A DNA stretch of 44,852 bases from Polyangiaceae bacterium (GTDB taxonomy: Bacteria; Myxococcota_A; Polyangia; Nannocystales; Nannocystaceae), in contig JALSIN010000411.1 in assembly GCA_026989935.1 (NCBI GenBank), forward strand, positions 1 to 44,852, in the 5' to 3' direction. The translations under genes were made by a program, and so were the position numbers. The notes under the pieces were generated by a model. It worked only from the letters and a program-made list of their open reading frames with translations. It was not told the DNA's origin and did no database searches. Shown here piece after piece: positions 1 through 44,852 of the stretch (the first letter of the stretch is position 1; every line of letters starts with the position of its first letter).

Positions 1-1
1 C

Positions 2-1066
2 CTCAACGGCTCGGCCATGACCCAGTGGGCGCGGGACCAGACCGACCGCGACGTCGCCTTCTTCGACGCCAACAAGCTCGACGCCCTGCCGAGCTACTAC
101 ATCAACGCCGACGAGGCCACGCCCCGGCCGGACCCGCGATCGTTGCTCGTGGTCGAGGACCCCCGACTCGCACGCATGTTCGGCCAGCAGCGGCTCGACG
201 AGCCGGCGGTGGGAGCGATCGCCGCGGTCGATCCGGCCGTGGAGGTGGTGCGCCGGCCCGCGGACGAGCCCCGCGACCGCCGCGACCCGGTGGACCGGGG
301 GTCCGTGGACGTCTACCCCGAAGGGGCCGTCACCGTCCGCACGACCCCCGACGGCCACGGCGGCTCGCGCGTGGTGGCGACGGTGACCGAGGGCGCGAAG
401 CCCGTGGCGCGCGTGGCCTTCGTGCGCACCGTCGAGGGCCGGCGCTTCGCCGCGTACGTGGTGGACCGCGCCACCTTCGATGCGATCTACGGTGGCTACG
501 AGGCGCGCTTCGGCCATCCGCCCGACTTCTTGCCGCCGGGGCGCTTCCTGCGGGTCGTGGCCCCCGAGCTCTACCAGTCCCTCAACGCCCTGTTCGTCGT
601 GGGGCTGACCCCCGTGGTGGTCTGGTTCTTCGGGATGCGCGTGCGGCGGGGGCGCCCGGTCACGACCGCCCGCAAGGTCTTCGCCGGCCTGGTGCTGACG
701 TCCGTGGCGCTGGCGACCATGGCCGGTGCGGGCCTTGCGAGCGACGGAGGGGCCGTCAAGGTCTCCAGCCTGTGGCTCGTGGGGTTCTACGCCATCGTCA
801 CCATCGGCGAGCTGTGCCTTTCGCCCATGGGCCTTTCGTCCGTCACGAAGCTCGCGCCACGGCGGCTCGTGGGGCTCGCCATGGGCGGGTGGTTCATGGC
901 GACGGCCTTCGGGAACAACCTGTCCGGGTTCTTCGGCGGGATCCAGAGCATGCTGCCGCCCACGGCCTTCTTCCTGGTGCTGGCGGGGATCATGGCGCTG
1001 GTGGCCGGCGTCTTCTACGCGATGCTGCCCTGGCTCGACGAGACCTTCGAACGCTACGGCGCCTAG
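2..1066 (+). CDS. POT/PTR-family peptide transporter, C-terminal part (cut by window edge)
   Basis: Proton-coupled oligopeptide symporter of the major facilitator superfamily (POT/PTR2), acting in the inner membrane. The frame is open from base 2, so the first ATG at 17 is almost certainly internal: the residues LNGSAMTQWARDQ around it match the mid-protein helix that in this family carries a conserved Gln/Ser/Trp segment. The rest shows a PELYQSLN helix start typical of POT helix 8 or so, then several membrane helices, including the well conserved GELCLSPMGLSSVTKLAP and MGGWFMATAFGN near the C-terminus. A soluble stretch of about 150 residues (roughly residues 30-180 of the visible part) lies between helices and is longer than in classical POT proteins. 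The 5' half lies outside the window. Family assignment is firm; substrate is not determined. Confidence 0.85.
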   Translation, partial: LNGSAMTQWARDQTDRDVAFFDANKLDALPSYYINADEATPRPDPRSLLVVEDPRLARMFGQQRLDEPAVGAIAAVDPAVEVVRRPADEPRDRRDPVDRGSVDVYPEGAVTVRTTPDGHGGSRVVATVTEGAKPVARVAFVRTVEGRRFAAYVVDRATFDAIYGGYEARFGHPPDFLPPGRFLRVVAPELYQSLNALFVVGLTPVVVWFFGMRVRRGRPVTTARKVFAGLVLTSVALATMAGAGLASDGGAVKVSSLWLVGFYAIVTIGELCLSPMGLSSVTKLAPRRLVGLAMGGWFMATAFGNNLSGFFGGIQSMLPPTAFFLVLAGIMALVAGVFYAMLPWLDETFERYGA

Positions 1067-1121
1067 CGCGGGGCGGGGTGCGCTTGCAAGGGGCGCGCCG
1101 CTCGGTCACCGTTTCGCCGCC

Positions 1122-1994
1122 ATGCGCTACGAAGGCCGCATCTTCCGCCCGCCGAGCGAGGCCGACGCCCTCATCTTGCAGGCGACCATCGGCTGCTCGT
1201 GGAACCACTGCACCTACTGCGACATGTACCGGGACAAGACCTTTCGGGCCCGCCCGGTCGAGCAGACCCTCGCCGACATCGAGGAGGCGCGCCGGACGCT
1301 CGGGCCGGCGGTCGAGAAGGTCTTCCTCGCCGACGGGGACGCCCTCGTCCTGCCCACCGAGGACCTCCTTCGGATCGTCGAGGCCTGCTTCGCGGCGTTT
1401 CCCCGGCTGCGGCGCGTGAGCACCTACGCCACCGCCCGCAACGTGCTCGACAAGACGGACGAGGCGCTTGCGAGGCTTGCGGCCGCGGGGCTGCGCCTTC
1501 TGTACATGGGCCCGGAGTCGGGGGACGACGACACCCTGCGCCGGATTGCGAAGGGGGCCTCGGCGGCGGACCACGTCGAGGCGGCCCGCCGGGCGCACCG
1601 TGCGAAGATGACCCTGTCGGTCATCTTCCTGCTGGGGATCGCGGGCCGCGCCCGCAGCCAGATCCATGCCGCCGCCTCGGCGCGGCTCGCGACGGCCATG
1701 GATCCCGCCTTCGTGTCGCTGCTGACGGTCACGGTGCTGCCGGGGACGCCGCTTGCCACCCTCGAAGCGCGCGGCCGCTTCGAGCAGGCGACGGTGCGGC
1801 AGACCCTCGAGGAGCTGCGCACCTTCGTGGCCGAGGCCCGGCCCACCGACGCCCTGTTCCGCACGAACCACGCCTCGAACCACCTGCCGCTCGGGGGGCG
1901 GTTGCCGCGGGATCGGGCGCGGATCCTGGCGGTGGTGGACGCGGCGCTGGCGGGCCGGGTCCCGCTGCGGCCGGCGTGGGCCCGCGGGCTCTGA
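1122..1994 (+). CDS. Radical SAM protein with a CX4CX2C cluster motif
   Basis: Predicted radical S-adenosylmethionine enzyme of 290 residues; the reaction is unknown. The N-terminus carries GCSWNHCTYC, giving Cys25, Cys30 and Cys33, a CX4CX2C variant of the usual CX3CX2C [4Fe-4S] motif. This variant is typical of one family of COG1032-type proteins that also has a following DMYRDKTFR-like segment, as here. Downstream are the expected YMGPESG (SAM-binding region), FLLGIAG and TVLPGTPL strands of the TIM-barrel. There is no visible B12-binding domain or extra cluster motif. The ATG at 1122 was chosen because it begins right at the family's N-terminus; the same frame is open further upstream, but that part overlaps the transporter gene. 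It lies 55 bases after the transporter and may share its transcript. Confidence 0.85.
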   Translation: MRYEGRIFRPPSEADALILQATIGCSWNHCTYCDMYRDKTFRARPVEQTLADIEEARRTLGPAVEKVFLADGDALVLPTEDLLRIVEACFAAFPRLRRVSTYATARNVLDKTDEALARLAAAGLRLLYMGPESGDDDTLRRIAKGASAADHVEAARRAHRAKMTLSVIFLLGIAGRARSQIHAAASARLATAMDPAFVSLLTVTVLPGTPLATLEARGRFEQATVRQTLEELRTFVAEARPTDALFRTNHASNHLPLGGRLPRDRARILAVVDAALAGRVPLRPAWARGL

Positions 1995-2000
1995 TCCGCC

Positions 2001-2019
2001 CGCCGCGTGTGGGGCGGCG
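2001..2019. terminator. Possible bidirectional hairpin between convergent genes
   Basis: CGCCGC (2001-2006) and GCGGCG (2014-2019) form a 6-bp stem with a 7-base loop in the 39-base gap between the convergent radical SAM gene and the small membrane-protein gene. There is no T-tract on either strand, so a terminator role is only a guess. Confidence 0.25.
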
Positions 2020-2033
2020 GCCGTCGGCCCCGG

Positions 2034-2348
2034 TCAGGAGCGCAGGAACCAGTCGATCCCGAGGATCGCGGCGAACCCGACGGCGGTCAGGACCAGGATG
2101 GCGCCGGCGACCTTGGCGCGGTGCAGGTACTCGCTGCGGCGTTGCCGGCGGGCATAGGCGGACCACACGACCGCAGTGTCCACGTCGGGATGCCAGTCCT
2201 GCACGGAGGAAGAACGGTTCGGTCGGTCGAAGCCCACGGACGCCGCGGCCAGCGTAGCCCCGCTCCCGTGGGCGGGCAACCGGCCGGGGGCTTTCGGGAG
2301 CGGCGGCCGGGGCGCATCCGGCGGCGTGTCCGGCGCCGGTGGAGTCAT
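2034..2348 (-). CDS. Small single-pass membrane protein, unknown function
   Basis: A 104-residue protein that I do not recognise. The first 30 residues are Pro-rich (MTPPAPDTPPDAPRPPLPKA), the middle is polar with a DWHPDVDTAVVW segment, then a basic stretch (ARRQRRSEYLHRAK) leads into one C-terminal transmembrane helix (about residues 79-98, VAGAILVLTAVGFAAILGID) ending FLRS. The basic residues before the helix suggest that the N-terminal part faces the cytoplasm. Its ATG overlaps the stop codon of the upstream 2-hydroxyacid dehydrogenase gene in an ATGA arrangement, so translation is probably coupled and the two belong to one operon. A much longer reading frame exists through the dehydrogenase region, but it is a G+C-driven shadow. 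Confidence 0.7.
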   Translation of the reverse strand: MTPPAPDTPPDAPRPPLPKAPGRLPAHGSGATLAAASVGFDRPNRSSSVQDWHPDVDTAVVWSAYARRQRRSEYLHRAKVAGAILVLTAVGFAAILGIDWFLRS

Positions 2349-3319
2349 CCCGGCGCGCCGGGGACGGGGTGGGGTAGTGGGCGACCTGCGAGGCCGGCGA
2401 GCAGGTTCGCCGCCGCCAGCCGGGCCATGTTCCGGCGGGTCGTCCGGGTGGCGGAGCCCACGTGCGGTGTGACGACGACGCCCGGGAGGCGAAGCAGGGG
2501 GTGGTCCGGCGGCAGCGGCTCGGGGTCGGTCACGTCGAGGGCGGCGCCGCCCAGGTGCCCGCGGGCGAGGACCTCGACGAGGGCGTTCGTGTCCACCACG
2601 GCCCCGCGGGCGGTGTTCACAAGCACGGCGCCGGGGCGCATCCGCGAAAGGAACGCCGCGTCCACCATCCGCCGCGTGTCGGCCGTCAGCGGCACGTGCA
2701 GGGAGACGACGTGGGACCGGGTGACGAGGGTGTCGAGGTCCACGATCCGGGCGTCGTCCGCCGGATCGGGTCCGGGCGTGCGGCGCACCGCGACGACCTC
2801 CATCCCGAAGGCGCGGGCCCGCCGGGCGACGGCGCGGCCGATCTTGCCCAGGCCCACGATCCCGAGGGTCTTGCCCCGCAGCTCGATCCCGAGGTTCCGT
2901 GCCGGGCGCCACCGGCCCCATCGGCCGCGACGGACCGTCTCGATCCCCTCGGGGATCCGGCGCGCGCACGCCAGCAACAACGCCATGGCGAGGTCGGCCG
3001 TGGCGTCCGTGAGGACCCCCGGGGTGTGTCCAACCGCGATCCCACGGGCGCGACAGGCCGCAAGGTCGATGTGATCGAACCCCACCGAAAGCGTGGACAC
3101 GACGCGCAACCGCGGGAAGCGATCGAGAACGGCGCCGTCGATCCGGTCTTCGAGCGTGCACAACAGGCCCTCGACCGCGGCGGCGCGCGCGACGATCGGG
3201 TCGGCCAGTACGCCCGGTGCGTCCGCGGGGGCGCAGACCAGATCTGCCGCGTGTTCGAGATCCCCGAGGAAGTCCTCCGGGAGCGGGTCCGTGATCGCGA
3301 CGACGGGCCGCGTGGTCAT
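2345..3319 (-). CDS. D-isomer-specific 2-hydroxyacid dehydrogenase (glyoxylate/hydroxypyruvate reductase type)
   Basis: Cytoplasmic NAD(P)H-dependent oxidoreductase that interconverts a 2-oxoacid and a D-2-hydroxyacid; closest in appearance to glyoxylate/hydroxypyruvate reductases. At 324 residues it has the normal family length. Visible features are VSTLSVGFDHID at 74-85, the Rossmann fingerprint GLGKIG at 156-161, the catalytic Arg238 in NTARGAVVD, Glu267 in DVTDPEPLP and the catalytic His286 in TPHVGSAT, so the active site is complete. The ATG at 3319 is preceded by AAGGTG six bases upstream; the frame continues upstream for 38 codons without family resemblance. It overlaps the small membrane-protein gene by four bases. 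The 258 bases between it and the upstream vWA lipoprotein gene suggest its own promoter. The exact substrate cannot be told from the sequence. Confidence 0.9.
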   Translation of the reverse strand: MTTRPVVAITDPLPEDFLGDLEHAADLVCAPADAPGVLADPIVARAAAVEGLLCTLEDRIDGAVLDRFPRLRVVSTLSVGFDHIDLAACRARGIAVGHTPGVLTDATADLAMALLLACARRIPEGIETVRRGRWGRWRPARNLGIELRGKTLGIVGLGKIGRAVARRARAFGMEVVAVRRTPGPDPADDARIVDLDTLVTRSHVVSLHVPLTADTRRMVDAAFLSRMRPGAVLVNTARGAVVDTNALVEVLARGHLGGAALDVTDPEPLPPDHPLLRLPGVVVTPHVGSATRTTRRNMARLAAANLLAGLAGRPLPHPVPGAPG

Positions 3320-3577
3320 GGCGGCACCTTGCCGCGACCGCAAAGCGCCAGCAAGCCGGGCGACCACCGGCAGGCGCGAGATCCTACGTGAGGCCGGTCC
3401 GTGCTTTCCTTCGCGCCGGCCGAGAAGGTGCACCGCGGCCCGTAACCGGCGAGCGTACCGCGCCGGGGCCGCGGTTCTGGGAAACGGGACGGGGGTGCCG
3501 CAGCGATGGCCGCCGCCGGGGGTCGTCGGCCGATCCCCGAGCGGGAGCCGAACGAAGCGGTCTCCGGCCCGGGGGCG

Positions 3578-5134
3578 TCAGTCGTTCGGCCAGGGCTCCG
3601 GGGACGGCACCTCTTGTGGGGTGCCCGCGCCGCGCGCTTCGAGGTTCTCGATGAACAGGTCGATGTAGCGCAGGTCGTCTTCGATGTCGGCGTCTTCGCC
3701 CCCGGCGAGCCAGCCCGCGACGTTCTGCCGTAGCCCCCGCAAGAGGCTTGCGGCGGCCACGTCGTTGCCGACCAGCGCCATGTCGGCGGCCATGCGAAAG
3801 CCCATGTAGATGTTGAGCATCACGAAGCCCTTTTCGACGCCGGCGCCGGTGAACAGACCCTCGGCGGGAGTCTCGCCGGGGGCGAGGGGCGAGAGGATCT
3901 TCACGAGCTGTTCGAGGGGTTCGTCCGTGGTCGGGTCGCGGTACGACAGGTGGATCTCACCGACGCTTCCGGCCGGCAGGTCGGTCCCGGTCTTCGGGAG
4001 CAACTCGAGGAGCATCGCCCCGCCGCCGCCGCGGCGGCCCTGGCCGTCGTCTTCGACCGCGGTGCGGTGGGCGATCTGCAGCATGGGGATCGAGATCGTG
4101 GCGCTCGTCGCGTCGAACTCGAAGGACTTGGTGCCGTAGACGCCGCGCAGTCGGTAACCGTCGGCGATGTCGGCGTCGATGGAGACGTCGTAGGCCAGCG
4201 GATAGAGGAAGGTCTGGACCTCCTCCTCGAACACCTCGACCACCGCCTGGGGATCTTCGAGGAAATAGAAGGCGCCATAGGCGACCTCCGAAAGGCCGCG
4301 CATGACCTCCGGGTCGAACTCGGTACCCATCCCGATGGTGCTGAGGGTGATCCCGGCATCGCGGTATGCCTCGCCGAGGGCGAGGATCCGGTCGGTGCCG
4401 GTCACCCCGGCGGTGGCCACCCCGTCGGACAGGAAGATGACGCGCTTTTGGCGCTCCCCGTCGTCGTGGGCGAGGACGAGGTCGTAGGCCGTGCGCAGGC
4501 CGTCGTAGAGGTTCGTGTTGCCGCCCGCCTGTAGGCCCGCGAAGGTGGGGGCCAAGGCGGGATCGTCGCCGGGCACGGCTTCGAGCAGCACCTCGGAGGC
4601 CCGCGAGAAGGTCACGACGCTGACGATGTCCTCGGGGGCGAGGTCGTCGAGGATGCGCGCGAGCCCTTCGCGCACGTAGGCGATGTTCTCACCTTGCATG
4701 GAACCGCTCGTGTCGATGGTGATCACCACGTTCATCGGCGGCCGTTCGAGGCTCGCGGGATCGATGGGGGTGTTCATCCCCATCAGGACGAGCGTGCAGT
4801 TGGAGCCCGTGATCATGTTGCCCATGACGCCGAGCTCGCCGTGGATGCACACGTCCTGCCCGCAGTTCGGGGCGGGGAACTCGATCTTGTGCTCGTTGAA
4901 GAAACCCACGTCGTCGATGGTTTCGGGGGCCGGGATCCCGCCGTCCTCGAGGATCTTCTTGAACTGCCCGAAGTCCTGCGCGCCCCCCTGGCCGACACCC
5001 GCGCCGCCTCCCTGTCCGATGGCCTCGCGTCCGTCCGTCCCGACCCCGCAGGCGACGAGGCACAGGGGGACTGCGAGGGCGAGCAGGTACGCGACGGGGC
5101 GTCCGATGGAACGGGGATGGGGGTGAGATGGCAT
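3578..5134 (-). CDS. von Willebrand factor A-domain lipoprotein
   Basis: Predicted envelope lipoprotein of 518 residues: an N-terminal hydrophobic stretch ends in the lipobox LVAC with Cys29, followed by a Gly-rich spacer. Residues about 134-310 form a vWA domain. Its metal-ion-dependent adhesion site is intact, with DTSGSM at 141-146, a Thr in the GGNTNLYDG region and the FLSDG strand. An N-terminal segment before the domain (FGQFKKILEDGGIPAPETID) and the long C-terminal part resemble the YfbK-like layout of bacterial vWA lipoproteins. Such domains bind protein partners through a divalent metal; the partner is unknown. The start has an AGGAG Shine-Dalgarno sequence about six bases upstream. 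It follows the multi-pass membrane protein gene by 49 bases on the same strand, so the two are probably cotranscribed. Confidence 0.85.
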   Translation of the reverse strand: MPSHPHPRSIGRPVAYLLALAVPLCLVACGVGTDGREAIGQGGGAGVGQGGAQDFGQFKKILEDGGIPAPETIDDVGFFNEHKIEFPAPNCGQDVCIHGELGVMGNMITGSNCTLVLMGMNTPIDPASLERPPMNVVITIDTSGSMQGENIAYVREGLARILDDLAPEDIVSVVTFSRASEVLLEAVPGDDPALAPTFAGLQAGGNTNLYDGLRTAYDLVLAHDDGERQKRVIFLSDGVATAGVTGTDRILALGEAYRDAGITLSTIGMGTEFDPEVMRGLSEVAYGAFYFLEDPQAVVEVFEEEVQTFLYPLAYDVSIDADIADGYRLRGVYGTKSFEFDATSATISIPMLQIAHRTAVEDDGQGRRGGGGAMLLELLPKTGTDLPAGSVGEIHLSYRDPTTDEPLEQLVKILSPLAPGETPAEGLFTGAGVEKGFVMLNIYMGFRMAADMALVGNDVAAASLLRGLRQNVAGWLAGGEDADIEDDLRYIDLFIENLEARGAGTPQEVPSPEPWPND

Positions 5135-5183
5135 GGTGATCTCCTGTCGAAGGTCATGGTGGATGGAAGAAAGGGCCCTGGGG

Positions 5184-6785
5184 TCAGGGCAGGGGTTTGC
5201 GGTAGACGGTGACGATCTCCACGTCCTCGGGGGCCTGGGAACCGGTTACGCAGGCAGGGTCATAGATGCGGCGTTCGAGGGCGTGGATCACGACCCCCTG
5301 CACGGTCGAGCCGTCCGAGCCGTCCAGCGTCACGATGTCCCCGACCCGGGCCTCGGCGACACCGCCGAGCTCGGGGCGTGCGAAGGTCACGGTGGTCTCC
5401 ACGGCGACGGTGCCGCAGGTGTCGTAGACCGCCGGTGCGCAGTCGAGGGGCGTGCCCGGGGCGGCCTCGAGGTCGGCGGGGAGGGCGCCGAGCGTGCCGT
5501 CCGATGCGGTGCGAGCCAGCACGAGGACGCGATCTTCGGTCGGCGGTGGGTCCGTGGCCTGGGACAAGGCGATCTCGACGGCGCCCAGGTACCCCTCGAA
5601 GTCGAGCCAATCGCCCACCTCGAAGGGGAATCGCCGCTGTGGCATGCACAGGTAGTTGCGGTCGGGGGCGATGCCGGCGTCGATCATGGCCTGGGACGCG
5701 ACGTCGAGGCGCAGACAGCCGTCGGGGCTGGCGACGAGGGCCTCGAGACGACTGGGGTTCGTGAGATTCGACAGGTCCCAAGCCAGGCGGTCGGCGTCCG
5801 ATTGCTCGCGGCAGGTCCCGGGGGCGCCGGCGACGCGAAGCTCGCCCACCTCGACCACGAGGTCGTCGTCACCCCCCTGGGCGGTCAGGATGCCGTCCTC
5901 CTCGGTCACGCGGATCGTATGTTCGAAGTCGAGGACCGCCTCGGCGTCGAGGCTCTGATCCGGAAAGCCATCGAGGTCCACGGGGACCAAAAAGGGGTCG
6001 GGGGCGCCCGTCATCGAGACTCGCAGCACCTGGCAGCCGTCGCCGACCACCGGCGTGCCTTCGAAGCGCCCCCACAGGGCGAGGGCCTCGTCCGGGTCGA
6101 TGCGGAAGATTTCGGCGGTGTCGAACAGGGATGGGGCCAGGGTGTGCCCCGGATCGTCGAGCGCCGTCGGGCAATCCACGGAAAGGTCCTCCCGAAGGCG
6201 CTGGACCTGGATCGTGAGCGCGCGGTCGGTCTCGTTGTACAGGAAGACGCGGCCATCGTAGATCCGATCGAATGGGGGATGCGCCGGACTCGTGGCGACG
6301 CAAAACGCCAGGCCCACCGTGGCCGAGGTCCATTCGAGCGCCCGCCGGACCGTGCGGCGCGTGGGGTGGCGCGCCGCCTCGGCGAAGACACGATACGAGA
6401 TCGGCAACACGGAAAGGGCGATGAGGTCCGTCGGGTCGGAGGTGATCGCCCAGGGCACGCCAACGAGGCCCATGAGGGCGCTCCACGTGTTGGCGGCGCC
6501 GTGCGAGAGCTGGATGGCCGAAAACACCCCGCCCACCACGATGTGGCAGGCGGCGAAGGCCGGGCGACTGCGTGCGGACAAAAGAGCCGCCAGGAGGACG
6601 GGCGCGACGAGCAGCCCGGCGAAGTCGCTGAGCTTGCCCGTGACGGCTGCCGGCAGCAGGCCGCTGCCCTTGAGGAAGTGGTCGTTGGTGGCGAGCGCTG
6701 CCAACGCTCCCAGGAACAGGGGGTGGAGGAGGGCCCGTCGCGGCGCCAGGTTCGGTGTAGAGGTATGGGGCATGGCGTAGGTCAT
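5184..6785 (-). CDS. Membrane protein with conserved NDHFLKG/GKLSDFAG helices and a large C-terminal domain
   Basis: A protein of about 533 residues that I cannot assign to a named family. The first 190 residues contain about five hydrophobic helices. The first loop carries NDHFLKGSGLLPAAVTGKLSDFAGLL, a pattern of the type ND-H-LK...TGKLSDFAG that I associate with uncharacterised myxobacterial membrane proteins. The remaining 340 residues are polar with eight or so cysteines and are probably extracytoplasmic. No catalytic motif is visible. The start is uncertain: ATG codons at 6848, 6785 and 6773 are in frame; 6785 was chosen because it keeps the first conserved helix and avoids the divergent promoter region. 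No good Shine-Dalgarno sequence precedes it. It is the likely first gene of an operon with the vWA lipoprotein 49 bases downstream. Confidence 0.7.
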   Translation of the reverse strand: MTYAMPHTSTPNLAPRRALLHPLFLGALAALATNDHFLKGSGLLPAAVTGKLSDFAGLLVAPVLLAALLSARSRPAFAACHIVVGGVFSAIQLSHGAANTWSALMGLVGVPWAITSDPTDLIALSVLPISYRVFAEAARHPTRRTVRRALEWTSATVGLAFCVATSPAHPPFDRIYDGRVFLYNETDRALTIQVQRLREDLSVDCPTALDDPGHTLAPSLFDTAEIFRIDPDEALALWGRFEGTPVVGDGCQVLRVSMTGAPDPFLVPVDLDGFPDQSLDAEAVLDFEHTIRVTEEDGILTAQGGDDDLVVEVGELRVAGAPGTCREQSDADRLAWDLSNLTNPSRLEALVASPDGCLRLDVASQAMIDAGIAPDRNYLCMPQRRFPFEVGDWLDFEGYLGAVEIALSQATDPPPTEDRVLVLARTASDGTLGALPADLEAAPGTPLDCAPAVYDTCGTVAVETTVTFARPELGGVAEARVGDIVTLDGSDGSTVQGVVIHALERRIYDPACVTGSQAPEDVEIVTVYRKPLP

Positions 6786-6877
6786 GGGGGTTCGTTCGGG
6801 TAGTGACCCAAGAGCCCTCGGTCGATCGTTTTGCCGCAAAATGCGCATTTTCGACTGGCCGCGGCGTCCCGGCGGGG

Positions 6878-6883
6878 TATGAT
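6878..6883 (+). promoter_or_regulatory. Putative -10 box of a leaderless promoter (169-aa lipoprotein)
   Basis: TATGAT lies 8 bases before the ATG at 6892, so transcription would begin at or next to the start codon. No Shine-Dalgarno sequence fits this start. The bases around the hexamer closely resemble those upstream of the lipoprotein gene at 40656. No clear -35 element is visible. Confidence 0.45.
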
Positions 6884-6891
6884 GCGGTCCT

Positions 6892-7401
6892 ATGCATGCT
6901 CATGGCTTCGTTTCATCTCTCGTGTCGCCTCGGCTTCGCCGGTGGCTGCCCGCCGCGCTCGCCTGGGCGCTCGGGTGTGGGGTCGAACGGGCGGACGCCG
7001 GCGGCGACACCGACTACATGGACGACCAGCCTCCGAGTGGAAGCTGCGTCCCCACCGGCACCGGCGGTTGTCCCGGGACATCGTCGAGCACGACGCAAGG
7101 CGCGAGCGCCTCGACGGGAACGACCGGCGGCGACGCCGACGCCTGCACGGCGTCGAGCCAGTGCCCGGAGGGCCAGGTGTGCGCAGCGTCCTTTGACGGC
7201 AAGGCGCGCGAACCCTTCGCTTGTGTCCCCGCCGACGGCGGCTGTGTTCCACCATCGGACGACCCCGGGGCAGCGTCGCTTTGGTGCGCCGACGATGGCG
7301 CCTGTTGTGATCCCAACACCCGGTGCTCGACACGGGGCCTTTGCGAGCCCGCGCAGGGGGCGGACACCGGGACCGGCACCGGAACCGGCACCGGTGGTTG
7401 A
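6892..7401 (+). CDS. Small Cys-rich lipoprotein, unknown function
   Basis: A 169-residue predicted lipoprotein. Basic N-terminus, hydrophobic segment and lipobox ALGC with Cys29. The mature part has a low-complexity Ser/Thr/Gly linker (about residues 55-75), then a Cys-rich region of about 75 residues (CTASSQCPEGQVC, CVPADGGCVPP, WCADDGACCDPNTRC, GLCEP) and a C-terminal run of Thr-Gly repeats. The Cys spacing resembles the small disulphide-bonded repeats common in myxobacterial surface proteins, but no named fold is recognised. It starts with an ATG directly behind a -10-like hexamer, with no ribosome binding site. It diverges from the membrane-protein gene at 6785 and precedes mnmG by 124 bases. 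Confidence 0.75.
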   Translation: MHAHGFVSSLVSPRLRRWLPAALAWALGCGVERADAGGDTDYMDDQPPSGSCVPTGTGGCPGTSSSTTQGASASTGTTGGDADACTASSQCPEGQVCAASFDGKAREPFACVPADGGCVPPSDDPGAASLWCADDGACCDPNTRCSTRGLCEPAQGADTGTGTGTGTGG

Positions 7402-7455
7402 AGGCGCCGTCTCGGTCGCGGACGCGGATGGGGGCCCGGGCTGCGGTCGCCGTCG

Positions 7456-7482
7456 ACCGCCAGGGTGGTGGTCCCTGGCGGT
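7456..7482. terminator. Perfect 10-bp inverted repeat upstream of mnmG
   Basis: ACCGCCAGGG (7456-7465) and CCCTGGCGGT (7473-7482) are perfect inverted repeats around a 7-base TGGTGGT loop. The hairpin lies between the lipoprotein stop and the mnmG promoter. It could end the lipoprotein transcript, although no T-tract follows, or act as an operator just upstream of the mnmG -35. Confidence 0.4.
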
Positions 7483-7487
7483 GGTCA

Positions 7488-7516
7488 TCGACGGACGTTC
7501 GGCGGATCTGTAAAAT
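7488..7516 (+). promoter_or_regulatory. Putative mnmG promoter, near-leaderless
   Basis: TCGACG (7488-7493, four of six matches to TTGACA) and TAAAAT (7511-7516) are 17 bp apart. The mnmG ATG follows the -10 by 9 bases, which predicts a leader of only a few bases. No Shine-Dalgarno sequence is present. Confidence 0.5.
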
Positions 7517-7525
7517 AGCGCGCCC

Positions 7526-9292
7526 ATGGACCGCGTGCTCGTCATCGGAGCCGGCCACGCAGGGCTCGAGGCGGCGTTCGCCGCGCGCCGTCGCAAGGCG
7601 CCCGTGGTCGTGGTGACAGGATCGCTCGCAGGCGTGGGCCTGACCCCCTGCAACCCCGCCGTCGGCGGCGTGGCGAAGGGGCACCTAGTGGCCGAAGTGG
7701 AGGCCATGGGGGGCTTCATCGGACGGGCTGCGGACGCGGCGGGGATCCACGCCCGGATCCTCAACCGCAGCAAGGGGCCGGCCGTGCGGGCGACGCGGGT
7801 GCAGGTGGACAAGCGACGGTACGCGGACCACGCCCGCACCACGCTGCTGGCCGATTCGGGCATCGAGGTCGTCGAGGCGCTCGTGGCCGCCGTCGTCACG
7901 CGGGGCGGTTCGGTCGAGGGGGTTCGGCTCGAAGATGGGACCTTCCTACCCGCCCGCGCGGTCGTCGTGACCACGGGCACCTTCCTGCGCGGCACCTTGC
8001 ACGTGGGGCACGAGGCGCGGCCCGGGGGACGGACCGGGGAGGCGCCCGCCACGGCGCTGGCGCGCTCCATCGCCGCATTGGGGTTTCGTACGGTACGGCT
8101 CAAAACCGGCACGCCGCCGCGTCTTCGGGCCGGGTCGATCGATTTCGACGGCCTCGAGCTGCAGCCGCCCGACGACCCGATGCCCGGTTTTACGTTGCCC
8201 GGGGAGCGGCGTGCTCCGCCGCTGCCCCGGCGCGCGTGCCACCTGACGTGGACGACCGACGCGACGCACCGGGTCGTGCGCGACAACCTGGCGCGCTCGG
8301 CCATGTACGGCGGCAAGGTGATGGGCCGGGGGCCGCGCTACTGCCCCTCCATCGAGGACAAGGTGGTGCGCTTCCCTCACCGAGCCCGCCACCAGGTGTT
8401 CCTGGAACCGGAGGGGCTCGATACGGACTGGGTGTACCCGAACGGGATCTCGACCTCCTTGCCGGCGGACGCGCAGCTCGAACTGGTGCGGACGATCCCG
8501 GGGCTTGGGCGTGCCGAGATCGTGCAGCCGGGGTACGCCGTCGAGTACGACGCCGTGGACGCCCGCCAGCTCGACCATCGCCTCGAAGCGAGGGAGATCG
8601 CGGGCCTGTTCTTCGCGGGCCAGGTCAACGGCACGTCCGGCTACGAGGAGGCCGCGGCCCAGGGGCTCGTGGCCGGGGCGAACGCGGCGGCGGTCGTGAC
8701 CGGAGCCGAACCGCTGGTGCTGGGGCGGCGCGAGGCCTACATCGGCGTCCTGGTGGACGACCTGGTGACGCAGGGGTGCGACGAGCCCTATCGGATGTTC
8801 ACGGCGCGCGCCGAGTACCGGATCTTGCTGCGCGAGGACAACGCCGACGAGCGCCTCGAGACGCGGGCACACGCACTGGGTCTCATCGACGATGCGCGGT
8901 ATACGCGAGGTCTTCGCCGGCGCGAGCAGGTGGACCGTGCGCACGCTGCGCTGCGCGCCGGGGTAGCTTTCGATGGGCCGGCGTGGGCGCTCGCGCGGGC
9001 CGAGGCGCGCCGCACGTACGAGGGGTACGTGGACAAGCTCGAGCGCGACCTCGCCCGCATCGAGGGACGGGCCGGTGCGGACCTTCCGATCCCTCCGGAC
9101 CTCGATTTCTTCGCCCTGCCGGGGCTTTGTCGGGAGGCTGCGGAGCGGCTCGAGGCCGTGCGCCCGGCCACGACCGGCCAGGCCCGGCGGATCCCGGGGC
9201 TTTCGCCGGCGGCCCTGGCGTGCCTGTGGGCGCATGTGCGGAAAGGTACGCTTGCGGCGGCGATCCCACGGGAAGCCGACACCATAGCGTGA
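7526..9292 (+). CDS. mnmG: tRNA uridine-34 5-carboxymethylaminomethyl modification enzyme MnmG (GidA)
   Basis: FAD-dependent partner of MnmE in making 5-carboxymethylaminomethyluridine at wobble position 34 of certain tRNAs; cytoplasmic. Residues 8-13 (GAGHAG) are the FAD-binding fingerprint. The diagnostic PCNPAVGGVAKGHLVAEVEA segment follows, then GTFLRGTLHVG, RLKTGTPPRL, the QVNGTSGYEEAAAQGL FAD-binding block and FTARAEYRILLREDNADERL, with a helical C-terminal domain. At 588 residues it is slightly shorter than the usual 620-630 but keeps all conserved blocks. mnmE is not in the window and neither are the chromosome-partition genes often found near gidA. The ATG at 7526 is the only start that fits the family N-terminus. 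Confidence 0.97.
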   Translation: MDRVLVIGAGHAGLEAAFAARRRKAPVVVVTGSLAGVGLTPCNPAVGGVAKGHLVAEVEAMGGFIGRAADAAGIHARILNRSKGPAVRATRVQVDKRRYADHARTTLLADSGIEVVEALVAAVVTRGGSVEGVRLEDGTFLPARAVVVTTGTFLRGTLHVGHEARPGGRTGEAPATALARSIAALGFRTVRLKTGTPPRLRAGSIDFDGLELQPPDDPMPGFTLPGERRAPPLPRRACHLTWTTDATHRVVRDNLARSAMYGGKVMGRGPRYCPSIEDKVVRFPHRARHQVFLEPEGLDTDWVYPNGISTSLPADAQLELVRTIPGLGRAEIVQPGYAVEYDAVDARQLDHRLEAREIAGLFFAGQVNGTSGYEEAAAQGLVAGANAAAVVTGAEPLVLGRREAYIGVLVDDLVTQGCDEPYRMFTARAEYRILLREDNADERLETRAHALGLIDDARYTRGLRRREQVDRAHAALRAGVAFDGPAWALARAEARRTYEGYVDKLERDLARIEGRAGADLPIPPDLDFFALPGLCREAAERLEAVRPATTGQARRIPGLSPAALACLWAHVRKGTLAAAIPREADTIA

Positions 9293-9325
9293 CGGATCGG
9301 GCCGGTTCGTGGCAAGAATGGTTGG

Positions 9326-9904
9326 GTGAGGTCGCGAACCACCCCGCCTACGCTATGCCCGGTCACGTACGAAGAAGCCGCCGAGCAGCTCATCGCTGAC
9401 GCCTACCAGGAGCATGGAGCCTTCGTGTATCGAACGTTGTCCTATCTCGGTGTCGAGGCCGACCAGATCGAGGACGCGCTGCAAGACGTGTTCGTGGCGG
9501 CGTTTCGGCGGATCCGAGACTTCGACCGGGATCGGTCGATGCGCGCGTGGCTGTACGGGATCGCCCGGCGCGTGGCGAGCCAGCACCGGCGTGGCCTCGG
9601 CCGCCGCCGCCGCCGTATGGTCCTGGTGCACGACGCGGACGCCGGCCCGGATCGGGCCTCGTTGCCCGACGATCGAGTCCTCGCCGGCATGACGATCAAG
9701 GCGATGCTCGAACGACTCGACGACGACAAACGGCGGGCTTTCGTGATGTCGGAGGTGGAGGGGCTGTCCGCACCGGAGATCGCGCGTGCCGAGGGAGCCA
9801 ACGTCAACACGATCTACGCCCGCATTCGAGCGGCGCGGCTGCGATTTCGGCGTATGCTGGACGATTGGGCGAAGAAGGCGCGGGAGGAGGGCCCGGCGTC
9901 GTGA
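9326..9904 (+). CDS. ECF-family RNA polymerase sigma factor
   Basis: A 192-residue alternative sigma factor with only regions 2 and 4. Region 2 is recognisable from about residue 25 to 95 (AYQEHGAFVYRTL, DALQDVFVAAFRRIRDFD, MRAWLYGIARRVASQHRR). Region 4 runs from about 130 to 185 (LERLDDDKRRAFVMSEVEGLSAPEIA followed by NVNTIYARIRAARLRF), the promoter-binding helix-turn-helix. The GTG at 9326 is the likely start, since no ATG lies upstream in frame close to the domain. The next gene overlaps its stop codon, so the pair is translationally coupled. ECF factors are normally held by a cognate anti-sigma factor encoded next door; the overlapping small gene is the only candidate here. Confidence 0.92.
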   Translation: MRSRTTPPTLCPVTYEEAAEQLIADAYQEHGAFVYRTLSYLGVEADQIEDALQDVFVAAFRRIRDFDRDRSMRAWLYGIARRVASQHRRGLGRRRRRMVLVHDADAGPDRASLPDDRVLAGMTIKAMLERLDDDKRRAFVMSEVEGLSAPEIARAEGANVNTIYARIRAARLRFRRMLDDWAKKAREEGPAS

Positions 9905-10218
9905 TGCGCGGCCTGAAACCGATCCCCTCGGAGGGGACGCACGAAGAGGTCCTGGAGAGCTATCGGGCGCTCGCCACGCCGAGTGATCGGTTGCTTGCGC
10001 GTAACTGGCACGTCATCTGCCGCCGTGTGCGGGATGCGGACGACGATCCACTCGCGGTGGAGGGGGTGATGGAGCCGCCTCGGGTATGTGTACCGGTCCC
10101 GCCGGTACCATTTCCTATGCCGGCGGCGTCGGTCCTCGTGTCGCTCGCGGTGGGTGGGAGCGCCGCGATGATCACGGGGATCGGCTGGAGCCTCGCGCGG
10201 CTCCTGGCGACCTCCTAG
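9904..10218 (+). CDS. Small tail-anchored protein coupled to the ECF sigma factor (candidate anti-sigma)
   Basis: A 104-residue protein that I do not recognise. The first 60 residues are charged and helical-looking (MRGLKPIPSEGTHEEVLESY, then DRLLARNWHVICRRVRDADD), a Pro/Val-rich stretch follows (PPRVCVPVPPVPFPMP), and residues about 80-100 form one transmembrane helix (ASVLVSLAVGGSAAMITGIGW). Its ATG shares a base with the sigma factor stop (TGATG); a GTG one codon earlier is also possible. Gene order, coupling and topology with a cytoplasmic N-terminus fit a membrane-bound anti-sigma factor, but there is no zinc-binding HxxxCxxC motif, so this is inference. Its stop codon overlaps that of the convergent cinA gene in a CTAG palindrome. 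Confidence 0.7.
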   Translation: MRGLKPIPSEGTHEEVLESYRALATPSDRLLARNWHVICRRVRDADDDPLAVEGVMEPPRVCVPVPPVPFPMPAASVLVSLAVGGSAAMITGIGWSLARLLATS

Positions 10219-11540
10219 GACGCGGCTTTTTGGGCGTCGTCGTCGCGGTGCGTCACCCGGGCCAGGTCGTCGGCGACGAGGCGATCCCACAGGTACTTGA
10301 GCGCCCATCCGGCGGCGGCGTGCTGGATCGCTTCGCGCTCGCCGTGGAGTCGCAGCCGCTTGGCCGTCGTTCCGTCCGGGGAGGCGGCGGCGATCCAGAC
10401 CGTGCCTACGGGTTTCTCGCGGGAGCCGCCGGAGGGGCCGGCGATGCCCGTGGTGGCGACGGCGTAGGTGGCGTCGAAGGCAGAGCGGGCACCTTCGGCC
10501 ATGGCCCGGGCCACCGGTTCGGAGACCGCCCCGTGCCGTTCGAGGTCCGTGCGCGCAACCCCCAGGCGCTGGCGCTTGGCCGCGTCCGCATAGGTGACGG
10601 CGCCGCCCGTGAACACGGCGCTCGCGCCAGGGACTGCCGTGATCTCGGTGGCGACGCGGCCGCCCGTGCAGGACTCGGCCGTGGCGAGCGTTTCGCCCGC
10701 GGCCGACAGGGCGGCGAGGATCCGGGCCGCGAGGCCTGCGGCCCCGATGCCGTACAGGGCGGGGGCGAGCACTGCCGCAAGGGCGTCGTCGAACGCCCGC
10801 AGGACGTCGGGTGGCGGCGGGTCGTCGGTCTCGAACACCAAGGTGACGTCCACGCGCGGCATGGCGGCGCGGTAGTGCACGTGAAACGGGTACGCCGAAA
10901 ACGAGCGGGCGAGCCGTTCGAGCACGGGCTCGGCGCGCGCGGCGAGGCTCGACTCTCCGAGGCCCAGGCAGCGGTAGCGTCGTGTGGCGCGCCTCGGTCG
11001 GCCGCCAAGGGCGGCCATGCGGGGGCGGACGGCCTCGGCCAGGACGTGCCGGAGCTCGCGCGGCGGGCCCGGTAGGACCACGTAGGCGGGGCCGTCTCCG
11101 GCGACGAAGCCCGCCGCCGTGCCCAGGCGGTTTTCGAGCACCTCCGCCCCCTCGGGCAGGTTGGCCTGGACGAGGTTCGCGGGGGGCATGGAACGTCCGA
11201 GTCGTGCGAAGCACGCTTCGAGGTGCGCGACGAGTTCGGGCCGACGCTGCAACGCGACGCCGAGGGCCTGCGCCACGGCCCGGCGGGTCTTGTCGTCCTT
11301 CGTCGGGCCGAGGCCCCCGGCGACCAGGCACAGACGGCATCGCCCGCGCAGGCCGGTGAGGGTCCGCGCGATCGCATCGGTATCATCAGGAAGCGTGTGG
11401 GCGGACACGACGTCGAAACCATGGGCGGTGGCGAAGGCCGCGAGCGTGGCCTGGTTTTCGTCCACGGTTTCACCGGAGAGGAGTTCGTCGCCGATGGTGA
11501 CGACGACGGCGGTGGGAAACGAACCGGTCCGTGCGGTCAT
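10215..11540 (-). CDS. cinA: CinA-family protein (nucleotide-binding domain plus nicotinamide-nucleotide amidase domain)
   Basis: A 441-residue two-domain protein. The N-terminal half is the MoCF-like domain (TIGDELLSGETVDEN near residue 15, VAGGLGPTKDDKTR near 65, LPGPPRELRHV near 155). The C-terminal half, from about residue 270, is the CinA domain (TAESCTGG, GGAVTYADAAKRQRLGV, TTGIAGPSGG and EKPVGTVWIA), which in studied members deamidates nicotinamide mononucleotide for pyridine-nucleotide recycling, while the first domain can be an ADP-ribose pyrophosphatase. All conserved blocks are present. The ATG at 11540 places the first domain at the N-terminus; a longer reading frame upstream lacks family resemblance. 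It follows the beta-propeller lipoprotein gene by 67 bases on the same strand. Confidence 0.93.
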   Translation of the reverse strand: MTARTGSFPTAVVVTIGDELLSGETVDENQATLAAFATAHGFDVVSAHTLPDDTDAIARTLTGLRGRCRLCLVAGGLGPTKDDKTRRAVAQALGVALQRRPELVAHLEACFARLGRSMPPANLVQANLPEGAEVLENRLGTAAGFVAGDGPAYVVLPGPPRELRHVLAEAVRPRMAALGGRPRRATRRYRCLGLGESSLAARAEPVLERLARSFSAYPFHVHYRAAMPRVDVTLVFETDDPPPPDVLRAFDDALAAVLAPALYGIGAAGLAARILAALSAAGETLATAESCTGGRVATEITAVPGASAVFTGGAVTYADAAKRQRLGVARTDLERHGAVSEPVARAMAEGARSAFDATYAVATTGIAGPSGGSREKPVGTVWIAAASPDGTTAKRLRLHGEREAIQHAAAGWALKYLWDRLVADDLARVTHRDDDAQKAAS

Positions 11541-11607
11541 GGCGACCGTCACGGTGGCGCGAGCGGCCCGAAGAGGCAACCGGCAGGCAGGTGGGGCCCG
11601 TTGCCGG

Positions 11608-13038
11608 TCACCCGGCGGGGGTGCCGCAGGTGACGTTCGATAGCTGGCCGCCACTCATGTCGGAGTAGGTGTAGGGGCCGTTGAGACCGCCGATCATCTC
11701 GAACGAATAGTCGTTCGGATCGATCCGAAACGCCTCGGATCCGCCGAGGCGGACGGCCCAGATGTACCCGTCGATGTCCACGCTGATCCCGCGGTAGATC
11801 CCCTGGAATGGCAGCATCACGGTGTCTCCGATGGCGAGGGTGTCCCGGTCCACCCAGCCGACGCCGCCCTGGGTGGCCGCCCAGATCCGGCCTTGGAGAT
11901 CCTCGGCGATGCCCGACCCGCCGGCGCCCGGCAGGCCCGAGGACTGCCAGGTTTGCGTCATGAGGTCGAACCGCCGCGGACTGTCGCCCACCCACGGGCG
12001 TCCGAGGGAGTCCACCGTGATGCCGTAGCTCGACCCGCTGTAGACCGTATACTCCAGGGTCTGGTAGTCCACCTTGACGAACTTGCCGGCGCCGAAGGTG
12101 GACAACCACAGGTTGTTGTCGGGGTCCACGGCGGCGCCGTAGAAGGCGAAGCCCCAGTCGCCCCAGGAATTGCACGGGACGTCGGAATCGGGGATGTAGA
12201 CCGTCTGCTCCACGTCGCCCGTGTCCCCGTTGAGCAGGTGCACCCAGTTGCCCCCGGCCCCGCAGTAGTTCGGGCCCTTGTCGGGCGGGGCGTTGCGGCC
12301 GGTGGTGGTCCATACCTTTTGGTTCTCGTATTCACACGTCTCGGGGTTGAGTACACCCGAGGTCCAGGCGACCGGGCGCTGGACGGTGGTTTCCGGCACG
12401 AAGGAGTGCCACGCGATGCACTCCTCCTGGTCGAAGGGCAGGACGTCGTTCGGGCCCGTGGAGGTGTCGATCATCGCGTTGTTGTTCTTGTCCACACAGT
12501 CCTCGGGACGGGCCCAGATCTTGGTGACTCCGCCCATACGGTTCGCCACGACGACCGCGCGGCCGTCGATGCTCACGGAGGTGCGCGACGGGTTGCCCGA
12601 ACCGTCCGGCCGTGTCTGATAACGGCCCTCCTCCACCATGGTGCGCGTGTTGATCTTCGAGACGGTGTGCTCGGGGCTGTTGGCGATCCAGATGTAACTC
12701 CAGTCCGAGTTTCCGCATCCGCACTCGACCGGACCGAGGTCCGTATTCGACCCGACATCGAATTTGGGCGGGGTGCCCGACGTGGTGCCCGTCGTGGACG
12801 TGGCCGCGGTGGTGGATGCGGCGCCGGTGGTGGACGTCCCGCTGGACGTCGAGGCGGCCGCCGTCGTGCCCGTGGTGGTCGTGGCCCCGGCGGTGTCGGT
12901 CACGGCCCCGCTGGCGCCGCCCGATTGGCCGGAGGACGCGCCCGTGGCGTCGTCGGGGGCGCATGCGGCCGCGGCGGCGACGAGGCAGGCGGCGGGGAGC
13001 AAGCTCGAAGCACGGGGGGCACGACAGGACCGGACCAT
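11608..13038 (-). CDS. Beta-propeller lipoprotein (virginiamycin B lyase-like/NHL-type repeats)
   Basis: A 476-residue predicted lipoprotein. The signal peptide ends in a lipobox with Cys26 (VAAAAAC), followed by a Thr/Ser/Ala/Gly linker to about residue 90. The rest has repeated strands of the type GITVDSLGRPWVGD, GIAEDLQGRIWAAT and GISVDIDGYIWAVRL, as in streptogramin-lyase and NHL beta-propellers, suggesting a six- or seven-bladed propeller. An insert reads CVDKNNNAMIDTSTGPND, an Asp/Asn-rich calcium-binding-like loop common in myxobacterial surface proteins. True lyase activity is unlikely to be inferable. The start codon and first 22 codons lie inside a 78-bp tandem duplication. There is no Shine-Dalgarno sequence; a TAGCGT hexamer lies six bases upstream. 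Confidence 0.85.
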   Translation of the reverse strand: MVRSCRAPRASSLLPAACLVAAAAACAPDDATGASSGQSGGASGAVTDTAGATTTTGTTAAASTSSGTSTTGAASTTAATSTTGTTSGTPPKFDVGSNTDLGPVECGCGNSDWSYIWIANSPEHTVSKINTRTMVEEGRYQTRPDGSGNPSRTSVSIDGRAVVVANRMGGVTKIWARPEDCVDKNNNAMIDTSTGPNDVLPFDQEECIAWHSFVPETTVQRPVAWTSGVLNPETCEYENQKVWTTTGRNAPPDKGPNYCGAGGNWVHLLNGDTGDVEQTVYIPDSDVPCNSWGDWGFAFYGAAVDPDNNLWLSTFGAGKFVKVDYQTLEYTVYSGSSYGITVDSLGRPWVGDSPRRFDLMTQTWQSSGLPGAGGSGIAEDLQGRIWAATQGGVGWVDRDTLAIGDTVMLPFQGIYRGISVDIDGYIWAVRLGGSEAFRIDPNDYSFEMIGGLNGPYTYSDMSGGQLSNVTCGTPAG

Positions 13039-13044
13039 GCGTCC

Positions 13045-13050
13045 ACGCTA
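13045..13050 (-). promoter_or_regulatory. Putative -10 box, proximal copy (beta-propeller lipoprotein)
   Basis: Read on the minus strand, TAGCGT lies 6 bases before the ATG at 13038, consistent with a leaderless start. The same hexamer recurs 78 bases upstream (13123-13128), in front of the duplicated start codon. The TAG of this proximal hexamer is also the stop codon of the duplicated upstream fragment. Confidence 0.35.
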
Positions 13051-13116
13051 CGCGGCGACGAGGCAGGCGGCGGGGAGCAAGCTCGAAGCACGGGGGGCAC
13101 GACAGGACCGGACCAT
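13048..13116 (-). pseudogene. Duplicated 22-codon signal-peptide fragment upstream of the lipoprotein gene
   Basis: The distal copy of the 78-bp repeat carries an ATG at 13116 and the same 22 residues as the start of the real gene (MVRSCRAPRASSLLPAACLV then AA), then runs into TAG at 13048-13050. It would give a truncated signal peptide without a lipobox Cys, ending nine bases before the true ATG. It could act as an upstream leader reading frame that affects translation of the real gene, or be inert. Confidence 0.6.
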
Positions 13117-13191
13117 GCGTCCACGCTACGCGGCGACGCAGCCGACGGTCAAGGGAAAAAACGTGCGGACTCTACGGGCTTTCCCTCGGAT

Positions 13192-13234
13192 GCAGCGCAT
13201 GCAAGGCGCTGCTTCGAGGGGGGCTATTGCCCCC
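13192..13234. terminator. Two hairpins downstream of the PilZ gene
   Basis: GCAGCGC (13192-13198) and GCGCTGC (13206-13212) form a 7-bp stem with a 7-base loop. Next to it GGGGGC (13219-13224) and GCCCCC (13229-13234) form a 6-bp stem with a TATT loop, 7 bases past the PilZ stop codon on the minus strand. Neither is followed by a T-run. The second is the better terminator candidate. Confidence 0.4.
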
Positions 13235-13241
13235 AATTGCG

Positions 13242-13577
13242 CTACGCCTTCGCCGCCCGAATGAGATCGTCGAGCAGGGCTTCGTCGAGGTCGGTGACGT
13301 CCGTGAACCGGATGGCGATCCCCGCGGCGCGGCCTTCTTCGACGGATCCCACGCGCACGACCTTGGCGGCGACCCGCAGCGGGTTCTTGGCGCGGCCCCG
13401 ATCGAATTCGACGGTCACCGGGGCGCCCACCGGAAGGGCGCGGTTCGACCGCACGAAGGCACCTCGGGTGGAGATGTCCACCGTCCGGGACAGCAGTACG
13501 AAGTGCACCGACGGCGCGTGCAGCTTGAGTTCCACGGAGATCGGGACGCGGGGGCGGCTCCGTCGTTCTCGGTCCAT
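13242..13577 (-). CDS. PilZ-domain protein (cyclic di-GMP-binding type)
   Basis: A 111-residue single-domain PilZ protein, probably a cytoplasmic receptor for cyclic di-GMP. The N-terminal RERRSRPRVPI supplies the RxxxR motif and DISTRGAF (residues 34-41) supplies the D/NxSxxG motif; both are needed for nucleotide binding and both are intact. The rest (PVTVEFDRG, RVAAKVVRVG, AGIAIRFTDV) follows the PilZ beta-barrel. The ATG at 13577 is preceded by GGAAGGGG eight bases upstream, a good Shine-Dalgarno sequence; an ATG six codons earlier is inside it. The target is not indicated, because the neighbours (Mpl fusion, beta-propeller lipoprotein) have no known cyclic di-GMP link. Confidence 0.9.
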   Translation of the reverse strand: MDRERRSRPRVPISVELKLHAPSVHFVLLSRTVDISTRGAFVRSNRALPVGAPVTVEFDRGRAKNPLRVAAKVVRVGSVEEGRAAGIAIRFTDVTDLDEALLDDLIRAAKA

Positions 13578-13893
13578 GGGCGTTTCCCCTTCCATGTGTA
13601 GCGTTGAACTACCAGCGGATCGGAACGCGCGAAATAGCCCCACAGGGTCATTTTTGCCGGGACGTTCGAGCCATGCGGCCCGGCCGCGCAGCGTTGAGGT
13701 CGCTCGGTTCTCGTGCCTCGACCGGACGGGATGCCTGGGCGCGCTGGGGGCCTGCCCGTACCGAGGGCGAAGCGCCCGGAGGTTCTCGGGCTTTCCTTTC
13801 GTGGCGGGGACGATCGACGGCCTCCTGCGGCCGGGACTGGGCGCCCGCCGGTTACGATGAAAGGCATGCAGCGGCCGCGAAGCATGGTTCGCA
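13578..13893. other. Intergenic region between divergent PilZ and Mpl-fusion genes
   Basis: No protein with family resemblance is visible here. On the minus side it holds the Shine-Dalgarno sequence and presumably the promoter of the PilZ gene. On the plus side TACGAT (13853-13858) is a candidate -10; it lies 7 bases before an ATG at 13866 that is out of frame with the Mpl fusion, whose first in-frame start is the GTG at 13894. The region is slightly less G+C-rich than the genes. Confidence 0.5.
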
Positions 13894-15822
13894 GTGCGGA
13901 TCTCATTGCGCGTCTTGACCCAGGGGCGGGCTGGGGCAGAAGATGGGCGGGCCCTGAAGGTCCATTTCATCGGCATCGGCGGCACCGGGATGGGGGCCCT
14001 CGCGGGGCTCCTTTCGGAGGCCGGCCACGAGATCCGGGGCTCGGATGGCCCCCTGTATCCGCCCATGAGCACCCAGCTCGCGGCGGCCGGGATCGACGTG
14101 TTTTCGGGGTACGCCCCGGAGAACCTCGACTGGGGGCCCGATCGCGTCGTCGTGGGAAACATCTGCAGCGCCGACCATCCCGAGGTCGCGGCGGCCCGCG
14201 CCCGGGGGATCCCCCTCGAGAGCTTCCCGTCCATGCTCGCCTCGGCCTTCCTCGGCGAGCGACGGGCGCTGGTCGTGGCGGGTACCCATGGCAAGACCAC
14301 GACCGCCAGCGCCCTGGCCTGGTGCCTGCGGGTGGCCGGGTTGGACCCGTCGTTCCTCATCGGCGGCGTGCCGCTCAATATGGGGCGCGGGTACCACCTC
14401 GGAGGCGGGCCGGCGTTCGTACTCGAAGGGGACGAGTACGACACCGCCTTCTTCGACAAGGGGTCCAAGTTTCTGCACTACCGGCCTCGGCGCGCCATCT
14501 TGACCTCGGTGGAGTTCGACCACGCCGACATCTTTCGCGACATGGACGCGGTCCGCCGCGCGTTTGGGGACTTCGTGGCGCTGCTGCCCGAGGACGGTGA
14601 CCTGGTCGTGTGTGGAGACGATCCCGAAGCGACCGAGTGCGCCGCCGGCTGCCGCGGGCGTGTTCACACCTATGGGATCGTCGCACGCGAGGAGGACGCC
14701 GGCGCGCGTGCCTACGCGGCCGTGATTCGCAGCCCGCAAGGGGCCCGCCGCACGGTGTTCGATGTGTACGTGCGCGGGGAATCCTTCGGGCGTTTCTCTA
14801 CCCACCTGGTTGGCGCCCACAACGTTTCGAACCTCCTGGCGGTGATCGCTTTGTGTCACCTGGAAGGGGCGCCGGCCGAGGCCATCGCTCGGGGCATCCA
14901 GACCTTCCGCGGGGTGCGGCGTCGCCAAGAACTGCTCGGGGTCGCGCAGGGGGTGCGGGTCATCGACGACTTCGCCCATCACCCGACCGCCGTATCGGTC
15001 ACCGTGGCCGCCTTGCGGCGCCGGTATCCCGACCACGCGCTGCACGTGTGCTTCGAGCCACGCTCCGCCTCCTCGCGCCGAAAGATCTTCGAGTCGGCCT
15101 ACGCCGAGGCCTTCGACGCCGCCAGCAGCGTGCGGATCGGGCCGCTGTTTCGGCCGGAGAAGGTGCCCGCCGATGAACGTCTCGATCCGGCCGCGCTGGC
15201 GGCCGCAGTGCGGGCGCGCGGGATCCCGGCGCGGGCCTTCGACGACATCGATGGCCTTCTTGCCGACGTGCACGAGACGGTGGCCCCGGGTGACACCGTG
15301 CTGGTCCTTTCGAGCGGACGTTTCGGGGACATTGGCCGCCGGTTGCTCGATCGCCTCGGCGATCCGGTGGTGTTTGCCCGCCGCGAAGAGGCCCCGGCCA
15401 TCGATGCCCTCCTCGAAGGCTATGGGCTGCCCCCGGTCGTGCGCGAGCCCACCGTCGATACGCTCGTCATTCGCAACGGTGCGGACGTGGTGGGATGTGT
15501 GAGCCTCGACGTGCGGGGCACGAGCGCGTTTTTGTTCGGCCTGGCGGTCACGCCCGAGCGACGCGGGGAAGGGTTGGGGTGGGTACTGGGCGACTGCATC
15601 ATGCGCCATGCCCGAACCCTCGGGATCCGGCGCTTGTACCTGGTCACCGCGACCGCCTCCAATTACTTCGCCACGAAGCTCGGGTTTTGCGAGCTGCCCG
15701 AGGCGAAGGTGGATTCCGATGTGGCCGCTTCGCCCAACTTTCGGGCCTCCGCGGCGCTCGAAGGGGCCGTTTGCATGGCCTTCGAACTGCCGGACGACGA
15801 GCGGGCAGTGGTGCGCCCGTGA
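13894..15822 (+). CDS. mpl: Mpl (UDP-MurNAc:L-alanyl-gamma-D-glutamyl-mDAP ligase) fused to a GNAT acetyltransferase
   Basis: A 642-residue two-part protein. Residues about 20-489 are Mpl, which reattaches the recycled murein tripeptide to UDP-N-acetylmuramate in the cytoplasm: HFIGIGGTGMG at 24-34, ATP-binding GTHGKTTT at 130-137, the Mpl-specific GDEYDTAFFDKGSKFLHYRP (179-198) followed by EFDHADIF, then GAHNVSN and DDFAHHP. These separate it from MurC. Residues about 490-642 form a GNAT domain (FGLAVTPERRGEGLG, acetyl-CoA loop RRGEGLG at 556-562, LYLVTATASNYFATKLGF) resembling the ArsN2-like group. Mpl normally ends at about 460 residues, so the fusion is unusual. The start is uncertain: GTG 13894 is first after an in-frame stop; TTG codons at 13906 and 13915 are alternatives. 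Confidence 0.88.
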   Translation: MRISLRVLTQGRAGAEDGRALKVHFIGIGGTGMGALAGLLSEAGHEIRGSDGPLYPPMSTQLAAAGIDVFSGYAPENLDWGPDRVVVGNICSADHPEVAAARARGIPLESFPSMLASAFLGERRALVVAGTHGKTTTASALAWCLRVAGLDPSFLIGGVPLNMGRGYHLGGGPAFVLEGDEYDTAFFDKGSKFLHYRPRRAILTSVEFDHADIFRDMDAVRRAFGDFVALLPEDGDLVVCGDDPEATECAAGCRGRVHTYGIVAREEDAGARAYAAVIRSPQGARRTVFDVYVRGESFGRFSTHLVGAHNVSNLLAVIALCHLEGAPAEAIARGIQTFRGVRRRQELLGVAQGVRVIDDFAHHPTAVSVTVAALRRRYPDHALHVCFEPRSASSRRKIFESAYAEAFDAASSVRIGPLFRPEKVPADERLDPAALAAAVRARGIPARAFDDIDGLLADVHETVAPGDTVLVLSSGRFGDIGRRLLDRLGDPVVFARREEAPAIDALLEGYGLPPVVREPTVDTLVIRNGADVVGCVSLDVRGTSAFLFGLAVTPERRGEGLGWVLGDCIMRHARTLGIRRLYLVTATASNYFATKLGFCELPEAKVDSDVAASPNFRASAALEGAVCMAFELPDDERAVVRP

Positions 15823-15841
15823 TCCGGGGGCCGGTGCCATC

Positions 15842-15860
15842 GGGGCCCAGGCGCCCCTTT
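15842..15860 (+). terminator. Possible short terminator after the Mpl fusion
   Basis: GGGGC (15842-15846) pairs with GCCCC (15853-15857) over a 6-base loop, directly followed by TTT at 15858-15860. The stem is short but the position between convergent genes fits a terminator. Confidence 0.35.
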
Positions 15861-16914
15861 ACAGGAAGTGCGGGTTCTCAGGGACGATGATGCGAAGGTG
15901 GTGAAACAGGTTCTCCACGCGGTAGTGGTCGGCCACGGCCCACTCCTCGCCGTCGATCTGCGTGAAGACGGGTGGTGTTCCCGGTGGCCTGTTCAACTGG
16001 ATTTCGATGGTGCGGCCCTTGAGGATCTGTCGCCGCGGGATGCCGAGGACGGCCAGATCGTCTTCGGTCACGGGATTCTTTTTGTGGCTCGAGATGGCGG
16101 CGGCGGCCCAGTCCGTGTGGCCCCGCACCACGACGATCTCGAACAAACCGTCGTCGGCCTTGGTCTTCGGGTCGAAGACCCAGTCGCCCGCGTATAAGAT
16201 CGTGTCGAGGAGCACGACGTCCGTGACGTTGTCGAAGGTGTGCGCGGTGTCGTCTACGGTGATCCGTGCCGCGAAGCGCTTGCCACCGGTCAAGGCGCCC
16301 GTCAACAGTGATCGCAGGGCGGCGACCGTGTAAATGACCTTGTCGCGGTAGATTCGCCGCAGGACGGGCAGGCGGCCCACCAGGTCGCGGTCGCGGTTGC
16401 GTGCCCACAGGATCTGTGCCGACAAGCCGAAGCCGCAGTTGTCGAACCAAAGGTCCTGTGCGACACAAGCGCCGTCTGCGTCGAAGGCGAAGATGCGGCC
16501 GGCGTCCATCCACTGTTCCACGCCGCGCCGGATGATCGCCACGTTTTGCTCGATGCGGCGCTCGCCGGCGGGGATCCCGAACGACCGCCCCTGGTCGTTC
16601 GCGGTTCCCATGGGCAGCATGCCCAGGGGCACGTCGATGCCGGTGCGCTCGCGCGCCAAGATGATCCCCTTGGCCGCCTCTGCGAAGGTTCCGTCGCCGC
16701 CCAGGTAGACCACACGCGCCACGTCGCCCGCCTCGATCCGGGCCGCGAGATCCGGGACCGTCTCGCCGCCGGGGCGGGTGGGCAGAAAGACGGGATCGAG
16801 TCGGGCGCGTTCGAGCGCCTGCATGGCGCGTTCGATGCTGCGTGCGGCCCTTCCTGTGCGGGCCGTCGGGTTGGCCACGAGGATCGTTCGCGTGGGCGGC
16901 GCCACGGGGTGCAC
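15859..16914 (-). CDS. Diacylglycerol-kinase-family lipid kinase
   Basis: A 351-residue protein of the DAGK/YegS/sphingosine-kinase family, which phosphorylates a lipid hydroxyl such as that of diacylglycerol at the inner membrane face. It has NPTARTGRA at 15-23, the nucleotide-binding GGDGTF at 72-77 and MGTANDQGRSFGIP at 102-115, then the beta-rich second domain with FDNCGFGL, LYAGDWVFDPKTKADDGLFEIVVV and the C-terminal TQIDGE. Length and motif order are normal. The start is a GTG at 16914 with AAAGG nine bases upstream. It converges on the Mpl fusion and diverges from the NeuB-like gene over 218 bases that hold no other recognised gene. The lipid substrate is not known. Confidence 0.9.
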   Translation of the reverse strand: MHPVAPPTRTILVANPTARTGRAARSIERAMQALERARLDPVFLPTRPGGETVPDLAARIEAGDVARVVYLGGDGTFAEAAKGIILARERTGIDVPLGMLPMGTANDQGRSFGIPAGERRIEQNVAIIRRGVEQWMDAGRIFAFDADGACVAQDLWFDNCGFGLSAQILWARNRDRDLVGRLPVLRRIYRDKVIYTVAALRSLLTGALTGGKRFAARITVDDTAHTFDNVTDVVLLDTILYAGDWVFDPKTKADDGLFEIVVVRGHTDWAAAAISSHKKNPVTEDDLAVLGIPRRQILKGRTIEIQLNRPPGTPPVFTQIDGEEWAVADHYRVENLFHHLRIIVPENPHFL

Positions 16915-17132
16915 GGTATCAACCTTTCGCGGGGCACGAGGGGCGGCGGTCGTCGAGCGGGTGCGGGCCCCGGTGCTCCCTGGGCCGACGCGCGGCCGTG
17001 CGGCTCACGGTGGGGCGGGTCGGGTCGCGTGGGGCCGCCCGCGGGCGCCCGCGGCCATCCTGGGACGGGCGGTGAGGCCCGGTCTGGGCCGGTGTCCTTG
17101 CAGCCCGTTTCCCCCGCGCGAATAGAGGTTGC

Positions 17133-18041
17133 ATGGAGATCGGCCCTCACAACGTCCCATGTGTCGTCGCGGAGATCGGGTGCAACCACAAGGGTGACGT
17201 GGAGGTCGCCAAGGAGATGATCCGGGTGGCGGCCTCGTTTTGCGGCGTCGATGTCGTGAAGTTTCAAAAACGTTGCCCCCGGGAACTCTTGACGCCGCAG
17301 CAGTACGCCGCCCCGCACCCGGTGCCCGCCAACAGCTACGGCAAGACCTACGGCGAGCACCGGGAGGCCCTCGAGTTCGACGTGGAGGTCCACCGCGAGT
17401 TGAAACGGGCCTGCGAGGCGGCCGGGGTGACGTACGCCTGCAGCACCTGGGACATGACGAGCGCGCGGGAGATCGCCTCTCTCGAACCCGCCTACATCAA
17501 GATCCCGAGCGCGTGTAACACCCACGTCGAGATGCTGTCGTGGCTGCTGGACAACTACGCCGGGGCGCTGCACGTCAGTCTCGGCATGACGACCCGGGAG
17601 GAAGAAGGGCGGCTCTTGGCGCTGTTTCGGGAGCGCGGGCGTGTGAACGACCTGGTCCTGTACGCCTGCACCTCGGGCTATCCGGTGGCGGTGGAGGACA
17701 TCTGCCTGCTGGAGATCGATCGGCTTCGCGTCTCGTACGGCGCCGAGGTGGGCGCGATCGGGTTTTCGGGGCACCACCTGGGGATCGCCCCGGACATCGC
17801 GGCCGTCACCTTGGGGGCGGCCTGGGTCGAGCGGCACTTTACGCTCAACCGCGCCTGGAAGGGAACCGATCACGCGGCGTCCCTCGAACCGGACGGCATG
17901 CGTCGCCTCGCGCGGGACATCCGCAACGTGGCGACGGCACTCACCTACAAGCCGCAGGCCATCCTGGCAGTCGAGCAGGCGCAGCGGGCGAAGCTCAAGT
18001 GGCGCCCGCGACCGGCGCTCGTGGACGGCGCGGCGGCGTAG
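17133..18041 (+). CDS. NeuB-family (N-acetylneuraminate synthase-like) protein without SAF domain
   Basis: A 302-residue TIM-barrel protein of the NeuB family, which condenses phosphoenolpyruvate with a hexosamine sugar to make a nonulosonic acid. Visible blocks are AEIGCNHKGD at 13-22, VVKFQKR, CSTWDMTS, YIKIPSACNTH, and the C-terminal GFSGHHLGIAPDIAAVTLGA, ERHFTLNRAWKGTDHAASLEP. The usual C-terminal SAF (antifreeze-like) domain of about 60 residues is missing, since the protein ends soon after the barrel. SGHH replaces the more usual SDHT in the Gly-rich loop. No CMP-nonulosonate synthetase, epimerase or glycosyltransferase of that pathway is adjacent. AGAGG lies seven bases before the ATG. 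The family is secure; whether it makes a sialic, legionaminic or other sugar is not. Confidence 0.85.
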   Translation: MEIGPHNVPCVVAEIGCNHKGDVEVAKEMIRVAASFCGVDVVKFQKRCPRELLTPQQYAAPHPVPANSYGKTYGEHREALEFDVEVHRELKRACEAAGVTYACSTWDMTSAREIASLEPAYIKIPSACNTHVEMLSWLLDNYAGALHVSLGMTTREEEGRLLALFRERGRVNDLVLYACTSGYPVAVEDICLLEIDRLRVSYGAEVGAIGFSGHHLGIAPDIAAVTLGAAWVERHFTLNRAWKGTDHAASLEPDGMRRLARDIRNVATALTYKPQAILAVEQAQRAKLKWRPRPALVDGAAA

Positions 18042-18062
18042 CGTACGCCCACGCATCTACCA

Positions 18063-19694
18063 TCAGCTCATGCTGTCCATGATCTGGATGGCGACGTCGC
18101 AGTACGGGTTGATCTCGAGGGCCCGTTCGAGGGAAAGGCGGGCGTTTGCGGGGTCGCCCATGCTGCGCAGCACGGCGCCGCGGTAGGCGTGGACGAGATC
18201 GAGGTCGGGGTTGAGTTCCTCGGCGTAGTCGAGCAACTCGAGGGCGTGGGTCTGCATCTCCGGGTCGTTTGGCGCCGTGAGAAAGCGCGCGTATGCCAGC
18301 ATCGCGTGTAACTCGGGGACGTCCACGCCGAGCTCGAAGGCCGCCTCCAACTCGGCGGCCGCCGTCTCGAAGTCGCCCGCCGCGAGTGCCTGTTCGCCGG
18401 CCGTAAAGTGCATGGGGCCGGCCATCTCGTCGGACGCATCGGCCGTCGCAGGCTCGGCGGCGGCCGGTTGTGCCGCGGGCTCGACGGGCGCGAAGCCGTC
18501 CGGGAGTGCCACCCGGTCCAGCTCGTGGAGGTCGAGCAGGTCGTCGGGATCGGCGCCGCATTCGCGCACCAACGCTTCGATGGCGACATCGCGCTCGGGG
18601 GGGCGTTCGGCGGTCGCCTCCTGCGCCTCGTAGAAGCCCTCGTCCTCCTCCTCTTCGAGGACCTCCAGGGCGTCCTCGTCGAGGAGCTCCACCTCCTCGT
18701 CGTCGAAGACTTCCTCCTCCACCTCGGGTTCGGCGGCCAACAGGTCCTCCATGGATGCACGGTCCGCCACCGTGGAGGTTTCCATGTCGTCGATGTCGAA
18801 GTCGTCCTCCCCCATGAGGTCCGGGTCGGTGGGCAGCGGGCCCGGGGGCGGCGTGTCCTCGAACTCCGTCCGGCTGGAGACGGCCGAAAGACGCGGGACG
18901 AGGTCGTCGTCGGGGATCTGCTTGGGGGCAAGCTCCGGCGGCGGCGGGTGTTGCGAGGCCTTCGCTCGGCTGCCCCGCGGCTCGACGACGCCGGCCTGCA
19001 ACAGCGCGTACAGGAGCGTCGCCGGCCGGCGGACCAGGTCGTTCGGTGGCTCGTCGATGATCTCGGACACGCTCATCGAGCCGTCGAGGCAGCGTAGGAA
19101 GTGACGCTCCTCGGGCAAGAGGTCCAGCCGCGCAGCCCCCGGAACCCGCGCCGGGAACGTGTTGGCGAGGCCCTCGAGGGCTCGTTCTGCGCGCTGTTCG
19201 CTCACGCGATCCAAGATCCCCTCGACGATCACGCCCTCGGCCGATTGGTCCAGGCGGATGTGGAACCCTTCCTTCGAGGTGCCCGGTTTGAACTGGTAGC
19301 GCCCCGTCTCCCAGGCGAACACGTCGAACAACTTGGTGCGAAGCTGGGTCTCGAGCCCGTAGCGAAGGTTGCCTTCCGACAACACGCCCATTTCCACGAG
19401 CAACTCCCCTTGCTTCTTACCCGTGCGCCGGATGGCTTCGAGGGTCTGGTTGCACTGCTCCTCGGTGATGAGGCGTTCTTGCACCAACACCTGCCCCAGA
19501 CATTCGGCGAGCACGTTCGACCGCACGAAGACGGGCTGGCCTTCTTCGAAGAAGATGACCTTCTTCGTCTTGCCCGAAAGCAGGTAGAGGCTCCCGGTGG
19601 CGGAAGCGGACGCGATGGCCCGCACGATGCGCGCGAACCCGATTTTTTCCAGGGAGCCCTTGAGGGGGACGTCCAGTTCGACGGAAGTGGCCAT
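18063..19694 (-). CDS. DUF4388 (PATAN-type) protein with acidic linker and TPR-like C-terminus
   Basis: A 543-residue cytoplasmic protein. Residues about 8-150 are a DUF4388 domain (GSLEKIGFARIVRAIASASA, GSLYLLSGKTKKVIFFEEGQ, LGQVLVQERLITEEQ, VFAWETGRYQFKPG), a regulatory module common in myxobacterial and delta-type signalling proteins. Residues about 240-440 are Pro-rich and then very acidic (EEEVFDDEEVELLDEDALEV). The last 110 residues look like tetratricopeptide repeats (AGEQALAAGDFETAAAELEA, DLVHAYRGAVLRSMGDPANA, INPYCDVAIQ). No enzymatic motif is visible; a scaffold or regulator of gliding, polarity or transcription is possible. It starts 14 bases after glnE, so the two are cotranscribed. 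A far longer frame runs upstream through the glnE region but is a shadow. Confidence 0.82.
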   Translation of the reverse strand: MATSVELDVPLKGSLEKIGFARIVRAIASASATGSLYLLSGKTKKVIFFEEGQPVFVRSNVLAECLGQVLVQERLITEEQCNQTLEAIRRTGKKQGELLVEMGVLSEGNLRYGLETQLRTKLFDVFAWETGRYQFKPGTSKEGFHIRLDQSAEGVIVEGILDRVSEQRAERALEGLANTFPARVPGAARLDLLPEERHFLRCLDGSMSVSEIIDEPPNDLVRRPATLLYALLQAGVVEPRGSRAKASQHPPPPELAPKQIPDDDLVPRLSAVSSRTEFEDTPPPGPLPTDPDLMGEDDFDIDDMETSTVADRASMEDLLAAEPEVEEEVFDDEEVELLDEDALEVLEEEEDEGFYEAQEATAERPPERDVAIEALVRECGADPDDLLDLHELDRVALPDGFAPVEPAAQPAAAEPATADASDEMAGPMHFTAGEQALAAGDFETAAAELEAAFELGVDVPELHAMLAYARFLTAPNDPEMQTHALELLDYAEELNPDLDLVHAYRGAVLRSMGDPANARLSLERALEINPYCDVAIQIMDSMS

Positions 19695-19708
19695 GGCGTG
19701 TTCGATGA

Positions 19709-22636
19709 CTAGGAGCGCGTAAGGTGGCGGGCCAGGATGCGTGAGATGGTAGCGCGTTCCTGATGCAAGCGTTGAACGAGGGCCTCGGGGCCGATTCCTC
19801 CCATCCGGCGGGCAAGCCTGGCCACGACGGGGCTTTCGAGGTCGAGCGCCTCGGGGTCGCGAAGACCCGAGACGCGCCCGAGGCGAAGGCGCATCTGGAC
19901 CCGCCGCAGGAAGGTGTACGCCGCCTGCAGCCGCGTGCACTCGGCGGGGGTCAACACGCCCGCCTGCGCCAGGACCGACAACCGGCTCGTCATGGTGGAC
20001 GGCCCCTCGATCCGCCGAATCCCGCCCACGAGGGCCAGGGTGTCCACCGCCAACTCCAGGTGCAGCAGGCCGCCCGGCCCCGCCTTGAGGTGGATCCGCC
20101 GCGGGGTCTCCCGGGCGATTTCGCGCCATATGCGCAAGAGCACGTGATCGAGCTCTTCGATCGCCTGGCCCCGATCGCGGGGAAAGCGCCACAGGGCTGC
20201 GGGCACGTGCCGTGCGGTGATCGTGGCGGCCACCTCCGCGGTGTCGAGGGGGACCGGCCGGCAGGGGCCGGCGCGGTCGGCGCAGATCTCCACGATGGGG
20301 CGTAGGTGGAACAGGGGGAGACGCTCCCACAGGGGGCGCGGGCGGGCGTGATGGCGCGCGAAGCCGTCGAGCTCGGTGACCAGCAGCCCAAAGCGCCCCG
20401 ACGGTCGCAGGCGAAGGTCCGTGCGGTACAGGGGCGCGCCCATCCGCGGGTCTTCGAGGGCCCGAACGAGGGCGCGGGCGGCCCGTTCGGCCGTGCGCCG
20501 GGCGGCCTCGGGGGGCGTGCGATCGCCGGTGTAGACGAACAACAGGTCGAGGTCCGAGCCGTAGTCCATGGCCCGGTCGCCGAGCTTGCCCAGGCCGAAG
20601 ACGCACAGGCGCAAGGGGCCGTCCACGTGCAGGGCGCCGGCGAGCCGCTCGATCGCCAGGTCGGCCACGTCGCTCAAGGCCCGACCGACGGTGTCGGGGT
20701 GGGGGCGCGTCGCCAGATCGGCCAGGGCCGCCTGCAGCACGAACCGCTGCTTCGTGCGAAATACCCGCGTGTGGACGTCGGGGACGGCGCTCCGGAGCCC
20801 GGCTTCGAAGGCCTCGATGTCCGCTCGGTCGGGCAGGACCGGCGCGGCCAGGGCCTCGACGAGCTGCTCGACCGGGTCGCCCGCGGCGCGCAGCCACGGC
20901 CCGGGCGGCGGGTCCGTGAACGCGCGCGCGAGCGGCTCGCTGGTGGCCAGGATCTCGGCGGTCACCCGCGCCGCCTCGCGCGCGGCCTCCTCCGGGCTCG
21001 CCAGCCAGCGAAAGACCGGGTCGAACGGGTGTCGCCGCCGGCAAAACGCCTCCAGTCGTTCGAGCGCGGTGTCGGGGTCGGAGCTGTCGAGGACGGCAGA
21101 AAGCAGCACCGTGGCCCCCACTCGCTCCGGGCCGGGGGTGCGAAACGGCGAGCGCGCCCGGCCGAACAGGGCGTCCAGGACCGATGCGGCGCCCTCCGGG
21201 TCGCAAAGGCCCAACCGGCGCAGGGCCTCGACGCGCTCGCCTCGGGGGGCGGCCGGATCCGCGACCAGGCCGACGTCGCGGGCGCGGCTCGACGGGGCCG
21301 TTTTCGGGGCGAACAGGTCGCCGGCGATCTCGGCCGCTTTGCGCATGTGCGCCGCGAGCGTCTCGACGAGCCGGCCAGCCGTCGCCGCCCGTGTCCCGAA
21401 CAGGCTGCGGGCCAGGCGCGCGCGCTCGTCGGGGTCGGCGACGAGGCGGTGCGTGGGGACGCCTGCGGCGAGTTGCACCCGGTGTTCGAGCCGCCGGAGG
21501 AAGCGGTAGGCCGCCTCCATCTCGTCGCGCGCGCGTTCGGTCAGCCGACCCGTGGCGGCGAGGCGGTCGAGGGCCTCGAAGGTCGAGGTCGTGCGCAGCG
21601 AGGGGGCGCGGCCGGCGTGCAACAGCAGCAGGGCCTGCACGAAGAACTCGATCTCGCGGATCCCGCCGCGGTCGTGCTTGAGGTCGAGATCGCCGCCTGC
21701 CGACGCCGCGGTGGCCCGGGCCTGCCGGCGGGCGATCGTCATGAGTTGCTCGATCTCCGCGATCACGGCGGGGGACAGGGAGCGGCGGAAGACGAACGGG
21801 CGCAGCCCGTCGAGCGTGCGCCGGGCCAGATCGTCGCGGCCGGCGACGGGGCGGGCCCGCAGCCAGGCCTGTCGCTCCCACGGTTGCCCGTGTGTCTCGT
21901 AATACGACAAGGTGGCGTCGGCCGACATCGACAGCGGACCGCGCCGGCCGAAGGGCCGCAGCCGGAGATCGACGACGAACAGGGGCGGCCCCTCCGCCGG
22001 GCGCTCGATCGACGCGAGGGCGCGGCGGATGGCGCGGTGGAGGGGTTCGACATCGGTGCCCGCCTCGTGGACGAAGACGAGGTCGATGTCGCTGAGGAAG
22101 TTGAGTTCGCGGCCCCCGAGCTTGCCCATGCCGAACACGGCGACCCGGTCGAGCACGGCCGGGCCGAGCGTCTTCGCCAGCACGAACCCCGCCAGATCCG
22201 ACAACAGGCCGCCCACCTGCTCGCAACGGGCGCCCTCGACCTCGAGCCGGGCCGCCGCCAGGTAGGCCCGGTGCCGCACGGCCGCCACGGCCGCCTGCTC
22301 GTCGCGCTGGGCCCGGTACGTGTCGTACCAGCGCTCGAAGTCGGCGCTCCCGGGGATCGGTGCGGTGGGGGCGGACAGGTCCTCGTGCGCCTCGGGGCAG
22401 GCGGCCAGCAGTCGGGCCGGATACGTGCCCTCGTGGAGCATTCGGGCGGCGGCGGGGGGCAGGGGCCGCGCGAACCAAGGCGCCGGCAGGTCGGCCAGGC
22501 GCCGCAGGGCCGCCGGCGGGTCGGGCCCGTCGAGGAGGGCTTCGGCCGCGTCGGCGAGACGGTCGTCCGGGGGAAGCGTGGGGTCGGCCGTCGCGGCGGC
22601 CGACCGCAGCGCGCGTCGCAGGGAGGCGAGGGACAC
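19709..22636 (-). CDS. glnE: Bifunctional glutamine synthetase adenylyltransferase/adenylyl-removing enzyme GlnE
   Basis: Controls glutamine synthetase by adenylylating and deadenylylating it in response to PII signalling; cytoplasmic. The 975-residue length is normal. Two nucleotidyltransferase domains are visible. The N-terminal one has FGMGKLGGRELNFLSDIDLVF at about 168-188 with VVDLRLRPFG at 221-230. The C-terminal one has FGLGKLGDRAMDYGSDLDLL at 680-699 with RTDLRLRPSG further on. LKHDRGGIREIEFFVQ and LKAGPGGLLHLEL are the conserved post-domain blocks. No suitable ATG precedes the domain, so GTG 22636 is chosen; GTG at 22654, 22702 and 22792 are alternatives. glnA and glnB are not in the window. 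The DUF4388-TPR gene follows after 14 bases. Confidence 0.95.
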   Translation of the reverse strand: MSLASLRRALRSAAATADPTLPPDDRLADAAEALLDGPDPPAALRRLADLPAPWFARPLPPAAARMLHEGTYPARLLAACPEAHEDLSAPTAPIPGSADFERWYDTYRAQRDEQAAVAAVRHRAYLAAARLEVEGARCEQVGGLLSDLAGFVLAKTLGPAVLDRVAVFGMGKLGGRELNFLSDIDLVFVHEAGTDVEPLHRAIRRALASIERPAEGPPLFVVDLRLRPFGRRGPLSMSADATLSYYETHGQPWERQAWLRARPVAGRDDLARRTLDGLRPFVFRRSLSPAVIAEIEQLMTIARRQARATAASAGGDLDLKHDRGGIREIEFFVQALLLLHAGRAPSLRTTSTFEALDRLAATGRLTERARDEMEAAYRFLRRLEHRVQLAAGVPTHRLVADPDERARLARSLFGTRAATAGRLVETLAAHMRKAAEIAGDLFAPKTAPSSRARDVGLVADPAAPRGERVEALRRLGLCDPEGAASVLDALFGRARSPFRTPGPERVGATVLLSAVLDSSDPDTALERLEAFCRRRHPFDPVFRWLASPEEAAREAARVTAEILATSEPLARAFTDPPPGPWLRAAGDPVEQLVEALAAPVLPDRADIEAFEAGLRSAVPDVHTRVFRTKQRFVLQAALADLATRPHPDTVGRALSDVADLAIERLAGALHVDGPLRLCVFGLGKLGDRAMDYGSDLDLLFVYTGDRTPPEAARRTAERAARALVRALEDPRMGAPLYRTDLRLRPSGRFGLLVTELDGFARHHARPRPLWERLPLFHLRPIVEICADRAGPCRPVPLDTAEVAATITARHVPAALWRFPRDRGQAIEELDHVLLRIWREIARETPRRIHLKAGPGGLLHLELAVDTLALVGGIRRIEGPSTMTSRLSVLAQAGVLTPAECTRLQAAYTFLRRVQMRLRLGRVSGLRDPEALDLESPVVARLARRMGGIGPEALVQRLHQERATISRILARHLTRS

Positions 22637-22832
22637 CGGGCCCAAGGGTGGCACGGCCCGCCGCCGGTTGGGGTGTGGCGTCGTGCCCGGGGTCGCCGGC
22701 ACGGCCCGTGGATCCGAAGCCCCGGATGCGGCCCGTCCGGTTGGCGGGCGCCGATCGGGTCGCGGTCGGCGCCCGCCTTCGTCGGCCGTCACGCACGGCC
22801 GGCAGGGGCGAGGGCTCGGCCCGAAGGGGTGT

Positions 22833-24326
22833 CTACGGCGCCGGGACGACGCGGTAGACGCTGCCGGCGGGTCCGCCCCCATCGAAGGCGGTGAAGAACA
22901 CGTCGCCCCAGGCGTTCCAGCCGTTGCCGGAGACGTTGCCAGGCACCGACACGCCCAGGTCGCCCAGATCGTCGAGGTTCGTGCCGTCGAAGGTGAGGCC
23001 ACGCAGGCGGCGGTTACAGAAGTCCGAGTAGAGGTACAGCCCGTCCCAGGCGGGCACCTCGCAGGAGCGATAGACCGCACCGCCCGCGACGGCGCACCCG
23101 TTCAAGCCGTCGAGAGAAAGATGCACCAGCGGCGACGTCAAGCCGTCGGCATTCTCCTCGTTGGGGGCGGCTGCGGGGGCACAGGGCGGGCCACCGCAAT
23201 TCGTCGTCGAGGAGCACTCGTTGCCCTCCATCCGTACCCAGCCGTAGTCCCGGCCGGCCTCGATGGCGTCGATCTCGTCGGCCAGGTCCTGCCCCACGTC
23301 CCCCGCGAAGAGGATCCCCGTTGGCGGATCGAAGGAAAAGCGCCACGGGTTACGCAGACCGAGCGCGAAGATCTCCGGGGCCGTGCCCGCCTGCTCCACG
23401 AAGGGGTTGTCGGGTGGGATCGTGTAGTCGAAGGGCCCGAACTGGGGGCACGTGGCGCAGGCCGACGGCATGTCGGGCGTACCGTCCGGCTCCACCCCGA
23501 TTCGCAGCATCTTCGCCAGCAGCACGCTCGTGTCGCGGCTCGCGTCCCCGGCCGAATCGCATGCGCCGCCGCCGTCCCCCATCCCGATGTACAGGTAACC
23601 GTCCGCCCCGAACGCGATCATGCCGCCGTTGTGGTTGCCGGCGGGCTGCGCGATCTCGATCACGACGCGCTCGCTGGACGGATCGGCCTTGTTCGGGTCG
23701 TTGGGGTCGAGGAAGAACTCCGAGACCCGAGTGCGCCGCGGCGAGTCCTGCGTGATGTAGTTGACGTAGAAGCGAGGATCCTGCGGAAAGTCCGGATGGA
23801 ACGCAAGTCCCAGCAGTCCGGCTTCGTTGGGCCCGTCGTCCACGGCCGCCGTGATGTCGAGGAAGGTATCCTGCGGCGCCGTGGTCTCCCCGGGCTCGAG
23901 CAACCGGATCGTGCCCGCCTGCTCCACCACGAACAGCCGGTCGGGCTCGGTGGGGTGGCCGAGCGCCAGGACGGGGAGCAAGAAGCCATCGGCCACCAGT
24001 TCGACGGCGACCTGCGGCATCCCGTCCACCGGGTCGTAGGGACACGGTGGGATCGTTCCGCCGGTGGTCCCGGCGGTGGTGCCGGTCGCCGTGCCGTCGG
24101 TGGTCGCGGTCCCGGTGCTGGTCGCGGTGCCGGTGGCGGTCGCGGTGCCGGTGGCGGTCGCGGTGCCGGTGGCGGTCGCGGCGCCGGAGGACGCTGCAGT
24201 CGTGCCCGCCGTGCCCGTGGTACCGGAGCCGCCGCCGTCGTCGCCGCAGGCACCGGCCAGCGACAGCACGGCCAGGGCCGTGACGCACGCGCTCGGATGG
24301 AACCCGATGGAGGAAGGGTGTTTCAT
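22833..24326 (-). CDS. PQQ-dependent sugar dehydrogenase-type lipoprotein
   Basis: A 497-residue predicted lipoprotein: lipobox LAGAC with Cys27, then a Thr/Ala/Gly linker (about residues 30-90) encoded by short DNA repeats, then a six-bladed beta-propeller of the soluble glucose/aldose dehydrogenase family (GSDH). Diagnostic segments are PTEPDRLFVVEQAGTIRLL, GLLGLAFHPDFPQDPRFYVN, the NHNGGMIAFGADGYLYIGMG block holding the conserved PQQ-site His, and FALGLRNPWRFSFDPPTG followed by GDVGQ. Such enzymes oxidise aldose sugars outside the cytoplasm and pass electrons to the respiratory chain. Ten or so extra cysteines suggest disulphides. The ATG at 24326 lies 9 bases behind a TATGCT hexamer with no Shine-Dalgarno sequence. 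Some GSDH-fold proteins lack enzyme activity, so the substrate remains open. Confidence 0.88.
   Translation of the reverse strand: MKHPSSIGFHPSACVTALAVLSLAGACGDDGGGSGTTGTAGTTAASSGAATATGTATATGTATATGTATSTGTATTDGTATGTTAGTTGGTIPPCPYDPVDGMPQVAVELVADGFLLPVLALGHPTEPDRLFVVEQAGTIRLLEPGETTAPQDTFLDITAAVDDGPNEAGLLGLAFHPDFPQDPRFYVNYITQDSPRRTRVSEFFLDPNDPNKADPSSERVVIEIAQPAGNHNGGMIAFGADGYLYIGMGDGGGACDSAGDASRDTSVLLAKMLRIGVEPDGTPDMPSACATCPQFGPFDYTIPPDNPFVEQAGTAPEIFALGLRNPWRFSFDPPTGILFAGDVGQDLADEIDAIEAGRDYGWVRMEGNECSSTTNCGGPPCAPAAAPNEENADGLTSPLVHLSLDGLNGCAVAGGAVYRSCEVPAWDGLYLYSDFCNRRLRGLTFDGTNLDDLGDLGVSVPGNVSGNGWNAWGDVFFTAFDGGGPAGSVYRVVPAP
24103..24181. repeat. 18-bp tandem repeats coding the lipoprotein linker
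   Basis: Three exact copies of an 18-base unit (GTCGCGGTGCCGGTGGCG) fill 24121-24174, with an imperfect copy before (24103-24120) and a partial one after. In the gene on the minus strand they encode the repeated Thr-Ala-Thr-Gly linker after the lipobox. The unit is a multiple of three, so copy-number change would lengthen or shorten the linker in frame. Confidence 0.85.
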
Positions 24327-24335
24327 GGTTCGCGC

Positions 24336-24341
24336 AGCATA
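24336..24341 (-). promoter_or_regulatory. Putative -10 box of a leaderless promoter (sugar dehydrogenase lipoprotein)
   Basis: On the minus strand TATGCT followed by GCG lies 9 bases before the ATG at 24326, in the 35-base gap behind the kinase gene. It resembles the TATGATGCG in front of the 169-aa lipoprotein. No -35 element is evident. Confidence 0.45.
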
Positions 24342-24361
24342 CCACCCGCCCGCAGGCGCCC

Positions 24362-26299
24362 CTAGCGCCGAGCCACGCACATCACGCGCGCCTTCTTGTC
24401 CAACGGGACGGGACGAACCGATCCGTCCAGGGCGTTGAAGTACTGCCTCTTGTCTCCAACCCGGTCCTTCGTGACGTAGAGGGCCTTGTGGGGCAACACC
24501 TCCCGTCCCTGGGCCAGTTCGTTCGCCGAGGGGAGTCGCCAGCCGCGCAGGCGCCCGAAGCGCTTGCGCGCGAGCCTGCGGCAGTGGACCCGGGCCCGAT
24601 CATAGGGCAAAAGCGGCGTCGGCTCGCCGACCGCGAAGTACAGGCGGCCGCGCCGTGCCACCTTGGACGGGTCGGGGCGCCGGTGCTTCTTCGGTGCGGG
24701 GCGTGTTCCGGACTCGGATCCCTGTGTCTTCGGACCGCCGTCGCCGGCCGCGCCCGCCGTGGGGGCGCCGGGCGTTTCACCCGATGGGGAGACGCCGCCG
24801 CCGTCGCCCGGTCCCGTCGCCCCCTCGCCCCCGCCGCCGTCGCCCGCCGTGGCCCTGGGGTCGGCGGGACCCGTCGGTCCGGCGTCCGGGAGGGGCGAGG
24901 CACGGGCGCCGGTCGTGCTGGAAGGGGACGAACCGCCGGCGGTTCCGGCCGCCGCCGTGCCGGGCGTGTCTCCGCCGGCCCAAGGCCCGATGCCGCGCGC
25001 GCGAACCCACCACACCGCGCCCGCGGTCAGGGCGAGCACGGCGAGCAACAGCGGCCACCGGCGGGGACCGGCGCCGCGCAGGGTGGACGGCGGCGGGAGC
25101 GTTCCTGGTGCACTGCCCGCCAGCGTCCAGTGCTCGTCGGCCCCTTCGACCGGTGCGACCTCCGACACCCACGAGGCAGAGGCGCTCGGCGCCGGGGGAG
25201 GCGTCACCGGAGACGGCGGCGTCGGGGCGCCGGCCAGGGACGCCGCCTGGGCCTCGGCCAGGATCCGTCGTGCAGCGGATGGCGGTGCGTCGGTCGGAGT
25301 TGCCGCTGCCGGCGCAGCGACGATGGGTGCCACGGGTTGTGAGGCGGTGCCGGCCGCTTCGGGGCTCGGGTCGAAGGGGGCGAGGCGCTCACGTAGTTGC
25401 CGGGCCGAGGCGATCCGGCGCGCGCGGTCCTTGACCAGGCATCCGTGCACGACGGCCGCGAGTCCCTCCGGCACGTCCGGCGCCACGCTGCGCAGCGGCG
25501 GCGGGTCGTGCAGGGTCACGTTCGCCAGGGTCGCCGCCAGGGTGGGCCCCAGAAACGGGTTGGAACCCGCCATCGCCGTGTACAGGATCGCTCCCATCGA
25601 CCACACGTCGGCCCGTGCGTCCACGCCCGCCGCCCCACTGGTCTGCTCCGGCGCCATGTACTCGGGCGTGCCCATCAACACGCCCTGGCGCGTGCGCCCG
25701 CCGCCCACGTCGCGCGTAAACTTCGACACCCCGAAGTCCATCAGCTTGACCAGCAGCCGGCCCGGCGCCGGCTCGTGCAGGAAGATGTTCTCCGGCTTGA
25801 GGTCACGGTGGACGATCCCCGCCTCGTGGGCCGCCGCGAGACCTTCGAGGGCCTGGCGCACGATGAGCACGCAAAGCCCCGGCTCCACCCGGCCGAGTTG
25901 CTCGATGAGCGCGGCGAAGCTGCGGCCGGACAGAAGCTCCATGACGATGTACGGACCCGCCGGGGAGTCGCCGAAGTCGTAGATGTCGCAGATGTGCGGG
26001 TTGCGGATGCGTCCGGCCGCCGTGGCCTCCTTGCGGAAGCGCTCCAGCGTGGAAGGATCCCGCGCGTACTGCGGATGCAGCAGCTTGATCGCCACCTCCC
26101 GGGCGACCCGCTCGTTGCGTGCGCGGTAGACGGTGCCCATCCCGCCCTCGCCGATCCGACCGAGGATGCGGAACTTGCCGTCGAGCAGGCGTCCTTCGAG
26201 GGGGAGCGCCGCCCCCGACACCGGGCACACGAGGACGTCGTCCGGGTGGACGGCCCCGCAACTCGGGCACGGGGCGGGGGCGGCCGGCGCGGCGGGCAT
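24362..26299 (-). CDS. Membrane-anchored Ser/Thr protein kinase with an extracytoplasmic Lcl/DUF1566-like C-terminus
   Basis: A 645-residue eukaryote-like protein kinase. It begins with a short Cys-containing ribbon (CPSCGAVHPDDVLVCPVSG, 11-29). The kinase domain spans about 43-310: GRIGEGGMGTVY at 48-58, catalytic Lys72, HRDLKPEN at 164-171, DFG at 188-190 and GTPEYMAPEQ in the activation loop, all intact. A Pro/Ala-rich linker leads to one membrane helix (RRWPLLLAVLALTAGAVWWV). The outer part has a long Gly/Pro-rich tether and a C-terminal domain of about 90 residues (YDRARVHCRRLARKRF, GWRLPSANELAQGREVL, YFNALDGS, RVMCVARR) like the Lcl/DUF1566 fold, perhaps a sensor or binding module. Divergent from the HtrA-type gene. 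TAGGCT lies 8 bases before the ATG. Confidence 0.9.
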   Translation of the reverse strand: MPAAPAAPAPCPSCGAVHPDDVLVCPVSGAALPLEGRLLDGKFRILGRIGEGGMGTVYRARNERVAREVAIKLLHPQYARDPSTLERFRKEATAAGRIRNPHICDIYDFGDSPAGPYIVMELLSGRSFAALIEQLGRVEPGLCVLIVRQALEGLAAAHEAGIVHRDLKPENIFLHEPAPGRLLVKLMDFGVSKFTRDVGGGRTRQGVLMGTPEYMAPEQTSGAAGVDARADVWSMGAILYTAMAGSNPFLGPTLAATLANVTLHDPPPLRSVAPDVPEGLAAVVHGCLVKDRARRIASARQLRERLAPFDPSPEAAGTASQPVAPIVAAPAAATPTDAPPSAARRILAEAQAASLAGAPTPPSPVTPPPAPSASASWVSEVAPVEGADEHWTLAGSAPGTLPPPSTLRGAGPRRWPLLLAVLALTAGAVWWVRARGIGPWAGGDTPGTAAAGTAGGSSPSSTTGARASPLPDAGPTGPADPRATAGDGGGGEGATGPGDGGGVSPSGETPGAPTAGAAGDGGPKTQGSESGTRPAPKKHRRPDPSKVARRGRLYFAVGEPTPLLPYDRARVHCRRLARKRFGRLRGWRLPSANELAQGREVLPHKALYVTKDRVGDKRQYFNALDGSVRPVPLDKKARVMCVARR

Positions 26300-26307
26300 G
26301 CAGGGCG

Positions 26308-26313
26308 AGCCTA
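26308..26313 (-). promoter_or_regulatory. Putative -10 box of a leaderless promoter (Ser/Thr kinase)
   Basis: On the minus strand TAGGCT lies 8 bases before the kinase ATG at 26299. No Shine-Dalgarno sequence is visible. It sits in the 99-base region divergent from the HtrA-type gene. Confidence 0.4.
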
Positions 26314-26385
26314 GCACCGCCCGGCCACCTGCCCGGGAGCCGCTCGCCGGCACGGGGGCGGCCGGCGGGGGTCGCGGCGCGCTGC

Positions 26386-26391
26386 TACATT
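26386..26391 (+). promoter_or_regulatory. Putative -10 box of a leaderless promoter (HtrA-type protease)
   Basis: TACATT lies 7 bases before the ATG at 26399. It matches TAnnnT, and no Shine-Dalgarno sequence precedes the start. No -35 is recognised in this G+C-rich stretch. Confidence 0.4.
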
Positions 26392-26398
26392 GGCGGGC

Positions 26399-27619
26399 AT
26401 GACGGGTCCACGCAAGGCGGGGACGCCCCGCCCCCTCGTGCCCCTTCGGCGGTGGGGCGCGGCGGTCCTCGTGGGGCTGTCGGCTTGCCAGGGGCCGGTG
26501 CAGCCGCCCGCGGCCGACCCTCCGAAGACGCCCGTGCCCCCGCCTGCGGCGCCGTCGGAGGCGGCCACGCTCGCCGCCACCGCGCCCGCGACGAAGACGA
26601 CGCCCACCGTGGCCCCGCCGTCGCCCGAGGCCTACGTCGAGAACGAGCGCAACACGATGGAGGTCTTCCGGGCCGCCGCGCCGGCGACGGTCTTCGTCAC
26701 CCAGATCGGCCTGGTGAAGAACCCGCTGACCCTGCGCGCCATGGAGATCCCACAGGGGACGGGCTCCGGTTTCGTGTGGGACGACCAGGGGCACATCGTG
26801 ACGAACTTCCACGTGGTGGCCGCGTCCGGCCGTCGGCCCCCGCGGATCGTCGTGCGCCTGCAGGACCAGTCCACCTACGAAGGGCGCCTGGTGGGGATCG
26901 ATCCCACGAAGGACATCGCCGTGCTGCGGATCGACGCGCCGCGCGACAAGCTCACGCCCATCGCCGTGTTGCCCCCGGGGGTCCCCCTCGCGGTGGGCCA
27001 AAAGGCCATCGCCATCGGCAACCCCTTCGGGCTCGACCACACGCTCACCGTGGGGGTGATCTCGGCGCTCGGGCGCGAGGTCCGCGGGATCGGAGGGGTG
27101 ACGATCCGCGACATGATCCAGACGGATGCGGCGATCAACCCGGGCAACTCCGGCGGCCCGCTGCTCGACTCGCGCGGCCGCCTCATCGGCATGAACACCA
27201 TGATCTTCAGCAAGTCGGGCGCGTCGGCGGGGGTGGGGTTCGCGGTGCCGGTGTCCACGATCCGCCGGGTGGTGCCCCAGATCATCGCGCACGGAAAGCC
27301 CACGCGCGTGGGGATCGGCGTGTCCGTGCTCGACGACTCCATCGCGCACCGGGTGGGGATCGCGGGCGTCGTCATCCGGGAGGTGCTCCCCGGCTCCCCG
27401 GCCCATCGCGCCGGCCTGCGGGGGCTTGCGCACACGCGCCGCGGCCCCGTGATCCAGGACGTGCTCGTATCGGTGGACGGGGCGCCCGTGCGCAGCTTCG
27501 ACGACCTCTTCACGGCCCTCGACGCGCGGCGGGCGGGGGAGCGCGTGGAGTTCGGCGTCCTCGACCTCCAGCGCGGGGCCACCCGACGGGTGACGATCCC
27601 GCTCATCGAGTTGGAGTGA
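26399..27619 (+). CDS. HtrA/Deg-type S1C serine protease lipoprotein with one PDZ domain
   Basis: Periplasmic or envelope-bound quality-control protease of 406 residues. It has a lipobox LSAC with Cys30, so it is a lipoprotein rather than soluble DegP, then a Pro/Ala linker to about residue 78. The trypsin-like domain follows with His138 (TNFHVV), Asp172 (TKDIAVL) and Ser251 (NPGNSGGP), a complete triad. One C-terminal PDZ domain runs from about 305 to 400 (GIGVSVLD, VLPGSPAHRAGLRG, DVLVSVDGAPVRSFDDLFTA). The ATG at 26399 was preferred over a TTG three codons earlier. It diverges from the Ser/Thr kinase gene and is followed after 19 bases by the pseudouridine synthase gene, likely on one transcript. 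Confidence 0.93.
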   Translation: MTGPRKAGTPRPLVPLRRWGAAVLVGLSACQGPVQPPAADPPKTPVPPPAAPSEAATLAATAPATKTTPTVAPPSPEAYVENERNTMEVFRAAAPATVFVTQIGLVKNPLTLRAMEIPQGTGSGFVWDDQGHIVTNFHVVAASGRRPPRIVVRLQDQSTYEGRLVGIDPTKDIAVLRIDAPRDKLTPIAVLPPGVPLAVGQKAIAIGNPFGLDHTLTVGVISALGREVRGIGGVTIRDMIQTDAAINPGNSGGPLLDSRGRLIGMNTMIFSKSGASAGVGFAVPVSTIRRVVPQIIAHGKPTRVGIGVSVLDDSIAHRVGIAGVVIREVLPGSPAHRAGLRGLAHTRRGPVIQDVLVSVDGAPVRSFDDLFTALDARRAGERVEFGVLDLQRGATRRVTIPLIELE

Positions 27620-27638
27620 CCCCACCCGGCCTGGACCC

Positions 27639-28532
27639 ATGCCCCGCAGCCCCCGCCGGTTCCGAGTGGTGCCTCCCGAAGACGGCCTGCGCCTTGGTCA
27701 ACTCCTCGCACGGCGCCTGCCCGAGGTGGACATGGCCCGGGCTCGGGCCATCGTACGGGCGGGCGGCGCCTACGTGGGACGTACCCGCGTGCGCATGCCG
27801 GATTTTCGGGTGCAGGCCGGCGAGCGGGTCACCGTACACCTCGAGGCGGCGGACATCGAGCCCCTCGATCCCGACCGGCTCGTGATCCGGTACGAGGACG
27901 AGCACCTGGTCGTGGTGGACAAGCCGCCCGGCGTGCCCACGGTGGCGACGCGGCAGGCGGTGCGCGGCACGGTGGCCGAGGCCCTGCGCCGGCGGCTCGA
28001 ACGCCGCGGCGTCGCGCGTCCCTACGTGGGCGAGGTCCACCGGCTCGACCTCGAGGCCTCCGGCCTGGTGATGTTCGCCGTGCGCGGTGCGATCCAGCGC
28101 AGCCTGTACGAACGGTTCGTCTCCCACGCGATCGTTCGAATCTACCGCGCGCTCCTCGACGGCGACGCGCCGGCGGCGTGGACGGCCGACGCCCCGCTGG
28201 CCCCGGCGCGCGGCGGGCGGACCCGCGCGGGCGCGGGAGGACGCCCGGCCGTCACCCACTTCGTGCGCCTGGCCCGCCGCCCGGTCGCCGGGCGACCCGC
28301 GACCCTCGTCGAAGCCACCCTCGAGACCGGCCGCACGCATCAGATCCGCGCGCACGCGGCCGCGGGCGGGCACCCCATCGTCGGCGACGCCCGCTACGGC
28401 GGTCCGCCCTCGCCCGAGGGCCGCCTGCACCTGCACGCGGTGCGCCTGGCCTTCGAGCATCCGGTCACGGGCCGGCCCGTGGAGATCGACAGCCCGCCGC
28501 CCGCCTGGGCGGTGGTGGACGGGCGCGCATAG
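27639..28532 (+). CDS. RluA-family RNA pseudouridine synthase
   Basis: Converts uridine to pseudouridine in rRNA or tRNA; 297 residues, normal length. An N-terminal S4-type RNA-binding stretch (LGQLLARRLPEVDMARARAIVRAGGAYV in part, residues 18-46) precedes the catalytic domain. Motifs seen: EDEHLVVVDKPPGVPT at 86-101, HRLDLEASGL at 134-143 with the catalytic Asp137, and ATLETGRTHQIRAHAAAGGHPIVGD. The linker AAWTADAPLAPARGGRTRAG is basic and variable in this family. It follows the HtrA-type gene closely and converges on the AstA-like gene. Members RluC, RluD, TruC and YlyB-type differ in target; this one cannot be placed by eye. Confidence 0.92.
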   Translation: MPRSPRRFRVVPPEDGLRLGQLLARRLPEVDMARARAIVRAGGAYVGRTRVRMPDFRVQAGERVTVHLEAADIEPLDPDRLVIRYEDEHLVVVDKPPGVPTVATRQAVRGTVAEALRRRLERRGVARPYVGEVHRLDLEASGLVMFAVRGAIQRSLYERFVSHAIVRIYRALLDGDAPAAWTADAPLAPARGGRTRAGAGGRPAVTHFVRLARRPVAGRPATLVEATLETGRTHQIRAHAAAGGHPIVGDARYGGPPSPEGRLHLHAVRLAFEHPVTGRPVEIDSPPPAWAVVDGRA

Positions 28533-28553
28533 GCGGGGCGGCCGGCGGCGACG

Positions 28554-29678
28554 TCACCCGGCCAGGGACGAGGGGCGGCGATCCGTGGCGCGGCGGACCG
28601 GGCGCAGGGCGGCGAGGACCTCCCCCGCCTCCCCCGGACGGCCGAGCGCCAGACGCTCCAGGGCCGCGGGATCCACCACGAGCACGTCCGGGTCGTCCGG
28701 GTCCACCGTCACGTGGGTGAAGACGGCGCGAAACCGCGGGACCACGTCGGCCGTCACGGCGACGATGGCCGGCAGCGCGGAGGGGCCCGGTTGACCCGGG
28801 CGCGTGGCGTAGCGGCGGGTGGCCCGCACGAGCGTGACCTGGTCCGTGGGGGCCTCCACGTGCGGCCCGCCGTCGAAGGGATCGACCCGCCCGGCGTAGG
28901 CAAAGCCCACCGACTCGAGCAGGCGCAGGGCGCCTACGGTGTTCGGGCCCACGGTTCCGATGGCGGCCTGCACCTCCTCGGGCAGCAGGCTGGCGTGGAT
29001 CGGCATCCGCGGGAAGAGGTTCCAGATGAAGGTCTTGTCGAACCGGCTGAGCCGGTCGGCTTCGTCGTAGGACAGCCCCGTGAACCGGTGGCCGAGGGCG
29101 TCCCAAAGGGGACTCTTCGTGGCGCCCTCCGGGCCGCGAAACAGCGGCGGCAACAGCTCCGCCAGCAGCCGGTCGCGAAACCACGGGCGGTGGGCGGCGA
29201 TGAACACGAAGCGCGACAGCGACAGCAGCCGGCCGAGCTTTTGCGGGTGGCGGCGAAGGCCCGGGTCGAGGACCAGGCCGCCGAGCTCGGTGGGGCCATG
29301 GTAGGTCAGCCCCAGATGGAGCATCGTGTGCTCCATGTGGATGTGCTGCACGCGCCCGTCGGGGAAGTGCAGCTTGGCGTGGCGCTCCTCCGTGCTGACC
29401 GTGAAGTAGACGTGGGGATCGTCGTACGTGCCGTGCTGGGCGTGGATCATCGAGGTGCCGACGACCCGGCCGTCGGGAGCTTCCAGGGCGAACAACAGGC
29501 GGCGATCCGGATCGAAGGGGCCCGGTGCGAACGAAGCGACCGAACGGGTCAGAAGGCCCTCGATGTAGTCGGGCTCCGGCGGCAGGTTCAAGGTGTTGAG
29601 GTGCCGCGCGAGTCCGAAGATCGCGGCCTCGTCCGCCGCCTGGGCCTCGCGCAGCAGGAAGTAGGGTTCGGCGGCCAC
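28554..29678 (-). CDS. Arginine N-succinyltransferase (AstA)-family acyltransferase
   Basis: A 374-residue GNAT-fold enzyme of the AstA family, which transfers succinyl from succinyl-CoA to arginine or ornithine as the first step of the arginine succinyltransferase pathway. Recognised blocks are LREAQAADEAAIFGLA at 9-24, LLFALEAPDGRVVGTSMI, HGPTELGGLVLDPGLRRHPQ, GRLLSLSRFVFIAAHRPWF, LPPLFRGPEGATKSPLWDAL with GHRFTGLSYDEADRLS, and FPRMPIHASLLPEEVQAAIG. No other ast genes (astB, C, D, E) are in the window, so its role in catabolism is unproven and another acceptor is possible. The start is GTG 29678; CATAAT lies 8 bases upstream and no Shine-Dalgarno sequence is present. It follows ssb by 68 bases. 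Confidence 0.85.
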   Translation of the reverse strand: MAAEPYFLLREAQAADEAAIFGLARHLNTLNLPPEPDYIEGLLTRSVASFAPGPFDPDRRLLFALEAPDGRVVGTSMIHAQHGTYDDPHVYFTVSTEERHAKLHFPDGRVQHIHMEHTMLHLGLTYHGPTELGGLVLDPGLRRHPQKLGRLLSLSRFVFIAAHRPWFRDRLLAELLPPLFRGPEGATKSPLWDALGHRFTGLSYDEADRLSRFDKTFIWNLFPRMPIHASLLPEEVQAAIGTVGPNTVGALRLLESVGFAYAGRVDPFDGGPHVEAPTDQVTLVRATRRYATRPGQPGPSALPAIVAVTADVVPRFRAVFTHVTVDPDDPDVLVVDPAALERLALGRPGEAGEVLAALRPVRRATDRRPSSLAG

Positions 29679-29686
29679 GGCGGCCC

Positions 29687-29692
29687 ATTATG
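29687..29692 (-). promoter_or_regulatory. Putative -10 box of a leaderless promoter (AstA-like gene)
   Basis: On the minus strand CATAAT (five of six matches to TATAAT) lies 8 bases before the GTG at 29678, inside the 68-base gap after ssb. It would give the AstA-like gene its own leaderless transcript. Confidence 0.45.
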
Positions 29693-29746
29693 CCGGGCGG
29701 GGCGCCGTGCGGCCACGAACCCACCGGCTGCGGGCCGGCCCCCCGG

Positions 29747-30190
29747 TCAGAACGGGATGTCGTCGTCGCCGCCGCCGTCGGGCATGGTGTCGTTGAATGC
29801 CGGCTCGGCGCCGAAGCTGTCGTCCGACGGTGGGGGCGGCTGGTCGTCGCCGCGCCCTCGGCCGCCGCCGAGGAACTGCACGTCGATGGCGACCACCTCG
29901 GTGATGTAACGCTTGTTCCCGTCGCGGTCGTCGTAGCTTCGCGTCTGCAGGCGTCCTTCGATGAACACCGGCTGCCCCTTCGTCAGGTATTGGGAGCAAC
30001 GCTGGCCCTGTTGCCCCCACACCACGACGCGGTGCCACTCCGTCTGCTTCTGCTGCTGGCCCGACCGGTCCGTGTAGCGGCGGGTGGTCGCCACGTTGAG
30101 CTGACACACCGGGGTCTGGTTCTGCGTATACCGAAGCTCGGGGTCGCGGCCGAGGTTGCCGAGGAGAAAGACCTTGTTGTAGCCTGCCAT
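29747..30190 (-). CDS. ssb: Single-stranded DNA-binding protein
   Basis: A 147-residue SSB that coats single-stranded DNA in replication, repair and recombination. The OB-fold fills residues 1-110 ([77 protein letters not shown]). A short Gly/Asp/Pro-rich tail ends in the conserved acidic tip DDDIPF that recruits partner proteins. The ATG at 30190 has GGAG about seven bases upstream, one of the few clear Shine-Dalgarno sites in the window. The reading frame is open further upstream without resemblance. It is divergent from the GT2-like gene. Confidence 0.97.
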
Positions 30191-30418
30191 GGGGTTGCTC
30201 CGAATCGTGGTGAGAGGGAGAGGATCGATGCGCCCGCGGTTCGACCGGGATGCCGGGGCCGCCGCGTCGAACGCATGGGATCGGGTCGGCCGCGGCGGGC
30301 ATGTTTTGCACACGCGCCGGCCGGGGCCAAGCACCCCGGCGTGAAACGGCGTTCACACCGCCGTGCGACCGTCTTGCGCACTTGACGCCCCGGCCCGCCG
30401 GCCTTCAATTGGACGGCG
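30191..30418. other. Divergent regulatory region between ssb and the GT2-like gene
   Basis: No gene is seen. It holds a 7-bp inverted repeat GCCGGGG/CCCCGGC (30320-30326 and 30334-30340, loop of 7) and a smaller dyad GTGAA-N6-TTCAC (30341-30356), followed by the plus-strand promoter at 30382-30410. The second dyad is operator-like, and ssb genes are often SOS-regulated, but it does not match a LexA site that I can name with confidence. Confidence 0.4.
30382..30410 (+). promoter_or_regulatory. Putative promoter of the GT2-like gene, near-leaderless
   Basis: TTGACG (30382-30387) and TCAATT (30405-30410) are 17 bp apart. The GTG start codon at 30419 follows the -10 by 8 bases, so the transcript should begin at or just before it. 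The -35 is five of six to consensus. Confidence 0.45.
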
Positions 30419-31009
30419 GTGACGGACGTCTCGTTCATCATCCCCCTGCGCAACCAGGAGCGGACCGTGGCTCGGACCGTCCGCCAGGCGGCGGAGGTGG
30501 GGCGGAGCCTGGAGATCGGGGACGAGCGCGGCCCACGCTTCGAGATCCTCGCCCTGGACGAGCGCTCCGGCGACAATACGCTGGCGTTGCTGAGCCTGTT
30601 GCACGGGCAGATCCCGGAGCTTCGCACGGTCCAGGACCTGGCCCCGGGGCGGGCTCTCGCCCGCGGCGTCCGGCTCGCCCAAGGCGAACTCCTCGTGGTG
30701 CTGGACCACCCCACCGACGTGGATCTCCTGCGCTGGGCGGGTGAGCAGGTCGCCCGCGGGCATCGCGCAGCCGTCGTGCCGGGCGAGGTCCTGGCCGTGC
30801 GCCGCGAGGAGGCCGTCCGGCTGCTCGCGGGGCGGCGTGCGGGGCTCGTGGGGGCCCAGCAGGTGGTCGCCACGGCCCTGGGTGGTGTGCCGCGGGGGGT
30901 GGCCTACAGCCCGCCGCCCCCGCGGTCGGTGGCGGCCCGCACGCGGATGCGGGCGCGCACGGTGGCGGCGCGGCTCGGGCTGGGGCGCCTGGACCATCCG
31001 GGCAAATAG
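30419..31009 (+). CDS. Short GT2-like (glycosyltransferase A fold) protein, possibly degenerate
   Basis: A 196-residue protein whose first 120 residues resemble the N-terminal half of family 2 glycosyltransferases: VSFIIPLRNQERTVARTVRQ, FEILALDERSGDNTLALLSL and PGRALARGVRLAQGELLVVL. The catalytic metal-binding DxD expected after LLVVL reads DHPTD, so metal binding is doubtful, and the acceptor-binding half of the usual fold is missing or much reduced. The C-terminus is basic (SVAARTRMRARTVAARL). It may be a vestigial enzyme or a nucleotide-sugar-binding relative. The GTG start sits directly behind a predicted promoter with no Shine-Dalgarno sequence. It is divergent from ssb and 54 bases upstream of rseP. 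Confidence 0.7.
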   Translation: MTDVSFIIPLRNQERTVARTVRQAAEVGRSLEIGDERGPRFEILALDERSGDNTLALLSLLHGQIPELRTVQDLAPGRALARGVRLAQGELLVVLDHPTDVDLLRWAGEQVARGHRAAVVPGEVLAVRREEAVRLLAGRRAGLVGAQQVVATALGGVPRGVAYSPPPPRSVAARTRMRARTVAARLGLGRLDHPGK

Positions 31010-31013
31010 GCGC

Positions 31014-31047
31014 CCGCGGCGCGCTCTGCGGGCACGGCGCGCCGCGG
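31014..31047. promoter_or_regulatory. Perfect 11-bp inverted repeat upstream of rseP
   Basis: CCGCGGCGCGC (31014-31024) and GCGCGCCGCGG (31037-31047) are exact inverted repeats with a 12-base centre. The element starts 4 bases after the GT2-like stop and ends 4 bases before the TATAGT hexamer of rseP. It could be a terminator stem without T-tract or a dyad operator over the rseP promoter. Confidence 0.5.
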
Positions 31048-31051
31048 CTGC

Positions 31052-31057
31052 TATAGT
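31052..31057 (+). promoter_or_regulatory. Putative -10 box of a leaderless promoter (rseP)
   Basis: TATAGT lies 6 bases before the GTG at 31064, so transcription would begin at about the start codon. There is no Shine-Dalgarno sequence. The -35 region is occupied by the 11-bp inverted repeat. Confidence 0.5.
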
Positions 31058-31063
31058 CCGCCC

Positions 31064-32095
31064 GTGGAGTGGCTCCTCGCCATCGTCGCCCTGTGCCTCG
31101 TCATCGTGGTGCACGAGGCCGGCCACTACGTGGCGGCCGTCGCCACCGGGATGAAGGTGGACCGGTTCAGCGTCTTCGGCATCGGCCCGGCCGTGCTGCG
31201 GCTCGGCACCTGGCGCGGCACGGAGTTCGTGGTCAGTGCGATCCCCTTCGGCGCCTACGTCCTCATCCGGGGGATGGAGCCGGAGGAGGAGGGGGACGCG
31301 GCGCCCACCCCGGACAGCTCGAACTTCCGTGACAAGCCCCTGTGGGCCCGGTTCCTCGCCCTGTTCGGCGGCCCCGCGGCCAACTACCTGGCGGCGATGG
31401 CGATCTTCTTCGGGCTGTTCGCGGCGGTGGGTACCGAGACGGTCGCCGTCGGCGGGTTCACCGAGCCCTCGCCGGCCCGGGCCGCGGGCCTGGCCGAGGG
31501 CGACCGGCTGGTCGAGGTGGCCGGCGTGCCCATCGAGCCGCCCCAGGCGGCGGCCAAGGTGGTCCGCGCGACGAAGGCGCACCTGGGCGAGACCGTCGAG
31601 GTCGTCGTCGAGCGCGACGGCGCCCTGCAGACCTTCGAGGTCCCCCTGGCCCCCGAGCCTCCGGCGCTGGGGGTGAGCCTCGCCGTCTCCCCCTGGGGGG
31701 GACCCGTGCCGTGGACGACGGCGGCGGCCATGGCGGTGATGCGCCCCCTGGAGATCTCGGCGGCGCAGCTCGTGGCCCTGTCGAAGCTGATCACGGGCCA
31801 GATCGAGGGGGAGCTTTCGGGGCCGGTGGCGATCGTCAAGCACATCAAGCAGTCGGCCGAGGCGGGGGCCGTGCCGTTCTTCTTCATGACGGCGTTCATC
31901 AGCACGCTGCTGGGGCTGTTCAACCTGCTGCCGTTGCCCGCCCTCGACGGCGGGCGCATCGTGTTCCTGGCCTACGAGGCCGTGACGCGGCGCAAGCCGA
32001 GCCCCCAGGTGGAGGGGTGGGTGCACGGGATCGGCCTGGTCGCGTTACTGCTGCTGATGGTGTTCGTGACGATCGGCGACGTGCGCGGCGGGTAG
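31064..32095 (+). CDS. rseP: Site-2 protease family zinc metalloprotease RseP
   Basis: Intramembrane metalloprotease (M50) of 343 residues that cleaves membrane-bound anti-sigma factors and remnant signal peptides after a first-site cut. Helix 1 holds HEAGH (His17, Glu18, His21), the zinc motif. A central PDZ domain lies at about 126-200 (GFTEPSPARAAGLAEGDRLV). The second zinc-site motif is LPALDGGR at 291-298, with three or four membrane helices overall. FGGPAANYLAA and GLFNLLPLPALDG are the conserved family blocks. It has one PDZ domain rather than the two of E. coli RseP. The GTG start lies behind TATAGT. uvrC begins 6 bases after its stop. A tail-anchored possible anti-sigma protein is encoded about 21 kb away at 9904. 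Confidence 0.93.
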   Translation: MEWLLAIVALCLVIVVHEAGHYVAAVATGMKVDRFSVFGIGPAVLRLGTWRGTEFVVSAIPFGAYVLIRGMEPEEEGDAAPTPDSSNFRDKPLWARFLALFGGPAANYLAAMAIFFGLFAAVGTETVAVGGFTEPSPARAAGLAEGDRLVEVAGVPIEPPQAAAKVVRATKAHLGETVEVVVERDGALQTFEVPLAPEPPALGVSLAVSPWGGPVPWTTAAAMAVMRPLEISAAQLVALSKLITGQIEGELSGPVAIVKHIKQSAEAGAVPFFFMTAFISTLLGLFNLLPLPALDGGRIVFLAYEAVTRRKPSPQVEGWVHGIGLVALLLLMVFVTIGDVRGG

Positions 32096-32101
32096 TCGGC
32101 C

Positions 32102-34111
32102 ATGGCCCGGCGCAGGGTCGAAGATCCGGACTTCGTGCCGCGGATCACCAGCCGCGCGCAGCTCGACGAGGCGGTCGAGCGCCTCCCGGAGGCCCCGGGC
32201 GTCTACATCATGCGCGACCGCAAGGGCGCCTACCTCTACGTGGGCAAGGCCACGCGGATCCGCAGCCGCGTGCGGCAGTACTTCTCGGGACACGACACCC
32301 GCCGGTTCGTGCCGGCGCTGGCCGAGCGCGTCGGCGACATCGAGACCCTCGTGACCGAGTCGGAGGCACAGGCGCTGTTGCTGGAGAGCAACCTGATCAA
32401 GCGCCACCGGCCGCGCTTCAACGTCCAGCTTCGGGACGACAAGCAGTTCCTCGTCCTGCGCCTCGACCCCCGGGCCGCCTGGCCGCGGCTCGAGCTCGTG
32501 CGGCGGATCAAGCGCGACGGTGCCCACTACTTCGGGCCGTACCCCTCCGCCCGCGCGGCGCGGGCCACGTTGCGCGTGGTCAACCGTCACTTTCGGCTGC
32601 GCACCTGCTCGGACTTCGTCCTGCGCAGCCGGCGGCGGCCCTGCCTGCAGTACCACATCGAGCGCTGTCCCGCGCCGTGCGTGTTGCCGGTGGACGAGGC
32701 CGCGTACGCGCAGTCGGTGCAGGACGTGGCCCTGTTCCTGTCGGGCCGCGGCAGGACGCTGATCGAGACCCTCGAGCGGCGCATGCACGCGGCCGCCGAG
32801 GCCCTCGCGTTCGAGCGTGCCGCCGCCTTGCGCGACCAGCTCGCGAGTCTCCAGGCGGTGCTGGCGCGGCAGGAGGTCGTCAGCGATCGGGGCGAGTCCT
32901 TCGATGCCGTGGGGATCCACCGCGAGGGGGGCGCGGTCGAGTTCGTGGTGCTCGAGGTGCGACAGGGGCGTGTGGCCGGGCACGCGGCGCACTCGGAGCG
33001 GGGCATGGCGTTCCCCACACCCGACGTCCTCGCCGGCTTCTTGAGCGCCCACTACGAGGCGCGCCCGGTGGAGGTGGCCGAGATCCTGCTTCCGGTCCCG
33101 ATCCCCGACGACGACGCCCGGGCCCTCGAGGCGTTCTTGCGCGAGCGGGCCGGGCGCCCGGTCCACCTGGTCGTGCCGGCGCGGGGCCGCAAGCGGCGCA
33201 TCGTCCGCCTGGCCGAGCGCAACGCCGCGGCGAACTTCGCCACGCGCCGCAACCGCCGGGACGATGCGGCCACGGCCCTCGAACGCCTGGCCGCGCGCCT
33301 GGGGCTCGCCCGCCCGCCGCAGCGCATCGAGTGCTACGACGTAAGCCACCTGCAGGGGGCCCATCCCCGCGCGTCGATGGTCGTCTTCGAGGACGGGGTG
33401 CCAGACCGGGCCTCCTACCGGACGTTTCGGATCCGCCCCTCGAACGCGGGGCCCACGCAAAACGACGACTTCGCCAGCCTGTACGAGGTGCTCGCCCGCC
33501 GGGTCGCGCGTGCGGGCGACGACCGCGGGGCGGAGCGCTGGCCGCTGCCCGACCTCATCGTGGTGGACGGTGGCAAGGGGCAGCTTGGCCGGGCGATCGC
33601 GGCCCTTTCGGACCTCGGCGTGCCCATCGGCCCCGAGGGGGTCGAGGTGGTGGCGCTCGCCAAGGAGCGCCAGACGGCTCCGCGCGCCGGGTCGGACGGG
33701 CGGGGGGGCGCGGACGTACGGCCGGGGCGCGTGCGCCGAGCCGCGGCGCTGGCCGGCGAGGACGCGGGCGAATACGAGGTCCGGCCCGAGCGCGTGTACG
33801 TGCCCGGCCGCAAGGACCCGATCCTCCTGCGGCCCGGCACGAGCGAGCGGCACCTGATGGAGCGGATCCGCGACGAGGCGCACCGCTTCGCCATCGGTGC
33901 GCACCGCCGCGCCAGGCGCAAGGGGGCGTTGCGCAGCCGCCTGTCCGAGATCCCCGGGGTGGGGCCGAAGATCGAGGCGAGCCTCCTGTCGCGCTTCGGC
34001 TCGCCGCAGCGGATCGCGGCCGCCGCCGTGGACGACCTGCGCACCGTCCCGGGGGTGGGGCCGAAGCTCGCCCGGCGGATCCTGGAGGCGCTGGGACGCC
34101 CCGTCCCGTAG
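32102..34111 (+). CDS. uvrC: Excinuclease ABC subunit C (UvrC)
   Basis: Makes the dual incisions in nucleotide excision repair; 669 residues. It has an N-terminal GIY-YIG nuclease domain (PGVYIMRDRKGAYLYVGKA at 32-50) and a cysteine set C169, C181, C189, C193 with the same 12-8-4 spacing as the [4Fe-4S] ligands known in E. coli UvrC. The UVR helix pair is near 220-255. The RNase H-like second nuclease follows (ECYDVSHLQGAHPRASMVVF and IVVDGGKGQLG). The C-terminus has two helix-hairpin-helix motifs (IPGVGPK, VPGVGPKLARRIL). An extra segment of about 45 residues (from APRAGSDGRGG to YEVRPERV) sits between the nuclease core and the RKDPILL block. It begins 6 bases after rseP, so it is in that operon. 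Confidence 0.97.
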   Translation: MARRRVEDPDFVPRITSRAQLDEAVERLPEAPGVYIMRDRKGAYLYVGKATRIRSRVRQYFSGHDTRRFVPALAERVGDIETLVTESEAQALLLESNLIKRHRPRFNVQLRDDKQFLVLRLDPRAAWPRLELVRRIKRDGAHYFGPYPSARAARATLRVVNRHFRLRTCSDFVLRSRRRPCLQYHIERCPAPCVLPVDEAAYAQSVQDVALFLSGRGRTLIETLERRMHAAAEALAFERAAALRDQLASLQAVLARQEVVSDRGESFDAVGIHREGGAVEFVVLEVRQGRVAGHAAHSERGMAFPTPDVLAGFLSAHYEARPVEVAEILLPVPIPDDDARALEAFLRERAGRPVHLVVPARGRKRRIVRLAERNAAANFATRRNRRDDAATALERLAARLGLARPPQRIECYDVSHLQGAHPRASMVVFEDGVPDRASYRTFRIRPSNAGPTQNDDFASLYEVLARRVARAGDDRGAERWPLPDLIVVDGGKGQLGRAIAALSDLGVPIGPEGVEVVALAKERQTAPRAGSDGRGGADVRPGRVRRAAALAGEDAGEYEVRPERVYVPGRKDPILLRPGTSERHLMERIRDEAHRFAIGAHRRARRKGALRSRLSEIPGVGPKIEASLLSRFGSPQRIAAAAVDDLRTVPGVGPKLARRILEALGRPVP

Positions 34112-34128
34112 GCGGCGGTCTCCTGCGC

Positions 34129-34800
34129 CTACGCCGGGGCGAGCCGACGCAGCAGGTCCCAGATCACCCGCGCCGTCGCCCCCCAAAGGGGGACGGGCAG
34201 GCCCAGGTCGAACTCGTGCATGTCGTAGGTGCGGCCGCGGTAGGGCACGCGCCCCGTGACGCGGTGCCGCGCCGGGTCGGACAGGTACGCGAGGGCGGGC
34301 ACGAGCGTTTGGGCCACCTCGGCCGAGGCGGGCGAGGGGCGAAAGCTCGCGGGCGCGGCGGCCACGAAGGGGACGATCCAGAAACCGGTGGGCGTGGGGA
34401 CGGGGTGCAGGCGCCCGAGCGGCTCGATCGGGCCTTCGAGCCCGACCTCCTCGCCGGCCTCGCGCAGGGCCGTGCGCCACAGGTCCCCCTCGTCCGCGGG
34501 CTCCGGCTTGCCGCCCGGAAGCGCGATCTGGCCGGCGTGGTGGTGCAGGGCACGGCTGCGCTCGATGAGCACGACGCCCGGGCCTCGTCCGCGTCCGGGG
34601 TCGGGGGTCCGGGTGAGCAGGGCCACGACGCCCGCCTGGCGCAGGTTCTCCCGGTCCGGCGGTGGAGGTGCGGTTACCGACTCGAGGCGCGGAGCCAGGG
34701 CGGCGACGAGCTCGCCCAGCGGCCGCGTCAGGGCTTCCGTCGGCGGCAGGCGACCGCCGAGTGGGTCGCCCCGCTGCCCCCCCGTGCCGCCGTCCGACAC
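34129..34800 (-). CDS. NUDIX hydrolase, CoA pyrophosphatase type
   Basis: Probable coenzyme A pyrophosphatase, cleaving CoA to phosphopantetheine and 3',5'-ADP; 223 residues. The CoA-type signature appears as VVALLTRTP, then HHHAGQIALPGGKPEPAD at 86-103, followed by the Nudix box helix ALREAGEEVGL (111-121) with its metal-binding Glu residues. The first Glu of the box is replaced by Asp, as often in this subfamily. The rest (TPTGFWIVPFVA, VPALAYLSD, YRGRTYDMHEF, LWGATARVIWDLLRRL) also matches. The start is GTG 34800, five bases after the stop of the ErpA-type gene, so the two form an operon. It converges on uvrC. Confidence 0.9.
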   Translation of the reverse strand: MSDGGTGGQRGDPLGGRLPPTEALTRPLGELVAALAPRLESVTAPPPPDRENLRQAGVVALLTRTPDPGRGRGPGVVLIERSRALHHHAGQIALPGGKPEPADEGDLWRTALREAGEEVGLEGPIEPLGRLHPVPTPTGFWIVPFVAAAPASFRPSPASAEVAQTLVPALAYLSDPARHRVTGRVPYRGRTYDMHEFDLGLPVPLWGATARVIWDLLRRLAPA

Positions 34801-34805
34801 GCCGC

Positions 34806-35225
34806 TTAGACGCTGAAGCTCGATCCGCAGCCGCAGCTACCGGTGGCGTTGGGGTTCTCGAACTTGAAGCCGGCGCCCGCCAGGCCCTCGACGTAGTCGA
34901 TGCTCGTGCCCATCAGGTACATCAGGCTCATCGGGTCCACCACGAGCTTGACCCCGTGGCTTTCGGACACGACGTCACCCTCGGCCTGCTCGTCGAAGAA
35001 CAGGTCGTACTGGAAGCCCGAGCACCCGCCCCCGAGGACCTTGACGCGCAGGGCGTAGTGCGCCTCGATGGCCTCGGCCTCGCGGATCTCCTTGACCTTC
35101 TCGGCAGCCACCTCGGTCAGCGACACGGCGGCCGGCGGCGGCGGGGCGGCTTCGGTCGCGGCGTTGGAGACGGGTTCGGTGGTCGGTTCGGTCATGGCGC
35201 CTCGCGGGAGTTTGCTCGGGGGCAT
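34806..35225 (-). CDS. A-type iron-sulfur cluster carrier (ErpA/IscA/HesB family)
   Basis: Transfers Fe-S clusters to apo-proteins. In the 139-residue form the conserved cysteines are Cys68 (GGGCSGFQY) and Cys131/Cys133 (GSCGCGSSFSV), the complete ligand set of the family. DPMSLMYLMGTSIDYVEGLAGAGFKFENP is the characteristic middle (residues 98-126). The first 33 residues are low complexity. Two starts are possible: ATG 35225, preceded by GGAGGG four bases upstream, and ATG 35195, preceded by GAGG at similar spacing. I take the first because its Shine-Dalgarno sequence is stronger. It is followed by the Nudix gene with a five-base gap. No isc or suf genes are adjacent. Confidence 0.93.
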   Translation of the reverse strand: MPPSKLPRGAMTEPTTEPVSNAATEAAPPPPAAVSLTEVAAEKVKEIREAEAIEAHYALRVKVLGGGCSGFQYDLFFDEQAEGDVVSESHGVKLVVDPMSLMYLMGTSIDYVEGLAGAGFKFENPNATGSCGCGSSFSV

Positions 35226-35370
35226 GCGCCCTCCGTAAGGGAAAGATGGTGCGCAAAGGGCGTCCGGTCAAGCGGGGGCTCCGTGCCGGCCCCGGGACGG
35301 GTCGGCGTGCCCCGGTGGCGGGCGCGGTGTGCGTGCGCAGGTCGCACGCCGGCAGGCGGTCGGCGGCGCG

Positions 35371-35400
35371 TTGACACCCGGCGCGCATCTTGCGTACGGT
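35371..35400 (+). promoter_or_regulatory. Strong sigma70-type promoter of the 512-aa lipoprotein gene
   Basis: A perfect TTGACA (35371-35376) and TACGGT (35395-35400) are separated by 18 bp. The ATG at 35436 follows 35 bases later with GGAG as Shine-Dalgarno sequence, giving a normal leadered transcript. This is the best housekeeping promoter in the window. Confidence 0.65.
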
Positions 35401-35435
35401 GCCACCCGTCCCGTTCTTCCCCGCTGGAGTCTCCC

Positions 35436-36974
35436 ATGGAACGCCGTGCCCCCCGCCTGCTCGTCTCGTCCGTGCTGTCCCTTTTCGTGCTCGCCGCCGC
35501 CTGTGGTGAGAGCCGCGAAGAACGCCTCCGCCGGGAGATGGGGTACGAGGCCAAGGAGAAGCCGGAGGCGAAGACGGAGATCCCCGACATCCCGCCGCAC
35601 CCGGACCGCGAGAAGCTGCGGCCCCTGCTCGAGGCCCTCTACAGCCAGCCGAAGATCCCCGACGTGACGGAAGGCGACGTCGAGGACAACGAGGCCCACT
35701 ATCAGCTCGAACCGGGCGTGATGAGCGTCGTCAAGCTGCCGTCGGGCCTTTCGCCGGAGCAGAAGGTGCGTGCGATCGTGCGGGCGACCGCCGAGGCGGA
35801 CGCCTGGGCCTACCGGCCGAACATCCGCCGACCGTACGCCGACCAGATCCACAAGATCAAGCGCGGGTTCGGAGAGGATCAGGCCGCGCTCATCCAGAAG
35901 GCCTACGCCGATCTCAAGCTCCTGGCCTTCTTCAACGGCCCCAAGGCCGACGAGGCCATCGGCAAGCTGCCGGCCGAGGTCCGTCCCACCGTGGAGAAGA
36001 TGAAGGCGGAGTACCAGAAGGGCAAGCAGGACGTGTGGGATCGCTGGATGAAGATCAAGATGTACGCCCGCCGCGTGGTGTCGCGGGACGAGCCGTTCCG
36101 CCCGTTGCTGCGCGGCCTGCAGAAGCAAATGGGCCTGGAGGAGCCGCCGCCGCGCACGTGGATGGAGTCGATGGACGAGCCGTTCAAGGGGTGGGCCAAG
36201 CAGATCGCCGAGAGCGAAAAGCTCTTCGAGATGCTCACGAACCTGCGCGAGCCCAAGGACCGCGAAGCGTTCATGACGGACACGCACTCGCTGTGGGTGA
36301 TGGAGGGCTCGCCGCTCGTGCCCGACAAGGCCAAGGACGTGGTCATCGACAAGAAGCTCGGGTTCGGCGTGTTGCGCGAGGATCTCGGCGGCGGCTACAA
36401 CGATCTCACGTTCGTGTTCTCGAGGCGCCTTTCGGGCAACAAGCTGCGTTATGCCTTCCTGCAGTCGATCATCTACGGGTCGCTGCTGCGGGATTTCCAG
36501 ATGTTCGCGGCGGCGGCCAACGACTTCGCCACGCGCGATGGCGACGGCAAGATCGATCCGAACACGGCCATGGTGCCCGACAAGTACGACCCGCTGTACG
36601 CCCGCTGCGGCTCGAAGGCGGCCATCGACACCTTGCTGACCCACTACGGCAAGGACTTTCCGGTGCTGGCCGGGCTTCGCCCGACCACGAAGAAGGCGGA
36701 GAAGATCCTCGACGTGGCCCACGAGTGCGTCATCGAGGGGGCGCGGCCGGACATCTACATCCCCGATCCGAACGACGACAAGGACGTCACGGGTCCGGCG
36801 CCGGGCACGCGGCTCGCCTTCTACCAGATGCTCGCGCGCTTCGAGAAGCTCGACGTGAACCTGGCGGCCATGGCGTCGGACGAGAAGACCGAGGAGGACG
36901 AGGCCATCGAAGACGCCGAGGCCGTCCTCAAGCGCATCAAGGCGCAGCAAGAGGCCGGCAAGGGCGTCAAATAG
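35436..36974 (+). CDS. Lipoprotein of unknown function, 512 aa
   Basis: I do not recognise a family. The signal peptide ends in a lipobox with Cys23 (VLAAAC). The mature protein is largely helical and charged, with no Ser/Thr linker, unlike the other lipoproteins here. It has a Lys/Glu-rich N-terminal stretch (EERLRREMGYEAKEKPEAKT), a helical core, a FATRDGDGKIDPNTA segment that resembles a calcium-binding DxDG loop but lacks the last Glu of an EF-hand, two cysteines in the C-terminal third, and an acidic tail (DEKTEEDEAIEDAEAVLKRI). GGAG precedes the ATG by about eight bases and a strong promoter lies upstream. ligA begins 28 bases after the stop, so the two are probably cotranscribed, although no functional link is evident. 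Confidence 0.8.
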   Translation: MERRAPRLLVSSVLSLFVLAAACGESREERLRREMGYEAKEKPEAKTEIPDIPPHPDREKLRPLLEALYSQPKIPDVTEGDVEDNEAHYQLEPGVMSVVKLPSGLSPEQKVRAIVRATAEADAWAYRPNIRRPYADQIHKIKRGFGEDQAALIQKAYADLKLLAFFNGPKADEAIGKLPAEVRPTVEKMKAEYQKGKQDVWDRWMKIKMYARRVVSRDEPFRPLLRGLQKQMGLEEPPPRTWMESMDEPFKGWAKQIAESEKLFEMLTNLREPKDREAFMTDTHSLWVMEGSPLVPDKAKDVVIDKKLGFGVLREDLGGGYNDLTFVFSRRLSGNKLRYAFLQSIIYGSLLRDFQMFAAAANDFATRDGDGKIDPNTAMVPDKYDPLYARCGSKAAIDTLLTHYGKDFPVLAGLRPTTKKAEKILDVAHECVIEGARPDIYIPDPNDDKDVTGPAPGTRLAFYQMLARFEKLDVNLAAMASDEKTEEDEAIEDAEAVLKRIKAQQEAGKGVK

Positions 36975-37002
36975 GTCGGGCGCCTTTCTCCACTTTTCGG
37001 CC

Positions 37003-39033
37003 ATGCCGAACGATCCCGCGTGGACTCCCGAGGCCGTCGAGCGGGGCCTCGACGACTTCGACGCCGCCACCCTGGAGCGGCTCGTGCGGCGGGCGAACGA
37101 GGAGTACTGGCTCCTCGATCGCCCCACGCTGCCGGATCCCTTGTACGACCGCCTGGTGGAGCGGCTGCGGCGGATCGCGCCCGAAAGCCCCGTGCTGCGC
37201 GAGCTGGGGGAGCCGCCGCCGCCGGGGACGCCCATCGACGTCAAGACGGCGGCGACCGTCCCGCCGATCCGCCGTTTCGGTGCGCCCGTGCGGCACGATC
37301 GCCCCATGCTGTCGCTCGACAAGGTCTACGACCTGCACGATCTGGATGCCTGGGCCGCCAAGATCGACGGGGCTTTCATGGTGATGCCGAAGCTCGACGG
37401 GGTGGCGCTGGCGATCCACTACCTCGGCGGGCGTCTCGTGCTCGCGGCCACGCGGGGATCGGGCTCGCTCGGCGAGGACGTGACCCGCAACGTGCTGGAG
37501 ATCCCCGGGGTCCCGCGCCGCATCGACGCCGACCGGCTGGAGGTGCGCGGGGAGGTCTACATCCGCCTGTCGGACTTTCGCGCGGTGGAGGCGAGCTTCG
37601 CGAATCCGCGCAACCTGGCGGCCGGCACCTTGAAGCAAAAGGAGGGGGCCCGGGACCGGATCCGGTTGCTGCGTTTCGCCGCGTGGGAGCTGGTGGACGA
37701 CGGTTTCGACACCGACGAGCAGCGCTTCGAGCGCCTGCGCGCATGGGGGATCCCGACGGTGGAGGCCGAGAAGGTCGAGCGCGCCGGGCTCGAGGACGCC
37801 ATCGCGCGGTGGACCGACCGCCGGTCCGAGATCGACATGGAGATCGACGGTATCGTGGTTCGCGCGGATCGCCTGGCCGAGCATGCACGTCTCGGGCACA
37901 CGGCCCACCATCCGCGCTGGGCGATCGCGTACAAGTTCCAGGGGGAGACGGGCACGACCCACGTCGAGGACGTCCTGTGGTCCGTCTCCCGCAACGGGGT
38001 CATCACGCCCGTGGCGCTCGTCTCGCCGGTGACCTTGAGCGGGGCGACGATCGCCCGGGCGAGTCTTGCGAACCTGACCCGCTTCGAGCAGCTCGGCCTG
38101 CGCCGGGGCTCGACCGTGGAGGTGACGCGGCGCGGTGGGGTGATCCCCTACGTCGAGCGCGTGGTGGAGCCGGGGGACGGGCCGGCGTTCGAGCCGCCGG
38201 ATCGCTGCCCCTCCTGTGGGGGCCCGGTGGGTCGGCGGAAAATCCGGGAGGCGGAGTTTCTGGTCTGCGAGCGGCCCGAGGCGTGCACGGTGGCGCGCAT
38301 GCGCGACCTGGAGCACTTCGCGCGGGTGCTCGACATGAAGGGGTTTGGTCCCAAGACGCTCGAACGCATGATGGAGGCGGGGCTCGTGTCGGCGCCGGAG
38401 GACTTCTTCCGCCTGCGTCGATTCGACCTGGCCGCCCTCGAACGGCTCGGTGAAAAGAGCGCCGACAACCTGCTCGCCGAGGTCGAAAGACGGCGCACGA
38501 TCCCGCTGCCGATGTTCCTGGAGGCGCTGGGGATCCCCCACGTGGGGCCCAAGTACGCCCGGATCCTCGCCGAGCACTTCCGCACCCTCGATCGCCTGCG
38601 CGCCGTGACGCGCGAGGAACTCGTCGCCATCGAGGGGATCTCGGAGATCATCGCGGGCGCCGTCGTCGAGGCCCTCGCCGAGCGCGCCGAGCGCATCGAC
38701 GCGCTGCTCGAATACGTCACGGTGCCCCCGTACGAACCGCCGCGCCCGTCCGCCGGGGGCGCGCCCCTGGCGGGCAAGAGCTTCGTGTTCACGGGCACCC
38801 TCGCCCGCATGACACGCGCCGAGGCCCAGGCGGCCGTCGCCGCACTCGGGGCGGCCACGCCGGCCGGCGTGAGCAAGAAGCTGTCCTACCTGGTGGTCGG
38901 GGCCGAAGACCGCCCGTCCTCGAAGCTGCGCAAGGCCCGGGCGCTGGTCGAACAAGGCGCGCCCATCGAGATCCTCGACGAGCCGGCGTTCTACCGCCTG
39001 CTGGACGAGGCGCGCGCGGCGGCGGGCGATTGA
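37003..39033 (+). CDS. ligA: NAD-dependent DNA ligase (LigA)
   Basis: Seals nicks in duplex DNA using NAD+; 676 residues, close to the family norm. An N-terminal Ia-like region (WLLDRPTLPDPLYDRL, near 36-51) binds the nicotinamide part. HDRPMLSLDKVYD (98-110) and the adenylation motif MPKLDG with Lys130 follow, then TRGSGSLGEDVTRN, RGEVYI, NPRNLAAGTLKQ and HPRWAIAYKF. The OB-fold, a Cys4-type zinc finger (CPSCGG...CERPEAC), helix-hairpin-helix repeats and a C-terminal BRCT domain (GKSFVFTGTLARMTRAEAQA) complete it. KLDG instead of the commoner KxDG with Phe or Ile and a slightly divergent motif context suggest that it may be a second or divergent ligase, but all catalytic parts are present. 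No Shine-Dalgarno sequence is seen before ATG 37003. Confidence 0.93.
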   Translation: MPNDPAWTPEAVERGLDDFDAATLERLVRRANEEYWLLDRPTLPDPLYDRLVERLRRIAPESPVLRELGEPPPPGTPIDVKTAATVPPIRRFGAPVRHDRPMLSLDKVYDLHDLDAWAAKIDGAFMVMPKLDGVALAIHYLGGRLVLAATRGSGSLGEDVTRNVLEIPGVPRRIDADRLEVRGEVYIRLSDFRAVEASFANPRNLAAGTLKQKEGARDRIRLLRFAAWELVDDGFDTDEQRFERLRAWGIPTVEAEKVERAGLEDAIARWTDRRSEIDMEIDGIVVRADRLAEHARLGHTAHHPRWAIAYKFQGETGTTHVEDVLWSVSRNGVITPVALVSPVTLSGATIARASLANLTRFEQLGLRRGSTVEVTRRGGVIPYVERVVEPGDGPAFEPPDRCPSCGGPVGRRKIREAEFLVCERPEACTVARMRDLEHFARVLDMKGFGPKTLERMMEAGLVSAPEDFFRLRRFDLAALERLGEKSADNLLAEVERRRTIPLPMFLEALGIPHVGPKYARILAEHFRTLDRLRAVTREELVAIEGISEIIAGAVVEALAERAERIDALLEYVTVPPYEPPRPSAGGAPLAGKSFVFTGTLARMTRAEAQAAVAALGAATPAGVSKKLSYLVVGAEDRPSSKLRKARALVEQGAPIEILDEPAFYRLLDEARAAAGD

Positions 39034-39059
39034 CCCCGCCCGGGCCGGTCGCGCGGGCC

Positions 39060-40592
39060 CTACGCCGGACCGGTGCCCTTGCGGCGCCGTTTTTTCCGGT
39101 TCTTGCCGACGCCGGCGAACAGGTCGTTGAAGTTTACGTCCAACATGACGGAAAGGATGTCGTAGCGGGAGGAGAGCACGCCGGCGTTCGCCGGGACCCC
39201 GCTGACCCCGCCGGCGCAGCGATCCGGGCACGGCGCGAGCGGACGCGCCTGGTAGACCTTGCTTTCGAGCTCGGTGATCGAGCGACGCTCTTGGAAGATG
39301 TGCATGTACCCCACGGTCAAGAAGACGCCGCGCCCGCCGCCGGTGGCGCCGAGGGCGAGGGTGCCACGGTTGAAGCTGGGGAAGTCCACGTGGCTGTAGG
39401 CCTTGGGAACGGCCGCGCTCTCGTAGCCGCCGCCGAGACGGAACGAAAGGTGCCCGGGGATCGCGGTGACGTCCCCGCCGATCCGCACGGCCACCGTGTC
39501 CTTCCAGTTCTTGGCGATGGACAGCGGGGCCACCTCTTGGCCGTTGATCCGGCCCGAGAAGATGACGTTGTAGGCGTCGATGACCGACCAGTTCTCCCAG
39601 ACGACGTCCACCTCCACGTCGAACAGCTCGCGGCTGCGCAGCGGATGGATGTACCGCAGGCCGCCGCGAAGCTGCACGGGCAGCGTAAGGTCCATCTGGG
39701 CCCGCAGGTCGTCCGAGACTAGCTCTGGCTTGTCCACGTCCACCGGCCCGCGCAGGGACAAGAACACCGGGATCACTCGTCCGCCCACGCCGATCTCCAC
39801 GCGCGGGTGGGGGCGCCCCCAAAGTCCCACCAGGGCCGTAAACCCCGTGCGATCCTTCAGTCGCAGGACGGTTTCCATCTGCGTCGAGGTGTCGTCCGGC
39901 ACCGGGCGCAGCGTATCGGCGGTGGTCGCGTCCACCACGAGCCCGTAGTCCATCTTCGGTGTATCGACGTACTGCAGGGTCACCCCGATGCCGAACACGT
40001 CGCGGAACTTCCACGCCACCGCGGCCGAGTAGTACGCCATGATCACGTTCATCTCGGTGAGCTGGAACGAGGTCGGCCCGTAGGGGCGGAAGTCGCGCTT
40101 GCCGAGGGCGGAGGGCCCGTAGACACCGAGGGCGAAGCCCCAGTTCTCGAGACCGAAGTCCGAGGAGACCACCAGAAAGGGGGCCAGCCCGAACAGGCGC
40201 TGGCCGTCGCGCTCCTCGGCGAACTCGGTGCCGGCGTAGGGATCCCCCCAGTAGTCCGGCAAGGTCTGCCGGTCGAAGCGGATGTCGAAGAACGTGAGGT
40301 TGTGGCTGTAGGCCAGTCGCGTACCCCGAAGCGTCGCGAGCTTGCCCGGGTTGAAGTGCAGCGCGGTGGGGTCGGCGGCGGCCACGGCGTAGGCGCCGCC
40401 CCGGCCCACGGCGCGGGCGCCTTGCTCGCCCTGCTCGAAGCCGCCGGCCCGGGCCGCCCGCGGCAGCGCGGCGAAGGCGAGCGCCGCCACCCAGCGCGCG
40501 GCCCGGTTCCAGGGACGGCGGCACGGGCGCCCGGCGCCTGGCGGATCGTGCGGGAACGGAGCCGGGGGCCGAAGGACGCCGGAGCCTCGCAT
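39060..40592 (-). CDS. FadL/TodX (OmpP1)-family outer-membrane transport protein
   Basis: Outer-membrane beta-barrel of 510 residues for passive uptake of hydrophobic compounds such as long-chain fatty acids. A long basic N-terminus precedes the signal peptide, with cleavage likely after Ala49 (RAARA before GGFEQ). The mature N-terminus (GGFEQGEQGARAVGRGGAYA, 50-69, then ADPTALHFNPGKLA) is the FadL signature, forming the plug. Alternating strands follow to the end. A Cys pair in CPDRCAGG lies in a late loop. The C-terminus has a basic run (KNRKKRRRKG) that is unusual for a barrel, where an aromatic last residue is expected. No Shine-Dalgarno sequence is present; TAGGAT lies 6 bases before the ATG. 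It diverges from the 308-aa lipoprotein gene over only 63 bases. Confidence 0.88.
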   Translation of the reverse strand: MRGSGVLRPPAPFPHDPPGAGRPCRRPWNRAARWVAALAFAALPRAARAGGFEQGEQGARAVGRGGAYAVAAADPTALHFNPGKLATLRGTRLAYSHNLTFFDIRFDRQTLPDYWGDPYAGTEFAEERDGQRLFGLAPFLVVSSDFGLENWGFALGVYGPSALGKRDFRPYGPTSFQLTEMNVIMAYYSAAVAWKFRDVFGIGVTLQYVDTPKMDYGLVVDATTADTLRPVPDDTSTQMETVLRLKDRTGFTALVGLWGRPHPRVEIGVGGRVIPVFLSLRGPVDVDKPELVSDDLRAQMDLTLPVQLRGGLRYIHPLRSRELFDVEVDVVWENWSVIDAYNVIFSGRINGQEVAPLSIAKNWKDTVAVRIGGDVTAIPGHLSFRLGGGYESAAVPKAYSHVDFPSFNRGTLALGATGGGRGVFLTVGYMHIFQERRSITELESKVYQARPLAPCPDRCAGGVSGVPANAGVLSSRYDILSVMLDVNFNDLFAGVGKNRKKRRRKGTGPA

Positions 40593-40598
40593 GACTGG

Positions 40599-40604
40599 AT
40601 CCTA
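40599..40604 (-). promoter_or_regulatory. Putative -10 box of a leaderless promoter (FadL-type gene)
   Basis: On the minus strand TAGGAT lies 6 bases before the ATG at 40592. No Shine-Dalgarno sequence is present. It lies 37 bases from the opposite-facing hexamer of the divergent lipoprotein gene. Confidence 0.45.
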
Positions 40605-40641
40605 TCACGCGGGCGCGTTCCCGAGTCCAGCAACGGCGTGG

Positions 40642-40647
40642 TACGGT
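40642..40647 (+). promoter_or_regulatory. Putative -10 box of a leaderless promoter (308-aa lipoprotein)
   Basis: TACGGT lies 8 bases before the ATG at 40656. From 40635 to 40658 the sequence matches 6871-6894, in front of the 169-aa lipoprotein, at 20 of 24 positions, including TGCGGTCC between the hexamer and the ATG. Confidence 0.45.
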
Positions 40648-40655
40648 GCGGTCCC

Positions 40656-41582
40656 ATGCGAAGCTCGTTCTTTCTTGCTGCCGTCACCGCCGCCGCCGTC
40701 CTCCTCGCCGCCGGGTGCGCCGGGGACTCCGGGCACTCTGGCAACGTCCTGCCGACCGCGTCGGGTGGATCCGGCACGGCGGGTTCGACGTCCGCCGGCT
40801 CGACCACGGGGGTCACGGGCAACCAGTTTCCCGCGACCTTCCGTTTCGATTGCATCGACATCCAGGCCCTCGGGGATGCGGGTCCCGACGTGTTGCAGGC
40901 GCAGCTGCTCGAAAACCAGTGGAACCAGGACATCCGCGACTGGAAGCTCAACATCCTGGTGGACGTCCTCGATCGTGAGGACATGGGGGCGGCGACCGCG
41001 TTTCGCGTGCGCTCGGGCGTGGGCACCGGCCCGCAGGACCTGTGCTCGGAGCCGACCACCACCTCGCCGGAGTTTTCGGGATCGTACGACGCCTCGAAGG
41101 CCGCGTATGGGCCGCATCCCGACCCGGTTGGGGCGGAGGCGTGCAGCCAGGAGAGTACTGATGCGATGGGCGGTACGTATGAACTCATGACCACCACCCA
41201 GGACGTCGTCTACATCTATGCCGAGGACGACGACGGCACCACCTTCAACTGCACCGCCGACGACTCGCCCGACGCCGTCCCGATCCGCAACTTGCAGGCG
41301 ACGTTTACCCAAAACGAGGAGGGGACGGTGGCCTGGGGCAACCTCACCGGATGCCTGCTCGAATCCGAGGCCGAAGCCCTGTGCTCGTGTTTGGGCGTGT
41401 GCGGAACCAGTGAGCACCCTGCCTGCGGCGGCTGCCCCACCGGTTCGGTCCCCCTGCGCGACCTCCTCGGCGACATCGGCCCGAGCCCCTCGTGCACGGA
41501 CGCCCTGGGGGCTCCGGCGTTCGTGATCCAGCTCGGCTTCACGGCGCAGCTCCTCCCCTCGGTGCCGGGTACCTGCGGGTAG
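40656..41582 (+). CDS. Lipoprotein of unknown function, 308 aa
   Basis: Predicted lipoprotein: short hydrophobic signal peptide with lipobox LAAGC (Cys21) and a Gly/Ser/Thr linker to about residue 55. The mature domain begins FRFDCIDIQALGDAG and contains WNQDIRDWKLNILVDVLDRE, a repeated aromatic/acidic strand pattern and a Cys-rich C-terminal part (CLLESEAEALCSCLGVCGTS, CGGCPTGS). The first half suggests a beta-sandwich, but no family name can be given. It begins with ATG right behind a -10-like hexamer and is divergent from the FadL-type gene; the two may respond to a common regulator in the 63-base gap. Confidence 0.78.
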   Translation: MRSSFFLAAVTAAAVLLAAGCAGDSGHSGNVLPTASGGSGTAGSTSAGSTTGVTGNQFPATFRFDCIDIQALGDAGPDVLQAQLLENQWNQDIRDWKLNILVDVLDREDMGAATAFRVRSGVGTGPQDLCSEPTTTSPEFSGSYDASKAAYGPHPDPVGAEACSQESTDAMGGTYELMTTTQDVVYIYAEDDDGTTFNCTADDSPDAVPIRNLQATFTQNEEGTVAWGNLTGCLLESEAEALCSCLGVCGTSEHPACGGCPTGSVPLRDLLGDIGPSPSCTDALGAPAFVIQLGFTAQLLPSVPGTCG

Positions 41583-41911
41583 GGACGGCTCGGGCTCCGC
41601 GGCACCGTCGTCCAGGCAAGCGCAGGGCTGTTGTCCGAACGTCCGGTCACGGGGCCTTCGATCCACCGAGGCGGCCGGAACCATCCCGCCCATGGCCGAC
41701 CCGGCGATGGGGTTGCCTTTCGCGGTCGCCGCGCGGGCCTCGGGTCGGTTTCTGGCGCAAACCGACGTTCGATCCGAGCCGGATCGTCCGGTGCGGTTAC
41801 GGTGTGCGGGCGGGCGCAAAGGGCCGGCGGGCGAGGTCACCGGATCGAGGGGCCGGCGAGGCGAGCCCGTGCACGTCGATGCACCGAACCCAGGAAAGGA
41901 GCAAACCCGAG
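41583..41911. other. Intergenic region before the acidic 498-aa protein gene
   Basis: No gene with family resemblance is visible in these 329 bases. A perfect 7-bp dyad CGATCCG-AGC-CGGATCG lies at 41770-41786, and TACGGT at 41798-41803 is a -10-like hexamer just after it. At the end is a strong AGGAAAGGAG Shine-Dalgarno sequence (41892-41901). The arrangement suggests a dyad operator next to a promoter with a leader of about 100 bases. Confidence 0.4.
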
Positions 41912-43408
41912 ATGAACCCGACAGACGAATCTCTCCACCCGGGTGGGGACGACGGATCCGCGGACGGATGGGACGAGGACAGCCTTCGCGCGCACCGGGT
42001 GGACGCCGTGGGGATCTGGATCGAGCCCCTCGTGGCCTTCGTGCTGCACGGGGATGCCAACGCGGACAGCCACGCGTTGCGGCAAAGCGACGCGCGGCTG
42101 TGGGTCAAGGAAAGGCCCGACGAGCCCGTGTCCGTCCTCCGGCAGGTGCGCGAACACCTCGCTCGACCGGCGGAGGCGATCCTGGGGTACGAGTTCATGA
42201 TGCCGCCCGAGGTCCTGGTGTGGGCCCACGGCCAGCTCCAGAACCTGTCCCCCTCGAACCTGTGGGCGATGGCCGTGGTGTGGGCCCAGGTCTACACGAC
42301 CGGCATGATGGCGGCGCGGGTGCCCCTCGAACGGGTGCGACGGGTCGTGCACTACGCGACGGGGGCCCGGCTTCGCAACGAGGCGCGGACGGCGGCCGTA
42401 CGTCGAGGCCTGCTGCGGGTCGTCGAGGGGGAGCGGATCTCGTACCTCGACCTCGGGGAGGCGCTTTGCCCCGAGGACGCGCGGGCCCGGGCCCATGCCG
42501 TGCGCGACGAGGCGCATCGGATCGCGTGGTGTGGCGGCGCGCCGGTGGCCCATGACCTCTATGGCGAGGCGCTGGTGGCCCCGCCGCGGCCGCAGGTCGA
42601 ACGCGGGCGCGCCGCCGGCGCTCCGCTCGTGTCCCACGGCCCGATCGACGGCCGGGACCGCTACCTCGCAACGTCTCTCTACGTGGGCCTGCGGTTGCTG
42701 CGAAACACCGAGGGGGAGCCCTGGCGCGCCCCGGCGATGATCCGCCCGCGGGATGCGACGTGGGTCGAGCTGCTGGGGCCCGACGCCGTGCTCGTGGACC
42801 GCCTGGTTCGCTACGAGAACCGTGCGGTGGCGGGGACCTTCGCGGTGTACACGCGCCGGTACGAGCGATTCGACGAGACGGACGTGTGGGGCCCGGCCGT
42901 CGAGGCGTTGCGCGTGCTTTGGGCCTATCGGCTGGCCGGCGGTCGGATCGAACCGCCCCTGCGGACGAGACCGATGGAGCCCAAGGAGATCGCCCGTCGA
43001 GGCGCCAGGTTCACGGACGAGGAGGGCGCCCTCGACCTTTGCCGTCTGGCGGTCGCCGTCGGCGTGCGCTCCCTGGAGAGCCTGCGGCGCTTCGTGCGGT
43101 TGTTCGGGCCCGACGGGGTGTTCGAGAGCGGGGAGCTGGTGGAGACCACGACCTACGGGAACGTCACGCGCGTGCGGATCTCGGACAAGGTCCTGCGCAA
43201 GATCACCGGCGAGCGCGTGCCGTTCGAACTGCTGCCCGTCCCCGTGGCGAAGGTGCTCTACCCGGATCGCGAAGACGACCTGGACGACGACTGGATGGTG
43301 GCGATGGTCGAGGAATGCGAAAGAGAGGAACGAGAGGGCGAGGACGAGGACGAGGGCGTCGGCGGCTGGGACGACCCGTCCGCTTGGGGGGAGGAGTCGG
43401 ACGAGTGA
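41912..43408 (+). CDS. Unrecognised acidic cytoplasmic protein, 498 aa
   Basis: No signal peptide, membrane helix or known motif is visible. The first 20 residues are polar (MNPTDESLHPGGDDGSADGW). The body looks like a globular mixed alpha/beta protein with segments such as VGIWIEPLVAFVLHGDANAD, VLRQVREHLARPAEAILGYE, NLWAMAVVWAQVYTTGMMAA, FAVYTRRYERFDETDVWGPA and TYGNVTRVRISDKVLRKITG. The last 45 residues are extremely acidic (EECEREEREGEDEDEG). Only two cysteines precede the tail. AGGAAAGGAG is a strong Shine-Dalgarno sequence before ATG 41912, supporting the start. It lies between two lipoprotein genes on the same strand but is separated from both by more than 200 bases, so it probably has its own promoter. 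Confidence 0.75.
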   Translation: MNPTDESLHPGGDDGSADGWDEDSLRAHRVDAVGIWIEPLVAFVLHGDANADSHALRQSDARLWVKERPDEPVSVLRQVREHLARPAEAILGYEFMMPPEVLVWAHGQLQNLSPSNLWAMAVVWAQVYTTGMMAARVPLERVRRVVHYATGARLRNEARTAAVRRGLLRVVEGERISYLDLGEALCPEDARARAHAVRDEAHRIAWCGGAPVAHDLYGEALVAPPRPQVERGRAAGAPLVSHGPIDGRDRYLATSLYVGLRLLRNTEGEPWRAPAMIRPRDATWVELLGPDAVLVDRLVRYENRAVAGTFAVYTRRYERFDETDVWGPAVEALRVLWAYRLAGGRIEPPLRTRPMEPKEIARRGARFTDEEGALDLCRLAVAVGVRSLESLRRFVRLFGPDGVFESGELVETTTYGNVTRVRISDKVLRKITGERVPFELLPVPVAKVLYPDREDDLDDDWMVAMVEECEREEREGEDEDEGVGGWDDPSAWGEESDE

Positions 43409-43646
43409 TTTCGTCGGGAATTGGGCGCGCATGTCCCGGCCCGGGCTCGACGACACCCCGGCGCCCTCGGAGCCCGACGTGGAAAGGGCGTGTCATGCGC
43501 ATGGTGCCTCGGGGACGCGAAACCTTCGATCCTTGCAGAACCGAAAAACGGGCGCGTCGGGAACGGGCGAACAAACCGGTCCGTGCCCGAACGATGGCAA
43601 CGCGGTCCGCAGCACGGGACCGCCCCTTCGAGGAGGACGACCGGCC

Positions 43647-44657
43647 ATGCATCATCTCCACGTCACCGTTCCATCGTTCCAACGCCGTCTGAACTTCGGC
43701 GCGTGCGGGGGGGCGACCGCTCTGATGCTCGCGCTCACCGCCTGCGGCCCCGCGCCCGGGGGCGGCGGATCGGGCAGCGGTGGGACGGGCGGTGGCCCCG
43801 AGACGGGGACGGCCGGGACCGCGGCGACCGGGACGGCCGGGGACTCCGGTCCGGACTCGGCGACGACCGGATTCGACCTCGGGGGCCAGGACACGGACGG
43901 CGGCGTTCCCGAGCCCACCTGTCCCATGTCGCCCGGCGTCGGCAAGCCGCTGTACGCAGACGTGAAGATCGACCGCGTCAGCGACGGTCAGAGCCTCATG
44001 GAGGATACGAACGGGATGGTGCAAGCGTGGCCGTGCACGGTGACGAGCATCTCGTACGGTTACAACGGCGCCAACCTCGAGACCACCTTGCAGGCCGACT
44101 GCGTCCTGGAGGACGGGATGCCGCCCGAGGCCGTGGAGATGGTGGCCAGCCATTGGGGACACGTCGAGCTGGCCCTTGCGCAGGGAGACCCATTCGAGCT
44201 GCGCCTGCTGTTCAAACCGTTCGCCAGTGAAGTCGGCTCGCCTTGGTTTCAAGTTGCGCTCGTGACCGTGCCTCCAGCACCCCCCGCCGTGCTGTGGACC
44301 TATTCGGAATCCGAAGACTCCGTGTTTGGCGGCGACCCCGTCATCCCTCTCGTACAGGATGCGACACAGGAGTTCCTGCAAGTCGAATATTCCGCACCAG
44401 ACGGCAAACCGTGTGAAGTCGATCCCGCAGGACCGAGCGGTGAAGGATGTGGGGAGACGTTTCGGTGGTATCACGCCTTGAGGTTTTCCATGGGGGCGAT
44501 GAGTGCGGACGTTACCCATGGGAACTTCGTGGAGTGGATGGGGGAGGATGGGTTTCAATATCGAGCGACGACCATCGACGCGGAAGACTTCGGGGGATGC
44601 GGAGATCCTCTGGAGAATCCCTCCGGGCGTCGGTGGGCATTCCAGCGCGTGCAGTGA
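43647..44657 (+). CDS. Lipoprotein of unknown function, 336 aa
   Basis: Predicted lipoprotein with lipobox LTAC (Cys33) after a 32-residue signal peptide, followed by a Gly-rich then Thr/Ala/Gly linker to about residue 85. The mature domain (CPMSPGVGKPLYADVKIDRV, ISYGYNGANLETTLQADCVL, HVELALAQGDPFELRLLFKP) looks like a beta-rich extracellular fold with two or three disulphides; no family is recognised. AGGAGG at 43631-43636, ten bases before the ATG, is the best Shine-Dalgarno sequence in the window. From about 44200 to the stop the DNA is visibly less G+C-rich and uses codons that are rare in the neighbouring genes, unlike the first half of the same gene. Confidence 0.8.
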   Translation: MHHLHVTVPSFQRRLNFGACGGATALMLALTACGPAPGGGGSGSGGTGGGPETGTAGTAATGTAGDSGPDSATTGFDLGGQDTDGGVPEPTCPMSPGVGKPLYADVKIDRVSDGQSLMEDTNGMVQAWPCTVTSISYGYNGANLETTLQADCVLEDGMPPEAVEMVASHWGHVELALAQGDPFELRLLFKPFASEVGSPWFQVALVTVPPAPPAVLWTYSESEDSVFGGDPVIPLVQDATQEFLQVEYSAPDGKPCEVDPAGPSGEGCGETFRWYHALRFSMGAMSADVTHGNFVEWMGEDGFQYRATTIDAEDFGGCGDPLENPSGRRWAFQRVQ

Positions 44658-44806
44658 CGGAGCCGTGGGGGGCGCGGCCGTTTCGCGGGGTCGTCTTCCT
44701 TCGGAGGCGGTTACCGGAGTCGTCCGGGCGCGGCAGGCGGCGTCCCCGCGGGCCGTTTGGGTGCCGGCGGGCCGGTGAAGCTCCATTTTTTGCGCGCAAC
44801 CCGCTC

Positions 44807-44835
44807 TTGAAGCGTGCGCCCGGTCGGGCCATGCT
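44807..44835 (+). promoter_or_regulatory. Putative promoter of the gene entering the right edge
   Basis: TTGAAG (44807-44812) and CATGCT (44830-44835) are 17 bp apart. An ATG at 44846 follows 10 bases after the -10, in the same arrangement as the other near-leaderless starts in this window. Confidence 0.4.
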
Positions 44836-44845
44836 GCCCAGCGTC

Positions 44846-44852
44846 ATGGACG
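44846..44852 (+). CDS. Possible first codons of a gene cut by the window edge
   Basis: ATG GAC G at the very end, placed 10 bases behind a plausible promoter. Only two codons are visible, so nothing can be said about the product. The call rests on the promoter position alone. Confidence 0.3.

Follow-up and report, generated by a model that had tools for sequence, protein, structure and literature searches.

In the window, the whole stretch of 44,852 nucleotides of Polyangiaceae DNA analysed here, a single open reading frame joins the ligase Mpl to a C-terminal GNAT acetyltransferase domain. Mpl returns murein peptides to UDP-MurNAc in one step and is central in cell-wall recycling. We conclude that Mpl-GNAT is a genuine domain architecture, new for this known enzyme and well conserved, and that the two-domain fusion is almost certainly real and ancient. 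Throughout a whole bacterial lineage, Mpl has become attached to an acetyltransferase, and the active-site motifs of both parts have been retained. Should the GNAT use murein peptides as substrates, acetylation would introduce a new means of control or quality checking into cell-wall recycling; otherwise, an arsenic/glutamate-type acetyltransferase would be passed around as a fusion module.

Mpl and GNAT domains share one open reading frame

The preliminary description had placed Mpl and a GNAT in one reading frame, and Pfam searches of the 642-aa protein agreed: three Mur-ligase domains and Acetyltransf_1 (PF00583; residues 519-598, 36.6 bits) were detected, all four scoring above their cut-offs. 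The features of the gene are as follows.

13894..15822, forward strand: Mpl-GNAT fusion gene; 642 aa from GTG at 13894, stop TGA, open over 642 codons
13957..14247, forward strand: Mur ligase N-terminal domain (UDP-MurNAc side), residues 22-118; PF01225 Mur_ligase, 74.8 bits
14275..14853, forward strand: Mur ligase middle domain (ATP side), residues 128-320; PF08245 Mur_ligase_M, 76.1 bits
14281..14301, forward strand: P-loop GTHGKTT, residues 130-136; invariant across the fused set
14920..15318, forward strand: Mur ligase C-terminal domain (peptide side), residues 343-475; PF02875 Mur_ligase_C, 59.8 bits
14965..14985, forward strand: Mpl motif DDFAHHP, residues 358-364; kept in fused and unfused Mpl, in an Mpl-specific region according to PMC3060825
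15052..15072, forward strand: Mpl motif FEPRSAS, residues 387-393; EPRSNT in P. arcticus Mpl
15310..15318, forward strand: SSG, residues 473-475; replaces the SNG of most Mpl and is characteristic of the fused clade together with its GNAT-less relatives
15367..15789, forward strand: GNAT acetyltransferase domain, residues about 492-632, by a profile built from fused proteins
15559..15579, forward strand: acetyl-CoA loop RRGEGLG, residues 556-562; R557 and G560 invariant in 40 fused proteins
15637..15687, forward strand: YLVTATASNYFATKLGF, residues 582-598; bears the one-residue insertion that marks Mpl-fused GNATs

The complete Mpl spans residues 22-488 and the GNAT follows almost without a linker, across a junction (G489, D490) conserved at 95-97%. 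The acetyl-CoA loop, described earlier as intact, proved to be so: it matches the GNAT-superfamily pattern R/Q-x-x-G-x-G/A and is kept across about 12 families. Since homologues start near residues 20-22 of the reading frame, translation may in fact begin further downstream than 13894, nearer 13915-13957. The N-terminal extension of about 20 residues ahead of the Mpl core (13894-13956) was also observed in a same-genus genome.

AlphaFold2 (36 fused proteins) gave a pLDDT of 91.7 and a pTM of 0.91 for the whole protein, and a pLDDT of 94.4 and a pTM of 0.87 for the GNAT alone. A pTM this high for a two-domain protein suggests that the domains keep a fixed position relative to each other, in line with the linkerless junction. 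Such a rigid-looking fusion with a conserved junction could also speak for a regulatory GNAT, which would sense acetyl-CoA and acetylate a lysine of Mpl or of a partner, tying recycling to the carbon state; GNATs fused to sensory domains regulate enzymes in other systems. We nevertheless regard this as very improbable, for the closest relatives of the domain are small-molecule acetyltransferases, and a column comparison left K22, at the N-terminus, as the sole lysine separating fused from unfused Mpl.

The fusion is widespread in Polyangia

The same-genus genome (G001) bears the identical architecture at 76% identity, and in the window's family the fusion was found in 27 of 28 genomes, the exception (G013) being 54% complete and lacking a full match. 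A class-wide sweep of 318 Polyangia genomes returned 87 matches running through both domains and three partial ones that included the GNAT. These roughly 90 carriers span 12 families, and some of their genomes are single contigs; in one further family (f15), the fusion is present with an insertion. The preliminary description had raised the possibility of two genes merged by a sequencing error that hid an in-frame stop. We reject this, because G001 is fused at 76% identity and the approximately 90 independent assemblies carry the fusion as well. A GNAT fusion had been called unusual for Mpl, and so it is, yet it is a lineage-wide architecture and not one genome's peculiarity. A contig scan, sampled by short patterns, placed the fusion only in Nannocystis and Enhygromyxa among the best 80 matches listed; in a sweep of Acidobacteriota (297 genomes), none of the matches resembled an Mpl fusion in frame length or score. 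This distribution makes a Nannocystaceae-like member of Myxococcota the most likely source of the window. We found no description of an Mpl-GNAT fusion in the open-licence literature searched. At one locus (L130:1-2628, reverse strand), the Mpl-GNAT frame continues into an inositol monophosphatase, giving 876 aa; the GNAT end is garbled there, so this is probably an assembly frameshift and not a triple fusion.

The ligase part matches Mpl best

The NCBIfam Mpl model TIGR01081 scored 359.9 bits on the window protein, against 310.5 bits for MurC, and was 29 bits under its curated cut-off of 388.7 bits; it matched all 36 of 36 fused members (best E 2e-125). In the PDB, the ligase part matched two Mpl structures best, 3hn7 and 3eag, with every MurC ranking below them, and a separate MurC is present in the same genome (G000:C59; TIGR01082, 536 bits). 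Mpl-specific peptide-side residues have been listed for the P. arcticus enzyme (PMC3060825); of these, R343 and R344, F360, A361, H362 and H363, E388, P389, R390 and S391, and A185-K189 are present. Nearly all peptide-site residues of P. arcticus Mpl are retained, the clear differences being N406 to A and N484 to S. We considered the latter as a hallmark of the fusion and rejected it: GNAT-less relatives share the substitution, which thus marks the lineage. An S66/LdcA-type peptidase match and a weak AmpG-type permease match were also found in the same genome. By profile ranking, structure match and motif, the ligase is best read as Mpl and not MurC.

The GNAT is a diverged relative of ArsN2 and N-acetylglutamate synthases

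An ArsN2-like layout had been claimed for the GNAT, and the claim holds, with a refinement. ArsN2 (NF040501) was the nearest curated family, matching all 36 of 36 fused members (best E 1.7e-36), and the YLLT-TASDFF...GF arrangement is the same; however, the window GNAT (residues 500-628) scored 66.6 bits, or 70.3 bits by genome search, under the curated cut-off of 125 bits, the (L)CPxSA C-terminal motif of most ArsN2-type relatives was seen in 0 of 39 fused GNATs, and the best fold matches were N-acetylglutamate synthases (NAGS). The latter were the top PDB matches of the GNAT both by sequence and by Foldseek (fold probability 1.00), with protein acetyltransferases further down the fold list. 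The GNAT thus descends from the ArsN2/NAGS type, as a diverged relative of ArsN2.

These top matches invite the reading that the GNAT itself makes N-acetylglutamate for the arginine pathway and is carried by Mpl in the way that ArgH carries the NAGS domain of ArgH(A) fusions. ArgH(A) of Moritella and relatives has been shown to function as NAGS (PMC1382215) and provides a precedent, and in four fused genomes the Mpl-GNAT locus was the sole match to the short-NAGS model. We consider this reading quite unlikely all the same. The window protein lies far below every NAGS cut-off (NF005921, 30.6 of 180 bits; TIGR01890, 22.4 of 202.85 bits) and no genome match passed; its genome has ArgJ, which is able to supply N-acetylglutamate; and two GNAT-less relatives (G045 and G042) are also without a NAGS-type match, so the function is not required.

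The dN/dS ratios of most of eight pairs (NG86) were alike in both domains, as in the window protein versus G001 (Mpl 0.15, GNAT 0.14), and the GNAT is mostly under purifying selection. It evolves faster than the ligase, and one pair of family f12 gave a GNAT dN/dS of about 0.76. In family f18 (L132 and L167), the neighbour of f7/f19 on the Mpl tree, the TASDFF region is eroded and the loop ends in S instead of G; the GNAT of this family is apparently decaying. Taken together, the faster evolution, the single high ratio and the f18 erosion indicate that the GNAT may be decaying in places. Such erosion, together with at least two apparent losses of the domain (see below), would suit a GNAT that is a non-catalytic structural remnant, but the conservation of the acetyl-CoA loop with its two invariant residues and the purifying selection similar to that on Mpl in most pairs make this improbable. 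We predict with good confidence that the GNAT is catalytically active.

Probably one fusion and repeated loss of the GNAT

The fused state requires three changes on the Mpl tree. A branch with 97% support has on one side 22 unfused rows (the outgroups with f8, f11, f14, f24, f27, f28 and f32), and the remaining unfused families, f7, f19, f10 and f13, sit among the fused ones, with which they have SSG in common. The simplest reading of this tree would be one gain and two losses. The Mpl tree by itself is also compatible with three gains; the GNAT data point to one, since the fused GNATs form a single clade (SH-aLRT 98 with 52 rows, 92 with 74 rows) and share the one-residue insertion in FFAxKxGF, present in 39 of 39 fused GNATs versus 3 of 35 others. 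Three stand-alone GNATs of Acidobacteriota (L206, L210 and L211) have this insertion and may be among the nearest free-standing relatives. As the GNAT appears to have been lost later in at least two lineages, Mpl works without it. We also considered whether GNAT-less relatives keep the GNAT as a separate neighbouring gene and rejected this: 20 loci of unfused Polyangia Mpl had no GNAT of such type nearby, and ten loss-lineage genomes had no good GNAT match anywhere (best 37.8 bits).

Genome neighbourhood and sister fusions

In the window, the neighbours of Mpl-GNAT encode CinA, a lipoprotein-like protein, a divergent PilZ protein, a diacylglycerol-kinase-like protein, NeuB and a DUF4388 protein. 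The genes that recur from family to family include an MnmG-like gene, the divergent PilZ gene and, downstream, an inositol monophosphatase gene, some of them (the MnmG-like gene among these) named by eye. None of the conserved neighbours across fused families was recognised as a gene of recycling, arsenic or arginine functions, and no ars operon surrounds Mpl-GNAT in the window. The recurring neighbours are inheritance in place, without a functional hint, and the genome context neither supports nor excludes the earlier suggestions of a modified recycled peptide or of regulated recycling. Elsewhere in the window (28554-29678, reverse strand), we observed an arginine N-succinyltransferase (AstA) family protein (PF04958, 261 bits).

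A phylum sweep showed that other Myxococcota relatives of the GNAT are stand-alone ArsN2-type proteins or are fused to ArsC or Rid. ArsN2-type GNATs lie C-terminal on ArsC-type arsenate reductases in several Polyangia families (L180:4941-5954, L184:4563-5417, L183:4410-5432 and L188:3864-5426); the ArsN2 cut-off was applied to three of these ArsC-linked GNATs, of which two exceeded it and one fell just short. In three further Polyangia genomes, an ArsN2-like GNAT follows a Rid-family (Ribonuc_L-PSP) domain in frame (L187:4989-5993, L189:4992-6143 and L192:4995-6854).

The GNAT module therefore attaches to various partners, and ArsC and RidA may carry sister GNATs in Polyangia in the way that Mpl carries this one. 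Together with the lack of a recognised functional neighbour, this would fit a detoxifying or amino-acid acetyltransferase whose substrate has nothing to do with murein, Mpl being only a stable, constitutively expressed carrier. ArsC, however, is itself an arsenic gene, so the fusion partners there are not random, and the Mpl-fused GNATs form a clade of their own with their own insertion and a lost Cys-Pro motif, which suggests adaptation to a new setting. On balance, we find a mere carrier role fairly unlikely.

A proposed acetylation step in the murein-peptide pool

The explanation that we favour, tentatively, pairs Mpl with N-acetylation of a glutamyl-type amine. The protein would be bifunctional: by homology and motifs, its N-terminal 470 residues would be a working Mpl joining recycled L-Ala-gamma-D-Glu-mDAP to UDP-MurNAc, and its C-terminal 140 residues would be an acetyl-CoA-dependent GNAT. 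The trees and the shared insertion suggest that one ArsN2/NAGS-type acetyltransferase joined Mpl in the ancestor of part of the Polyangia, and the absence of a linker, together with the confident model of the whole protein, suggests that it is held beside the peptide-side ligase domain. There it may N-acetylate a small glutamyl-type molecule of the murein-peptide pool at its free alpha-amine; a surplus or non-cognate peptide or a look-alike amino-acid analogue would be candidates. Because this alpha-amine is the nucleophile that Mpl needs, acetylation would block ligation. Next to the main reaction of Mpl, the GNAT would have a secondary role in sorting or detoxification, dispensable for recycling and hence repeatedly lost.

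ArsN1, of the functional group of ArsN2, inactivates a glutamate analogue by acetylating its alpha-amine, and ArsN2 has been described as nearer to glutamate N-acetyltransferases (PMC6465285). Since relatives acetylate glutamate or its analogues at the alpha-amine and the GNAT adjoins the domain that binds the D-glutamyl peptide, a glutamyl-type molecule of the murein pool would be the likeliest single answer. By this analogy, a substrate in the murein-peptide or glutamyl pool is possible, at clearly less than even confidence, with the carrier, NAGS, regulatory and remnant readings sharing most of the remaining probability; counting against the favoured explanation, no substrate of ArsN2 itself is established in the literature that we found. 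A narrower version, in which surplus or non-cognate peptides are capped at the alpha-amine by an editing or diverting acetyltransferase on Mpl and so barred from re-entering cell-wall synthesis, seems unlikely. We know of no description of peptidoglycan recycling that includes such a proofreading-like capping step.

Comparison with known systems

With known Mpl (3hn7, 3eag; PMC3060825), the window protein shares the three Mur-ligase domains, the P-loop, DDFAHHP, EPRS, AFFDK and the peptide-site motifs; it differs in the extra C-terminal GNAT and in SSG for SNG at one putative peptide site. The GNAT has the fold type and the YLLT-TASDFF...GF layout of ArsN2, whereas it lacks the Cys-Pro motif, bears the one-residue insertion, lies outside an ars operon and has Mpl as its partner. 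Its identity to short N-acetylglutamate synthases is approximately 20-23%, and in the alignment it has a shorter loop behind the first helix, where gonococcal NAGS contains 'RSREYL'; this, too, speaks against a NAGS function. ArgH(A) is likewise a metabolic enzyme with a C-terminal NAGS-type GNAT, but the host enzyme and the pathway are other than those of Mpl-GNAT. The ArsC- and RidA-ArsN2-like fusions, also of Polyangia, use the same GNAT type as a C-terminal fusion module, with partners other than Mpl.
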